NCBI GenBank assembly: GCA_021527695.1
Contig: JAKFAO010000011.1
Span: forward strand, 868,001 to 932,000
Direction: 5' to 3'
Length of the DNA stretch: 64,000 bases
Origin: Naematelia aurantialba
Lineage: Eukaryota > Basidiomycota > Tremellomycetes > Tremellales > Naemateliaceae
The notes below the pieces were generated by a model, which saw only the letters and a list, made by a program, of their open reading frames with translations, was not told where the DNA came from and did no database searches. Positions 1 through 64,000 of the stretch are shown here, in pieces (position 1 is the stretch's first letter; each line of letters begins with the position of its first letter). A program made the position numbers and the translations under genes.

Positions 1-95
1 CTCCGTCTTTGTTTGCAGGTGAGGTGGCACTACAACGCCTTGCACGTACTCCACTCATCGTTCAGCGCTGCAGATTCTACGAGCCCTCGTCAAAC

Positions 96-2981
96 ATGGC
101 CAGCAACAACGATCTCATTGCCGTCAAGTGAGCAGCGCCTTGATTCACCTCGTCTGCGTTGATTCTCACACGAATTTCTTTTCGCAGTACCATCCGCACT
201 CTCGCGGCTGATGTTGTCGGCAAGGTGAGTGACAGTCGCTTCTTCTTTACGGAGGTCTGATCCGCTGACTAACTGAATAGGCTAACTCTGGACACCCCGG
301 TGCTCCCATGGCAAGTCGATAGCAGTTGGATGACTTTCCCCTTGTCCTTACAATTGTTTAGGGCATGGCTCCTGCTGCCCACGTTCTTTGGACTCGTCAC
401 ATGAACTTCAGTGCGACGAACCCGAAATGGTACAACCGAGATCGCTTTGTCTTGTCCAATGGCCACGCGTGCGTTGGTCTAGACGCGCTTGCCCATCACT
501 CTCGCTGACGGTCTCTTAGATGCGCCCTCCAATATGTCATGTTGCATCTATCTGGGTACAAGATATCGCTCGATAATCTGAAAAGCTTCCGTCAAATTGA
601 TTCTATTACCCCTGGTCACCCTGAATTAGGCGTCACGGAGGGTATCGAAGTAACCACTGGCCCTCTGGGACAAGGTACGTTGAAGACTGCTGTGAACCTA
701 CCGACAGCTAACGTTCATTAGGTATTTCCAATGCGGTGGGCTTGGCAATCGCGCAAGCACACCTGGGGGCCGTTTTCAATAAAGACGGGTTCAACATAAT
801 TGACAACTATACTTATGGTCTGCTATTCTCATCCAGGAGTAGGCGCAGTTGACGGTCATGTTTAGTCTTTGTGGGAGATGGATGTTTGCAGGAAGGTGTA
901 GCATCAGAGGCGTGCTCATTGGCTGGGTACGTACATTTTTGTGCACACATTGCACTAACGCACAATAGACACCTGAAGCTTGCCAATCTGGTGGCCATCT
1001 ATGACGATAACAGTGAGAATAGATTCGTCGCCAGATGAAGGGAAACTAATGCACCCCGATCAGAGATTACCATTGATGGCGATACCGCTGTCTCTTTCAC
1101 GGAGGATGTGGAACTCCGTTTCAAGTCATACGGCTGGAATGTCCTGCATGTCGAGAATGGAGACGAGTCAGTGATCACCGCAGTGACATGCGACTGCTGC
1201 TGATACTAGCAGAGACTTCGATGCCATTGAAAAAGCAATTACCGCAGCTCAAAACAACAAATCAGCCCCTACCATCATCAATTTGAAGACAACCATTGGA
1301 TTTGGCTCCCTGAAGGCTGGCGGTCATGACGTGCATGGTTCCCGTCAGTCATCATCCATTGAAGAGCCGCTTGTGCTCATCCACGATTTCAGCATTGAAG
1401 AAAGATGACTTGGTCCAGTTGAAGAAGAAGTTCGGTTTCAACCCGGACGAGACTTTTGCTGTCCCGAAGGAGACGACAGACCTGTACAGAGCCACGGCCG
1501 AAAAGGGTGCAGAGAAGGAGGCTCAGTGGAACTCTCTGTTCAAGTCATACGCCAAAAACTACCCCAAGGAAGCGTCGGAGCTGACGCGGCGGATGGAAGG
1601 CAGACTGCCAGAAGGTTGGGAAAAGGCACTCCCCACTTACACGACGTCCGACGCAGCAGTTGGCAGCAGGAAGCTGTCTGAGACCACCATCACAAAGCTT
1701 GTAGAAGTTTTGCCCGAACTCATGGGCGGCTCTGCGGATTTGACTGGCTCGAATTTGACTCGATGGAAGGGAGCGGATGATTTCCAGCACCCTTCGACCG
1801 GTCTGGGTCACTACGGAGGACGATACATTCGATTCGGAGTAAGGGAACACGCCATGGTGGCCATATGCAACGGTATGGCTGCATACGGTGGTATCATTCC
1901 ATTCAGTGCCACATTCCTCAACTTCGTCTCCTACGCCGCTGGCGCTGTTCGATTATCGGCCCTTTCTCATCTGAGAGTCCTCAACGTAGCCACGCACGAT
2001 TCGATCGGCCTCGGCGAAGACGGTCCAACTCATCAGCCTGTGGAAACTGCAGCTTGGTTGCGAGCTGTCCCCAACCTCGCATTCTGGCGGTGAGCTCTTC
2101 CCGGTAAACGCCGCCAACCAGGCTGATGATATGAAGACCAGCAGACGGCAATGAGGTTCGTTCAGTCAAGATGGGGCTGTCATTGACTAGTATAGACCTC
2201 CGCAACATATTTGGTGGCAATTTTGTCTCAGCATACTCCATCTGTTATGGCATTTTCTCGTCAGAATGTGAGGTCTTGAAAGCAGGACGAGGTGTCTTCC
2301 TGACCCCCTGTAGCTTCCTCAACTGGCAAACTCTTCCATCGAAAAGGCGACCAAGGGAGGTTACGTGCTGGAGGATGTTGAGAATGGTGAGTCAGATTTA
2401 GCAAAGATCACTGAGGACATACTACAGCCGATCTGACTATTGTGTCTACGGGTTCTGAGGTGAGTCTTCCTGGCGTACTGTGTCAGAAGTTATGCTCAAA
2501 TGTCGATTCTATCACCCAGGTGCCTCTTTGTGTCGAAGCCGCAAAGATCCTGAATGAGAAAGGCATCAAAACCCGCATTGTCAGCATGCCGTGCATCGAA
2601 GTTTTCGTTAGTACCTGCACGCGTATGACTTATACTAGTCTCATCGGTATAGAACTCGCAGGATACTAAGTACAAGATGAGCGTTCTGCCATCCGGCGCT
2701 CCAGTCTTGTCTGTCGAGGCCTACTCCACGTTCGGCTGGGGATCTCTGAGTCATGACCACTTCGGCTTGAAGGCTTGGGGTGCGTCTGGTCCTTTCGACA
2801 AGGTCTACGCCAAGGTATGTAACCGAGTACCCCTGTCATGAAGACTAACTGACCATTTCAGTTTGACATGACTCCGGAGGGAATTGCTAAACGGGGCGAG
2901 AGGGTAGCGGCTTTCTACAAGAAGCGCGGACAACCAGTCTTCTCTCCCTTGATCTCAGCTCTTGACGACATCCCCGAGTGA
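96..2981 (+). CDS. TKL1: Transketolase (thiamine-diphosphate enzyme of the pentose phosphate pathway)
   Basis: Transfers two-carbon ketol units between sugar phosphates in the cytosolic non-oxidative pentose phosphate pathway. The spliced protein, about 680 residues, starts [17 protein letters not shown]. It then shows the family blocks in order: [19 protein letters not shown], the ThDP-binding region [13 protein letters not shown], the pyrimidine-domain blocks [17 protein letters not shown] and [13 protein letters not shown], and a C-terminal domain ending SALDDIPE. I rebuilt more than ten exons. Regions that at first looked frameshifted (about 2090-2300) resolve into short introns that restore [26 protein letters not shown] and LPQLANSS, so the gene looks intact. 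One intron at 311-361 has a GC donor. The start is the first ATG, with an A-rich context. Identity is secure from conservation; some exon borders are inferred. Confidence 0.96.
311..361 (+). other. GC-AG intron in the transketolase gene
   Basis: The coding sequence must join ...GAPM to GMAPAAHVL, which puts the splice between ATG (308-310) and GGC (362). The donor then reads GCAAGT rather than GT and the acceptor is TTTAG. GC-AG introns with an otherwise strong donor are a known minor class of spliceosomal introns; no GT nearby keeps the frame. Confidence 0.7.
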
Positions 2982-3204
2982 TCGTTCGTGTGCCATAACG
3001 AACAGATGCTGCTTGATATCGTGAATGTCTAGAGTCGGCGTGATGCATCCAATTCGGGCAGATAAGATCGGTCCAAGCGCAGGCATGGACGTCTCGCGCG
3101 CCTAATGAAACCCGGTATCTGCTGTGATCATCATGCCCGGTATTTACGGGACGGAGGGGAGCACTTCCTTACGATCTCATTTCATTAGTGTATTTAAAGC
3201 AGAT

Positions 3205-5374
3205 ATGAATATCGAGGAGTGAGTACTGTCTAATCCTTCCTCCCTGCAGCACGTTGAGCGAGTGCAACGCAGATTCCGAAAAGCAGGTGGGAGCTTTTCC
3301 ACGTCTTACCTGCCGACACTTGTTCAGGGTACGCGACGGTTGATGCCATCTGCAAATACTACGCTACTATTAATGATCGGCCTGTAAAGGCTGAGGTACA
3401 ACCTGGCTTCCTGATCGAAAGTCTCCCTTGTCAGTTTTCATACCCGCCCAGAAATCGTTCTACCACTCAGGATCTCAGCGTCGGCACCAACGCGAGGAGA
3501 ATCGATGGAGCATATCCTTGCTGATTTTCAGTCTCTCATTTTACCCGGTACGGCCAACCATGGATCACGCGGTTTGGCTAACCTCCGCTAGGTATAACGC
3601 ACTGGCAACATGGCAAGTTTTTCGCCTACTTTCCGGCCAACTCGACTTTCGAGAGCATGCTAGCAGACCTCTTGGCAACTTCAGTTAGCAACCCTGGATT
3701 TAATGTGATTGTTCATGTTAACGCGAAGATTGTGAGAGCGCTAATTAACCTGCTAGTGGGTCTGCTCTCCGGCATGTACCGAGTTAGAGCAGTGTGTTAT
3801 GGATTGGACCGCGAGGATGCTCGGACTGAATGACATATTCTTGACGAGCTCGAAGCAAGGAGGTGGTATCATCATGGTCTGAGTGCTTGGTCCTCCGTTT
3901 GCGGCGATGCCTGATAGCGCAGAACTCCGCTTCGGAAAGTGCACTGACTGCGGCAATGGCCGCAAGAGAAAGGTCATTACGCCACTTGTCGCGGAGGATG
4001 CAGACTACGGTAGCTGGCTCCGTTCCGGGATCGGATATTCCCATGGAGTGTAGACTGCAGTTCGGTCAGAAGCTGGTCATGTACGGCAGTACCCAGACTC
4101 ATAGTCTTGGTGCCAAGGTTATTCCTCAATTCTAAGTGGTACCGGCTGTTGACGTTTCTCAGGCGGCAAAGCTTCTCGGACTGCAATTCCGGGCGGTAGC
4201 TGTCTCTGCCGCCGATCATTACGCGCTTCGTGGCACCGCTCTGAAAGAAACGATGGAAGCCGATGTTGCACAGGGCTTGATTCCCTTCTTCGTCAGTGAG
4301 TTATTTCACTGCTGGTGATTATGGTCAGATAATGGAATCGAATAGTCGCTACCATTGGGACCACGTCATCCGGAGCTGTAGACCATATTGATGAGATTGG
4401 AGAGGTCCGTAAGTTCACGTCGTCGTAGTGGTCTTTCACTCACGCTGTTGAGTTCGCGCTTATCCTACGACGTTCCTCCATGTTGATGCGGCGGTGAGCA
4501 CAGCGGAACTAATCATCTCTGAATGAATCTCACTCTACACACAGTGGGCGGGGGTGGCATTAGCGCTGCCCGACCAGAGAGAGAATCTGCGACTCGGTCA
4601 GGTTAACCAGTACGCTGATTCGTTCTGTACGAATGCCCATAAATGGGGTCTCACGGCATTCGACTGCTGTATGTGTGAGAATTGAACATACGATATTCGC
4701 AGCTCATGATATTTAAGCTTTGTGCTACATACGTGATCGCAAAGATTTCACCGACGCGTTCGATGTGACACCCGTACGTGGTTCGCCGCTATCAACTAGG
4801 ATTAATCTTGTGCAGCACTTTCTCCGTTCCAAAGAAGGTGACTCGGGAACGGTGATTGATTACCGCAATTGGCAGATTGCGCTGGGGAGGAGATTCCGAA
4901 GTTTGAAGCTTTGGTTTGTTCTTCGCAGCTACGGCACAGATGGCTTCAAGAAGCACCTTGCAGGCGTCAGTCCATCTACCGCCGAAAATAGTCCGCCAGA
5001 CGTGCTAATCCACCCAGGGTATTGAGCTGTGCGCCAAGCTTGAGACTCTCATCCAAAGCTCTGTCAATTTCCAGGTGGTCACTCCGCGGAGCCTGGCTCT
5101 TTTAGTCATCCGCCTACATCCGCAGGTGGGAAGTCCTCTCGCTGACGAAGAGCTCAATTTACTCAATCAACGGCTATCGGGTGTGTTGAACGGGCGATCC
5201 GACGTATTCTTGACCGAAACAATGCTGCATTCAAATGAGAGTGACATCCTCTGCCTTCGTCTTGCTTTTGGTGGTACCCGGACCACATGGCGGGATGTTG
5301 TCGAGGTCTGGCAGGTGATCGAGGCGGAAGGAGACCGGATTATATCCACTTGGAGGGACGAAAGAAGAGTATAA
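3205..5374 (+). CDS. PLP-dependent group II decarboxylase, aromatic-L-amino-acid decarboxylase type
   Basis: Likely decarboxylates an aromatic amino acid (tyrosine, DOPA or tryptophan) with pyridoxal phosphate. The spliced protein starts [20 protein letters not shown] and shows family landmarks in order: [46 protein letters not shown], the PLP-binding aspartate in FLHVDAAWAG, and the Schiff-base lysine in [14 protein letters not shown]. It ends near [10 protein letters not shown]. Many short introns are resolved by conservation; the first exon is only 14 nt before a GTGAGT donor. The substrate cannot be read from the sequence: tyrosine, DOPA and tryptophan decarboxylases share these motifs. 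It lies about 220 bp downstream of transketolase on the same strand, with no sign of a metabolic cluster. Confidence 0.88.
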
Positions 5375-5522
5375 GAGTATTCGCCACCTGCCACCCGCCA
5401 TTTTCCGCCACAGTAAGAGAGACGACAATAGATAATAAAAAATACGCCGTTCTTGGAAAATGCTATAATCCTCCTGTCTATCACTTATTGAGGGGACGGA
5501 GAACGTATACCACATCTCGACC

Positions 5523-6286
5523 ATGGAGTGAGTATCATCCAAATCCCATCACTCATGGGTGTGCTGCACAGTATCGTTCGGGCTCTGACATACTCCAGTG
5601 CTTTGTTAAGCCAAGTCGTTGGTTACTTGCCCCCCGACCTTCAAGCGATTGTCCTCGATCCACCATCGATATCCCGGCCATCCTCCTTCATACCCGTGCT
5701 TCGAATCATAATTCCCTATACCAAGTATATTGTCGTCTTGATGGCCTTCTACATTGTATGGAGTACAATCACCTCTCTGGTGGGCTACTTTTCACGCTTT
5801 ATGCGGTTCGCCTTACGCATTGGACCCATCCTCGGATTTATAGCCTGGATCATGGCGGCATCCGGACAGGGGAGTATGCAAGATCTGCTTCAGGCGGTAA
5901 AGGAGTGGACTGGTCTGGCAAATCCAGGTGTCAGCGTCACCGACACGGTCCCAGGAATCGCGAACCTTGCCCATCTTCTTGGACTCAATACTGCTCCTCA
6001 ACGACCATCTCGCAAGACGGCTGCCGGCCTCAGTAGCATCTTCTCAGGCGATCCCGATGCTTCGTCAGCGCGTACGCGAACCAAGAGAAAGAAGGCGGGC
6101 GGTGAAGATTCTGACTTTGTATCGCAATTGCTTCGGTCAGCGGTCGGCGTTGGAGGTGGTGGAAATGGCGATGACGCGCAGAATGTCGTTCAGGGATACG
6201 TGAAAGAGGCATTGGCCAAGGCTGCGGGTCTGAGTTGGCTCTTTGGCCAGTCGGAGGATGGCGAAGATCGTGGGTCGAGGCGTTGA
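5523..6286 (+). CDS. APQ12: APQ12-like nuclear envelope / nuclear pore assembly protein
   Basis: APQ12 proteins are small membrane proteins of the ER and nuclear envelope, linked to nuclear pore assembly and membrane fluidity. The coding frame has two adjacent hydrophobic stretches near residues 45-90 (FIPVLRIIIPYTKYIVVLMAF and a following segment with GPILGFIAWIMAA). After these comes a charged and glycine-rich tail with a basic patch (RTRTKRKKAGG), as in fungal members. An in-frame ATG exists at 5555, but the best Kozak-like start is ATG 5523. Using it requires a 5-nt first exon (ATGGA) and a 44-nt intron, 5528-5571, with a GTGAGT donor and CACAG acceptor, giving M-D-I-V-R-A-L. The family call rests on topology and overall pattern rather than a catalytic motif. 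Confidence 0.68.
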
Positions 6287-6455
6287 TAAGAAGGCCGTCG
6301 TTCAGTATATAGCATAGTTCGATGCGGGTTTGGCAATTTGGGCATGTTGTATCCCTACGAGAGCACACGCATTTGCCAAATTGGTAAACGATCGTCTCGG
6401 TTCCATTTGCTCTTCTTAACCGCCTTCTAGCAGTTTCTCACGCTTTACTATCATT

Positions 6456-7662
6456 ATGCCTGTACCCATTCGCGGTGACGAGAGCCCTGCCATCGCTACG
6501 TCCGACGCTCTTCGTCACGGCAACTTTCCGTCTCTAGAGCATTTCAGATTGAAGAACCTTCCACCTGCCGCATATTAGTCAGTAACCGTCATGAGGTTCT
6601 GGCGTATGACGCTGAAGCTCTATGATAGTATACCTGACTTCATAACGCGGGAAGAAGAGGAATTCTTGCTCCGCAAAGTCAGACATGCTCATGTCACTCA
6701 CCAGCCTTAAGCTCACTCATACTAGATTGCCGACAGCCCACAGCCCAAATGGAAGAAGGTCGCATCGGGAAGGAGGTGAGTTGCTAAGTCGGTCAAGCCT
6801 GTGTACTGAGGTGGTCAGGCTTCAGTACTGGGGTGCGTTCCTCACAGACTTGCATCCATGTCATCATGCCAACCTGCGCGTGCGTGATCAGGAGGAACAT
6901 TGTCGAAGAATAGCGTACTCCTCCCTGAACCGCTACCTGGGTTCCTCACAAGCTTGTGAGTCGAGAAAGAGGTTGGTCACTCGGTCGATGCCAACGAGCG
7001 TAGTCCAGACATCATTGAACGCATCCAGATATTTGTAGATGCACCCACAGATATTCAGGAACCTTGCAAGCTTCCTCATGGTCGCGCGTTTGCTGTGAAT
7101 CAGGTACTCGTCAATGAATATCAACCCGGTCAAGGGATCTCAGTCGGTATCATGTCTCATTGCACTACTGACTCTCTAGCCACACGAAGATGGGCCCGCA
7201 TTTCAGCCTCTCGTTGCAACTCTTTCTCTCGGATCTCATACTGTTCTAGATCTCCACCACTACCTCTCCGCGAGCTCGCCTTCCCCGCCGATGACAGCTA
7301 CGGAGCTTCCGGCCGAAGAGGACGAGCGTACTTGTGGACGTCCGATCGCAGCAATCCCGTTAGCACACCTACTCGTCATGCCAAGATCGCTTCTAGTCTT
7401 GTCCTCGTCCCTGTACACTTCTCATCTACATGGTATCTCGGCAGACTACCACGATACGATCAGCGCCGCTTCTATTGACGACGGCCTAGTGGTGGCTAAT
7501 GCAGATCTGCTAGGCGACGCAGACATCGCAGACCGGCTTCGGAAGGAGGGAATATGGCGGAAGGCTCGGGGAACAAGGACGAGCCTGACCTTCCGTCACG
7601 CAAACAAGGTCCTGAAAGGCGGTCACTTTCGAATCGCGGCGAGTGGTCTGTGCCGTCAATGA
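6456..7662 (+). CDS. ALKBH6: ALKBH6-like 2-oxoglutarate/Fe(II) dioxygenase
   Basis: AlkB-family oxygenase closest in layout to ALKBH6, whose substrate is thought to be nucleic acid. The spliced protein starts MPVPIRGDESPAI and contains the ALKBH6 signature segments IPDFITREEEEFLLRK, PQPKWKKVASGRRLQYWGG and VLVNEYQPGQGIS. The iron site is visible as PHEDGPAF (the HxD pair). The distal histidine lies in LYTSHLHGIS and the 2-oxoglutarate arginines in TRTSLTFRHANKV. At least four introns are needed. The frame after the LHGI block is longer than in animal ALKBH6 and ends SGLCRQ at 7662. It converges on the gene at 7763 with a 100-bp gap. Confidence 0.87.
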
Positions 7663-7762
7663 TCACGCGCCGGTGTACGACTGCTTCACGGCCACCATCT
7701 CCTGTAGACAGGAGCTTAGAGATGATGCACACGATGATGATGAAGGACATACAGTCTGGCTT

Positions 7763-8515
7763 CTAGTTCAGCCCAAACTCCTCCATCAGCTGCCCTAGCA
7801 CCGTTCTTTTCGATGGAGGGTCGGTGAATTGATCCGCACCAGTCTCATCTCCGTACTCGCTGGGCTGCCGCTGGAAGGTGAAGAAGTCCTGGCCGTCATT
7901 GCTGCGACAGTTCCCAGTATAGGATACGACGCACAGCGCCATTTTACTGCTGTCGTAGTCTTCGCAATGTTCAGTCTGCAATTGATCCGACTTTTGCACA
8001 CCTCGCGGGTCTCCAAATACGTCGCCGTCAAAGGTGGGGCTTACTGCCGCATCCGAAATGTAAGATCTGTCGGGCCTAATGGGATGTGGTAACCTGGTCG
8101 AAGAGCAACTGCGAATGCTGCCAGACCATTCGGACATCGGGTCCTCGTCGAGTCCCTCGGGTGATGGCAGTTTGAGGCGGATTCCGCGTCGCTTGGCAAC
8201 GACCGCTAGGGCCATGACGACGACCGCCATGTCATCCTCAAACCCATCGACCACTCTTGATGGCCTGACAAGTGTTAGGTCTATGCCTAACAAATCGTCT
8301 GCGAGGACTCCAAGCAGGCATTTCATGGCTGAGAGCTCGTCTGCCGTTGAGCGACATGACCTAACGTCCGGCGAGAGAGACAGGCGGCATTCGAGCAATC
8401 TCTCAAGTACCAGCAAAAGCAGGGAAGGAGACGTGGCAGAGAGAGTCGGAGGCAGGACGGGTATCGCGACGGCGTCCAAGATTGCGTGAAGTAAGGGGAG
8501 GGCAGCGGTGGGCAT
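7763..8515 (-). CDS. Unknown 250-residue protein, possible CH-like N-terminal domain
   Basis: Single open frame with a true ATG at 8515 and a TAG at 7763. The first 125 residues are rich in leucine and helical, with a region reading SLLLLVLERLLECRLSL and another reading VRPSRVVDGFEDDMAVVVMAL. This second stretch resembles the last helices of calponin-homology-type domains (P-x-x-[IV]-V-x-G-x-E...). The remainder is polar and low in complexity, with many serines and acidic residues. I do not recognise a named family. The opposite strand also carries long open frames, but this one has the ATG, the hydrophobic pattern and a convergent position relative to the ALKBH6 gene. No intron is visible. 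Confidence 0.55.
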   Translation of the reverse strand: MPTAALPLLHAILDAVAIPVLPPTLSATSPSLLLLVLERLLECRLSLSPDVRSCRSTADELSAMKCLLGVLADDLLGIDLTLVRPSRVVDGFEDDMAVVVMALAVVAKRRGIRLKLPSPEGLDEDPMSEWSGSIRSCSSTRLPHPIRPDRSYISDAAVSPTFDGDVFGDPRGVQKSDQLQTEHCEDYDSSKMALCVVSYTGNCRSNDGQDFFTFQRQPSEYGDETGADQFTDPPSKRTVLGQLMEEFGLN

Positions 8516-8666
8516 TCACAACCCAGTCTCAGATGCTCAGTGACTGATTACTACAAACTGTTGACACGCCAAAAAAACAAAAAATAAACCCCGACGCGAC
8601 TGGATCGTTTTGAGCAGCGATGCATCCATGTTTATTTTGTTCCAGACCTCTGCGCCCTTTTGTGCT

Positions 8667-11195
8667 CTACTTGAAGCGCATTCCCTGGCCTTCCAGATAC
8701 CTCTTCAGGTCTGCGAAGAGCTCAAGCTGCTCGGGGCCAGATAGGGATGTTACGACCGTCTGCATGATGGAACCAACGGAAACGTTTTGGACCTGGTCAA
8801 GAAAGTCAGCGTGGCTATATCGCCTGGACCTTATATGTACCCGGATCAACGAGCTGTAGTACACGTATGCAAACATGCCCATCATAAACCTTACGCGTAT
8901 CAGCATTCCGTTGGCGGCACAATACGAAACACGCACTGGCAATCCATGCGATCGGTCATACCGCCATGTCCAGGTATCGAGTGGCCGAAGTCCTTGATGT
9001 TGAAAGCTCTTTTGAAGCCCGACGCAAAGAAGCCCCCGAATGGCGCGAACAGTGAGGCGAATGTTGCCATGACCAGAACATGGAGTTGGAACGGCGCATA
9101 CGGGATTGAAGGCGGAGGGTGACCGAGCTGGTCATGAGCTCCGGGCAGTGACATCTTCAACTTACGATAGTATGAATAATTTGCCGAGCCGGTCCGGTGA
9201 ATTCAAAGTCACGCCACATGAAAACAGGATTGGGTCGGCAAGATACTTGCGAAAAGGCATTGGTCCCAAGATCGCGAGCTGGACAGATCATATAGGGAAA
9301 GCGCATGAAGAAAGTACCCCACTAGATGTCAGTATGAGTCGCAAGGACCTTGACGTACAGCAAGCCCGAATATGAGGGTACATATGAAGGCTCCGACAAA
9401 GCCCTCGACGGTTTTCTTTGGGCTAAGTTTGATCAATGGTGTGCGGCCGAATAGCTTGCCTGTTACGACTTAGCTCCTTATCCCACAAAGCTGAGACAGC
9501 TCACCGCAAACATATGCCATCACATCGTTGCAAATAACCAAGGACGCCGGGACAAAGAACCAAACATGCCCTTCAAGGATGTTGTTGATGATGAAATGAC
9601 TGGCAGACGCTCAGTGTTTCGCATTTCGCTCTCAAGTACGCACCTGGAAACAACGATTAGGAACAGGCTGATATGAACCCAGCAAAAGAGCGCAAATTGC
9701 TGCCGAAGATACTGTCGTTCTAGATTCGCGACGAAACCGACGAAGCCTATCGATACATCAAAGGGCTTTCAGCGTGACAGGATTTGAGAAGACACTGACC
9801 AACAACATACAGCATAAAGCTAATAAATCGATGGTTCCGCGCGAACGGAATGAAGTACGCATCGACAAACACAATGTGTTTGAAGTAGTAGATGATTGAC
9901 TCGCCGTAGAGGAAATAGTTCGTGACGACGAAGAAATACCTGAGTTTGTTTAGCCAAAGGTGTACGATTGGACGGGGTAGACGGACCAATTCAGAGTTTT
10001 GCTCCACTTGTCTCCGCCGTCATCGACTTTTTTAGATCCCTCTAGGCAGACTTCAGCTGCATCGTTGTGAGGTGGATAATCACTCACGATCTCGCAGTTC
10101 AAACAATGCAGTCACCTCTTTGTATACAAGAGTCTGACAAAGCATCACGAGTAGGATCATGTACGGGTGACCGAGACACAGCAGTACTTTCGATTGTCAG
10201 CTGGAATCACCGGCTCCCCCCCCCCCCTCCCTCCCCCAAGGGACATTTGGACGCACGTATGAACACGGCAATCATGATGAATGTCCAGACCGTTCGCTCG
10301 ACAACATTCTGATTTTTTTTCTCTTTCGAAATCGTCTTCTCGCCTTCTCGACCCTCCCCAGGTGCCACGCCGTCTTCAAACTTGACACCGATCTTAGTTG
10401 GGCTTGCTTGCCTGTCCGCAACACCGGGACCGTGGGGAGTGAAATCTTGTGGCTGTTTCCGCTTCCTGTTCACTGGCAAAGCGTTCCCTGGGGGTTGTGG
10501 AAGAGAGTCCGGAAGTTCCGGCTCGAACTTGACGGACGTCGGCACGATAGTAGGTGAGGCAGGCGTCTCAGCGGAGGTAGACAACTGGTCGGGCGTCGCA
10601 GTGGCTACAGAGGTGACTGCTGCGATAGTCCCATCTTGGATCTGAGGTAGAGAAATTCCCTTTGCAGTGCCCTCCGAGGTGATCCCCGCAGACGATTCCG
10701 CCGGGGGCGACGTTTCATGTGGGCTATTTGAATGCCCGTTCGATAGGGCTGCTGGCCCGTCTCCATTAGCCAATGTACTAACTGCATCGACGGCTGCTGC
10801 TATTGCGGAATCTGCCAGCTCGACTAGCTGCGAGATAGTTTTGTCGGTCGTGTCCCTTACATCTTCTTCGCTGAGTATTCTGTTCGGAAGCGGTGCGGCT
10901 TCCTCCTGAACAGGTTCGACTGTCGTTGAAGATATCTGCGCGGCCCTACTAGCTTGCTTTGCTAGCCGTTTGCGTGCAGCTTTTGACAGTTTCACAGGCG
11001 CCGACGGCGTGCCAGCGGCTCCGTCCCTGGCGAAATCAGCTACGTGTCAAAGAATCCTCGGCAAGCGAACGTTTCAATCGGCTCCTCTACCTCCTCAATG
11101 TCATCTTTTTCTTCTTCTTCTCCGTCGTCGTCCCAGGCTAGGGCGTCGAACATGCCCTTGCTCGCAAAGGACTTTGGAGCATGTGGCCTCGACAT
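8667..11195 (-). CDS. CDS1: Phosphatidate cytidylyltransferase (CDP-diacylglycerol synthase)
   Basis: Makes CDP-diacylglycerol from phosphatidate and CTP in the ER membrane, feeding PI, PS and cardiolipin synthesis. The membrane part starts at [13 protein letters not shown] and runs through several hydrophobic segments. It includes [20 protein letters not shown] and [13 protein letters not shown], then the family signature around [20 protein letters not shown], and ends GQGMRFK. The open frame on the N-terminal side has no ATG of its own. Splicing a 44-nt intron with a GTTCGC donor joins it to an exon that starts at ATG 11195 ([20 protein letters not shown]). This gives an unusually long, polar N-terminal region of about 290 residues before the first membrane segment. 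It is divergent from the GNAT gene at 11521 and probably shares its promoter region. Confidence 0.9.
10216..10237 (-). repeat. Guanine-rich tract inside a CDS1 intron
   Basis: On the coding (minus) strand the intron that follows FIMIAVFI contains G5-A-G3-A-G12 shortly after its GTGCGT donor. Runs like this can form G-quadruplex structures in RNA or DNA. The intron is otherwise unremarkable. Confidence 0.8.
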
Positions 11196-11264
11196 CTCTG
11201 AAGTGGTCGTGGCTGTACAACGAGAAGTACTGCCCACGTCTCCGTCTCGTATGAACAGGAGAAC

Positions 11265-11290
11265 TAGGCTCGCCACCTGTGGCGAGCCTA
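11265..11290. promoter_or_regulatory. 26-bp palindrome in the divergent CDS1/GNAT promoter
   Basis: Arms TAGGCTCGCCAC (11265-11276) and GTGGCGAGCCTA (11279-11290) are perfect inverted complements around a 2-base centre. The element lies 70 bp upstream of the CDS1 start and 230 bp upstream of the GNAT start. It could be a dimeric transcription-factor site for one or both genes, or a hairpin in the CDS1 5' leader. The arms are seen directly; the role is inferred. Confidence 0.6.
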
Positions 11291-11520
11291 ACTGTAACCT
11301 TTTGGTCAGTCAGTTACCGTTAAACCACTACCTAGACATATCACATCACCTAGGAAACGTAACAGAGCGTTCGCCAGGCTGACAGGTCTTTGAGTATGAT
11401 CAGTGAATTAAGGTCTCTCCGATGCTGACAATCTCAGATGCGCTCTCGTGAGAACGCTCGTGACTTGACTGTCGTGGTGTTAGCGTGCAGAGATCTCTCT
11501 GTGACTCTGGGAACATCAGC

Positions 11521-12307
11521 ATGCCGTTGACACGTACGCCAGCGTTTACTATCAAGATAGCCGAGAACAAAGAGGAAATTGAGGCCTGCTATGACATTCG
11601 TGTTGAAGGTCAGCGGGACCAGCAATGAAACGAGACGGCCTGACATGCTTAGTGTTTGCGGTTGAGCAGGTCCGTCTCGTTTCCCCTTGGCACGCTTCAG
11701 CTGTGGGTGACGAGCGACAAAGGGCTTTCCAGTTGAGACCGAGATTGACGAGTATGTCGGACAACATCTAAAGCTGAATTTCAAGGTATGACCCGATATC
11801 GGCACATTTCCTGCTGAGCGTTGCTGAATCTTCACCCCCACCCGAATCGACCCTGTCCATTTCGCCCTTCTCCAAAGCTGCACCGAGCTCCACAACGAAA
11901 CCAATCGGGACAATACGATGGACACCATCAGTCGGGAAAGTAGCGAGGCTGGCGATTTTGCCAGGATATCGACATCACGGCTTCGGCCGGAAGCTGATGA
12001 ATGCCCTCCACGAAGAGGCATCGAAAGGCGGCAAGGAAATGGATCAGGTCATGAAATACGTTGACGGCAGGCGCGTAGCACAACTGAAACTGCATGCTCA
12101 GGTAAAACGGTGAAAAGATCAATGTCGCTGAGATCAGATTCAGGTGATCCCGTTCTACATGAGGATGGGATACCGATCAGAAGGCGAGCCATTTGACGAA
12201 GAGGGCGGTAAGCAAGTCTTCCGCTCTTTGAGATCAGCAACTGAGAAATGCATCTCATCTCAGCTCCTCATCAAAAGATGATACGCGAAATTGAGATCGT
12301 GCAATGA
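11521..12307 (+). CDS. GNAT-family N-acetyltransferase
   Basis: Predicted acetyl-CoA-dependent acyltransferase, substrate unknown. Five introns or so must be removed: the open frame is broken at every step, but splice signals restore the family pattern. Exon 1 gives MPLTRTPAFTIKIAENKEEI and CYDIRVE. A short exon follows with VFAVEQ, then GFPVETEIDEYDPISAHFLL. This is the N-terminal strand-helix block of the ElaA/Gcn5-like group (VRxEVFVxEQGF...DEYD). The acetyl-CoA loop is LAILPGYRHHGFGRKLM (R/Q-x-x-G-x-G/A). The C-terminal strand VIPFYMRMGYRSEGEPFDEEGAPH is typical. It ends REIEIVQ. Confidence 0.85.
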
Positions 12308-12365
12308 TATCCTACGAGTTTATTACACAAATGGAAAGCATGACAGCCACCAGGAGGCGGAAGTA

Positions 12366-13207
12366 TCATCTCCGCGCACTGCTCTTGTCCTTCTTGGCAG
12401 CAGCTTCTTTCGCAGCTTCTATATTGCGTCAGCTCCTCACGTTGAGGCTTCATCGATGTCTAACCTTCAGCTTCAGCAGCCCGTTGAGCGGCAGCCGCCT
12501 CACGGCGTCGACGCACTTCCTGGAGCCTGGCTAAATCGGTCTGAGCCTCGACTGTCTTCCCTGGAGCAACAGTCAGAAAGTCACAGAGACGGAACGCAGC
12601 GTACCCTGAGCGTGCAATTTCGCATAACGCTCTTGAGCCGCTTTCTTGTCGGCCGCCTCCCTGTGTTGTCTGTCAGAGCACTCTTGCTGGAGGCGCGAAA
12701 CTCACCTGTCCTTCCTCGACAATTCCTGGGTTGCTACTTTGGTCTTGCCTGAGGATTTTGCAGCAATTGGTGGCGCATCGTCAGACTCGTCTTCCGATCC
12801 ATCCTGGATGGCAGCCTTCTTTGCGGCTTGCTCTGCTTGCTTCTTCTTGATAGCCTTTCGTTCCGCTCGACTCATTTCTGGTCCCTCATCTCCGACAGCG
12901 ACTGTGTTTCCAAGCTTGAGATTCATCGCCGCCATTTCAGGTGTAAGAGAAGCGGTTGCCAGGTTATGGGTGCCGCTGGTCTCGTCATCCTCATCAGAGT
13001 CTTCTTCATCGGAATCCTCATCTTCATCTGATGACTGGCCATCGATTTGACGTTGAGCGATACGAGGATCCAAGTCACGCGAGAAATGTCGTCCACCTCC
13101 ACGCGAGACCTTGAATTTGCTTGGATCTCCTCAGCGCCGCACACATCCCACATTGAAGAGCTGGCTTACCCTCGACCTCGGGAAGACACGCCACCACCTC
13201 GAGCCAT
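12366..13207 (-). CDS. PP28/PDAP1-like phosphoprotein
   Basis: Small, highly charged protein of the 28-kDa heat- and acid-stable phosphoprotein group (casein kinase substrate, PDAP1). It begins MARGGGVSSRGRGKFKVSRG, the conserved basic head. An acidic serine stretch with repeated SDEDED/SDEEDSDEDDE follows and is a likely CK2 target. Next is the conserved block MSRAERKAIKKKQAEQAAKK, then a helical basic tail ending KKDKSSARR. Three or four short introns interrupt it. The exact join RGRG/KFKVSRG uses acceptor CCAAG. It is divergent from the gene at 13414 with about 200 bp between starts. Confidence 0.82.
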
Positions 13208-13413
13208 TATGTGCTGCGAGATTCAGAACTGCTATACGCCGCGTCAAAGTCGAAAAGCGACGGGGGGTCGAGTAGTGGCAAAGGAGGGATTTGTTCGAGG
13301 GATAGCACGCGGTACGCCACATGGTCGGGAGGGGGGGGCGGGTGACTTTGATACTTGAATCTTCGATTGCCACGTCATTTGTTACCACGTGTTGACCCCC
13401 AGAGTAAAGCCTC

Positions 13414-14439
13414 ATGGTGAGCAGCCTGTCTTTGACCCAGTTCATGTCCAGACTCACTACTTCTTCTATCCGCTCAGATCGTAGCCCCTTGGCGCAGCCA
13501 CTGGATCCTCGCACTCGACACAATCGATCCGAATATGAGGTATACGCGTCTATGCTACTCAGCCTCAAGGCTAGGCATCAAGCCAGTCTCTCAGGAGAGC
13601 TCGCCGTTCCACCAGCTCCCTTTCCTGCCGATGTGAATGGACACGCGACGGTGGACGCAAATCCTGGCCGAGCAACCCTTTGGCCCCTGTCCACAAGAAT
13701 CCTTCCTCCCGTTCCCACTTCGTTCGACGAGGTCGTTGTAGCTTTCGCTTCTTCATACATCCGCCAAGAATCTCTTCAACCCTCTCACTTGAAGGAGATC
13801 AGTGAACACGATGACCTGATTCTGCCCCTTGGCTTGACAAAGTCGGTCAGCGATTTTTTGACCCAAATATTGGCTCTAGTAGCCATCCTGCCCCCCGCTG
13901 GTACATCGAGAGCCAGGATCTTCTCTACACCCGCCTCTTGGCAGGATCTTCTGGGAGTTTTGAGCCTTTCCCCTGCCTACTATGAGTACGTCCTTTTCCA
14001 TTGGCTCCATCTGAATACAACTCAAAGTATGTCAGCATCGTCCACACGGCCAATACTCGCCTGCGATCCATATATCGAGACTATTGCCACGTCGATGACC
14101 GTGAGGAATGAGAAAACTGCCAAAGCTGAGTGATGCGTAGCGGTTGACAGCCGTTTGAGCATTCTTCGTCGTCCAGCCCCCTCTCGAACGCTCTCCGTTC
14201 TTGATGATGAACTTTATCAGACTGTGGGTCTAAAGACGGATCGTATGAAGCGTTCACATCAATCTGCAGAGGGTAAGTCTCGATTGCATGCGCATCATTT
14301 TAGCTGATCCCGGATCATAGAGCAAGAAGAACGTGCAGCGAAGCGACGCATTCGCTTGCAGCTACGTCGACAAAAGGACAAAGAGCGAGAGAAGCACCGA
14401 TCAGATCTTCGAACGAAACAAAAGACGAAGAGCGCGTGA
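13414..14439 (+). CDS. Unknown protein with a basic C-terminal helix
   Basis: The first exon is a long open frame from ATG 13414. It is serine- and proline-rich, then has a leucine-rich region around ILALVAILPPAGTSR and SLSPAYYEYVLFHWLHLN. The frame closes at 14133, but splice sites allow reading on to an exon with RTLSVLDDELYQTVGLKTD. After a GTAAGT intron comes the strongly basic tail EERAAKRRIRLQLRRQKDKE, which ends at 14439. My internal joins (donor GTATGT near 14026 and GTGAGG near 14102) are plausible but not proven. I recognise no family. It converges on the zinc-finger gene, whose stop is at 14533. Confidence 0.55.
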
Positions 14440-14532
14440 TGCATGTGTTCACAAGACCCCTTCATGCGGAATGGGAGAACAATCCTGTTGCTATGATCCC
14501 CAAACGTATCTAATAACATGTGCTGACTTTCA

Positions 14533-16226
14533 TCACAGCTCCCCTAATTCTTGGCCCCGCTTCTCGTACCTCATTCTCTCAAACCAGAAGGGGAACCCAA
14601 ATGAATGGCCCGTCCGCTTGGTTGCTCGTCGACACGACGCCGTCATTATGCAGTCTTCGGTGTAGCGTGTCTGTGCAGAGTCCAACCAAGCATCCACCTG
14701 TCGCACGCTCGAGAATTGTTGTGTATCAGAAGTTTTGGGGTCCCAGTCCTTGCCATCTTGCTTTCTTCTCTTTGCCAAACCTTGCCATTGTAACTGCACT
14801 CTGATCGATGGAGCAACTCTAGGTTGAAGGTCGTTTGCTGTACGCTTCCGGATGTTGATGCTTCCATTTGGAGCTGTCTCACTCGTTGGTTGTACATTTG
14901 CCCATGGAGTCTCGGCGTGACTCCAAGTTGCATAGGGCTCAGCTGGTGTCTCTTGTTTAACTGGAGAGCCAGCGCCGTCGCATCGGTTCTTCGCCTCTTC
15001 TGACCGCATACGAAGGGCTTCGCGAATACGCTGTTCGCTGAGAGGTTGTTCGTGAAGCAATGTGGGTTTGAATATGCTACTGCTCTGCACCCCTAAAGCG
15101 TACCATACAGGTGCATCACCTGTCGGGTCGAAGACACCATTCGATAAACGGCATATCGGACATGTGAGGTCACGGAGCCTCGGTGCATTCACAAGCGAAC
15201 GAAGACTCCTCTTGTCGTCTGCGCGTATCCGGAAGGCAGGTACCTCCGGCAAGAGGTCGGTATTCCGGTAGACAAGGTGGCTCGGGATGACAGGCGGCCG
15301 TAAGGGTGGGATTGCATTTGCTCTGTCCGGTTGAGCGTACGGCGGCAGTGTCGCCCTGCTTGGATCGTTTGCGTGCTGAAGAGTATAGTGGCGGGCGGGA
15401 TCATCGATCGACCCGATGTATGGGCAACCTGACAATGGGTCAAATCTTTGACGGTATAGAAATATCTGCCTCCTACTTGCCTTCAAAGGGGCACGTTGTC
15501 CTTGTCAGAGGCCGCATATGCATGGTCTGTACGTGACGTTCCAGATCATGGACACTCCATGATTCTTCATCGACACATCCGTGCCAATGGCATCGTAACC
15601 ACGTGAAAACATTGGGCTAGTGGAATTCAGGGTCAGTAAAAATCCATCGTACAGTTCGAGATGACTTGCTGTGTTATCAGCGTGGGCAACTGCCAGTGCT
15701 TGTCGATAATGTCTGTGCAGATGCTAAGGCTGGCTCAGCAAGACCCCTCATGTCGACTTAGCGTAGCAACTGGGGCTGACCTTTTGCAGAATGGAAACGC
15801 TGGCCAGAGTCGCGTCGCAGTCTTTCCAGGGACAGTCAATAGGCCGCAACCGGTTTCGACCCAGCTTCTGCGCCTCCCTCATTGTCAAACTATCCTGCAT
15901 ATCCGTACCCCCATTGCTTCCAGGAAACAAGGACCCAGGCCTGTCTCTGGCAGAGCTTGTGCCAACAACATTGTTGACACTGGACAGTGAAGTTGAAGCT
16001 GATGACTGAGCCGGAGGGTTGTGAAGCGGTACAACTTGCAATGCGGTGTTTGCTCCGGAGATTTCAGATTGAGACATTGATATCGAAGACCGAGGACTCG
16101 ATGCCGACCTAGCAACCAGAGCAAGTTGAGAGTCTACAACTGGAATGGCAGAATGCCTGATCGATTTGGACACACCAGACTGAGGCTGACCAGGCAAGTT
16201 GGGGTTGTCAAACAGGTGTTGACAAG
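14533..16226 (-). pseudogene. C2H2 zinc-finger gene, body separated from its first exon by a retrotransposon
   Basis: The exon at 15781-16226 encodes ACQHLFDNPNLPGQ, a serine-rich linker, then CPWKDCDATLASVSILQK. Splicing at 15723 adds HLHRHYRQALAVAH and completes a C-x4-C-x12-H-x3-H zinc finger. A further splice leads to a long exon with LKASRRQIFLYRQRFDPL and CPICRLSNGVFDPTG, which ends QELGEL at 14533. The frames are open and splice sites consistent, so nothing in this part looks decayed. Its 5' end is a normal acceptor at 16226, only 25 bp from the outer LTR. The matching first exon lies at 28834-28882, beyond 12.6 kb of retroelement. Unless that whole block is spliced out, the gene is broken. 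Likely DNA-binding; the target is unknown. Confidence 0.75.
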
Positions 16227-16246
16227 CTGTGGCCAGCAACATAACG

Positions 16247-16251
16247 CAATT
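16247..16251. repeat. Target site duplication of the outer element (left copy)
   Basis: CAATT directly before TGTCACGATG; the same five bases follow the other LTR at 28820-28824. Confidence 0.93.
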
Positions 16252-16665
16252 TGTCACGATGCTCCGGTCTAACTTCGGCGACCTGGGACCGCTGCACAAC
16301 GACTGGCTTGGAAATGGACGAGTTCCGCGCGAACTCGTTGAGAGAATGAGGAAAGCCTTGACTTGGGACTGGGACGTGGAGTTGGGGGGGACGTGGACTG
16401 AGACCTGGGCGATCTAGAAGAACTCAGATGAGTGGTTGTAGACCCGTCGAAGTTAGAGCGAGATCGTTGGGTCTTGGACTATGGGACTCAATCGAGGATC
16501 GCTGAGGAACCTCACTACAATCCGGTAAATTCTATATACTCTCGTCGAGACGAGTAGATACTCGCTCAACCTAGACGAGTTCCTCAAGCCCCACGTGACA
16601 GCCATGCCGCCATCCCGGTCGCGTGGATAGTCACGTGACGACTCGACGACGTCTCCGTCATGACA
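16252..16665 (-). repeat. 3' LTR of the outer element
   Basis: 414 bp, starting TGTCATGACGG on the minus strand and matching 28406-28819. A guanine-rich stretch (GGTGGGCAGAG on the minus strand) just inside it can serve as polypurine tract. It includes the copy of the self-priming site at 16491-16504. Confidence 0.93.
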
Positions 16666-16907
16666 CTCTGCCCACCATTATGGTCGAGCTCCTGCGAGAC
16701 TAGACCATTCCTCCCGTATGCCCCACCATGCACCATGGCGGCAAGCTGTCAGTGGCACTGCCATCGCTGTCGCCGTCGCCATGCTTGCCACGCTCGACTA
16801 ATCCCGAGAGTCGCCGTAGCGTAGATGGCACGGTAACCTGGCGACAGCACAGACCATAAAGGACTCGGCGAGAACGAAACCACTCACCGTAGAACTCCCC
16901 ATCTCTC

Positions 16908-16916
16908 TTCTTTCTT

Positions 16917-16973
<57 letters not shown>
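16908..16973. repeat. (CT)n microsatellite in the outer element
   Basis: About 65 bp of near-pure CT/TC, upstream of the plus-strand open frame at 17051. Pyrimidine-rich tracts are common in fungal promoters and leaders, so it may belong to that antisense gene. Confidence 0.85.
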
Positions 16974-16977
<4 letters not shown>

Positions 16978-17050
16978 CTCGTTCTCTACCACGTCAAATT
17001 GTAAGGTAAGACTCACTGACACTTAGGTACCATCGACGAAATCTCCAAGG

Positions 17051-17316
17051 ATGCCCGCGACTCGACGAGATGCGTCCCGCCGTGCCAGTACGCAAACTCG
17101 CTTTGCTGGTCGGTTCGTCCACGCGCACAACATTGCTGTGGTTCCCTACGGCGGCCCACGCCCCGTCGAGGTTGTGGTGGTGGAGGATTCGGATGATGAG
17201 ATCGAGGAAATTGGGGCCCTAGGTGAGTACTCGACGAGGACTCACTAACTCGACCAGTTCCAGCATTTTACTCACTCCCGGGTGGCCAGCCAGGCTTGAC
17301 TCATGGCGAGACTTGA
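17051..17316 (+). CDS. Antisense open frame in the outer element, spliced remnant
   Basis: Runs opposite to gag-pol. ATG 17051 opens MPATRRDASRRASTQTRFAG, then a valine-rich, acidic part (VVVVEDSDDEIEEIG). At 17223 a GTGAGT donor follows CCCTAG. A 35-nt intron with a consensus CTAAC branch site and GACCAG acceptor ends at 17257. Splicing adds about 19 codons and stops at 17316, giving about 76 residues. The second exon overlaps the end of pol on the other strand, so the original 3' part may have been lost with integrase. Function unknown. It sits where the inner element has its longer antisense gene, also next to a CCTAG..GTGAGTAC sequence. Confidence 0.4.
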
Positions 17317-20300
17317 GTATCTTCAACCGCAAGTCTTTATGGTTGGGAATGTATAACCTTCCCCCCACCCGGAGCAAACCTCGCCCCGACTGCTCGACCT
17401 TGGTACCATCTGGCATCCCAAGTCGACGACAGAATCCGGTGAGTCGACGAGTTCCTTCGGTACTCGACGAATCCTCCTCTGACTCGACAACCTCTGTACT
17501 CAACTCGACTCTCACCTGCTCCAACTCGGGATCCTCATCTACTCCTTCGGCCATATCCTCGATGGATATCAAACCGCCGTCGTCGTCTCCAAGGGAATCC
17601 GCTTCGTGAGTCTCGTCGATGCCCTCGCCATCAACAACGTCCTCGTTGTTCCCATCATCATCAACCACTGTCAACGCTCTAATCATATGGGACAAGGACG
17701 TTGTAACGGTAGAGAATTCGTTGAGACTCGGGAGGGCTTGGACGAGAGTCTCCTCCTGCTCGGCGAGTGGTCCAGGTTGGTAGTCGGGTCGTCGAGAGAG
17801 AGCATCTGGGTAGGTAGCATGTACCCCTGGACGATAGACAATATTGTAGTCGAATCCCGACAGTAGATCCACCCACCTGGCCTGCCTAGGATTAAGCTGC
17901 CTCGGCTCCATCCAATATGTCAAGTTCAAATGATCCGTGATCACAGTCGACTTGACCTGCATGAGCAGATGGCGCTTTCGACGAAAGGCCATCACGATCG
18001 CCAAGAACTCTTTCTCGGTCACTGTATAGTTAAGCTCAGACCCTTGAAACGCACCAGACTCGATTGCCACTGGATGCTCATGCCCCGTTTCCGAGTTGAT
18101 CTGCGAAATTACGAACCCCCATCCGTATAGGGATGCATCCGCCTGAACGATCGTCTCAAACTCGGGACTGAAGTGGGCGAGTACCGGTGCGGTCGTCATG
18201 AGTCGTTTGATATCGTCGAATGCTGCCTGCTGTCCCTTTTCCCAGACGAATGGGACGTCCTTGCCTGTCAACTTATGGAGGGGTCCCGCGATCTTGGCAA
18301 AATGAGGGACGAATCGACGATAATAGCTTGCCATCCCCAGGAATCGTCGAACCTGCCGAACCGTTCGAGGTGCCGGGAAGTCGACTATGCCTTGAACATA
18401 CTCGGAATTCGCTCCCACCCCGTTATTAGACACCACGAAGCCCAAGAATGTCACGCTCTCCTTTTCAAATTCGCACTTGCTGGCTTTCAGGAAGAGCGAC
18501 GTCTTTCTAACAATGTCGAATACTCGTCGAGTGAGATCACGTAACTCGTCGAGTGTCGACGCGTGGATAAGGATATCGTCGATATATATCGTAACTCCTC
18601 GCCCGATAAGATCTCGGAAGACTTCGTTGAGGAAATGTTGGAATACCGCAGGAGCATTCTTGAGACCGTCCCGCACCACCAGTGACTCAAACATTCCCAA
18701 TTGAGTCCTGAACGCTGTAAGATGTTCATTCCCCGGTGCCACCCTCAAGAGTTGGTACGCCCCCACCAAGTCTAACTTGGTGAAATACTTGGATTGGCCC
18801 AATTCGTTGATGATTTGGCTAATCAATGGCAATGGATACGCATCCGGGACGGTTGCCTGATTGAGTCGACGAAAATCGACGACCATTCGACTTCGTCCAT
18901 CTTTCTTGGGGACAAAGAAGGTCGGCGATCCATATGGCGAGTTGCTTGGCCTAATTCGTCCAGCAGCCAATTCCCTCTCAATGGTTGATCTCAAAACCTC
19001 CACCTGAGACGGGTTCAGCTCGTACAATGGCGCCAGACGAAGCTTAGCCTCAGGTTTCAGCGAGAACTTCAAGTCATACTCCCTATGAGGTGGCAAGGTC
19101 TCGGTTCCCCATCTAGGATGGAATATATCAAGGTAACCTTGGTATGTCACGGGAACTTGACTTGTGATCTCGTCTAATTCCTCGGGAGTCAACTCGAGTT
19201 CACCGAAGCTCGGCAACGTCTCTACTCCGACGAAGGATTGGTCGAATTCTGGCGACTCGTCGACTGCACACAGTCGCTCGACGCTTTCCTCTCGATTTCC
19301 TGTAGGAGCGTCACGAGATATCCAACGACTAGGTTGTCTCACCGGTATGCTGTTAGGAAACCTGAGGACTCCTCCAGGAATCCTGACATCCGGGGTCATT
19401 CCCTCCCTGAACCTGACCTTGGACCTTAAACGATTCGACGACTTGGACTTGAACGCGCTCTTGAGCTCGACGACTCCCTTGATGGAACCGAGCGACTCCT
19501 CGCGTCCCCTGAGCATGGGGGCTGGCTTGGAACTTGACTTGGGACTGGACGTGGACGTGGGCTTGGACATGGAATTGGACGAATCCAATGCTGGGACTGT
19601 GGCGATGGGGGCCTTAGCCTCGGGCATGGGCAAGGGCATGGATTTGCTCGGGGACGATGGTATTTTGACGACTATTGGTTCGTCACTCGACGAAAGCATT
19701 CTCGATCGTCGAGTCGAAACCAATCGTTCACCGAAGTCGAGAGTTACTCCGTGCTCTTTGAGCCAGGAGTAACCGAGAACAATGTCCGCCCCTGATAGGC
19801 GAGTAACATCGAATCTTTCAACCCTGGTCGATCCCACTACTGTGAGCGGGGCCTCGACGTACCACTTGATTGGTCCCGCTTTGCTTGGCTCCCCGTCAAA
19901 CAAGGTTAGTCGACGAGGTTTGGTATGTGGGTATTTGTCGAATCCCTCGGAGTCGACGAAACCCTCGTCGATGAAGTTACCACTAGCTCCGGAATCAAGG
20001 AGTATCGTGGCCAACGAATCGGACTCGCCTAGTTGCCCAGCAACGACAGCCTGGTCTTTGGAGAGTCTAAAAGGCTCACCACAATTCAAAGATATATTTC
20101 GTTTGTCGATGATCGACGAATGGGTATCTTGACTCGACGAATGTACAGTTTTTGTCGAGTCGATGTCTACAAGTGAGTCCGAACTATCCATAGTACAAGC
20201 TAAGGAGGTAGCAGAGAGCACTAAATTGGCGGGATATGTAGTCTCTGCGGCAAGCATATCCCTCAATCTTTTGGCTCCTCCTTGGTGCCCGGTCCGGGGA

Positions 20301-20392
20301 CAGGAGAAGGTCTGCTGGGAGTGGGCGGGAGTGGACGAGATCCCATCCTCGTAAGGGGACAGTTTGGGAGGAAATGCCCCGATTGTCCACAC
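17219..20392 (-). CDS. Outer element pol, truncated (protease, reverse transcriptase, RNase H)
   Basis: Open frame of about 1057 codons, overlapping the end of gag in the -1 frame. The aspartic protease motif LLDSGASGNF is near residue 131. Reverse transcriptase blocks include RMVVDFRRLNQATVPDAYPL and the catalytic IYIDDILIH near residue 600. RNase H begins IVQADASLYGWGF near 760. The frame ends shortly after the integrase zinc-finger start (SRHESSLAGHPGVSKMLELV) with about ten unrelated residues and a stop, so the integrase core is absent. The usual MPFGLTNAP block reads VVRDGLKNAP here. The frame itself is open, which suggests a deletion derivative rather than an old decayed copy. Confidence 0.88.
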   Translation of the reverse strand: MWTIGAFPPKLSPYEDGISSTPAHSQQTFSCPRTGHQGGAKRLRDMLAAETTYPANLVLSATSLACTMDSSDSLVDIDSTKTVHSSSQDTHSSIIDKRNISLNCGEPFRLSKDQAVVAGQLGESDSLATILLDSGASGNFIDEGFVDSEGFDKYPHTKPRRLTLFDGEPSKAGPIKWYVEAPLTVVGSTRVERFDVTRLSGADIVLGYSWLKEHGVTLDFGERLVSTRRSRMLSSSDEPIVVKIPSSPSKSMPLPMPEAKAPIATVPALDSSNSMSKPTSTSSPKSSSKPAPMLRGREESLGSIKGVVELKSAFKSKSSNRLRSKVRFREGMTPDVRIPGGVLRFPNSIPVRQPSRWISRDAPTGNREESVERLCAVDESPEFDQSFVGVETLPSFGELELTPEELDEITSQVPVTYQGYLDIFHPRWGTETLPPHREYDLKFSLKPEAKLRLAPLYELNPSQVEVLRSTIERELAAGRIRPSNSPYGSPTFFVPKKDGRSRMVVDFRRLNQATVPDAYPLPLISQIINELGQSKYFTKLDLVGAYQLLRVAPGNEHLTAFRTQLGMFESLVVRDGLKNAPAVFQHFLNEVFRDLIGRGVTIYIDDILIHASTLDELRDLTRRVFDIVRKTSLFLKASKCEFEKESVTFLGFVVSNNGVGANSEYVQGIVDFPAPRTVRQVRRFLGMASYYRRFVPHFAKIAGPLHKLTGKDVPFVWEKGQQAAFDDIKRLMTTAPVLAHFSPEFETIVQADASLYGWGFVISQINSETGHEHPVAIESGAFQGSELNYTVTEKEFLAIVMAFRRKRHLLMQVKSTVITDHLNLTYWMEPRQLNPRQARWVDLLSGFDYNIVYRPGVHATYPDALSRRPDYQPGPLAEQEETLVQALPSLNEFSTVTTSLSHMIRALTVVDDDGNNEDVVDGEGIDETHEADSLGDDDGGLISIEDMAEGVDEDPELEQVRVELSTEVVESEEDSSSTEGTRRLTGFCRRLGMPDGTKVEQSGRGLLRVGGRLYIPNHKDLRLKILKSRHESSLAGHPGVSKMLELVELVSPRRVLT

Positions 20393-20854
20393 CTGTAACA
20401 GGCGTTTTCTACTCGCCGCCTCTCTCTCTCTCTCTCGGGGAGAGATCCCCGAGGCACAGGCCCCAAAGAACTCGACGAGTTCTCAACCGGTGGGCGAGGT
20501 CCTTGAAGCTCTCGCCCAAGGTTGGAAGGGGTGGCCGAAGAAGAAGAGGGAGTAGGCGGGAGGAAGGGCTTAGTCAATGGGGCCCTTCCCGCCTCCGGCC
20601 TGCGCGCCGACTCGGCCTTTCTCTCCTGGTCCCGGACACGGAGACGATTGTCGAGAGGGACCACGAATCGGATTAACTCGTCGAAACTCTCAAACTCTCG
20701 GCCATGTCGAGCCAGTTCGTCTTTCATAGTTGACGAGAGACCATCTATAGCCTTGTCAACTATAGGTTCCTGGTCTCTCCAACCCAGGACTGCAATCAGC
20801 TCTCTCATTCGAGCGAAGTACTCAGAGGCAGTTCCCGTCTGTCTCAACTCCTTG
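20263..20854 (-). pseudogene. Outer element gag, C-terminal part after the inner insertion
   Basis: Continues gag from the other side of the inner element: ELRQTGTASEYFARMRELI, an arginine-rich segment, then a CCHC zinc knuckle (CYRCGQSGHFLPNC) and a proline-rich tail ending EEPKD. The stop is at 20263. Pol overlaps in the -1 frame. The last codons read CCA AAA GAT TGA, a possible slippage position one codon before the stop. The upstream part is at 27719-28355; the CCTTG duplication is shared. Confidence 0.85.
20850..20854. repeat. Target site duplication of the inner element (left copy)
   Basis: CCTTG directly before TGTCACGAACC, repeated at 27719-27723. It lies inside the outer gag reading frame. 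Confidence 0.93.
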
Positions 20855-21402
20855 TGTCACGAACCTGTCCCAAGTAGTGATGGCTTGAGACAGGATGGAC
20901 CGCAAAGGTTTACTAAGCTTGGCCTACGTCTGACGGGTGTAGACCGTGAAGCTTGTGTATTGGTTGGACAGCAAGCGGTGGCCAGCCTGGTTGACGAGGT
21001 AGCGTCGACCAGGAGTGCGAGATGAGTGTGAGAAGAATGTGAGGAAAGAACGTGAGGGAAGAACGTGAGGGAAGAACGTGAGGAAAGAATGTGAGGAAAG
21101 AATGTGAGGAAAGAATGTGAGGAAAGAATGTGAGGGAAGAACGTGAGGGAAGAACGTGAGGGAAGAATGCGAGGGAAGAACGTGAGATAAATAAAAGACT
21201 GGAGAACTACAAACTACAAAATGCACATCCTTTTATACCTCTGGCATCGTGGCTCTTCCACGCTCATTGTGGCTCTTCCACGCGTGGTTCAACCACGATA
21301 AGTACTTCCACGATAAGACTTTCCACTATTTGCTACTATGAGCTTTTCCACGATGGGTCAAACCACGACGTGGGTCATGACAATTCGGACCGGGTCATGA
21401 CA
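20855..21402 (-). repeat. 3' LTR of the inner element, with 13-bp minisatellite
   Basis: 548 bp matching 27171-27718. Positions about 21026-21186 are a tandem array of about a dozen 13-bp units of the type GTGAGGAAAGAAT/C. A second part has repeated TTCCACG motifs (21241-21350). The self-priming complement lies at 21187-21200, and TATAAAAGG (minus strand) about 35 nt before it. Confidence 0.95.
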
Positions 21403-21457
21403 GTATCCCCCCCTGGGAAGGGCGAAGAAAAGAGCCATTGCGGTGTCTGCTCTGTGA

Positions 21458-21630
21458 TTGTCGTGGTCTGTTGTGTGGAAGCCGGGCGTTTTCCTGTGTT
21501 TTGTCGTGCTCCTCCGTGCCAAAGCCGGGCTACCTGTCTGATTGTCGTGGGACTCTCCGTATGGAAACCGGGCTACTTGTCCGAGCCTCGTGGATAATCC
21601 ACTATTGTAGCCGGGCTACTATCGTCCCTG
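21458..21630. repeat. Four-unit 43-bp tandem repeat between the antisense gene and the 3' LTR
   Basis: The core AAGCCGGGC/AAACCGGGC/TAGCCGGGC starts at 21479, 21522, 21565 and 21608, exactly 43 bases apart each time. Each is preceded by a degenerate TCGTGG-like stretch and most are followed by TACTTGTC-like sequence. The block lies upstream of the plus-strand gene and downstream of pol, a position that could hold a promoter or RNA signal. Confidence 0.8.
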
Positions 21631-21752
21631 TACACACGGCTTTGAGCTTATTGAGGGCGGATCAATTGTGGATGTTCCACGATGTTTTGCAGGCGCCGCC
21701 CATAAATGATTGGAATGCGCCCGTCTTCTTGCTCAAAACCGTCCTCCTCATC

Positions 21753-22406
21753 ATGTCTACTTTCACTCAGACCACCCTCGACTTTGAGGCACTTGTCGGT
21801 GACATTCCGGTGATGACGCCCGACATTAATGTGGTATCGCTTGACAGTGAGGCGGATGCCGCCGATAGTACTGTATCCACGGGTGTTCCTGGTATCGATT
21901 GCCCTGACCTATTCGACTTTGCGACCGATGTCGGGCTCATGTCGCCCTACTATTCGCCGATTTCGCCCACTACGGCAACTGTCTCTGTTGCGGGTGACAA
22001 TGGGTCGATTGACGGTGATTGTCCCAATGTTGTCACTGATAATTCTGACAATGACACCGTCTACCGGTTCGATGTCGATGCCTATGATGTTCAGGACACA
22101 GTATCCCACCAGGAGTCGCCTGCTTTTCAGGCGGAAAGCGCTGTCCCTGTCCAAGGAACGCCGAACTCGGAAGTCTTGGCGGCGGAAACGGCCGCAAATA
22201 CGGCCGCCAATGCCACTCGAGCCAATGGAGATCTGACACAATTCTTGGCTACCATGCACCAAGCCAGCGTATTGGCAGCGAATGCGGTCGCGCATTTGGT
22301 CGAGAACGCCGACAAGATCTCCAAACGCACCCTCCTAGAGGTGAGTACGCCCAACATTCCAGAGGAAAGCGCTGTCCAGGCAGCCAAGGAATCTTTTGAC
22401 TTGTAA
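21753..22406 (+). CDS. Antisense gene of the inner element, 217 residues, unknown function
   Basis: Runs opposite to gag-pol. ATG 21753 opens MSTFTQTTLDFEALVGDIP. The protein is acidic and rich in Asp, Ser, Val and Thr in its first 150 residues. It ends in an alanine-rich, probably helical part (ETAANTAANATRANGDL, then VLAANAVAHLVENADKIS). No membrane segment, signal peptide or known domain is visible. The stop at 22406 is 19 bp from the pol stop at 22426, so the two genes are tail to tail. A GTGAGTAC sequence near 22342 could be a donor for an optional 39-nt in-frame intron. Extra antisense genes in this position are known in some plant LTR elements. Whether this one is expressed cannot be told from sequence. 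Confidence 0.62.
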   Translation: MSTFTQTTLDFEALVGDIPVMTPDINVVSLDSEADAADSTVSTGVPGIDCPDLFDFATDVGLMSPYYSPISPTTATVSVAGDNGSIDGDCPNVVTDNSDNDTVYRFDVDAYDVQDTVSHQESPAFQAESAVPVQGTPNSEVLAAETAANTAANATRANGDLTQFLATMHQASVLAANAVAHLVENADKISKRTLLEVSTPNIPEESAVQAAKESFDL

Positions 22407-22425
22407 TAGTTTGAAAGTAGTTGCT

Positions 22426-25400
22426 CTACTTGTCTGTGATGCCATGTCGTTGGTGGAAGTCGTTGAGTAGGTCGATGGAGTGCACTAAGTCCTCTGCACT
22501 CTGCCAAGTAGTCTCGTTGTATCCGAGCCATTTAACAAGGTAGCGTCTTGGTGAAGCATAACGCTTGTCAAGTTTTGTGTCGAGTATCGCTTCGACTTCG
22601 TATTCCTCTTCTCCTTCTATTTCGATTGGTGGTGGAGGAGGTTGAATACGAGATGGTATTTTGTTATCGACATATGGTTCCAAGAGTTGTACATGGAATA
22701 CATTATGTATTCGCATGTTTGCTGGTAACTCCAGGCGGTACGCATGTGTGGATAATTTTGCTGAGATCTTGAAGGGTCCTAAGAACCGGTGATCCAGTTT
22801 CTTTGCAGGACGTGTTGTCTTGATGAATTGAGATGACAACCATACTTTATCGCCAACATTGTACTGTGGGATGTTGCTTCGTTTACGGTTAAAGTGTGTC
22901 GCAGCTGTTTCGTTTGCCTTTTCGAGTTCGGTTCGAAGGAAGCTATGGAGCTCCTCTAATTTTGCAGAGTATGCCACTGCAGTAGGCGCAATAACACTCG
23001 AGTCGGCTGGCGTAAAGTCTGCACGTGGATTATACCCTTTGTTGGCAAAGAAGGGTGACACGGTTGTCGACGAGTGTGGTGTATTATTATACGCAAACTC
23101 TGCCAAGGGTAACAAATCGGCCCAATCTTGCTGATGGTATGCCGTGTATAGTCGCAAGTACTGTTCCAATACTTGATTGACGCGCTCAGTCTGTCCATCT
23201 GTCTCGGGATGGAAAGCGGTACTGAGGTGAGACTCCATTCGGAGGAGTTGGGTGAATGCCCGCCAGAATCGAGAGGTAAATTCCGACTCGCGGTCGGAGA
23301 CAATGCTTGTCGGGATTCCGTGTTTAGCAAATACGTGATGTACGTATAATTTTGCAAGCTCCTCAGAAGTCAGATCGGTTGTTGTAGGGATGAAGATTGC
23401 CATTTTGGTTAACCGATCGACAATGACCAGAATGGAATTGAATTTAGAAGAGGCAGGTAGCCACTCTATCAAATCCATCGAAATCGAGGTCCATGGGTAA
23501 GGTGGAACAGGCAAAGACTTGAGAGCACCGTATGGGAGGTGTCGTCGAGTCTTGGTACGGCAGCAAAGGTCGCAACTATCCACGTAGTGATTGATGTAAG
23601 CCTTCATTGAGGGCCACCAATAATTTCGTTGGATCAATTGCAATGTTTTGCGTCGTCCAGGATGTCCTGCTGTAAGGGCATCATGTCGGGATTTCGTCAC
23701 CGATAATCGCAAATCGGGAGGCACATAATACTGCTGGTTATGTCGAAGTAGCTGTTGATCGTCGATCCAGAAGGGATGCTGATCCGAGGGAGTACCTGCT
23801 TTCTCCAGGTAGTCTGTCACTGTAGAGTCTCTCCTGAGACTGTCTCGAAAGGGTTCCAGTTGGGAAGAAATGTCCATTGAAGTACTGGCAACCGCTAAGT
23901 ACTGACCAGGCTTAAGGAGCTGCTGGTAGTTCTGCGGGTTTGACTCGATTGTCAAACTCGATCCACGTTGTAGAGGGTGATAATCCCTGCGTCGAGTAAG
24001 TGCGTCAGGCTTCGTTCCCTGCACGCCAGGTCGGTAATGTATACTGAAATGGAAGTCTGCCAAGAACTCCGACCATCTGGCTTGTCGTCGATTCAGTTGC
24101 TTGGATGTCGTAAAATACTCCAGGCTACGATGATCGGTATAAACCTTGATGGGGTGTTGGGCTCCTTCGAGGTAATGCCGCCACTCTTTGAAAGAGCTAA
24201 CGATGGCCAGCATTTCTTTGTCGTGGATCTCATAGTTGAGCTCGGCTGGTACCATCTTTCGAGACATGAAGGCAATCGGGAATAATTTTCCGTCCTCTTC
24301 ATGTGATAGGATACCTGCCAGCGCATAATCAGAAGCATCGGTTTCCAAAACCAGTTGCTTCTCTGGGTCGAAGTGGCGAAGTAAGTCAGCCGAAGTAAAA
24401 GCTTGTCGTAGCTGTCGACTAGCTTCTTGCTGTTGAGGGCCCCATTCATAGGGTACGTCCCTTTTGGTAAGCTTGACGATGGGTTGGACAATTGTCGAAT
24501 AGTCCTTGATGAAGCGTCGGTAGAAGTTACAGAATCCAAGGAAGGATCTAACTTCGTTCAAGTTGGTTGGCTCGGGCCAATCCAAAATCGTTTGAACCTT
24601 CTTGGTATCCATCGAAATCCCTTGATCACTTATCACAAAGCCGAGGAATTCTATACTGGTTTGGTGAAACTCGCACTTTTCTGCCTTCGCATAAAGGGCT
24701 GTTTCACGCAAACGCTGTAGAACTGCACGGACATGTCTGTGATGATCTTCGAGATTTTGACTGAACACTAAGATGTCGTCCAAGTAGCAAATGACATACT
24801 GATCCAGCATGTCGTGGAAGTTGTGGTTCATGAGGTGTTGAAATGAGGCAGGAGCATTAGTCAAGCCAAACGGCATGACTAAATACTCGTAGAGGCCATA
24901 CCGAGTGCGGAATGCCGTCTTCCACTCATCTCCCTTAGCAATGCGTAGAAGGTTGTATGCACCTCGTAGATCAATCTTTGTGAAGATCTTGGCACTGCAT
25001 AACCGGTCTAGCATTTCCGGGATTAGAGGGAGAGGGTAGCGATTCTTGATGGTGATTCGGTTGAGTCCTCGGTAGTCGACACAGAGGCGTAAGGAGCCAT
25101 CCTTCTTTTTCACAAAGAGGATGGGGGCTCCTGCAGGTGACTCCGAATGTATGATGAAACCTTTCTTGAGGTTCTCATCCAAGTATTCCTTTAATGTGCC
25201 AAGCTCCTTCTCCGAGAGAGAGTAAATTGGTCCCCAGGGTGGTGACTTGCCTTCTTCCAGGGGAATGGTGTGGTCAAATGGTCGATGCTTGGGAAGAGTG
25301 TCTGCCTTCTGTTTGCTGAAGACATCCAGGAAATCGTGATACTCCACTGGGACCATCTGTTTATCGCTGGAACTTGAACTTGTCACCGTCATCAATTGTG

Positions 25401-26010
25401 GTAGCGTTCCTGTTGCAGGTTGTTCCAGGTGGGTATGGCTGGGAGTAATGGTGCGCTGGGCCCAGCTAATGTGAGGGTTGTGCTCTCCGAGCCATGGCAT
25501 GCCTAATACGATGGGGTATGATGGCATGTTCATAACAAGGAAGCGTACCCAACTGGGCTGGAAAGGTTTTTCGAGTTCCAGATGGACCATTGCTTCGTGG
25601 TGAATGACAGAGCGTTGTCCAGCACCATTGATCAGAGAGATTGGGATCGGTCGAATTTTAACGAGCTTGATGTTTTGTTCTTGAGCAAAGCCTTTGTCTA
25701 AGAAATTGTTAGTAGCACCGCTATCAACAAGGGCTTCATAAGTTGGACTTGAGCCAGCAAGTCCGAACTTCAAAGTCAATTGTTGATGGGGAGTATGGTC
25801 TACTGAGAGGGGGTCCAACTGTTCAATACTAGAAACCAACTGCGTAGGAATCTGTGAGGAGGGACACTCCAACCCCAGATTCCTCTTGGGTAAAGGTTGG
25901 AGGTCTAGGCTTTTCCCGTCCCGGAATTGCCTACGTTTGTGTTCTTTGAAGTCGCCTGAGCCGATTGTGTGGACGAGACCCTCTGTCTTGCAGGTGGAGC
26001 TACTGGGCAT
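22426..26010 (-). CDS. Inner element pol (protease, RT, RNase H, integrase, chromodomain)
   Basis: About 1190 open codons. The protease motif ALVDSGATNNF is at residues 93-103. Reverse transcriptase has LCVDYRGLNRITIKNRYPLP and the catalytic YLDD near residue 408. RNase H starts LVLETDASDYALAG near 545. The integrase zinc-binding part is H-x-H..CDLCC near 770-820. The integrase core has the first Asp in WTSISMDLIEWLP, the second in IVSDRESEFTSRF, and the Glu in TDGQTERVNQ. A C-terminal chromodomain reads YEVEAILDTKLDKRYAS, then RRYLVKWLGYNETTWQ. The true N-terminal side joins gag by a -1 shift at GGGAAAA (25911-25917), so residues before that point are not necessarily made from this frame. 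Confidence 0.94.
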   Translation of the reverse strand: MPSSSTCKTEGLVHTIGSGDFKEHKRRQFRDGKSLDLQPLPKRNLGLECPSSQIPTQLVSSIEQLDPLSVDHTPHQQLTLKFGLAGSSPTYEALVDSGATNNFLDKGFAQEQNIKLVKIRPIPISLINGAGQRSVIHHEAMVHLELEKPFQPSWVRFLVMNMPSYPIVLGMPWLGEHNPHISWAQRTITPSHTHLEQPATGTLPQLMTVTSSSSSDKQMVPVEYHDFLDVFSKQKADTLPKHRPFDHTIPLEEGKSPPWGPIYSLSEKELGTLKEYLDENLKKGFIIHSESPAGAPILFVKKKDGSLRLCVDYRGLNRITIKNRYPLPLIPEMLDRLCSAKIFTKIDLRGAYNLLRIAKGDEWKTAFRTRYGLYEYLVMPFGLTNAPASFQHLMNHNFHDMLDQYVICYLDDILVFSQNLEDHHRHVRAVLQRLRETALYAKAEKCEFHQTSIEFLGFVISDQGISMDTKKVQTILDWPEPTNLNEVRSFLGFCNFYRRFIKDYSTIVQPIVKLTKRDVPYEWGPQQQEASRQLRQAFTSADLLRHFDPEKQLVLETDASDYALAGILSHEEDGKLFPIAFMSRKMVPAELNYEIHDKEMLAIVSSFKEWRHYLEGAQHPIKVYTDHRSLEYFTTSKQLNRRQARWSEFLADFHFSIHYRPGVQGTKPDALTRRRDYHPLQRGSSLTIESNPQNYQQLLKPGQYLAVASTSMDISSQLEPFRDSLRRDSTVTDYLEKAGTPSDQHPFWIDDQQLLRHNQQYYVPPDLRLSVTKSRHDALTAGHPGRRKTLQLIQRNYWWPSMKAYINHYVDSCDLCCRTKTRRHLPYGALKSLPVPPYPWTSISMDLIEWLPASSKFNSILVIVDRLTKMAIFIPTTTDLTSEELAKLYVHHVFAKHGIPTSIVSDRESEFTSRFWRAFTQLLRMESHLSTAFHPETDGQTERVNQVLEQYLRLYTAYHQQDWADLLPLAEFAYNNTPHSSTTVSPFFANKGYNPRADFTPADSSVIAPTAVAYSAKLEELHSFLRTELEKANETAATHFNRKRSNIPQYNVGDKVWLSSQFIKTTRPAKKLDHRFLGPFKISAKLSTHAYRLELPANMRIHNVFHVQLLEPYVDNKIPSRIQPPPPPIEIEGEEEYEVEAILDTKLDKRYASPRRYLVKWLGYNETTWQSAEDLVHSIDLLNDFHQRHGITDK

Positions 26011-27131
26011 TTTAGGACCACATGCCCTTTATCACCACAGTAAAGACAGAGGTTATTATCCTTGCGACGTTGATACTCGGCCGGGGTGAGTCTACCTCGT
26101 CGAGTTGTGGTAGAACTCGGCTGGAACGCAGCATGCAGGTTTGTCTGTGGCCTACTAATTGTCGAAGTAGGGCTCGACCTGGTGAAGGTGGTAGGACTGT
26201 GTGAGTAATCCTGTGTGGGGCGGTAGGTACTGAAAGGAGTGAAAGTACTTGTACCTCTGTCAGTCCGTTCGACTTGTCTTTCAAATAGACGAGTATCAAT
26301 GCGGACTGCAGCATCTTGTAGATCCTTGAGCTTCCGAGGTTTACCACTTCGTGAGAGCTCATCCTTGATAGGATCTTTAAGACCCCGGTAGAATTGTGCT
26401 GCCTTTGCTTCATCATTCCACTTGATGGGCACAGCATAACGCATGAATTCCGCAAGGTAGGCGGAAACAGAAGTGCGTTGTCGAAGGGCATACAGTTGTC
26501 GCTCCGCAGTGCCAACCTCATCTGGGTCGCCAAACGTGGTCCTCAGCTCATGACAGAAGCTTTCAAAGCTCTTCATGAAGTCTGGTTGAGGGGAAGCTAC
26601 CACGTAGGGCTGGAACCAGAGGAAGGCCACATCACGGAGGAAAGAACCCATGTAGAAGATCTTGGAAGTCTCGCTGGGGAAGCGAGTAGGCTGGAGGCTG
26701 ATGACCATCATTACTTGAGTAATGAATGTTGACAGTCTGTTGCGTTGACCATTGAAGAACTCGGGACTAGCAACCTTGGGTTCCGATGGTTTGCCAGTGG
26801 TAACCGATGATGCAATGGCTGCACTTGGGGCAAGAGACAAGCCTCGCTCCGGTCGAGGTGTTGTCTCCACTCCATGAGCCACAGCATCTTCGCCATTATG
26901 ACCAGTTGAAGGATCTTCCGGCCAGTCATGATGACGAACTTCTGCAAGAGCAGTATCAAGTTGTTGACGTAGTAACATGTTCTCTTGTTGAAGTTGTGTT
27001 TGTTGAGCAATGAGGGTTTGGAGGGATCCCTCCAGAGCCTGTAACCGGTTGTCGGTAGTCGTAGCCATCACAGATGGTGAGTTGAATGGCGAGGGGGGTT
27101 CCAAGATGGGTTCGGACCGCTTAGGGGGCAT
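25905..27131 (-). CDS. Inner element gag
   Basis: Starts at ATG 27131 (MPPKRSEPILEPPSP), followed by a coiled-coil-like stretch rich in Gln and Leu (LQALEGSLQTLIAQQTQLQQ). Next is a capsid-type region (FFNGQRNRLSTFITQVMMVI ... TTFGDPDEVGTAERQLY ... YAVPIKWNDEAKAAQFYRGL), a Ser/Thr-rich linker and one CCHC zinc knuckle (CLYCGDKGHVVLKC). The stop TAG is at 25905. The last sense codons are GGA AAA GCC, which create a slippery heptamer. The 5' leader between the LTR and this ATG is only 39 bases. Confidence 0.92.
   Translation of the reverse strand: MPPKRSEPILEPPSPFNSPSVMATTTDNRLQALEGSLQTLIAQQTQLQQENMLLRQQLDTALAEVRHHDWPEDPSTGHNGEDAVAHGVETTPRPERGLSLAPSAAIASSVTTGKPSEPKVASPEFFNGQRNRLSTFITQVMMVISLQPTRFPSETSKIFYMGSFLRDVAFLWFQPYVVASPQPDFMKSFESFCHELRTTFGDPDEVGTAERQLYALRQRTSVSAYLAEFMRYAVPIKWNDEAKAAQFYRGLKDPIKDELSRSGKPRKLKDLQDAAVRIDTRLFERQVERTDRGTSTFTPFSTYRPTQDYSHSPTTFTRSSPTSTISRPQTNLHAAFQPSSTTTRRGRLTPAEYQRRKDNNLCLYCGDKGHVVLKCPVAPPARQRVSSTQSAQATSKNTNVGNSGTGKA
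25911..25917 (-). promoter_or_regulatory. Putative -1 ribosomal frameshift site, inner gag-pol
   Basis: G GGA AAA in the gag frame fits the X XXY YYZ slippery consensus. It lies one codon before the gag stop. A -1 slip leads straight into the pol frame (…GKSLDLQPLP). No downstream structure was tested. Confidence 0.65.
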
Positions 27132-27154
27132 GGTGATAACCAATCACAAGCGGG

Positions 27155-27168
27155 AGTCTTTTATTTAT
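27155..27168 (-). promoter_or_regulatory. Self-complementary primer-binding site, inner element
   Basis: The minus strand reads ATAAATAAAAGACT, two bases (GT) inside the 5' LTR. It is the exact reverse complement of AGTCTTTTATTTAT in the LTR at 27503-27516. The LTR site begins about 37 nt after TATAAAAGG (27553-27545), where the RNA would start. No TGG of a tRNA-type primer site is seen. This matches the self-priming scheme known for Tf1-type elements, in which the first bases of the RNA fold back and prime. Confidence 0.85.
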
Positions 27169-27170
27169 AC

Positions 27171-27718
27171 TGTCACGAACCTGTCCCAAGTAGTGATGGC
27201 TTGAGACAGGATGGACCGCAAAGGTTTACTAAGCTTGGCCTACGTCTGACGGGTGTAGACCGTGAAGCTTGTGTATTGGTTGGACAGCAAGCGGTGGCCA
27301 GCCTGGTTGACGAGGTAGCGTCGACCAGGAGTGCGAGATGAGTGTGAGAAGAATGTGAGGAAAGAACGTGAGGGAAGAACGTGAGGGAAGAACGTGAGGA
27401 AAGAATGTGAGGAAAGAATGTGAGGAAAGAATGTGAGGAAAGAATGTGAGGGAAGAACGTGAGGGAAGAACGTGAGGGAAGAATGCGAGGGAAGAACGTG
27501 AGATAAATAAAAGACTGGAGAACTACAAACTACAAAATGCACATCCTTTTATACCTCTGGCATCGTGGCTCTTCCACGCTCATTGTGGCTCTTCCACGCG
27601 TGGTTCAACCACGATAAGTACTTCCACGATAAGACTTTCCACTATTTGCTACTATGAGCTTTTCCACGATGGGTCAAACCACGACGTGGGTCATGACAAT
27701 TCGGACCGGGTCATGACA
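27171..27718 (-). repeat. 5' LTR of the inner element
   Basis: 548 bp. On the minus strand it holds the promoter: TATAAAAGG at 27553-27545 and the inferred RNA start at about 27516. The 13-bp minisatellite (about 27342-27502) would fall in the transcribed leader. Confidence 0.95.
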
Positions 27719-27723
27719 CCTTG
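27719..27723. repeat. Target site duplication of the inner element (right copy)
   Basis: CCTTG directly after ...GGGTCATGACA; pairs with 20850-20854. Confidence 0.93.
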
Positions 27724-28355
27724 AGATTTCGACGAGCCGTACCCCTCTCGTCGGGGTCCCCGAAATTATCCTTAAGATACCTCACAAAGGCATCTCTCGA
27801 CGAAAGCTCGATAGCCGGGGGAACTGCTGTTGCCAATGGTCGAACGGCGTCGAGAGCTACACCTCGTAAGTAACTCATCATGAACGTCACCTTGATCTCC
27901 TCAGTGTAGTACCGAGAGGGCTGAAGCTTGAACACCAGATCACATTCCATAATGAACTGGTTGAGTTTCTCGGGAGCTCGACCATTGAAGGTATCGGGCT
28001 CTCGAGCTTTTGGTTCCTTGAAGTTTGACGAGGGACTCGACGAATCCCTGACGAATCGCTCGCGCTCCCACTGTTGGTGTTGCTGCTGTGTGGCTATGGC
28101 GCTCATATACGCCATCATTTGCTGTTGGAAAACAGCAGGGTCTATGACAGGCGGGACGAAAGGGGTGTGGGAGGCTCGCTCCGGGCTCTGTTGTGGGGAA
28201 GGATCTCGTCGAGACCCCTCTTGTCGCTCGTCGATCTGCTCACCGAAGTCGACGAACGAACCCGAACCCTCGGGGTCCTCTTGAACCCCAGAGTTCAATC
28301 GTCCCTGATCTCGCGCTGCTTGGCGAGTGACTCGTGAGGAAGGTGGAATGGACAT
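27724..28355 (-). pseudogene. Outer element gag, N-terminal part before the inner insertion
   Basis: ATG 28355 opens MSIPPSSRVTRQAARDQGRL. An acidic Ser/Pro-rich head and a Gln-rich helix (VFQQQMMAYMSAIATQQQHQ) follow. Then come capsid blocks EPDTFNGRAPEKLNQFIMEC and YLKDNFGDPDERGTARRNL, where the frame runs into the CCTTG duplication and the inner LTR. The other half of gag is at 20263-20854. With one copy of the duplication removed the frame is continuous, so this gag was intact before the inner insertion. Confidence 0.87.
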
Positions 28356-28389
28356 GGCGTTAACTTGGCTTGATGGTTGTGCGCGGTAA

Positions 28390-28403
28390 CAGCGATCCTC
28401 GAT
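28390..28403 (-). promoter_or_regulatory. Self-complementary primer-binding site, outer element
   Basis: The minus strand reads ATCGAGGATCGCTG, two bases (GT) from the 5' LTR. It is the exact reverse complement of CAGCGATCCTCGAT in the LTR (28645-28658). TATATAG lies 34 nt upstream (28692-28686). The layout is the same as in the inner element but with unrelated bases. Confidence 0.83.
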
Positions 28404-28405
28404 AC

Positions 28406-28819
28406 TGTCACGATGCTCCGGTCTAACTTCGGCGACCTGGGACCGCTGCACAACGACTGGCTTGGAAATGGACGAGTTCCGCGCGAACTCGTTGAGAGAA
28501 TGAGGAAAGCCTTGACTTGGGACTGGGACGTGGAGTTGGGGGGGACGTGGACTGAGACCTGGGCGATCTAGAAGAACTCAGATGAGTGGTTGTAGACCCG
28601 TCGAAGTTAGAGCGAGATCGTTGGGTCTTGGACTATGGGACTCAATCGAGGATCGCTGAGGAACCTCACTACAATCCGGTAAATTCTATATACTCTCGTC
28701 GAGACGAGTAGATACTCGCTCAACCTAGACGAGTTCCTCAAGCCCCACGTGACAGCCATGCCGCCATCCCGGTCGCGTGGATAGTCACGTGACGACTCGA
28801 CGACGTCTCCGTCATGACA
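28406..28819 (-). repeat. 5' LTR of the outer element
   Basis: 414 bp, matching 16252-16665 without a difference that I can see. It carries TATATAG at 28692-28686 and the inferred RNA start at about 28658 on the minus strand. Confidence 0.93.
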
Positions 28820-28824
28820 CAATT
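28820..28824. repeat. Target site duplication of the outer element (right copy)
   Basis: CAATT after ...CCGTCATGACA; pairs with 16247-16251. Confidence 0.93.
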
Positions 28825-28833
28825 GCTGGCCAC

Positions 28834-28882
28834 CCTCGCAGTGGAAAGTCTGACAGCAAGCCTGCTGTTGGAGCAGTGACAT
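28834..28882 (-). pseudogene. First exon of the zinc-finger gene, stranded upstream of the retroelement
   Basis: ATG 28882 opens MSLLQQQACCQTFHCEG. A GTGGCC donor starts at 28833. Without the retroelement and one CAATT, this donor and the acceptor ending at 16227 enclose a 34-nt intron. The join is in phase: GAG G plus CT TGT CAA gives ...HCEGACQHLFDNPNL. The exon is 120 bp downstream of the MON1 stop, on the same strand. Confidence 0.6.
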
Positions 28883-29002
28883 TAGAAATCAAACAGAGAC
28901 GCTGATGGGATTTCGATGGTAGGAAGGAAGCCTGGAGCCCCGCAATCTAGAGTTACCTGCATGGTAGAAATATACAGGAGGGAGGGGCCCAACTAGCAGT
29001 CA

Positions 29003-31353
29003 CTAGAACACGGGCGCATCCTTCAGAAACACCTTGCCTTCCTCTCCGGCTATCCATCTGGCCACTGTGTTGGCTGCCGCGACGACTGCCGACTTGGAGA
29101 GATGCGGTGTGACTGTTATGTAAAGCTCAAAGGGCTTCGTAATCTTGGCACCTCATCAGCTCCATTGTTGAAGCATCAAACCAGCCTACCCAGGCAAGGC
29201 AAGCCTCGTGTTCCCCTTTCATATAAATAAGCTTCAACGGCGAGGATTGGCCGGACCGAGCATGCACGGCGTCATGCAATCGCTGATACATTGTGACAAG
29301 CCTGCAAGTTTCAATATGCCACGCAGTGAGTAACATACCTTTGTCTGGGCAAGGCATCTTCATTGTATGGCGACTCCCAAGCTGGTGACGTGATTTGTAT
29401 GTGTTGCCTTGATTTGTATACGAAATGTCGAAGGCCAGGACAACCCACAGCAGCTGGTAGGACTGAGCAGTGGTTTCACTCGTTGAGAGGCAACATACAG
29501 ACGGGGTATTCGTGTTGCGGAATAGCGGCCTGGATTTTGCTCATGATCTTGTCCGTTTCCAGCTTCTATTGCCGATCAGCTAGACCCGGTCCCACACCGA
29601 CCTCCATCACAATGTCCTTCCAAGCGCGCAGATCCTGGAATGCATCCCGGTCGGCACTGACAAACACCAATCCTACTTCCGGCAAGACGTAGCTGACGTA
29701 TGCGTGTACAAAGCCAGTAGGATTGAACTTTGGGAAGCAGATCGGAAGCCAAGACTCGGAAGTACGTAGTGTGGAGGATGAAGCGAGGGTGTTGAGCAAG
29801 AGGTGCAGATCTGACGGTTAGCCTGGCAGCTCAATAGACACAGAAATACCAGATGGATGTATAGAGTGCTTCCGCGGTCGAAGCAGGGTGACAATGTGTC
29901 CGCCTGCAACTAGCAACACATATAGCAGATCCTTGTCCAGTCAGCTGCGCAGCCGCCTGGCGGGCTTCCGGCCTACCTTAAACCTGGAAGGGGGCATCAG
30001 TGCAGCAGCAGCAGTATCTCTCAATGCCGGAGGCATGCGGAACGGCTGTAAGGTTGAGGTTAAGTAGCTGAAGTCGTATTGAGAACGGGCAATCAGGTTA
30101 CGAAGGAAGTTGTCGGTGCCTGACCGTCAGCGGAGGTATGAACTCTCACTTACCTTCCAGCAGACGGGATGGATCAAAATTGCTTCGCCTCTGAAACGCC
30201 CGAGATAGTTGTGCCGACGTGACCACTGACAGGATGTGAAGATGTATGTATTCAAGATGGACACGTAGCTTATCCGTCAGCTAAGAAGCCTTCCGAGGAT
30301 ATGACATACGACATGTTCAGGTTCACCCCAATCACTGACGGAGAAGAGGTACAAAGGTGTCTTGAGGACGAAAGCGATGCGATTCTTGCCCTTCACGATG
30401 CATCTGTAACGACATGAGCCTATGTTATATAGGAGCAGCTTGCCTGATCCTGTCCTCGTTTTCCGCGAAGATTGAGATAAGAGTCTGCGCAACCGCGACC
30501 AGGCTTGTGACAGTGTCGTCTGAGTCTTCGGATCTGGGCGGGATAAGCTTCGTCACCATCATGTAGCCGTGACCAACGAAGCAAAGACGGGCTTTCCCGC
30601 ATCTGTAAGCACATAATAGCGACGAGGCGAGTGCGGACAGCCTTCCAACCTCAGCCAGATGCTCTAGCGCTGGACCGTTCCACTCACCGGATTCAGCATG
30701 CAACGGGTGACAATCGCCTACTTAGTCAGAGCAGTCGGAATGATACACCTACCTGGTAGAGGTGCTGTTCTCGACTGCACAGGATCAATCCGTTCATCTC
30801 CAAGCGTTGACCTTTCGAGCATACTTCTGAGTTCGCCGGTGGCATCTCCCTCCGATACCTCTGATGATATCTCTGCTATCGTAACTTCGTCTTCGATGTC
30901 AAGAGGTTGCGTCGCTCTCTCTTTCCCCTTTCTCGACGATGATCGCGAGCTCATGCGAGTCGAAATGCTCCGCTGATCATTTGACAGTGGGGACATAAGT
31001 GTCGCGCCATCGTTTTGGCATGTCGGTGATGAGGAAAGAGGCACAAAATCGCTTTGAATAGACACTGGTCGGCTCGAAGACGGAGTCGAGAAATCCTTCT
31101 CCTTTCCTACATCCTGCATCGGATTGGGGCCACTGCCTGTATAAGACGCACTGGGGGACGTGTTCCAAGGAGTCAAGTTAGCTGGATGATGCAAAGTCTG
31201 ACTGAGCAGGCTATGCGGAGTGGCCTCATGCCGTCTCGTTGACACGGTTGTTGTAGTAAGCTGTGATGTAGCCCGGTGTGGCGAGGGAGGGAACGGCTTT
31301 AGGTGTCGCTTAGTCGCCACGGTAGGTGCAGTCTCTTCATGTTGCAGAGACAT
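29003..31353 (-). CDS. MON1: Vacuolar fusion protein MON1 (Rab7 exchange factor subunit)
   Basis: With Ccz1, MON1 forms the exchange factor that activates Rab7/Ypt7 on late endosomes and vacuoles. The N-terminal 210 residues are polar and Ser/Thr-rich. The conserved part then shows the longin-domain series: ARLCFVGHGYMMVTKLIPP region, TVTSLVAVAQTLISIFAENE, RIAFVLKTPLYLFSVSDWGE, a middle block with SRLLEGTDNFLR and PPALRDTAAAALMPP, and WLPICFPKFNPTGFVHAYVS followed by VGLVFVSADRDAF. The C-terminal block LVTMYQRLHDAVHARSG leads to the end KVFLKDAPVF. About ten introns are needed. The ATG is the first in the open frame. Confidence 0.92.
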
Positions 31354-34052
31354 GCCCCCATGAGTGTAAAGTAAACGCAGAGAGTGACCACGGAGGTTAG
31401 GAGAGAAGGGGATCTGGGGTCACGTGATCAGCCACGCAGGAGTGTTGTACACTTGTCCTCGATGTTTTCTTGTTCATGGCCTGAGCTTAACCACGTCATT
31501 GCACTGGCATATGAGCCTGGCAAGTTGGGTTCTGTCCAAGCTCGTGAGGCGAGTATAGACTTCATGCACAAGATGAGATGAGCGTCCCTCACACGACCGG
31601 GGCATCATCTTGAACCAGACCCGGGCCCTCAACTGCCCCCGGTCACCGCTCGCTTGAGCGTCCGCTCATAGACCTGATACCGTGCGCGGTGCTCCTGTAG
31701 CAGCCCGCTTTGAAGAACACCATGGTGTTTTGAGCTCTTGCCCTCTCATTTGTTCTAGCATATCTCAGTGATTTTGTTTCTCGAAGGTTTGGAGCTCAAG
31801 TCATCCTATGAAGATAATCAGCCAGTCGCAAGGCGCGTACCAACTCTCGATAAATCAAGTAGGAGTTGAAAACATCGCCCGAAGGTGTAAGGATGGCCAT
31901 ATAGGGGCACCTCCTGGTAAACGTTGGACGCGCTCATGGGACAAACCAACAGGCATCCAGTGAAGAGTGGCAAATTCTCTCAGCTTGTGACAGACGTGTG
32001 ATCAGAAGAAGCATAGCAGAAATGCAAAATCGTTGCGTGGGAACTCGCTGTGGCCGATTAGAATTCTATAGTTGGGGTCCCAGATTTGAAACGATGAGTT
32101 GATTGGGTCCCCACGAGCCAACTAGGCAGACGTTTGCTGGCTCATCTCCCTAGCACGAGAGGATCTCCCGACCTGACAACCGGGGAGGAGATGTTCCGTC
32201 AACCACTCTCTTCAAGTTGCTCATCTTTCATTTATAAAGCACATGCTTTTCTCCTAGGTCGCATCCTCATGCCAAGGTTGTCATAGTAGACGAGCGTGGC
32301 CATCATCAAGCTCAGCAGGAGGTAAAATTTGCTACTCCCCTCCCCTCAAAGAGATATCCCCTATTCAGTAATGGGTACTTATTCCCACCCTCAGGCTCAT
32401 TATTCGCACCATGCTCTTGCGTTCTCCAGCATGCAAAAGTAAAGCGAAACCGTCCCAGACCCCAGGACGGTCAGAAAAAAAGCTTTCATCATGCCACAGC
32501 CACTCTTGAAAACACCGCCGGAAATTGCTTCCGCTTGTTCGCGATCTGCAAACTTTTTGTTGTTGCAGCCGACGAACTGTTTATTACTCGACCCCTCCGG
32601 CCCAGCACAAGAATCGCTCGTCGCAGCAAACAAACAGGACAGCGTGTCTCACAGCATCGACTGTCCACACTTGCGCTGTGGGTGAAAGTCCCCGGAGTCT
32701 CTGCGCCTCTTTGTGAAGTTCTGCCCTCTTAAAGTCCCCATCAATCGACCCATTCACCCTCCAAGGCGAGAACTGGTCGTTCGCCTACATTTCTCGAGCT
32801 CTACTAGTCGGACACCGGCGTCGTCGGAAGAAACTGTCTGCGCTGGTCCTGATGGGAAGCTAGAGGTCAGGAAAGCCTTTCGTACCTGAGAATACGAGAC
32901 GACCTCCCGCCGACCTGAAAATGCCGGCCAGGGGTCTCCAAAGCTTCGTCGGAACGGCGAACGGTTTCGGTTCAAGGACTGTTTGGCTCTTTACAGTTCT
33001 ATCCTCCCGGGTTGCATGGTTCAGATTATGGGATCGACTTAAGCGAGCGAGTTGGACAACGGAGTTGAGTGTGCCGGACCGCAAGGACGGCCTCTCTTCG
33101 TCTGCTCGGCAAACTTCATGCACAAGCCGCCTTGGGCCTCTCCCTCGTGGGCGAGAGCGGCAAGCACCGATCATCTGGTATCCTGCCTCGTGAAAGCAGA
33201 AGACAAAACAACTTGCTTCAGGACGGGTCACGTTGATGCGCGAAGACACGAGCCATCAAACTCAATCCCGTACTGCGGCAACGTTTGACTGTCCCTGTAC
33301 CATGCTGCGCGTGATACCTACAGGTGATTGGCCACGCGTTGACTTGCCCACAAGGGACTTGATCTGGAGTGGCCGCTGTGCAACGAAGCAGGTACGGATT
33401 AAATGTGCGCTCATAGTCATAGTCATGCGATTGCCCGAGCGGCGCTGACGGTTGTTGGCGCCGAGGGTAACTCGATGGGGCTTACTCTGTGTCTGGGCCA
33501 TGTCCCTGAACCCGTTTCTTTTCTTCTTTCTTCGTTTGGGCGTATCCTAGGCTCTGGTCGTCTGCCCAAACATGCTCGGCGGTCAGAGCTTCATGCGGTC
33601 CTTCGGATCTTTCTCCCTGTATGGCGTACATCGCTACCCTATGATGCTTGAATTTCTTCAGCGCTAGCCCGAGATGCCAGGTCGTCGACAGCGACCGCGT
33701 ATCGTCTCGATGCAAGGAGCGACCATCTTCCGCTGAGGGTTCCTCTCTGTTCCCCTCTGTTCCACATCTTTTCCCTTCTTATCTGTTTGACCTTTCAAGG
33801 CGAAGTTGAATGCTTCCTGGTGAGTGCTTCCTCTTCCCCATCAACTGATGACAAATCTTCGGGATGAGCATTACAATCCAACTCCTAGCGTCCCCCTCGT
33901 GCTTAGACCTCTTGCTAGGACTATGCATCGGGGAGGACATCGCGCCGGGTAGGACCGGATCGCTTGAGGACCCCTTTACACATGACCTGATCATACCCAC
34001 CTCCTTAACACAGCCATGGTAGCGTGCTCAAGCTAACACAGGCGACAGAATC
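31354..34052. other. Gene-poor interval of 2.7 kb
   Basis: No open frame here looks like protein. The longest (32860-33249, minus; 32921-33193, plus) overlap each other and have no recognisable motif or splice pattern. I found no tRNA A/B boxes, no rRNA and no LTR-like ends. The last 300 bp probably hold the promoter and leader of the gene at 34053. It is several times longer than other gaps in this window. Confidence 0.5.
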
Positions 34053-34503
34053 ATGGCAGACAAAATATTGGGTTTGCGGAGCCATTTCTTCCTGTGAGTG
34101 CTTATTCTGTACTACCCCCAACTTGCCTTGAACGCAGTGACGAGAAACCATACATACCATACTTTACCTCATTCGCCGGCGGTTCACACTGCGATTGGCG
34201 AGATATTTCAGCCTTGACCGAGCGTTTTATGCCCCCTCTCCCTCTTCGCATTGGAGTCTTAGCTGATGCTGCGAAGAATGATCCGCAAATCCGCGATCCT
34301 TCTGATGCAGACCACAGTGAGTGCCATCCTCCCTACTTCATATCTCCTTCTCGTATCTTCTCTCATGATGAGAATGTTTCGATGGGCGGACATACCCCTT
34401 CTCCCATCCCAAACGCCCCGTGTACAAAAGTGGGCGGGGGGAAGGATCTGGTGATCGTCATCGGTTTCTGAATATTACCGCTCACAAGCCATTGCATCAG
34501 TAA
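34053..34503 (+). CDS. Unknown small protein, three exons, about 116 residues
   Basis: Exons 34053-34093, 34138-34316 and 34373-34503 join in phase through two introns with strong GTGAGT donors. The product starts MADKILGLRSHFFLDEKPYI, continues FTSFAGGSHCDWRDISALTE and LPLRIGVLADAAKNDPQI, and ends with a basic tail (KRPVYKSGRGEG, then NITAHKPLHQ). I recognise no family and see no signal peptide or membrane segment. The consistent splice phases argue for a real gene; the 3' end is the least certain part. Confidence 0.45.
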
Positions 34504-34799
34504 CATGCAACGCATGCTGATGATTTTCAGCGGCTGCTATGATGTCCTCTAGTAGCAGGTTGTTCGTCTTGAGTCCAGTACATGCTTGTCTCGCTGCTCT
34601 CATGAGATATTGCCTTACGGGTTGTATACGAGCTCAGCTGGCGCGTAGTGGGGCCCCGGCCAAAACTTCGACTTCCTAGTTTTTATGCAACCTGGTCTCA
34701 AATGTGCTGCTTCATTACCTGTACTCGCATTCTACTCTTTCGCTATCTGCTCGTGCTAGGAACGGATTCAGTCGTCTTCCTCCCGTCACCAGAAAGACA

Positions 34800-36835
34800 A
34801 TGGCCGCCAGCATGTACGATTCGACGCCTGGAAACTCGAAACGTCGCGCAGTCGACACGCAGGACTTCATGGCGGTGATCCTGGTTGGATATGGTGAAAA
34901 GTGAGCTCTTCACCCAGACGGGCGCCGGTCAGAAGACGTCTGACTGAATTTTTACCAGCCTGTTTCCTTTCAATGAGGGTCCTAACGTGCTGCCAAAGGC
35001 GTTACTGCCAGTGGGGAATGTTCCCATCATCAACTCCGTCCTCGACTGGATCTTCGACTCGGGGCTGACCGGTGCGCAAAGTTCTGCTTCTTTCAGATCC
35101 TTCCCTGATGACTGGCAGAGATCCTCATCATCGTGCCGCCCATGTTCTATTCTGCAATATCCAATCATCTGTCGGAGAATTATTCATCTACCTCACATCC
35201 CCGAGCTCGGATCCTCCTGAGACGGACGACCGAAGGAGACCGAGATGAGGATGAAGAGCGCTCCGAAAGTGGTGGTCGTCTAGGAGAGCATGGTGCCCGA
35301 GACCGAGAGGGAACAGCAAGACTTTTACGAAGGTTCAAAAATCACATCAAGGTGATTGTCTGTTTGGGTTCATTGTGCATAACTAAGATTGGAACGACAG
35401 AGTGACTTGGTCCTCCTGCCCTGCGACATCCTCGCTCCGCGTGTTCTCACACTATCAAGCATAATGGACAAGCATCGTGCGAATCCACAAGCTGTGCTCA
35501 CCTCGGTATTCTATGAGCCAGCCGCAGCGGTCAAAGAAGGTGCGGCCTCACACCAGTGCAATCTAACCGCCAACAGGAGAGGAAAAGCTCCTCGTCGCGT
35601 TAGACAAGCAGTCAGAAGAGGTTCTCGTCATTCAACCATTGGATAGTCTTGAAGAGAATTTGGATGTCCGAATGAGTTTAATTTCGTCGTGAGTGTCTCC
35701 ATTTTGCCCATTGGAGCTAACCGCCTGCAGGCATCCTCGGCTATGCCTTACCACCCGTCTACTTGATGCCCATATATACGTACTTCGCCGTACGGTCCTC
35801 GACCTCATGGCGAAGAGGCGGACAAAGGATCTTGACAGTATGCGAGAGCAGGTGATACCTTGGTTGGTGAAAGGCGGTTGGCAGAAAGGGTTGCAAAGAT
35901 CCTGGGCACCAGGTCCGTTGAAACCGCAAGGCACAGTCAAAACTGCACTGTCTGACGCGCCTAGTCTTGGACCCATCCAAGAGGGATCCGTTTGCCGCTG
36001 CTCTAGCTAGGTCCACATCAACCCAGCACCCCTCCTCCCTGACGTTTGCCTACCCGACCCCAAAGTCATCCCCAAGCTCGGACCGAACGCCACTGCCTTT
36101 CACAGGGCCGACGACGCCCTCACGGGATCATCCCATGTCAGCATCGTTTGGCGCAGAATCGCTGGAGCAGGCCTTTGCCACGACAAGCAGACACGAATTG
36201 CCGTGGAAATGTCAGATAATTGTCTCGGCACCGGTCGCTTCGCCGCCTGAGCCTGTGCCGCAGGGAAAAGGGAGTAAAGGCAAAGTTCAGGCTACCCCGG
36301 AGGCGGATCACCTGATCCGTGCCAATTCACTCGCCGGATATTGGGAAATGAATCGAAAGTTTCTCCGCGGTCTGGCTCCCACTGCTACTCCGGCCTCCAC
36401 TCGAGCTGCGATCAACGAAGATGGCGTAGCTCCTGCTATATCGGCGTCTGCGCAGATATCACCCGACAGTCTGCTGGGCGAGGGCACCAAAGTGGGTGAT
36501 CGAGCGAGTATCAAGAAATGTATCGTCGGACGTCACTGCAATATTGGAAGAGGTGCAAAGATCACTGGCAGCGTACTTTGGGATTTCGTGACCGTCGAGG
36601 AAAAGTAGGTACGGTTCGGAACTCAGCACTGAAAGTGATAGCGCGCGGATCGAGAACACCATCCTGTGCTCCAACGTGAGGGTCGGCGACAAGTCACAGA
36701 TCAAAGATTGTGAATTTGGGCCTGGCTACGAGGCGAAACCTGCCAGTGAGCTGACGAATGGACATCGTGGGTGTTGACTGATTGTTCTTAGCAATTCTCA
36801 AGGGGGAAAGGCTAGTGGCTGGGCAAGAAGTCTGA
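34800..36835 (+). CDS. GCD1: Translation initiation factor eIF2B subunit gamma
   Basis: Part of the catalytic subcomplex of eIF2B, the guanine-nucleotide exchange factor for eIF2. The nucleotidyltransferase-like N-terminal domain reads FMAVILVGYG...LFPFNEGPNVLPKALLPVGN, then VPIINSVLDWIFDSGL and SDLVLLPCDILAPRVL. A long low-complexity insert follows (Ser/Pro-rich, about 36010-36300). The C-terminal left-handed beta-helix has hexapeptide repeats, such as SPDSLLGEGTKVGDRASIKK and CNIGRGAKITGSVLWDFV, then ILCSNVRVGDKSQIKDCEFG. It ends VAGQEV. Two in-frame ATGs (34800 and 34812) could start it. It converges on the gene at 37056. Confidence 0.9.
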
Positions 36836-37055
36836 ATCATCGCATGCATATGCTCATTGGTAATCGCCAAAGACAGAATATGCAGCGCAATGCGCCGAGG
36901 CATCTTGTCGACGTCTCTTCCCACGCAACTCCACATTCAGGTACCTCAAGCCGAAGAAACCTACACATCGACGTCCCGCTTTCCTTTCGGCTCGCCGCCT
37001 TCACCCAGTCCGCTCTTCAAAGGGATGCCTGTCAAAGATACACCTCTGCATGCAT

Positions 37056-39305
37056 CTACACTCTCAAGAAGGACCATTGCCATTTAGCATGGGTTCCTTC
37101 CCCAGTCCGATACTCAAAGCCGACCCGAGATCGAATTACTTTTCGTATTTCATTCGCCCATGCTTCAGGATCTGATTGCCGCTGCTTTTCAAGATCAATC
37201 GCGGCCGTGAGATCCCTTGAAAAGCCACCTGCATCTTCGGCTAGCGTAGATCTGAAGACGACTTTCAGGCCGTCCTTCTTGGCCATGAGTCGAGATAACA
37301 TGCCCCAGCTTTCGTAGACAACGAGCTTGGCCGACGACGGCCAGGCGCTACTGCCTGTATCGGGTAGGAAAGGGAGATACAGCCTCTGCAGGAATGGAAA
37401 GAGGTTGAGGTCAACGAATCCCTGCTTGCCTTTCTCGATAGGTAATATGCCGCCCATGTCGATCTCATAGACCATTGTTCCATGCACCCGTTTGGGATAT
37501 CTGCTGTCCTCCAGGTGATCCAGATCGGCCTCACGTACGGAGACGGCAGGACCACACATCATGAGCAGTAACTGCAGGGACTCTGAGTCGAACTGGCAAT
37601 TCTGCTCCGACCCAGTGCGGACAACGGTGGACAGATCCCAAGCGTTCTGACGATGATTTGAGAACCAGACTACTTTCGGACGGACAAAACCTGCGATGAG
37701 AAGGAATGGTTTTCTAAATGATGACCCCGCATCGAAGCGCTTCTGTATTTCGGACGAGTCGACAGGAACAATCTCTGCGCGGAACGGGATCTCGGTAGTC
37801 GTGCCCTCAGCTTGATTGTCGAAATTGGTCTTGCTGGGAGCCCACGCAGGTCGGAAGACGATGTTTCGGTCAGCGATGTCGTCGAAGTCCATGCCGTGGC
37901 GGTGGAGCCAACGTTGTGCATACAAGCGCCAGGCTCTGTTGGGGGTTGCGACACCGCCAATCTTCTCGCTGCGCTCGTTGTAGCTCTTTTTGTCGGGGAT
38001 ATTAGCGTACTCTTTGACCCAGTCTGGCTTGTTGGTCGCAGAGTCTAGCGGCAAAAACAGTACCAGCTCGAGATCAAAGCCAATCTGCGTGCTTGTGGGT
38101 TTGAATCGAACCCTTGCCGAGCTGTCGAGGTGTATGTCGGCGCCGCGAGGCGAGAATGCCCGCGAGGTGAACCATAGCGACGCCACCAACCGATGCCATT
38201 GCTTCAGATGCGTCTCGGTACTTCGCTGCTGGCCTGGGTCGCTCCGAAGCCCGCGATCGTCGGTCTTGGCCATGCGATAATGCAAGAAGAACTCCTCGAG
38301 GCAAATGTCTGCGTATTGAGTGTACTTCTCCCGCATTTTCATGTACCAGTAAATCTCCGCCATCTTTTTAGGAATGACCTTTTTGTCTACAACGCCGTCT
38401 GCGAGAAATTCCGAACGGCGGTCTTGCGAGTGGTCTTGCAGAATGACACGCTCTACGTCTTCCATCATCATACAGAGCTCCATGTCCACCCGACGACGGA
38501 GAATCTCCAAGTTTGAGTCTGACAAGTCGTGGGCACGATAGACGCCATCTTTCAATGGCGCTCTTTCTGGGTGTCGGTGTTCCATGTCGTTATCGCGCGA
38601 GCGCGAGATGTACTCGTCCACTTCCTCGTCTGTGCCCTCGAAGACCGTAGTAGCAGGGTCTTTTTCGAAGAACCATCCAACTCCCGCCGCATCGGAGTCA
38701 TTCTCGTCTTCCGGCGAACCGTCACTGCCCTTGAAGTGAACCGAGTTACGCGGTGTATCGACCGAGCGGGGCCTCTTGACTGCCGGTTTCGGCGGCTCCC
38801 TCGAGTGGTCGATCTGCTGAGGCTGTTTGGGGGTCCATTCAGGCAAAGGTGTATTCGCAGGGCGTTCATCCGGCCGGACTGGCGGGACAGTACTGTCTCT
38901 ATTGGACTCAGCGGGATTGGCAGTCGCCTGGGCAGGAGCATGGACCGTGGCGGAAGGTCCTTCAGTCGTGCGGGCAGTGGTGTCGGATGTGCCAGGGGCT
39001 GGAACAGACCGAGCGGTCTTAGAGCTAAGCGGTCGAACATCTTTTGTGGTCGATCCAGTCGTAGACGTCTGATTGCTGTGTGGGGACTCTTGCTCTGAAG
39101 TACGGGCCAACCTGTCAATAGCATTTACGACTTTGGCAGAGCCTGATTCGAGATGGCTCTTTACTCCAGCTTCGGGTTCGCCTTTCGCTCCTCTATTGCG
39201 GTACCCATAGATGACGTAGATGAGCAAACAAGCTCCTACCAAAAAAAGAAAAGTCGGCCCGCTTCGCGTCGACCGTATGATCTGTTCGGACATGTATCCC
39301 GCCAT
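37056..39305 (-). CDS. Unknown 749-residue protein with an N-terminal membrane anchor, intronless
   Basis: One uninterrupted frame from ATG 39305. Residues 17-34 (TFLFLVGACLLIYVIYGY) form a single membrane segment preceded by a short N-terminus, so it is probably a type II or tail-out anchor. Residues 40-200 are low-complexity (Ser, Thr, Pro, Ala). The rest (about 205-749) is a folded-looking region with many aromatic residues, for example GWFFEKDPATTVFEG, EIYWYMKMREKYTQYADICL, AWRLYAQRWLHRHGMDFDDI and NLFPFLQRLYLPFLPD. It ends KWQWSFLRV. I recognise no family or catalytic motif. The lack of introns sets it apart from most other genes here. Confidence 0.8.
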   Translation of the reverse strand: MAGYMSEQIIRSTRSGPTFLFLVGACLLIYVIYGYRNRGAKGEPEAGVKSHLESGSAKVVNAIDRLARTSEQESPHSNQTSTTGSTTKDVRPLSSKTARSVPAPGTSDTTARTTEGPSATVHAPAQATANPAESNRDSTVPPVRPDERPANTPLPEWTPKQPQQIDHSREPPKPAVKRPRSVDTPRNSVHFKGSDGSPEDENDSDAAGVGWFFEKDPATTVFEGTDEEVDEYISRSRDNDMEHRHPERAPLKDGVYRAHDLSDSNLEILRRRVDMELCMMMEDVERVILQDHSQDRRSEFLADGVVDKKVIPKKMAEIYWYMKMREKYTQYADICLEEFFLHYRMAKTDDRGLRSDPGQQRSTETHLKQWHRLVASLWFTSRAFSPRGADIHLDSSARVRFKPTSTQIGFDLELVLFLPLDSATNKPDWVKEYANIPDKKSYNERSEKIGGVATPNRAWRLYAQRWLHRHGMDFDDIADRNIVFRPAWAPSKTNFDNQAEGTTTEIPFRAEIVPVDSSEIQKRFDAGSSFRKPFLLIAGFVRPKVVWFSNHRQNAWDLSTVVRTGSEQNCQFDSESLQLLLMMCGPAVSVREADLDHLEDSRYPKRVHGTMVYEIDMGGILPIEKGKQGFVDLNLFPFLQRLYLPFLPDTGSSAWPSSAKLVVYESWGMLSRLMAKKDGLKVVFRSTLAEDAGGFSRDLTAAIDLEKQRQSDPEAWANEIRKVIRSRVGFEYRTGEGTHAKWQWSFLRV

Positions 39306-39538
39306 GACTGTGAGGCTTTCCTACCGACGGTGCCGCTGCAGATACTAAATCGTCGTGTCGGGGGAGACCTGTCTCCTTTCATGAGTAAGACAATCACATC
39401 CTGTCTTGTAGCCATCGGGGTCAGTACAGCATGCTCCTTTGAGCCATAAGGGGTCAGTAGCATCAAAGGAGGTCAGACCACCGGCAGAAGCTCAGAACAT
39501 GTAAACAATGCAAAAGGTATACCACAATGGCTCCGTGT

Positions 39539-41007
39539 CTAAGCTTGAGCAGCCGTCTTCGCCTCCGATCCTCCAACCTTGAGCTTGTCAGCAATCATCA
39601 CGTTCGTTTTGGCACCATCTCGTCCGGCTTGACATTCGTTGACAAAGTCAGTGAACATCTGCATCGCGTCAGCACGAGCTCGCTTCGTCAAGGCCCTAGA
39701 CGCACCTCAATCGTATCGAGCGGCCCGCCTGCTGACTCGGGGTGGAATTGGACGCCCCAGATGCGCTTGCCCGACTCCGGCGTGGATATGATGCCCTCCA
39801 CAGATGAGTCGTTGCAGTTGATAAAGAACGGTGCCCAGCCAGAGGGGAAATCTTCTGTCAAGCGAAGGGCATACTGGTGATTTTGAGACTACGTTATATT
39901 AGCGCCTCACATAATTGGCGCAGAATCCGGTACTGACAGTGACATAGACACGACCGGCCTTGATCGAGCCTGATGAGGCCAGCGCAAGGACAGGCTGGTT
40001 GTGGCCACGGTTGCCAAACGTCATGCGATACGCCTCCAGCCCTGCCGCCAAACCGATGATCTGGTGGCCCATGCAAATGCCGAAGATTGGCTTATCCCAC
40101 TCAATAATCGTTTGCCTGACTCGCATGGCAGTGTCCATGATGGCTTTGGGATCACCTGGTCCGTTGGAGAGGAAGAGGCCGTCAAATTGGTCCCGGATAG
40201 AGTTGAAGTCGTAGTCCCACGGAAGGACGGTAACAATTGCATCACGTTTCACCAACGATCGCAGGATGTTGGCTTTAGATCCAAAGTCAAGAACAGCGAT
40301 CCGAGGGCCAGCACCTTTTTCGTTGAGTGTGTATGGTGAAGGCGTTGAGACTTGAGCAACCAGGTTCTCTTTGCTCGGGTCCCAATATTCCGAATCGGTG
40401 GGGACGATTGGGGCATCGTCACCGACCGCCAGCCGGCCGAGTGTGGTGCCTTGGTCACGCAGAAGGCTGGTGATGGCTCGGGTATCCACGCCAGTAAGGC
40501 CAGGAACATTGTACCGCTCGCACCATTGGTGCAGTGACTCAACAGCCTGATAGTGCGAGAACTTGAGGGCAACATCCGAGACGACGACGCCGGTACATTG
40601 GATCTTTTCCGATTCGAGGAAAGGGATACCGGGTGTGTCCGCAAGGGAGGAATTGGATGGAACGCCGTAGTTTCCAATCAACGGGGTGGTGAAGACCAGG
40701 ATCTGACCGAGGTATGACGGGTCGGTCATTGAATCAGTATCTGGGATGGTCGTCAATCGACTTGCCATATTTTGCTCCACTTACAGCTAGTGATAGAGGT
40801 ACTGAACACAGTCTCTCCATACTTGCTTTCCTTAGACCCGAAGCTTTCTCCGTAATAGCTTTGACCCGACTTGAGATGTAGCGCAGCCGGAACCTTGGGC
40901 GTCAAGACATTGGTGAGAAGTGCGGGATTCACGTGAACAGGAGTGGCGAGACCCCGCGAAAGGCGGCACTTCAGAGGGGAGAGAGCGGGTCGCAAGATGG
41001 CGGACAT
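39539..41007 (-). CDS. CPA1: Carbamoyl-phosphate synthase, arginine-specific, small (glutaminase) chain
   Basis: Hydrolyses glutamine and passes ammonia to the large chain for arginine synthesis, in mitochondria. The N-terminus MSAILRPALSPLKCRLSRGL is basic and amphipathic, a likely mitochondrial presequence. The small-chain domain shows ALHLKSGQSYYGESFGS, then ILVFTTPLIGNYGVP and GLTGVDTRAITSLLRDQG. The class I glutaminase domain has the catalytic Cys in FGICMGHQIIGLAAG and the His-Glu pair in WGVQFHPESAGGP. It ends SEAKTAAQA. Three or four introns are present, with one long central exon (39899-40780). No arginine-attenuator-like peptide is seen upstream. Confidence 0.95.
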
Positions 41008-41917
41008 ATTAGAGTATACCGTCTACTTGGGTATGGAGGATTTAATATGGACTGAGGGTGAAGACGAGATCGGAAAGATAGCTACGGAATCAGTATATAA
41101 AACCATCGAGGGGAGATTGAACGAGATCACTCACTCGTCAGACGTTCGTTGCAGCCAAAGCATGGGCTTGGCAGGCAGTCCAAGTGGTGAGGACGATTGT
41201 CGTCGCTGGTAGGAATGCGTTTGGTGTCGTCTGCAGGTGAGAACTGGCAAGAGAGGAAACAAGTGGAAAAGAAAATACAGCATTCTGCTGGACGAGTCCA
41301 AAAAAAAACCAGGAGGCGACCGTGGGAAGCATTCAAGTGCCTTGGAAGTTATAGCCACGTCATCGCTTCCACGTGGGATGGGTGACTTCCCCCCCGGGTT
41401 CATCTAAAGGTGCTTGCTTCCACATTGGGCTCAAGTGGGATGTGCTTTGTTGGCAGTCGTTGCAAGGATAATGATGCTGTCGTGCATACCAGGCGGTTCG
41501 TGCAGCTTGGACCAGTTAGGGAATGACAGGATCGACGTCCACTCGAGTCGAGCTGGTTGAAAGCAGTAGATCGCCGAGTGGCTGACATTTGAATTTTATT
41601 TACGGCATTGCTCTCTCTGCTCTCTCTCCCACTTTTGACTCGCAACGAGAGACGCAGTCAAGGACGTTTGACCGTTTGATGCCTCCAGCCTGTAAAGAAT
41701 ATAATGTCTACTCGTACCACATTGCCTCGAATCCATCCAACCGGCCGCAGTATCTGACACTGGGTCGGTACCACGCGTTCGAGCATTGTGGTGGACTCCG
41801 CCGGGGTGCGCGTGCAAGTCACTCGCCTGTAGTCGACGCGTTTACTACCTGTCAAGACAGCACGGCCGCGCAGGCTTTTCCTTAGGTACTTTGGCCTACG
41901 ATTCAACACACCCTCCG
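41008..41917. other. Divergent intergenic region, CPA1 / unknown gene
   Basis: About 910 bp between two divergent starts. On the CPA1 side the minus strand has TTTATATAC about 80-100 bp from the ATG and a 50-codon open frame (41131-41283) that could be an upstream ORF if transcription starts far enough away. No other feature is clear. Confidence 0.5.
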
Positions 41918-43601
41918 ATGGAGGTCCTCTCACGCGACATGGCTGGCACGGCGTCGTCGTCGTCCCCGGATGCAGCTCCGCCAGTCAGACCAGTCAGCGC
42001 TTCCTCAACGAAAACATGAAATTCAGCTGATGATCCATCTCTTTAGATCACCCCACCCATCTCAGATCCAAACTCAGGACGGACTCTCGACCCTTTAGCG
42101 GCTTTGCTTCCGCCTTCCATATACGAACCCGCATCTCAGCAATCGCTCGAACCCTTGATCATCCCCATTCCGCCTATTGCCGCATCAACGGGTGAGGCCC
42201 TCGATGCAAAGCCCGGTTGGTTTGGTCGGAGAGGATCCGCATTCCCCGGAGGTATGCCAAAGATACAGACTCGACGAAACAGTCCTCCCGTAGACATTGA
42301 GATGGGAAATATCCTGGCTGAGAACGCGACTGCAAGCGAGCACACGAATGCCGAGGCGGAGGGCTTGGCGGGAAAAATTGGGGATCGCTCCAGAGAGGAG
42401 ACGGCGATGGCCAAATGGCGAGTGAGTACTCCTGGCCTTGTCAAAGGATGCTCTCTGATGGGCACAGAAATGGATCATCGACCAGCCCGTACAACCTGTT
42501 TTGGTCGATTCCCCGGTTCGGGATCAGGCTGCACAATCTTTGCCTCTAAGTCCCACCTCTCGCCCAACATCTCCGCTGGTGAACCTGCAATCGCCGCAGT
42601 CGTCAACGGCCTTACAACGTCGTTCAGGTGACTGCTCCCCCACCGAGGTACGAGGGGGCACAGATGCACCTGACCAGCCTGATTTTGTGTACAATACCGA
42701 GTCTGTGCGCGCTTTGCGGCATGTCGAGCTCGCAATCGATGCCGAGATCCTCAATCGGACAAAGCAGAACCAGGAGCAGTTGCACCGCATGTCGACTAAT
42801 GCACGCCTCAGTCCTTTAGAAAATCCGTTCATCGATCTCGCCGCACGACTGGCAAGTCGCCGCGTCCGCCCCATCGTGCTCGAGCTAGTCCAAGCACTGG
42901 GCCACTATATCGATGTCATCTGGACCATGAATTTCCCGGACACCCCATGTCCGTGGGTCGATGATGACACTGGCCCATCCCAAAGCCATCCGCTCGAGAA
43001 CGGCTGGAAATCTCGTATGATCACAGCTGTACATGCAGGCAAGAGAACCGGGCATGTGGCATCCCAGCCGACGGGAGCAGACCTCAAGTTTTGGGAAGAT
43101 GAAGTCGTCTTTGGCGTGCGTGATACCAACGAGGTAGTTGGTCCACTCAAAGGTGTGGGCTGGGCTTTCAAGTCGGCCATGATTCAAGGACAGTACGGGG
43201 ATGTGGACCCTGACAATGTTATCGACGAGAACGGTGCGGGTGGAAATTATGCGCGGCTCCTCAACGACCTCGAGGAAGTGTTATGGGGAGATGCAGCCCC
43301 TCGACCAACAGATCTCGCTTTCGATCTCCCCACCGACTTTGATCCATACAAAGTACCAGATCCGGAGCAGGGCCCGACAGGCTCAACCGCTCCGTTGACC
43401 GATTTCTTCGCCGTGACATTGGCCAGCCCAGCATCCCATCGAGGTGTAGTCAATGAGTATCATATACCTCTTCCAGAATTACTATTAGAGCCGTCCGTAG
43501 TGTCAAATGTAGGCGAGGGCCTCACTCTGGAGGAGATTGGTAGAAGACGGCACCAGGCATGGCTGGAGAGCCGTAGAGCAGAAGGCTGGATAGGGCTTTA
43601 G
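41918..43601 (+). CDS. Unknown protein, Ser/Pro-rich N-terminus and conserved-looking C-terminal half
   Basis: ATG 41918 (MEVLSRDMAGTASS) opens a 25-codon first exon that ends at a GTCAGC donor. The second exon has TPPISDPNSGRTLDPLAALL and a Pro/Ser-rich stretch. A third, long exon reads from about 42480 to the stop at 43601. Its later half is less repetitive: VELAIDAEILNRTKQNQEQL, LASRRVRPIVLELVQALGHY, DVIWTMNFPDTPCPWVD, FWEDEVVFGVRDTNEVVGPL, ending RAEGWIGL. Overall about 520 residues with no signal peptide, membrane segment or known domain that I recognise. Confidence 0.7.
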
Positions 43602-43634
43602 GTTGTACAGCGTATAGTTCATATTCTCTCGCTC

Positions 43635-45534
43635 CTACCCCATGAGATCTACTAAATCCGCAAACGCATCCTTCTTCTGCTGCGATTGCGACGGCTGCTG
43701 ACCATTTGGCTGTGACGCTAACGGAGGTGGCGAGAGTGAGTAGCCCTGCGGCGCCGGTGATGTCGCGGCCTGAAATGTGGGGAATGCAAAGGCATTTGGC
43801 ATTGGTTGCGATGGCTGAAAAGTCTGTAGTGACGGGGATGCAGGACTCCCAGATAGAGCCATACCCGCAAAGCCGGACTGTTGGGGTGATAAAGCCTGTG
43901 CAGGTGTTCGGAAGAAAGCCATCGGATCTTGTTTCGTGGAACCTGTCGACGTAGAGGCAAGTCCAGGGCTCGGGCTTGGACTTGGAGCTGAAAACAAATC
44001 GATCGGTAAACCAGAACTGGTCATCGCGCTGGCATTCGAATCTGCATGACTCGACTCGTTCGTAGGCAGTGAGAGACCCCCGTCACCTGACATGGGCGCA
44101 TCATCGGCAAAGGCGTCGAACGAAATCAGGTCCGCGGCTTTCTGGTTGGGGTTGTTCCTGTCCGTCAGTCCCCTGACGGCAGCAGAGACATACGCATCAA
44201 CGAGCGCCTGTGCTTTGACCCAATCCCCAACCTTGCACGCCTCAAATCGTTCTAGGGCATTGTTGATCAGATCATTACACAGCAACAATCGGTCTGGCAT
44301 TAGCTTGATCAGGTCACATAAATCACCCATCATGCCTTCTCGCTCTCCAGTGTCCTCCTCAATCCACTTTTGAATTTTGGGTCTGGCACCTCTGCAGGCT
44401 GCTGCGACTTGCTCATATGTATCGCCCTCGAGCCCGATTCGTTCGCCTTCTCGCGCATTGTTGAGCATATCGTTGAGTAGAATAGCCTTAGACTGTACTT
44501 TGTCCAGCTCGGAAAGTGTCTGTGAGGTGTAGTCGGTGGCTTTTTCCGGTTCCTATACTACTTTAATCGCGTGGCCAGTCAAACTATGCTGCGGTGACTC
44601 ACTGCTCCGGCCAAGGCTTTCATGAGCTCCTGAGCCGCTGCCAAATCACGAGGCGTGCCACGTCTGATTAATTCCTGTAACTTCTACGCGAGACATAAGC
44701 GAGGCTTAGAAAACGGTTTCAGACATACCGCCGACTTTGCCGCACGATCTTCCGCCTCGAGCTCTTCCGGCGATTTGAGATTCTGCATAACCCGTCAGCT
44801 CCAGGCTACTGCTCGCGAAGCCCTCCGATGCTCACTTCGTTGGGGTTTTCGCTCGCCATGGCTCTCGCTGCATCGAAAGATTTGAAACGATAGCCTGTGT
44901 ACCAGTTAGTGACTGTCCCATAGCGATGAGGAATCATGGACTTCACCTTTATAGCTGAGTAGTCGGTGCATATCGCGAATGTGTACCAAGTCCTCCTTGT
45001 ATTTGGAGTGAACGCAGAGTGTATTCTTCCATTCGTGGATCATCTGCAGACCAACCTGTTCAGCCACATTCTCCTCGCATCATACAAGGACTTACTTCCA
45101 AGATCTTACCCATTACTCGACCAGTCACCATCGGCGGTCTCTCTGGGAATCTCCGGACGAGCTCATTGAGGAACTCTTTAGTTGATATCTGAAGATGCAC
45201 GGGATATCCGCAGTTGCGAACCAGATGATCGAGGACGTTTAATGCGAGAAGTGACTGATTGGGATTGCGGGAGTTGATATGAGGAAGTAGAGCATGTGTA
45301 GCTTCCCGCGCGCTATACATGTGTGATCAGCGTGCACTGTCAACAGACGGCATCAAGGCTTACGCATTAGCTTTCTTCTTGTTGACGAGTTCGGCCAGCT
45401 CTATATTGACGGCGTGATTGGGCTCGGGAAGAGTGGGATCACAAGCTTGTTCTATAGGGAGTCAGCATGTGTCGGAGTGCTCGGCCCTCGTTTAGAGACC
45501 CACCGACGAGAGCTTGAATAGGAGACAAGCTCAT
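43635..45534 (-). CDS. VHS-GAT domain adaptor (GGA/TOM1-like), without an ear domain
   Basis: Likely an ARF- or ubiquitin-linked sorting adaptor at the Golgi or endosomes. The VHS domain starts MSLSPIQALVEQACDPTLPE and continues REATHALLPHINSRNPNQSL, LNVLDHLVRNCGYPVHLQI and MHRLLSYKGYRF. A GAT-type three-helix region follows (LAAAQELMKALAGAEPEKA ... LLCNDLINNALERFEA). The last 140 residues are Ser/Pro/Gln-rich and end DAFADLVDLMG, which contains a clathrin-box-like stretch. Fungal Gga proteins normally end in a GAE ear domain and I see none. About six introns lie in the first half. Divergent from the complex I gene at 45882. Confidence 0.85.
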
Positions 45535-45805
45535 CCATGGCCGACCGGCCGACGACGTGGAAAGCATGGCGGCAATCGAGCACCAGCTTGTTGCCGCTAC
45601 GCTGTGTCAGACGAGCGAGTTCGCGCGTGCTCTGATCCCCCCCGCTTGTCTCTTGCTCGACTTTGCTTTGAAGGGTTTGGAGACCCACCCTGCGACGGAT
45701 TGCCCAGACAGCAAGGGAACACAACGGCAGCTTGCTGGATCAGACGGAATCAAATCTGCCACATGGATTCAACGCCGCGAGCTCTCTGGTCCTCTGCTAG
45801 ACTAT

Positions 45806-45832
45806 CTCTCTCTCTCTCTGTGTGTGTGGGCA
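45806..45832. repeat. (CT)n(GT)n microsatellite in a divergent promoter
   Basis: Alternating CT followed by GT repeats, 50 bp upstream of the complex I subunit start and between two divergent genes. Confidence 0.8.
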
Positions 45833-45881
45833 TTCTCTGTTCTGGCGACCGAGCAATACCTACACGGGGGCAGGCGGTATC

Positions 45882-47413
45882 ATGTCCTCGATGCGTATAG
45901 GTGTGTCAGACTTCCTCCAAAACTGACGACGATTTCAGGCCGGCACTTGCGGGCGAAGCCTGCTCCGTCTTCCTTTCCTCGTACCTCGGTTCGGGTAGGT
46001 GTCTCCCATCGAACAGCTCCTAATAGCTGATGCAACCAGTACGCCAATGACCTTATCATTGCACACGCTCCTGGATCTACCCAGAAGGTGAAACCCATTA
46101 TCAAATATGGTCCACCGACCGGCGGTCGTTCCGCTGTAGCCGGTCACACTGTGACCGTCTTTGGGTGCACAGGATTTTTAGGGCGGTACTTGGTCGCTAA
46201 ATTGGGCAAAGCGGGAGTGCAGGTCATCATTCCATACCGAGATGAGGACGAGAAGCGGCATTTGAGGGTGACGGGGGATCTTGGGCAGATTGTACCGATG
46301 GTGCGTGGACTGATTATGAGATCACAGTAGCTGATTGGCTGGGCTTGTAGGAATGGGATGCGCGTAACCCAGACCAGACCTACGAGTGTCTCAAACACTC
46401 TGACACTGTGTACAACCTGGTCGGGCGTGACTGGGAGACCCGGTATGACAAATTCCTCTTCCGATGCAACAAGATTGACGATATGTAGCAACTACAAATA
46501 CCACGACGTCAATGTCAAAGTTGCCGCCTCGATCGCATCTATTGCTGCACAAGCCAATACTCCCCGTCTCATTCATCTGTCCCATCTCAACGCTGCTCCT
46601 GACTCGCCTTCTGAGTTCTATCGGACTAAATACGCCGGCGAACGCGCAGTGCGGGACGCCTATCCTGAAGCAACAATCGTTCGCCCTGGACCTTTATACG
46701 GTCCCGAGGACTGGTTGCTGAACGCTGCTGTCCGTGAGTGATGCGGAGTCATGCCTTGTAATCTGGTTGTTTGAGCTAGAGGGCTTACCTTGCAGGTTAC
46801 CCGATTCTGTACAAGCTGAATGGCGGAAATACCCGTATCCTTCCTGTGCATGTCTCCGACTGTGCCGCCGCCCTCGAGACTATGCTCAACGCTCCTCTTA
46901 CCTCCACTGCATCCACCTTTGCCCTTCCGGGTCCGCGTGCCATAACCTACAACGAGCTCCTCGATATCGTATCCTTTTTCACCCTGCAAAAGGTGTCCTC
47001 GGCTCCCGACCTGACGAAACCCGTCGCCAAGCTCATATCCAAGCTGATTAATCGGTTCATCTGGTGGCCCACTGTCTCCCCTGACGAGGTAGAACGGCGG
47101 TATCTGGATGATGTGGGTGTAGACCTATTTGCGCCAACATCTCGGGAAGAGGTTCCCAGTGGTTGGTCCCCACCTGAGGCATCTTTGAGTATGAAGGGTA
47201 TCGATGGTGAACCAGTCAAGAGCTGGGCACACCTGGCGATCGACCCTGACCCCATCGAACACCACGCCATCACAACACTGAGGCGCTTTCGACGAGCGTG
47301 AGCTTGACCTTTGAATTGGCAACACCATACTGACGCATCCCAGATCCGACTTTGACCTTCCAACAGAGGTGGGCGGTTTCAAGCCACAGAAAAAGTACCA
47401 CGTTGTGCCATGA
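45882..47413 (+). CDS. Complex I 39/40-kDa subunit (NDUFA9-type)
   Basis: Accessory subunit of mitochondrial NADH:ubiquinone oxidoreductase with an atypical short-chain dehydrogenase fold that binds NADPH. The first three exons join to [20 protein letters not shown], a basic, acid-free presequence. They are followed by [18 protein letters not shown] and the nucleotide loop [18 protein letters not shown]. Later blocks are [49 protein letters not shown] and [16 protein letters not shown]. The end, [13 protein letters not shown], fits the family. The start at 45882 is the first ATG of the spliced frame. Confidence 0.92.
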
Positions 47414-47860
47414 ACATGCATACATATCAGCTAGCGTGGGACATCATTCCACAGCAAGAGCCCTGCGCGCCTGAAGACCCATTGCTTGTGGTCGGATGCA
47501 CGTTTGTCGTCAAAGAGGTCTGAAGACGTCGCGTACACAACGCGCTTTGCAGACGTCTAAATGATCCCCCCACTTGAAGAGAGCGGAAGCCGATCCATGA
47601 CAGCCTTCTGTTCGTTTGGTTTATTTGGTCGGTCACTCTTCTCCTTAACAGGAGGGGGACGGGTCTCATGCGACCCCTTGCTGCTCTGCTCATCAGCCCG
47701 GTTCAGCTCGATTGACTCCCGCTTCACGTTTAGTAGGCCACCAAGTCGCCACATTCCAATTCTTCGTCATCGATTCCCCCCTCCACTTGTCCGTAACGGG
47801 ACCTCGCATCTATCCCGACTTTCACGCACTCTTGTATTATAACTTCTGTTCTATATCGTC
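47414..47860. other. Intergenic region before the RING-finger gene
   Basis: About 450 bp. Open frames here overlap on both strands with no family pattern. The last 100 bp, with pyrimidine-rich stretches, probably contain the promoter and leader of the next gene. Confidence 0.5.
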
Positions 47861-50328
47861 ATGCCGTTGCAGCCGACTCCTCCCCATTCGAGACAACCTC
47901 CAGCCGGTCGTACTCCACCAAAATACAGTGCCAAGCCGACTCTTAATATGACTCCGACCAATCCCTCCGAATGGCTCAACTTTTCACTCCCACCTCGTCA
48001 AAGACATGTCCCCGGTTCAGGTGGACCGGTCATCCCACGTCGAAGCCGACGTGCTGGGTTCATGGGTAGCGCTCTGACCCGGGAACGCTTTGTCCATGCC
48101 AACTTTCGTTTCGTCCTCAAGCCAAACGAGACTCTGTCGTACGGCGCACACTTTGCCGATCCTGACATGTGAGTCTAGCCTCATGGCTTTTGCTCTTTTC
48201 CACACTGACATCATGTAGTGCGGTACATTGGCCTCATATCTTGCAAGTTCTCGTGCCGACATTCTCAGCATTCTCGGTGGCTCAAGGCTATGTCTCGTCC
48301 GACCCAGCCCATATTCATCCAGATGATGAGGAGTTCAGTCGGAGTTATGAGGAGCACGAGCTGGACGAGATGGGCGAGGAAGCAGCTGAACGTAGGCGAA
48401 GGGTCGAGGAAGAACGGCGAGGGTGGAACTGTCCCATCTGCTTGGGGCGACCTGTTGCCGGGCGCATGACCAAGTGTGGCCACGTACGTCTCTCGTCTTA
48501 CACGATCGACTGGTCCGTTCCTGACAATCGTTAGATTTTCTGTTTCCCTTGTATCTTACACTACATCCAGCTATCAGACATACCGAAGTCTGCCAAGTGT
48601 CCTATCTGCGGAGATACGGTTCACGAAGGTATGCTCAAAAGCGTCAAATATCTCGACGCAGCTACTATGTTGGCGGCGGCGGCCGGCACCGACGATGATG
48701 AGGAGCCGACATCAGAGTCCAGCCAATCCGGCGATGGCTTATATCATCATCAAGACCCAATGGTTGGTGATCTGGAGGGCTTTGAGGACACCAAGATCAC
48801 CACGACCCGGCTTGATGGCGATCAGCAGGACTCTGCACCGCAGGGTCACCAGATCCACATGCGCTTGGTGCAGAGACCTCAAATGACCACCATGGCGCTT
48901 CCCTCTTCTCCGACTTGGCCAAGCGAAGCAATCCCGCCTCATACCGTACCGTGGCACTTCTTGCCGGATGTCCTCAGCTATTCTCGCTTCATGCTAGCGA
49001 CACCAGAGTATATGCTTGCCGAATTAGAGCGAGAACTCGGCGAACTGCGGCGTGAATGGGACATGCTCCGTGGTGACGATCTGGGTCGAGACTTTGTCCG
49101 CGCAGCCAGCGAAAAGGTGGAACGGCAGATTGGCAAGGTCAAGGCAGAGCTGATGACTGCATTGGTGCGGAAGCATGAACGGGAGAGCCGCGACGCCTGG
49201 GGCGAGGCTGTTGGAGGCGAGCGAAGAGAGAGAGAGAAACGTCGCGAGAGGGATCGACGCATGCGCGAGCGAGAAGAGGCAGCGAGGCTGCAACCTGCGG
49301 ATCTCGAAGTGCCGACAGAGCTTCTGGCCAGTCAATCTGCACTCAATCCCAACGTGGATATTCCGCCGAATCGTCCTGTAGAGCCTAATCCGCTTTCGGT
49401 CGGAACGGCAAAGCGGCCTCGACGTCGAACTCATGGCACTCAGGCAGTCGCTGCGAACACCCCATCCAGCCCTAGCTATCACTTTTATCAGTCATCGCTC
49501 GGCACACAAATCTACCTGCACCCTCTTGACATTCGCATACTCCTTGCCCATTACAAGTCCTATTCTCTGTTTCCACCCACCATATCTTTCACGTCCTCTG
49601 GCTTCGATCCAGCGACGATCAATGATGAGCTACGCAAGCGGTGCAAATATCTCTCGCACCTTCCCGCTGGTACCGAAGTGATTTTCATCGAGGCAGACTT
49701 GGAGGACATTGTCGGCAAAGAAGGGCTGGCTGCCTTTGATCAGCCTCTTCAGGCTAGGCGAGCGAAGCGGCGGGAGAGAGTCAAGAGGGAAGATCGAGCC
49801 AAAAGTCGTTGGGAGGCTGCCGAGAGGGAGAAGAACCCAGTGTTCGCTTCGTCAAGCCCAACGCCGACTACAGAAGACCGCGAATTTGCCCTCGCCGTTG
49901 CGAGGTCGACCGCCGATGCCACTTGGTCTTCAGATCCCGCGCTTGGCACGTCGCTAGGTTCCTCGTCGGCGCCTGGCCCGTCTCCGTCGTCCTCCCCTGT
50001 CAATGGTGGGGCTTGGGGCGCACATCTTCAGCCTCGCGCGACCTTTGCGCGAGCTTTGCACTCACATACCGCCTCGGCCACACCCTTGCGCCAACCCGAC
50101 GATCGAGAACACGATTGGGAGGTCGATGCGGCGTGGGAAGCTTTCGACAGGCTCAGTGTAAATACGCCGCGCGCAAACGTCTTAAACGACGATGATGTGG
50201 ACATCGCAGTCGGTACGGAGAGAGAGACTGAGAAGGGGGGAGGGGCAGTGCGAAAGGGCGGCGGGAAGAAAGGACGAGTCAAAGGTCAGAAGGTTGTCCT
50301 CGGTGGTGGTGGTGGACGGAGAGCGTGA
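47861..50328 (+). CDS. RNF10/MAG2-type RING finger protein
   Basis: Probable E3 ubiquitin ligase of the RNF10 (yeast Mag2) group, which acts on stalled ribosomes in characterised species. ATG 47861 opens MPLQPTPPHSRQPPAGRTPP. The conserved N-terminal region has SEWLNFSLPPRQRHVPGSG and FRFVLKPNETLSYGAHFADP, then VHWPHILQVLVPTFS. The C3HC4 RING is CPICLGRPVAGRMTKCGHIF followed by CFPCILHYIQLSD and CPICGDTV; it is completed only after removing an intron that begins right after GGCCAC. A charged helical middle, the block YHFYQSSLGTQIYLHPLDIR, and a Gly/Lys-rich tail follow. Confidence 0.88.
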
Positions 50329-50521
50329 TCCCATGTGCTAGTAGCTGGTACATTCAATGTCAATACGACCAAGCCATGATGCCATGTCTCTGTACTCGTC
50401 GGTTATATCGCTCGGCGGGGTAAAGGCTCAAAATCTCGGCACCGGTTTACCCTGCCGTCCTTCCGACCTCTTTCAACTCTTTTGCTTCTCTCTTGCAACC
50501 TACAATACGCTCTCTCAAAGT

Positions 50522-51115
50522 ATGAAAGCTGTCAGACAACAGGGCGTGGACTATGTCGGTGAGTATCGACTCCTCACTACTTTTGACGGGTCTAACGTTT
50601 GCGGCCAGGCTATGCATACGCGGGGATGCTCGTTCTGGGAGGTTTCATGGGGTTCCATAGGCGCCGATCTCTAGTGTCACTCATGTGCGTTTCACAGCAT
50701 AGGGTCCAACTATGCTCCCAGTCCGCTGGACTGATGAGGACCATGTAGCGTGGGGACACTCTCGGGACTTGTCGCTGGCTATGGAGCATACAAGGTCTCC
50801 AACGATTCTCAGGATATTTACGTCGGTTTGGCGGTTAGCTGGGGACTGTGCGCAATCATGGGATACCGCACCGTGATTACTGAGAAGTTCATGCCAGCTG
50901 GACTCGGTGCGTCCCTCCTCTCAGCTATCTGGTGTACAGGACCTGCTGACAGGCACTAGTGATGGTGAGCGACCAGCGGCCGGCGGGCAGGATTATGTCC
51001 TAGTGCTGATGAGGCGTAGGTTGTGTCCCTTGTTGTGGGGACATACTATGCTCTGCTTTTGGACGGGCCACCGGACACGGAACGATGGCCGAAATGGGTC
51101 GCCGAGGAGCTGTAG
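50522..51115 (+). CDS. TMEM14-family small membrane protein
   Basis: About 125 residues with four hydrophobic segments. It begins MKAVRQQGVDYVGYAYAGML and continues LVLGGFMGFHRRRSLVSLIV, TLSGLVAGYGAYKVSNDSQD, VGLAVSWGLCAIMGYRTV and a last segment with VMVVSLVVGTYYALLLDG. It ends WPKWVAEEL. The glycine-rich pattern and AGYGAY match TMEM14 (UPF0136) proteins; TMEM14C is a mitochondrial porphyrin transporter in animals. Restoring GLVMVVSLVVG needs a 5-nt internal exon, TGATG at 50960-50964, with good splice sites on both sides. Confidence 0.85.
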
Positions 51116-51284
51116 TGGCTCTGGTTCGCATTGAAAGCGCCAGCGGCTGGTCAAAGGATTATAACGAACTCGTTCGATGCCAACTATGATCAACATCCAT
51201 GCTGCAAGGATTTTCGGGGTATCTACCAGCACAGTCTCTCTGACAGTGCAGTGCGCAAGGGATGTGTTTCTCGCTTCGGCTTGA

Positions 51285-51413
51285 ATGGGGAGGACTCGGA
51301 CGACTGCGACCTCGCCTGTAGAATACGTGAAACGCACTGACGTTGACCACCTTTCTGCCGCTGAGAAGGCCAGGACCCGCCTCAGAAAGGATAACAAGAT
51401 GGTCGGAGTGTAG
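51285..51413 (+). CDS. Candidate 42-residue microprotein or terminal exon
   Basis: Short frame starting MGRTRTTATSPVEYVKRTDV, with a basic helical part (AAEKARTRLRKDN) and the end KMVGV. It looks more protein-like than the overlapping frames. An in-frame TGA sits directly before the ATG, so it is either a free-standing small gene between TMEM14 and the AAA ATPase or the last exon of something I could not assemble. No family recognised. Confidence 0.3.
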   Translation: MGRTRTTATSPVEYVKRTDVDHLSAAEKARTRLRKDNKMVGV

Positions 51414-51566
51414 GGGTCCCAGTAGAAGAAGGGCTGCCGATATCGGTCACCAGCCACGTACTTCCTATTCCACCTACTCACCTTCCACTCGCACTACCTC
51501 GCGTTTCCCTTCCCACTACCTTGCTGCGCCTCCAGTTTTCGACCATCGTTTTCGACCATCGATCTC

Positions 51567-53740
51567 ATGAATCTGCATTCACTGACCGAGATGGCGTCGT
51601 TCTTTCTTGGGCCAGCTGCTGAGATCCTCACCTCGCTAACCAACCAGATGGGCGTCCAGGCTACTGACGTTCTGTCAATCGCGATCCGCGTTGCCGCCAT
51701 GGGTGTCTTCACGGCATATGCCAGAGAGTTGTTCCTATACTTGCGAGCCTCGCTGTCAATTTGTGCGTCCTACCTTGAGAGCCGCAGGAGGTCGCTAACG
51801 CATGGGCAGGGCTCTTTCCCACAGCATACATCACGTCCGATGATCCAGCATTTCCCTGGATCATGTCATATCTCGCTCAGGATCCCAAGGTCCAGGCGCA
51901 ACTCCGTTCATTCCGCCTCATCGCTTCCGACAGCCGGGAGACTAAGCGCATTGAGAGTAATCGTAACGGAGCCGCAAGAAAAGACAAGAAGAACCAAATC
52001 GTCGCGAGCAATTATTCCAGTTTCGTGGGAGGCGATGTTGTCGGACAAATGACACCCGTGGACAGTCAGTCTTCGTGGTCGAGAATGACTGTTTGGTTTG
52101 GTTGGCTCATGAACCAGATCAGAGCATCGTTGTGACCTTTCAAGGTCACCACTTGTGGATCAAACGAACCAAGGATGACTATGCCAAACGCGGTCAGACC
52201 TACGGCCTGGACCGTGTGGACCATCTGAAGGTGCAGTGAGTTGCTGCGTGTATCAGACTGACTTGATCTGTATTGACGCCTGTATTCAGAGCTTTCTTTT
52301 TCCAAGCCGAGGCCATCAAAGACTTTCTCGTCTTGGTTCATGACCACTACTACAAACGGATAGACAAAGAGGTCCTAATCTTCCACCCCTCGTGAATCTT
52401 CTGACTTGAACCACGCTTTGCACACTGACGTGAACAAGGCCTTGGAATGGCTCATGGGACGAACCCATCTCTCGCCCGGCTCGCCACTGGGACTCTGTGA
52501 TCCTTCCAAGCGAGGTCAAGGACAGTCTGGTCGCTGATGTGCAAGACTTCCTCTCGGATGAGGACAAGGAGTGGTATGCAGCGAGAGGTGAGCCATTTTG
52601 AACAGCCGTAGAACATGGGCTCATTTGTGTGCAAGGTATTCCGCATCGCCGAGGGTGAGTATCTAGTGTTGTCCTTGGGAGTAGCTGACTGTTCATAAAG
52701 ATACCTGCTCCACGGCCGCCCTGGTTCTGGCAAGACTACGCTTGGTAAGTGCCCAACCCGATAGGAAGACTTGAGCTCAGAAGAACAGTGACTGCCATTG
52801 CATCGCAGCTGAAACTCAACATTCGCGTCATAAACCCTGCCGGTCGTGGGTAAGTCGACGAGGCTGTGGAGGAACTGTAACATGAGATACTGATCTGATC
52901 GGAGCATGGACGATGGAAAGCTCAACATCATTTTCCGATCGTGCAGCCCGGGGGATCTGATTCTGATAGAGGACATGTAGGTGTTGACTGCCAACTCCAC
53001 AACTGATCTCGTTAGCGACTGTGTGATGCCAAAGAAACGTCAGGATGACGATGAAGACGAATTTGAGCCTGACACCAACACGAATGAGCCTGACCCGGGC
53101 AAGTACGGGCTGGCCCGCTCGACGGTGACCCTGTCGGGTCTGCTTAATGCGATTGACGGTGTATCGAGTCAGGAGGACTGCATTCTGTTTGCCACCACGT
53201 GAGTTGATTTTATATCCATGCGGCATTCCATTGACAAACAGGAACCACCCTGATCGCCTGGATCACGCGCTGGTCCGTCCTGGCCGATTCGACGTGCGAA
53301 TTGCCTTTTATGATGCGACACACAAGCAAGCCGCCGCTCTGTTCCGACACTTCTACCCACCTGCGAGTGTCCGACAGATCGTCAAGGAACTGGACAGTGA
53401 TGGGCCGATCGAGGAAGAGGAAATCCACGAAGCAGCCGAGAAACCCACAAGTGACGAAGACGAGCGCGATCTTCTGGCACAGCGGTTCGCAGAAATCGTC
53501 ATTCCCGCTGACGGCTCGAACGCTGCTTTGAACATCTCGATGGCTGCGCTCCAGGCATACCTCCTCGAGAACAAGAAAGATCCCCGAGGTGCGGTGGAAA
53601 AGGCCCCACTTTGGCTTGAGAAGCTGCGACAGGACAAATCCGCCATGGATGAGCGCAGGAAGGCAAGGATGGAGGCCAAGACGGAGGAGTCGAAGTCGAT
53701 GATGCCGCTCACGCCTGTCTCTGATCACGCGCAGTTGTGA
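51567..53740 (+). CDS. BCS1-like AAA ATPase, mitochondrial
   Basis: ATG 51567 opens MNLHSLTEMASFFLG. A membrane segment lies near residues 40-60 (VAAMGVFTAYARELFLYLRA). The BCS1-specific domain has VVTFQGHHLWIKRTKDD. After several introns comes RHWDSVILPSEVKDSLVADV, then the AAA core: Walker A LLHGRPGSGKTTL, Walker B GDLILIEDIDCV, the sensor region LSGLLNAIDGVSSQED, ILFATTNHPDRLD and the arginine finger in ALVRPGRFDVRI. The acidic loop after Walker B (DDDEDEFEPDTNTN) is typical for fungal BCS1 relatives. Known Bcs1 translocates the Rieske protein, but fungi have many BCS1 paralogues, so the exact role is open. Confidence 0.9.
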
Positions 53741-53979
53741 GGCGAGCGTTGCAGGCTCTGACGCATCTGTATATGTACCATCCCATCTTGGTGCCATTCC
53801 ACGGCTTCACCAATAGGGCTCTGCTTTGATAGTTGATGCGATACTTGCGAACATGAACCTTTGGCAAAACCGATGTGGGACGCCACAACTCTATAGAGTG
53901 CCACGCCTCCACTCGCCCGTCCGTTTTGAAGAGCGTCCACGGGACGCAACCATCTCTCAACAACGTACATCCATCTACA

Positions 53980-54521
53980 ATGATCTGGCGGTTGCTGACT
54001 GTTCTCCTCTTGCCTACGCTGGTGTTTGCCCAATTCGGCTCCTTCTTCCAAGGCGGCTTCCCGTTTGGCCAGCACCCCTTCCATCAGCAGGAGCACGAGT
54101 CGGGTCACGCTCCGAGGCAGCACAAGGGCTGGAGCGAGATGGATTCCGGTGCGTCGACTGGGCGTGCTATATGCGCCTGTTGCTCTACGGAATCTCACAT
54201 GCAGTGGACGACCGGCTCACTCAAACAGTGCACTGCAGAGCGGGATATGTCTGCCCGGCGAGCCTGGCCTGCGTGCCTACACCAGCCGACTGTCCTTGCC
54301 CTTACCCGTAAGTCCTGGTGTCTTGGTTTCCATTCTCGCCTCAACTACCTCACTGCTTCCTTGAACCCATGGAGCTGACCGGTGCGTGCAGAGAGGACAT
54401 CAAGTGCGTGATTCCAGACCACCGAGACAGAGACGAAGGCGAGGGACCGCCCTTTGTTTGCGTGAGGGGACACGGTGCTAGCGCGTGCGAGGACGTCAAC
54501 AGCTTCTCCAAGCCAATATGA
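53980..54521 (+). CDS. LCL2: LCL2-like secreted/ER protein
   Basis: LCL2 (long chronological lifespan 2) proteins are small secretory-pathway proteins linked to ER-associated degradation. ATG 53980 opens MIWRLLTVLLLPTLVFAQF, a clear signal peptide with cleavage likely after VFA. A Phe/Gly/Gln/His-rich stretch follows (FGSFFQGGFPFGQHPFHQQ). After a 60-nt intron comes the conserved cysteine block VHCRAGYVCPASLACVPTP, then DCPCPYPEDIKCVIP. It ends CEDVNSFSKPI. Two introns, both with good splice sites. Converges on UBA4. Confidence 0.88.
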
Positions 54522-54597
54522 TCTCTATGGACAACAGGATGCATGCATGAGGCGTAGATGGACTGGATGCTGGGCACCAGGAGCCTAGAGTCTTATC

Positions 54598-56221
54598 TCA
54601 ATAGATTGGAAACGTCGGATCCACCTCTCGACTATATGCGACTAGGCCGCCTCGGACATCGCGTACTCTGATTTGGGGCGACGCCCTGGCCAATGCTTGT
54701 GCGGCGACCAGCGAGTCGTTGCCCTTCCGGCAGAGCAAGATCACCTCGTCAGAGGTTACGATAGCATCGGGCGACGACAGGATAGTGTCAAAGGGGATAT
54801 CTACGAGCGTCAGGGCGGGAAGCGACGACAACATGGGACAGAAACACACTCTTCGTGCCCTGGAGGGAGCAGATCCCATACTCGACGGGCGAGCGGGTGT
54901 CAACGACTAGCGGACCGCGGGTGGTGCTCGGCTCGAGCAGACGTGCAAACTCCTGCACTGCATGAGTAAGGGTCTGAGGCGTGCAGACCACTGTCTTGAC
55001 GCACCTTTGCACTTAGTCTCTCGGTTGGAACTGCATCTTGAGTTACGAGAGCAGGAGCGGCCGGGCCAGCGCAGAAGGCTTCGTAGCCCAACTCCTCTAG
55101 GTTGTCTGGCAACGTCGCCTCCTCGCCACAAGCGATGCAGTCCCTTCGCGGCCCCCGCATCCGCACAGTCCGAATGAGTGGAGTACCCCCCAGATGCAGG
55201 AGCTGCAGAACGGGCTGCTCATCTGCGAGAGCTGCTCAGCACACCCAGGCACTGCACTTCTGGCGCCTCCACTGCTCACCTGCTTTGCCCACGATGAGCT
55301 TGATCACCTCGCTCGCCATGCCGACCCCTACCATTCCCACGACCGCCCCCCAGACCCCTACCTCCTCACACACCCCTTCGCTTCCACTGCCTTGAACCAC
55401 TTTCGGCCACAGGCATCTATAACACGCCCGTCTCTTGCCCCCGACATCCCCGCCGTATACAGCCCATTTTCCCGCGCTGGAAATTGCTGCACCAGAAACG
55501 AGAGGTATCCTACGCTTCGTGGATAGGTCGGAAAGCAGGTACCGTGTGAGGGGTCGGTCTGTGCAGTCTACCAGGATGTCGTAGCTTGCCAGCTGCTCCT
55601 CTGCTGTCGAGGGGACGATGGCAGTGGGGATAGCGAGAGCATTGACGTTGGGGTTGAGTCTGCCCTGGCCGTCAGCTGGCCACCTCTTCGTCCTGGTAAA
55701 TGGAAACCAACGCTCCGATAGCCAGTTGAGCTGAACGAGCTTTATTCATGCCAACACGTTCAGTGGTATGCAGCACCTGTCGATGCAGATTTGACAGCGA
55801 TACATCATCGTGGTCAAAGATTCCAATGGTGCCTGCAGGTGTGAGCACGATGTCTGTGGAGGTGTACACGAGTGCACGACGCCTGTGGATGTGTGCACGG
55901 TGTCTGTGGGATGCCGTCGAGGGCTCGCAACGCACCCACACCTGCTCCCGCAAGATACTGCAGTACCGGACATCCCAGCCCGCCTGCACCAATCACAGCC
56001 ACACGCGCTCGCTTCAGCTTAACCTGGCCTGCATGGTCATCAGCCTGAACTGGCCCTTACGCAGCGGAAAGATTCTCCAACATGAATGCAGACAACTCAC
56101 CTGGCAGACCAAAGTCAGGCATGATCATCTGCCGCCCGTACCGCTCATATTCTTCAAGTGTGAGGGGCCGCTCTTCGCTGCCCGCGTGCTGTAGCCCTGA
56201 CCACGGACCAGCCTCACTCAT
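54598..56221 (-). CDS. UBA4: UBA4/MOCS3: Urm1-activating adenylyl- and sulfurtransferase
   Basis: Activates the ubiquitin-like Urm1 for tRNA thiolation and supplies sulfur for related steps. The N-terminal ThiF/E1-like domain shows [20 protein letters not shown], the nucleotide loop [40 protein letters not shown] and [20 protein letters not shown]. Zinc-binding cysteines follow ([10 protein letters not shown]). The C-terminal rhodanese domain has [15 protein letters not shown] and the active-site loop [15 protein letters not shown] with its cysteine. It ends [11 protein letters not shown]. The intron after the nucleotide loop is longer than usual and contains imperfect GTGCAC/CACAG repeats (55840-55930). 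Confidence 0.93.
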
Positions 56222-56346
56222 CTCGAAGAGGTCCTAGCCGTGGGGATACAGTTGAACTGATACGTTGCAAAAAAATGAATGCAGAAACCGAGGCATGGTC
56301 TTAGTAGCGGACCAACAAAGTGGAGGCCGAGCAAATGCTGCATCTT

Positions 56347-59300
56347 TTACAACAGCTCGGATCTCACAGGCTCCACAAGGACCATCTTGACCTTGCCTCT
56401 CTGCGTGTTGGCGTCCTTCTCAATCCCCACCTCGACCACAACCTTGTCAAACACGCCCACCTCTGCGGACCCTGCACCATCGGCTGTTGGCAGGCGAAGG
56501 ACGTAGTTTTCAGCATCAAAGTCGTGTGCGTCTTTACTGAACGTAATCAACCCCTCGAGACCCAGTCTAAACATGTCAGCGATCCCATCTGGTCACGAGA
56601 AAAGCATGGCTCTCAATATACCGAGGGCAAACCTACTTTGACACAAAGACCGCCATACCATTCCTGAACACGCGAATGACATATGCCTCCTCTCGGCTTC
56701 GACCACTACCACCATTTGCCGAACCTCGGGCTTTCAGCGCCAATCCGACGTAGAACTCGACACTTGCTCGTCCAGCCATCTGAGCTAGCCTATGGCGCTT
56801 ATTCACCACGCTCAGCGTCTTCTCGACGTGTGATTTTGACTGCAACGATGGGTGCAGAGGCGTGTAGTTAATCGCAGCTGCCAGTTGCCTGTGAGCCAGG
56901 ACGTCGGCATATCGCCGGATCGGGGACTGTAACAGTGTCAGCCATTGGCATCGATCAGCGGATAGTGACTACACACGGTAAAGTGAGTGTAGATTGGCGT
57001 AGCAAGCCCATAATGCCCATAGGATTCTTTCGAAACGCTGCCTGAACTGAAGTACTCTGCCGAAAGCATACAGCGGGTCGCCATGACGCGAACAAGGAAA
57101 TTGAAATCGGGTTCTTTAGGGTCCTGATCACGATAAGTTTTGTCTCACGCTATATGTGGGAGCTGCTTACCACGCAGGCGTCGAGCGATTTTGCCAGTGC
57201 GCCAGAACTCGAGACGTCTAATGTCATTCCCTTGCGCTTCAGCAATATGTCCTGTAAAGCCTCAAAGTTGGTTTTTGGCGGTGCGCCATGTCGCCTGCCC
57301 CGTATCAGCATTTGTGCTTCCACCCAAATGGCAGGACTTGCCTGAGCACAGCTGTCGAGGGAAAGGTTTCTTGGATCTTGCCTGCCACACTGATATTCGC
57401 TAAAAGCATAAACTCCTCAACCAAGCTGTTGGTTTCCCGCTGTTGTTTCTGCTCGATGTCGATAGGCTCCGCGCTCTCCGACGAGTCTAGATGGATCTTT
57501 AGTTCTGGGCTAGACAACGCGAGTGCTCCGGCCCGCATTCGAGCCGCCTTCAACTTGATGGCCATCTCATTTAGAAGGCGGATCGATTCCGTGAGAGGAT
57601 CGTTTAGAGAGCTAAACAACATCAGCAAGAGGCTTCATTTCGTTAGTCGAATCTCACGGATCGTCCTTGCGGAGTTGGGCAGCCTCGTAACTGAAAGCCT
57701 CTTTTGAGGCAATGACAGATTTGACGAATCGGACATGTACAATCTCGGCCTCCGGGTTGAGCTCCTAAAAATACATGTCAGCGCTGCAGTGCCTAATGAT
57801 CCCAGAGAATCTCGGCCGTACCCAAATCACTGAAAATGCCAGCCTTTCGACGAAAGGTCGCAACGAGCACAAGTTGGTGCCAAGGAGAGCTGGCAACATA
57901 TCAATGCGCTTATCAACGAGGTAGACTGTTGTTCCCCGGGATGCTGCTTCGGAATCCATGGGGTTATCGGGAAGGACGAAGTGAGAAACATCGGCAATAT
58001 CTAGCAGCAATCAGTACATCGGTAATAAAAAAGCTCAACACGCTACTCACGAACGCCGGCTTCGACGTTGCCATTTGGCAGTCTACGGGCATGAAGAGCA
58101 TCATCGATGTCCTGACAGCCTGTGAACGATCAGCCAGAACGGTCGTCACGAGCAAAGACATAACCTACTAGGCGGATCGATGCTGCAGACAATTAGATCC
58201 CTCAGATCCTCACGATCTCGCCATTCAATCCTTCCTTCATCCTTTGGCGGAACGACCCATTTGTCTCCCTCAGTCGGTAGACAACCCAAGATGGCCTTGC
58301 CGAACGGGCGATATGGCACCTCGTATTCGAGCAACAAGCTTTCTTGCTCAGCTTCTTTTCTCTCGACCTGCCCCAAAGACCGGACAAAATGACCATCAGG
58401 ATAACGCGAGTTTGAAGACCAGCTGTCGATTGTCACGAGGATCTTCTGATCAAGCAATTGAGGGGCTTGTCGGGTTCGAAGCCGGATACGTGGGAGTGTC
58501 CGAGATAGAGGAGTTGCGAAGACCGTTTGTTGCGATAGGGAAGTCAAGGCGGAAGATGGAAGAGATGATCGGTCGATATGGCAGACATAGCTAACAGCAG
58601 GTTAGTTGCTAACCTATGGAATGAAATAGGCCTCACGCTCGCCAATTGCGCTTCATTACGCCAATAACCTTCCCTGTGGGTTGTATGTCTCGAGGCTTCT
58701 TGCGCGTTTCTTCGTCAACCTCCATCTTCTCGACCTTCTCCGTTTGTTTCTCCCCGTCGTCGAAACCGGGGCCCTCATCGTCGTCCGCATCGTCATCCCG
58801 AAGGGCAACTAGTCATCATCAGCGGGGCCACAGAAAGAACTGATTGCAACATACTGTCTTGGTCTAGCACTTCTTCTCCAGGCGCTTTCCACTCAGACTT
58901 GGGGAAGACCTCAACAACCACCACATCGCCTTGTACAGAGCGATTCATAGCCTCCCGACCGACCAGAAGAACTGGCTTGGAGAAACCGGGTACATTGACA
59001 GTTCCCTGCGACATCAGGTCGTGGCCACTTTTGTCTGATTGAGATACCTACCTCCAGATAATTGTATTGATTTGCGTTGAAATGACCCTGATGATACCGT
59101 CCAATTTTTACACCTGCAGTCAGGGCGTCTAATGGAAGATACTATACCACATGTCAGCCGCCTTTAGGTGCATTTGTCTCTGAAGACTAACTTCGTCATA
59201 TATCCGTTTTGCCTTCCTTTCCCCCGACTGCACCTCGTCTACACCGCCGACAACGAGGTCGACCAGTGATTGCCTCACGTCCACTTCCAGGCCATCGACA

Positions 59301-60158
59301 TACTCGCGAGCACTGCAAGCTAGCAAGCCTTCGCCCTCAGCGAGCTCGCGATTTCGACGGTCATCGGTGAGCAATATCAGTCGGGGAGGATTGGGGATGG
59401 ATGACTGCAAGTGCTCGTTGTAGAAATGTAAGCTTCGTCGGATCGCTATGGGCTTCATCAGCAATCAACCCCCCGCGACAGTATATTCTCTCACCTCGGT
59501 CATTCCTGTCATTTACGCCTTCCTTCTCCTCCCCGTCGATCCGCTGAACTGTGGCTGTCTCCCTCCTTTCCTCATTCCACCATACCCACACAAATCTCTC
59601 TTCGTCTTGGATCAACTGCTGTAGCCGGTTATAGAGCGGAAGAGATCGGTGACGAGTTTCGCGGATTGTAGTAGAAGGGATTATCAATGGCAATTTAGCA
59701 GGGAGGCTTGTCAAAAGGTCCATCTGCAGGTTGACACGGTCAGTTTACAGCATAAAGTAGCACACAAACACGAGCGTACCTGATGCAAGACGATATTCGT
59801 GTCAATAACTAGCCAGTGGCCCTCGGCATAGGCGAGCCTGGTATGCTTTCTATATCCAGTGGTAGGCAAGACGGGCTTGTAGCCGGGAAATTCCCGACAG
59901 AAAAGACATGCCTCGAAGCCACATGGAATGTCATCCCGCACGTATCGCTCACGAAGGTCTGGGTAGCAATGCTGGTCAGTCAAACATACCAGATCACGAT
60001 ACTCGCCAACACATACTTGTCTGGACCTTCCCTCTGGCCGTTTTCTTCAGAAACTTTGTCTGAGCAAGTGGCACATCGGCTCTAGATCGTTTGAGGATCG
60101 TGATTACTGGGTGACTCCTCGAGGAGCCCACTGATGCAGTCGCCGTCGCTGCTGCCAT
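56347..60158 (-). CDS. DIS3: DIS3/RRP44, catalytic exosome ribonuclease
   Basis: 3'-5' exoribonuclease and endonuclease of the RNA exosome. ATG 60158 opens [20 protein letters not shown]. The N-terminal CR3-type cysteines lie around [17 protein letters not shown], followed by the PIN domain ([28 protein letters not shown]). Cold-shock domains come next ([20 protein letters not shown] ... [19 protein letters not shown]). The RNB catalytic site is [17 protein letters not shown], with ADVSHFVLP and [14 protein letters not shown] after it. An S1 domain ends the protein ([19 protein letters not shown]), which finishes VEPVRSELL. All catalytic aspartates expected for RNB and the visible PIN acids are present. 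More than ten introns. Confidence 0.94.
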
Positions 60159-60337
60159 GCTCGAGCTGACTCTACAATGGGTTGGTCGTTCGTAGAGGTG
60201 CAGACTTTTAGTAGAGAACTCTCCTCCACCTGGCCAATCCTTATCCGATCCTCCCCTCACAACCTAGACGCGGGGCTCCACATCCAAGTAGGGATCGCCT
60301 TGTACTCACTGTTATACATTGGATCCTCGGCAACATC

Positions 60338-62120
60338 ATGTCAGCGCCAGCGGCAGTCGACACATCGGACAGGAATAAGGAGAAGCTCAGGATAGGTTTC
60401 ATACACCCAGATCTGGGCTTAGGTTGGGCGTACTCTATCCTCTCCTGCGCAGGTTACTAACCGTCTCCTCAGGAGGAGCAGAACGACTGGTTGTGGACGC
60501 GGCCGTGTCGCTGCAGCGGAGAGGGCACGATGTGGTCATGTTCACATCACGACATGATCCATCTCGATGCTTTGAGGAGACCCGTGATGGTGAGTTGTCA
60601 GAGTTATAGAGCCCTCTGTAGCTGATTGCCGCAGGCACACTCGCCGTACATGTTCTGGGCTCGGCTCTCCCTATGCGCTTGCACCCACGTGTACCGTTGA
60701 CTATCCTGTTTTCCATCTTACGATCACTCCTCCTGACTCTGCTTCTCATCCTCTCTTCCTGGATCCCCCCGCCATCTGGTCTGATCAATCCGGTCGCCCC
60801 GCTGGGCAAGTTCGACATCTTCATTGTCGACCAGCAATCAGTCTGCGTACCCTTACTCCGGTTTGTACTTGGGACCAGAGTCGTCTTCTACTGCCACTTT
60901 CCGGATAAACTGCTCTCTGGCGGCTGGGAGGTGGGAGAGGATAACGCTGGTGAAGGACCGAAGAGGACCGGTGTCGGCATTGCGAAGAAGTTGTACCGCT
61001 GGCCGGTAGACAAGCTGGAAGAATGGACTACTGGTACGTTGCCCGAGCTATAATTTAGTTCATGAAGCTGATGCAATGTCCAGGACAAGCTGACGTCGTT
61101 CTTTCCAATTCGCAATTCACGTCACGAGTTTACAGCCGATCATTCCCCTCACTGGCCAAGCGGCCTCCGAGAGTAGTGTATCCGTGTATTGATGTCGAAG
61201 CATACCGTGCGAAGACTTCGAGAAAGGGCAAAGGTAAAGCCGAAGAAGGGGTCAATCTCATCATGTCGTAAGCCATCGTACACGAGTGGAGGGGGCGGTA
61301 GAGCTTATAGGTTTCCAGAGATCGCCCCACACTGCTATCCCTCAACCGTTTTGAGGCGAAGAAGAACGCAGCATTGGCCCTAAGCTCGTTTGCTGCTCTT
61401 CGAGACGATGCTCTCATCCCTGACAGCCGTGCAACAGATTTGCGGCTGGTGATAGCTGGTACGTGGGAAGAATTCACCAGTGACACTACTGACAAGCCAT
61501 TAGGAGGGTACGACTCGTCGCTTCCAGACAATATCGAAACCCTTGCACGGTTGCAGGACCTCTGTGACGAGCTGTTGCTTTCGCATCATACCCTTACGTC
61601 GCCCGAGTCTGCTCCTCCGCCTGACCACACTCAAGTCTTGTTCCTCTTAAACTTTTCTACGGCACAGCGGTCTTACCTGCTCACCTCGCCCTCAACACTG
61701 GCTCTTCTCTATACGCCCGCGAATGAACATTTCGGGATTGTGCCTCTCGAAGCGATGGCGTGCGGTCTGCCTGTCTTAGCAGCAGATTCCGGAGGGCCAA
61801 CCGAAACAATCATCAGTCTGCCGGAAGCAGGAGCGACCGGGATACTGAGAGCGCCAACTGTTCAGGAGTGGGCACCGGCGTTGGCAGAGCTGGTGGAACT
61901 GGGTGCCGCCAAGAGGGAGGAATTGAGCCGTGCAGCTAAGGAGCGTGTGGAGAGCAAGTTCAGCTTGAACACTTTGGGAAAGGAACTGGAGGACGCGTGT
62001 CGAGATGCGCTAGGCATGGGCGATCTCCATCGGCAAATCGGAGACCACCTTATCTTTGGTGGTCTAGGCCTGATGTTGACGAGCGGAGCAGTGCTGGCTG
62101 TAACATTGTTCATGAGCTGA
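60338..62120 (+). CDS. ALG2: ALG2, alpha-1,3/1,6-mannosyltransferase
   Basis: Adds the second and third mannoses to the dolichol-linked oligosaccharide on the cytosolic ER face. ATG 60338 opens [20 protein letters not shown]. Family blocks: [65 protein letters not shown] and [19 protein letters not shown]. The GT4 E-x7-E motif is [20 protein letters not shown]. Hydrophobic segments lie near residues 90-115 and at the C-terminus ([20 protein letters not shown]), consistent with membrane attachment. Divergent from DIS3 with only 179 bp between starts. Confidence 0.93.
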
Positions 62121-62161
62121 GTTTAGCCACTGCTTCTCGCATGGACCGATGCAAAAGTGCG

Positions 62162-63845
62162 CTACTGTGTGGGTGCATGCGAAGTCTCGGAGAAGGATAT
62201 TATGCGGATTAATGCGCTCGTGTCGTCTGAAGGCTCATACGAGGCCTGATTCCCATTCGTGATAATGGACGAGCGGCTGCCGATGACGCATGAAGAGTCA
62301 CTCTCGCTCTCCTCGTCAGAGTCATCTGATGAGACCAGCTCGAGCTGCCGAGATCGTCTGGAGCCAGTGGCCAGCAGCACGAGCGGCTGGTACGGGTGAA
62401 GTTGGCAAGATCCAACAGCGTCTATTCCAATCAGCATGTGGGATACGGGAATGAGGTGTGAAATTGACCAGATGCCACTTTGCTTTCATATACTGCCTCG
62501 CCCATTGACTGGGAGATATCCCACACTCTGAGTGTTCCATCCTAGCGGATTGTCAGCGGAGCAGACAGGAGCAGACACATGTGTGCAACTTGCCTCGTCA
62601 CCCGAGGACAGCCAGCGACCCCACGGGTCGATATCGAACCACAGCCGCTGATTTGTCAACCCCTTCCTCTCAAATTCCATGAATGGTCCCGTTGACGTAT
62701 TACGGGTATCGAAAGCCTGCATAACGTTGCACCGACGCGAAGCGACAAAGAGAACATGGGGGGAGAGGGGATGGAATGCAACCTATTTTCCGTCAGCGGG
62801 ACGTCACTGTTTTGGCGTCGTGGTTTACGACTGACCTGAGTAACGCCGCCACCCTTGATACCCTCAACATGTCCCACTGCAGAGGAGCCCGTATCCTCGC
62901 TGTAGAGCGAGACACTTCCCGCGAATGATCCCGCTGCTAGAAGACCTGAATAATCCGGACAGAATGCCAGTGCAGAGATGAAGCCTGATGAGAGCTGTCA
63001 ACTAGATGATTCCGCCTTCTACAGTCACAGGACAAACCCTTCTGGCCGCTCCTCTCCTTGCGCGTGTAACTAGTCTTCCAGCGTTCACCAGCCTCTCCAG
63101 GACTGGCAATGTCGAGCACCTCGATTGCTGAATCGTGGCCACCATATAGCCTGAGTGCTGGATCAGCGGAACGCACCGCGACGAGGCAAGCCTCTCACTT
63201 GGTAGCTGTTGGATTCCACGCCAAGCTGTGTGGGGCGACCATGCGCTCGCGATGGTCGATTATAGGATAAGCGGCCCGCACCTGTCCATTCGATATCAGT
63301 AGTGTCAAACGGTGATGTTCTCGCATGACTCACCCGGCCATCTGCAGCATCGACGAGGCGCACAGGGGTGTCCCGGACGCTTGCAGCGAAGCAAAGAGTG
63401 TCGCTCATCGAAGCAGAAGCAGAAGGAAACCAAGCAGTAGCATGGATCGCGTCCGGCTGCGCGAAGTTTCGAGGTTGAGATAATGCTCGTCCACCACCAT
63501 CGATGATGGGCCTATTGCGCATGAGTCTCACTCTCAGTAAAAGGTCGGGAGAGAGTACGGACGTATCAAAGATCCGGATAGTCCTGTCCTCAGAGATCGC
63601 AAGGACGCTTGAGCCATCTGCACACCTGCTATTAGTCAGCGATGTGGGTTGTTGTGACCAGCTGGGGCGCCTTACCATCTGGCATACCGGCAAAAGTTGT
63701 CGGTGACCTCGCTGTCCAGCTCAGACACCGTCACGCCGCTCAATTCGCGAGGGGCGGCAGAGAAGTCATACACTGGAGCCTGAGACCAAGCACTCGCGAT
63801 GCCATCCGCTGCAATGTCGGCATTACGCGGCTCGTCCTCCTGCAT
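62162..63845 (-). CDS. WD40-repeat protein, WRAP53/TCAB1-like
   Basis: ATG 63845 opens MQEDEPRNADIAADGIASAW. The repeats resemble telomerase Cajal body protein 1 relatives: CADGSSVLAISEDRTIRIFD, HATAWFPSAS, DTPVRLVDAADGRVRAAYPI followed by DHRERMVAPHSLAWNP, then LYAGYDSAIEVLD, LLAAGSFAGSVSLYSEDTG, HPLSPHVLFVASRRCNVMQA and WLSSGDEDGTLRVWDISQ. The tail is acidic (SSDDSDEESESDS). The fixed RAAYPIIDH-type segment is the best family clue; in animals it binds small Cajal body RNAs and telomerase RNA. A role in fungal RNA metabolism is inferred. The rest of the window, 63846-64000, is upstream sequence. Confidence 0.82.
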
Positions 63846-64000
63846 ACAGGCAAGCTGGTGAAGACAGAAATGCAGAAAAACAAGCGAAGAGGTCACACCT
63901 CCACCTATTGTCACCATCAATCTCCTTATTCTTTCCTCTTCGTCTCACCGCTCCGATCCCCTTGTTGCTGAGCGGAGAGTAACGTCGCATGGGGGCCAGT

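Follow-up and report, generated by a model that had tools for sequence, protein, structure and literature searches.

Antisense genes with a Zn2Cys6-like cluster in Naematelia aurantialba chromoviruses and a probable stump of one in a Tf1-like element

An open reading frame of 217 codons lies on the strand opposite to gag-pol of an LTR retrotransposon in the fungus Naematelia aurantialba, which raises the question of whether it is a gene in its own right and what it might encode. The frame was met in a stretch of 64,000 nucleotides (contig JAKFAO010000011.1, positions 868,001 to 932,000), hereafter called the window, and a sequence-only reading had taken it for an antisense accessory gene of a full-length chromovirus. 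With a probability of roughly 0.6, we propose that the chromoviruses of this genome carry an antisense, regulator-like gene with a Zn2Cys6-like cluster whose product acts in trans, and that the window frame is a derivative stump of such a gene.

The window frame and its host element

The frame (P0001, 21753-22406, plus strand) starts with ATG, ends with TAA at 22404-22406, and is separated from the stop of the opposing pol (22426-26010, minus strand) by 19 bp. The tail-to-tail placement between the pol stop and the 3′ LTR, as originally described, agrees with these coordinates. The same holds for the proposed acidic first part and alanine-rich end: residues 1-120 contain 22 D+E versus 1 K+R, and 21 of the 97 residues from 121 to 217 are Ala. 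Upstream of the ATG, the reading frame extends into a 333-codon open run within the 1023-bp interval between the 3′ LTR and pol. None of 1000 dinucleotide shuffles of this interval reached that length (best shuffle, 296), and the longest open run on the opposite strand is 141. As had been claimed, the low stop density is unlikely to be a product of chance, and the reality of the frame stands because the run lies beyond all 1000 shuffles. A comparison of the frame with Pfam gave no family up to E 1, and a six-cysteine motif is absent from its 217 residues, two of which are Cys.

By its domains and termini, the host element (family F1) is a young, Tf1-like self-primed chromovirus on the minus strand (Table 1). 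Identical LTRs, a gag-pol with a chromodomain, and a primer site complementary to the LTR bear out the earlier assignment to a full-length self-primed chromovirus, and CCTTG borders the element on both sides. In pol, the Chromo domain at the integrase end scored 32.6 bits, above the cut-off of 25.1, and the integrase core (rve) 30.7 bits, below the cut-off of 32.6. The complement of the primer site is located approximately 30 nt past TATAAAAG (TATA box) in the LTR, as in self-primed Tf1 elements, and would fall at the 5′ end of the transcript. Between the LTR and the antisense ATG, CCGGGC is found in four 10-mers starting at 21480, 21523, 21566, and 21609, at a spacing of exactly 43 bp. The LTR also holds a minisatellite (21032-21186; 13-bp unit, approximately 12 copies), and many other LTR copies match only its two sides.

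The F1 element is nested in an outer element of family F3 (window 16252-20854 and 27719-28820), whose own antisense gene is cut short. The outer pol frame (17219-20392) stops in the integrase zinc-binding domain; the integrase core and chromodomain were not found in that frame.

Table 1 Features of the F1 element and the outer F3 element in the window
Feature	Position	Strand	Remark
Outer F3 element, antisense gene exon 1, cut short	17051-17222	+	F3 match
Outer F3 element, first antisense intron (predicted)	17223-17257	+	GTGAGT..CTAAC..CAG; F3 match ends 17261
3′ LTR	20855-21402	-	548 bp, identical to 5′ LTR
Array with CCGGGC	21458-21620	+	Between LTR and antisense ATG
Antisense gene A, exon 1 (acidic part, then Ala-rich part)	21753-22340	+	100% identical to C5 L048:2715-3302
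5′ splice site GTGAGT	22341-22346	+	Donor in C5; translated as codons in window copy
Recombination/deletion junction, common CGCCC	22348-22352	+	C5 identity stops 22352, C12 identity starts 22348
Tail (NIPEESAVQAAKESFDL, stop) of C12-type 3′ region	22353-22406	+	2 differences vs C12 in 78 bp
pol (PR, RT, RH, IN, SH3, chromodomain)	22426-26010	-	Domain search
gag	25905-27143	-	Domain search
Self-primer binding site ATAAATAAAAGACT	27155-27168	-	14 nt complementary to LTR
5′ LTR	27171-27718	-	548 bp, identical to 3′ LTR

Sister copies and the CGCCC junction

A search of the genome (21.0 Mb, 15 contigs) located four F1 pol sites: the window and one each on contigs C5, C12, and C1. As far as compared, C12 gag-pol and C1 pol match the window at approximately 99%; neither is usable as an intact copy, because an LTR-like insert breaks C12 pol and C1 pol was compared at its end only. 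The insert (L050:7503-7969) comes from another family (TGTTACGACCC..GGTCATAACA, by eye). The interval from pol to the 3′ LTR, 1023 bp in the window, measures 2197 bp on C5 (L048:1456-3652) and 322 bp on C12 (L050:8703-9024), and that of C1 resembles C12 in the pieces matched. Starting from the LTR side, the window and C5 agree at every position for 950 bp and then diverge.

On the antisense strand of C5, the window frame continues to ..TLLE, where exon 1 of gene A closes at a codon boundary (window 22340), and is followed by a GTGAGT donor, a predicted intron of 44 nt that contains a branch-like TGCTAAG and, in phase, a second exon (L048:2476-2670). This exon reads QRRRRHFKFHLINLQGHPAPVPCHRC...CMIMAPNEKCARCVLHSQPC...GRK-stop and encodes a six-cysteine, Zn2Cys6-like cluster. 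The earlier statement that nothing in the sequence tells the function was overtaken by these fuller copies. C5 carries a second antisense gene, gene B, whose ATG is at L048:1884. It comprises TATTTAAG (by eye), a predicted intron of 34 nt (GTGAGT..CTAG), and an exon 2 (L048:1521-1820) in which CDRCKKANKECLTKKIGQGCTYCRSVRNNC, spaced exactly as in Zn2Cys6 clusters, is followed by a basic patch and then by a helical tail that closes with ..AVQAVKESFDL. Exon joints are predictions by eye and phase in one genome. Telomere-like TAACCCCC runs are present at the starts of contigs C5 and C6 and inside the subtelomere (L048:1-90, 4280-4310; L049:1970-2030, 2955-2975), and on C5 an F1 pol begins directly after a TAACCCCC repeat. 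The repeat resembles that of Cryptococcus-like Tremellomycetes.

In the window copy, the next CAG after GTGAGT is approximately 22 nt away, too near for an intron. The simplest account of the CGCCC junction would be a template switch between C5-like and C12-like templates, by which the zinc-cluster exon and gene B would have been lost while exon 1, the read-through donor, and a borrowed tail were retained. The window frame is probably not a whole gene but exon 1 extended by read-through and a foreign tail. Alternatively, the 217-codon frame may be a complete, working accessory gene for an acidic, helical, cluster-free protein, such as an integrase partner or a silencing suppressor. It is a long open ATG-to-stop frame in a copy with identical LTRs and an open gag-pol, and the fusion stayed in frame into the C12-type tail. 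However, it reads through a canonical donor behind which C5 has an in-phase zinc-cluster exon, its junction falls where the C5 and C12 variants part, and it bears no constraint signal. Because of the donor site and the recombination junction, we do not take an independent 217-residue gene as the main reading and consider it unlikely.

As for constraint, the C5 copy is uninformative on selection because of its 100% identity. A separate, old fragment present on C5 and C6 is 96% identical to nucleotides 16-270 of the frame; across 255 bp, its C5 version departs from the window frame by 10 changes, of which six are replacing and four silent. Most of the frame is gone from the C12 and C1 copies; what C12 retains is a piece of 151 bp (71%) and the final 63 bp (97%). 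The check for conservation (dN/dS below 1) across F1 copies, suggested in the sequence-only reading, revealed no constraint on the frame, and dN/dS within F1 has no power here.

Antisense cluster genes across element families

A query of the genome with the pol end gave 32 matches, which were grouped by identity into F1, F2 (53%), F3 (46%), and F4 (approximately 45%). The 3′ regions of four F1, two F2, three F3, and five F4 copies were examined, and an antisense cluster frame is present in at least one examined copy of each of these four families. The earlier proposal of an antisense accessory gene between pol and the 3′ LTR holds, and such genes are present in all four grouped chromovirus families, but the 217-codon frame is probably not a whole gene. 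The F2 version (L061) is a single exon of 194 aa from ATG with CESCRKASKPC-FKHEKWIR-CANCIEKSLRC, and its protein has an acidic start, a basic patch, and a helical end. The F3 version (L062) has three exons (302 aa) with predicted introns of 35 and 63 nt and CTAAC and CTAAT branch-like sites. The F4 version (L063) has two exons (322 aa) with a predicted 49-nt intron inside the cluster loop, whose removal joins the cluster halves as CX2CX6C, a long loop, and CX2CX6C; intron and frame were recognised in four of the five copies. Introns are predicted in antisense F1-A, F1-B, F3, and F4, and none in F2.

A motif scan of the window and 17 loci returned six sites; by our own reading, each of them belongs to a retroelement 3′ region, and the window has none. 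The motif, a pattern written after the cases had been seen, occurred in 0/400 shuffles of each of the F1-C5, F2, F3, and F4 3′ regions and in 1/400 of the window region; the observed F4 count was 0 because the intron splits the motif. At least 13 of the 14 F3 matches keep the frame free of interruptions for 274-276 codons, and at least two of the three F2 matches are stop-free. The 10 rows of F4 comprise at least six near-full stop-free matches, three pieces of a broken C14 copy, and a 48% relative at C15:69900. In one F2 copy (L060, C15:926500-930560), residues 140-199 of the antisense gene remain beside a pol that is open for 1224 codons; judged from this copy, accessory-gene loss has happened in a second family.

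The F4 gene is constrained. Pairs among its four copies, which are not independent, gave silent:replacing changes of 7:4, 6:2, 5:2, 10:4, 11:4, and 5:0 and dN/dS of 0.20, 0.12, 0.14, 0.14, 0.12, and 0 on 5 to 15 changes. F3 pairs gave 0.47-0.71 and, with 3 to 7 changes each, are hardly informative. These data also bear on the idea that the antisense region acts as RNA, through dsRNA or interference with gag-pol, and that its frames are incidental. Ty1 is reportedly inhibited by antisense RNAs, which have also been proposed as a restriction on Tf2 (PMC7175516, available part), and for plant antisense ORFs the accessible text of PMC7264820 discusses a role through dsRNA. However, the six-cysteine pattern recurs in seven versions, albeit chosen for the pattern, the F4 dN/dS is 0-0.2, and the F4 intron joins the two halves of the cluster, so that we regard an RNA role as very unlikely.

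The relative at C15:69900 is a single-copy, intact, intron-bearing gene (L069:868-1882, minus strand, within C15:69000-71400). Over 315 codons, it differs from the F4 antisense gene by dN 0.47 and dS 1.05, with an identical intron position, and the second half of the cluster and the following block are nearly invariant. Upstream, 98 bp match an F4 LTR at 74% and form an LTR remnant, and 62 bp match a promoter stretch at 76%. No pol similarity was found in the 2.4 kb around it, and the genome-wide pol-end search gave no match nearby. The LTR remnant suggests that C15:69900 derives from an element, and the locus may have been domesticated or may be a remnant that is well preserved. A gene with one single-copy relative lacking gag-pol could also have been captured from the host by transduction and retained by chance. 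This origin appears to have the slimmest prospects, because the F4-like LTR remnant makes the relative element-derived, the strong divergence between families makes the association look old, and searches of the same genome with the F2, F3, and F4 proteins found no closer non-element relative except C15:69900. Chance and host capture are both set low as origins.

A sense-strand version was also identified. An ORF of 166 codons in one open frame (L051:4071-4568; C1:638070-638567) sits behind a Ty1/copia RNase H end (copia read by eye, L051), with an identical copy at C15:917547 and two relatives of approximately 84% on C7 and C12. It is the best relative of the F1 gene A cluster (phmmer, 22 bits; E-values in this comparison apply to seven sequences rather than to a database), and 0/300 shuffles reached that score even with the cysteines fixed. 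An antisense intron can survive retrotransposition, since it lies opposite to the strand that serves as genomic RNA, and a sense gene would lose its intron. The presence of predicted introns in antisense versions and their absence from the sense copia version would fit this pattern. Bdelloid retroelements of different classes have extra ORFs in common (PMC5408684, available part), and by analogy an extra ORF may be common to Ty3 and copia elements here.

Zn2Cys6 domains have the spacing CX2CX6CX5-12CX2CX6-8C. F2 and F1 gene B have strict Zn2Cys6 spacing, and one or two spacings deviate from it in F1 gene A, F3, F4, and the copia version. The six cysteines align in seven versions, which were chosen for having them. 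No family was above cut-off in a Pfam scan of the antisense pieces; PF00172 scored 9.5 to 12.6 bits in three versions, versus a cut-off of 21, and did not match the pieces from F3 and F4. Since it falls below this cut-off, we describe the cluster as one that looks, and probably works, like the Zn2Cys6 family without filing it there. A profile of the seven cluster segments searched against PDB had LEU3 at the top (E 5.3e-4). The gene B domain model reached a pLDDT of approximately 85 over the cluster and superposed on Leu3 with an rmsd of 1.4 over 35 residues. Twenty-five of its 27 Foldseek matches are DNA-binding domains (Leu3, Pho7, Gal4, Put3, Lac9, Hap1, Ppr1, and AlcR), and the other two are yeast kinetochore chains. 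The F2 model was poor in the cluster region, and Zn2Cys6 domains were absent from its 50 Foldseek matches listed. Two of the products have a long helix behind the cluster. As in Gal4-type regulators such as Leu3, Pho7, Gal4, Put3, and Hap1, there is a six-cysteine cluster, with two short helices and a following helix predicted. Those regulators are host genes, whereas the clusters here are element-borne and antisense, score under the Pfam cut-offs, and in several versions have altered spacings.

The module could bind RNA or protein rather than DNA, as a nucleocapsid-like helper or in nuclear import, considering that the sequence similarity is weak and that retroviral accessory proteins do such jobs (PMC7264820, available part). 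However, the top profile and fold matches are Zn2Cys6 DNA-binding domains, and a long helix follows the cluster, as in Gal4-type dimers; this alternative seems highly improbable.

DUF3716 gave two weak matches in this genome, both below cut-off, in the C5 exon and in L070; the cluster motif scan found nothing in the L070 region. A large protein set yielded no homologues with P0001 (E up to 10), the F2 protein (E 1), or a three-row F4 alignment (E 1), and this set may lack related fungi. A viral contig scan with the pol end produced 10 stretches that fit a pattern and no relatives.

Possible role and known antisense genes

An acidic stretch, a cluster, a basic patch, and a helix make up a layout of fungal transcription regulators. 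The accessory gene that we propose lies between pol and the 3′ LTR on the opposite strand and would encode, when expressed, an acidic stretch, a Gal4-type Zn2Cys6-like cluster, and basic residues. Its protein would act in trans by binding double-stranded element DNA, with the LTR and the 3′ arrays as putative targets, and this binding could keep the element transcribed or unsilenced. The window stump would supply an acidic product without the DNA-binding part. Stump-bearing copies could spread if fuller copies provide the factor, and the stump itself may be inert or compete with the full factor.

Family F3 is distinguished by a pile-up of TCGACGA. The motif occurs at approximately 7 per kb, in coding as well as noncoding parts, in the outer element in the window (31 times in 4603 bp and 8 times in 1102 bp) and in the F3 copy L052:2796-9901, and 52 times in 7393 bp of F3, mostly in one orientation (15 forward and 37 reverse along the element). 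Its frequency is 0 to 0.71 per kb at ten other loci, 0.14-0.28 in the window flanks, 0.79 in F1, and 1.2 in F4. In F3 pol (L052), 34 occurrences were counted versus 7.0 ± 2.3 in synonymous-codon shuffles (0/1000), and TCGACGA is the top 7-mer, present in all codon phases. This pile-up looks like an accumulation of putative binding sites. The pol genes of F1, F2, and F4 have no outstanding 7-mer after synonymous-codon shuffling. Weak excesses of motifs picked after looking are TTCGAA in F2 (11 vs 5.4, 1/500), GTACGG in F4 (8 vs 3.6, 9/500), and TCGACGA in F1 pol (4 vs 1.3 expected). CCACGA occurs 12 times in 6316 bp of F1 (1.9 per kb vs 0.58 in the host part), and the F1 motif pile-up is partly the 13-bp LTR minisatellite. 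The notion that each family has its own motif, judged against host frequency, was rejected, as F3 alone stands out after synonymous-codon shuffling.

A pile-up of short motifs is also what the targets of VANC, the anti-silencing proteins of Arabidopsis VANDAL elements, display (PMC5735166, available part). A doubtful extension of our proposal is that the spliced antisense zinc-cluster proteins recognise the motif arrays of their own families, as a self-recognition or anti-silencing system convergent with VANC. F3 would then be targeted via TCGACGA, and F1 via the repeats of its LTR together with the CCGGGC array at 43-bp spacing. The gene at C15:69900 would belong to this system as a domesticated gene, and the window stump would be a natural competitor without the DNA-binding part. 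The likeness to VANDAL is one of idea only, namely an element-coded factor recognising the piled-up motifs of its own family, as F3 shows a pile-up. In contrast, VANDAL is not an LTR retrotransposon, and VANC21 motifs are mainly noncoding according to the same partial text, whereas those of F3 are also in pol.

Zhao et al. reportedly described in 2011 an antisense gene, brtn, in the Boty-like elements of Botrytis cinerea. Antisense accessory genes are already known from plants and from this one fungal element, and the earlier statement that no well-described fungal case is known has to be withdrawn in view of brtn (PMC8365987, PMC4227169, and PMC7264820, each in its available part). The accessible text of PMC7264820 mentions the Boty antisense ORF, that of PMC4227169 a Boty-like gag-pol with a CHROMO domain, and that of PMC8365987 a Boty consensus, P26.1, without the beginning of brtn. 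Boty, too, is a Ty3 element with a chromodomain in a fungus, and its extra gene is antisense as well; compared by description only, it differs in having an ascomycete host, and a zinc cluster and introns are unmentioned in the available parts of these three papers. The plant Retand elements have an antisense gene, TRP28, in nearly all clusters, which is predicted to bind DNA and for which a regulatory role has been proposed, but they are of a non-chromovirus lineage with a TRP28 domain, and introns are unmentioned in the accessible part of PMC11963269. Maize Grande also has an antisense accessory gene, gene23, with its own promoter and a nuclear protein; it belongs to a plant element, however, with no clear protein similarity reported in the available text (PMC7264820). 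An additional ORF of some fungal Ty3 elements (PMC2864245) is alike by description, its orientation and domain not being stated in the accessible text. In the parts available, the plant-element papers call the function of the antisense genes unknown (PMC7264820, PMC11963269).

In the open-licence literature, judged by titles and the beginnings of abstracts, no paper came up that describes zinc-cluster genes on the antisense strand of retrotransposons, and none on DUF3716. The likely DNA-binding domain, its occurrence in four families, the introns, the copia-side sense version, and the intact gag-pol-less copy are likely to be new. A recognisable and well-understood DNA-binding fold, together with natural copies with or without the cluster in a small genome, would make the question of function directly testable. 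The zinc-cluster version would link a characteristic fungal DNA-binding domain to retrotransposon biology.
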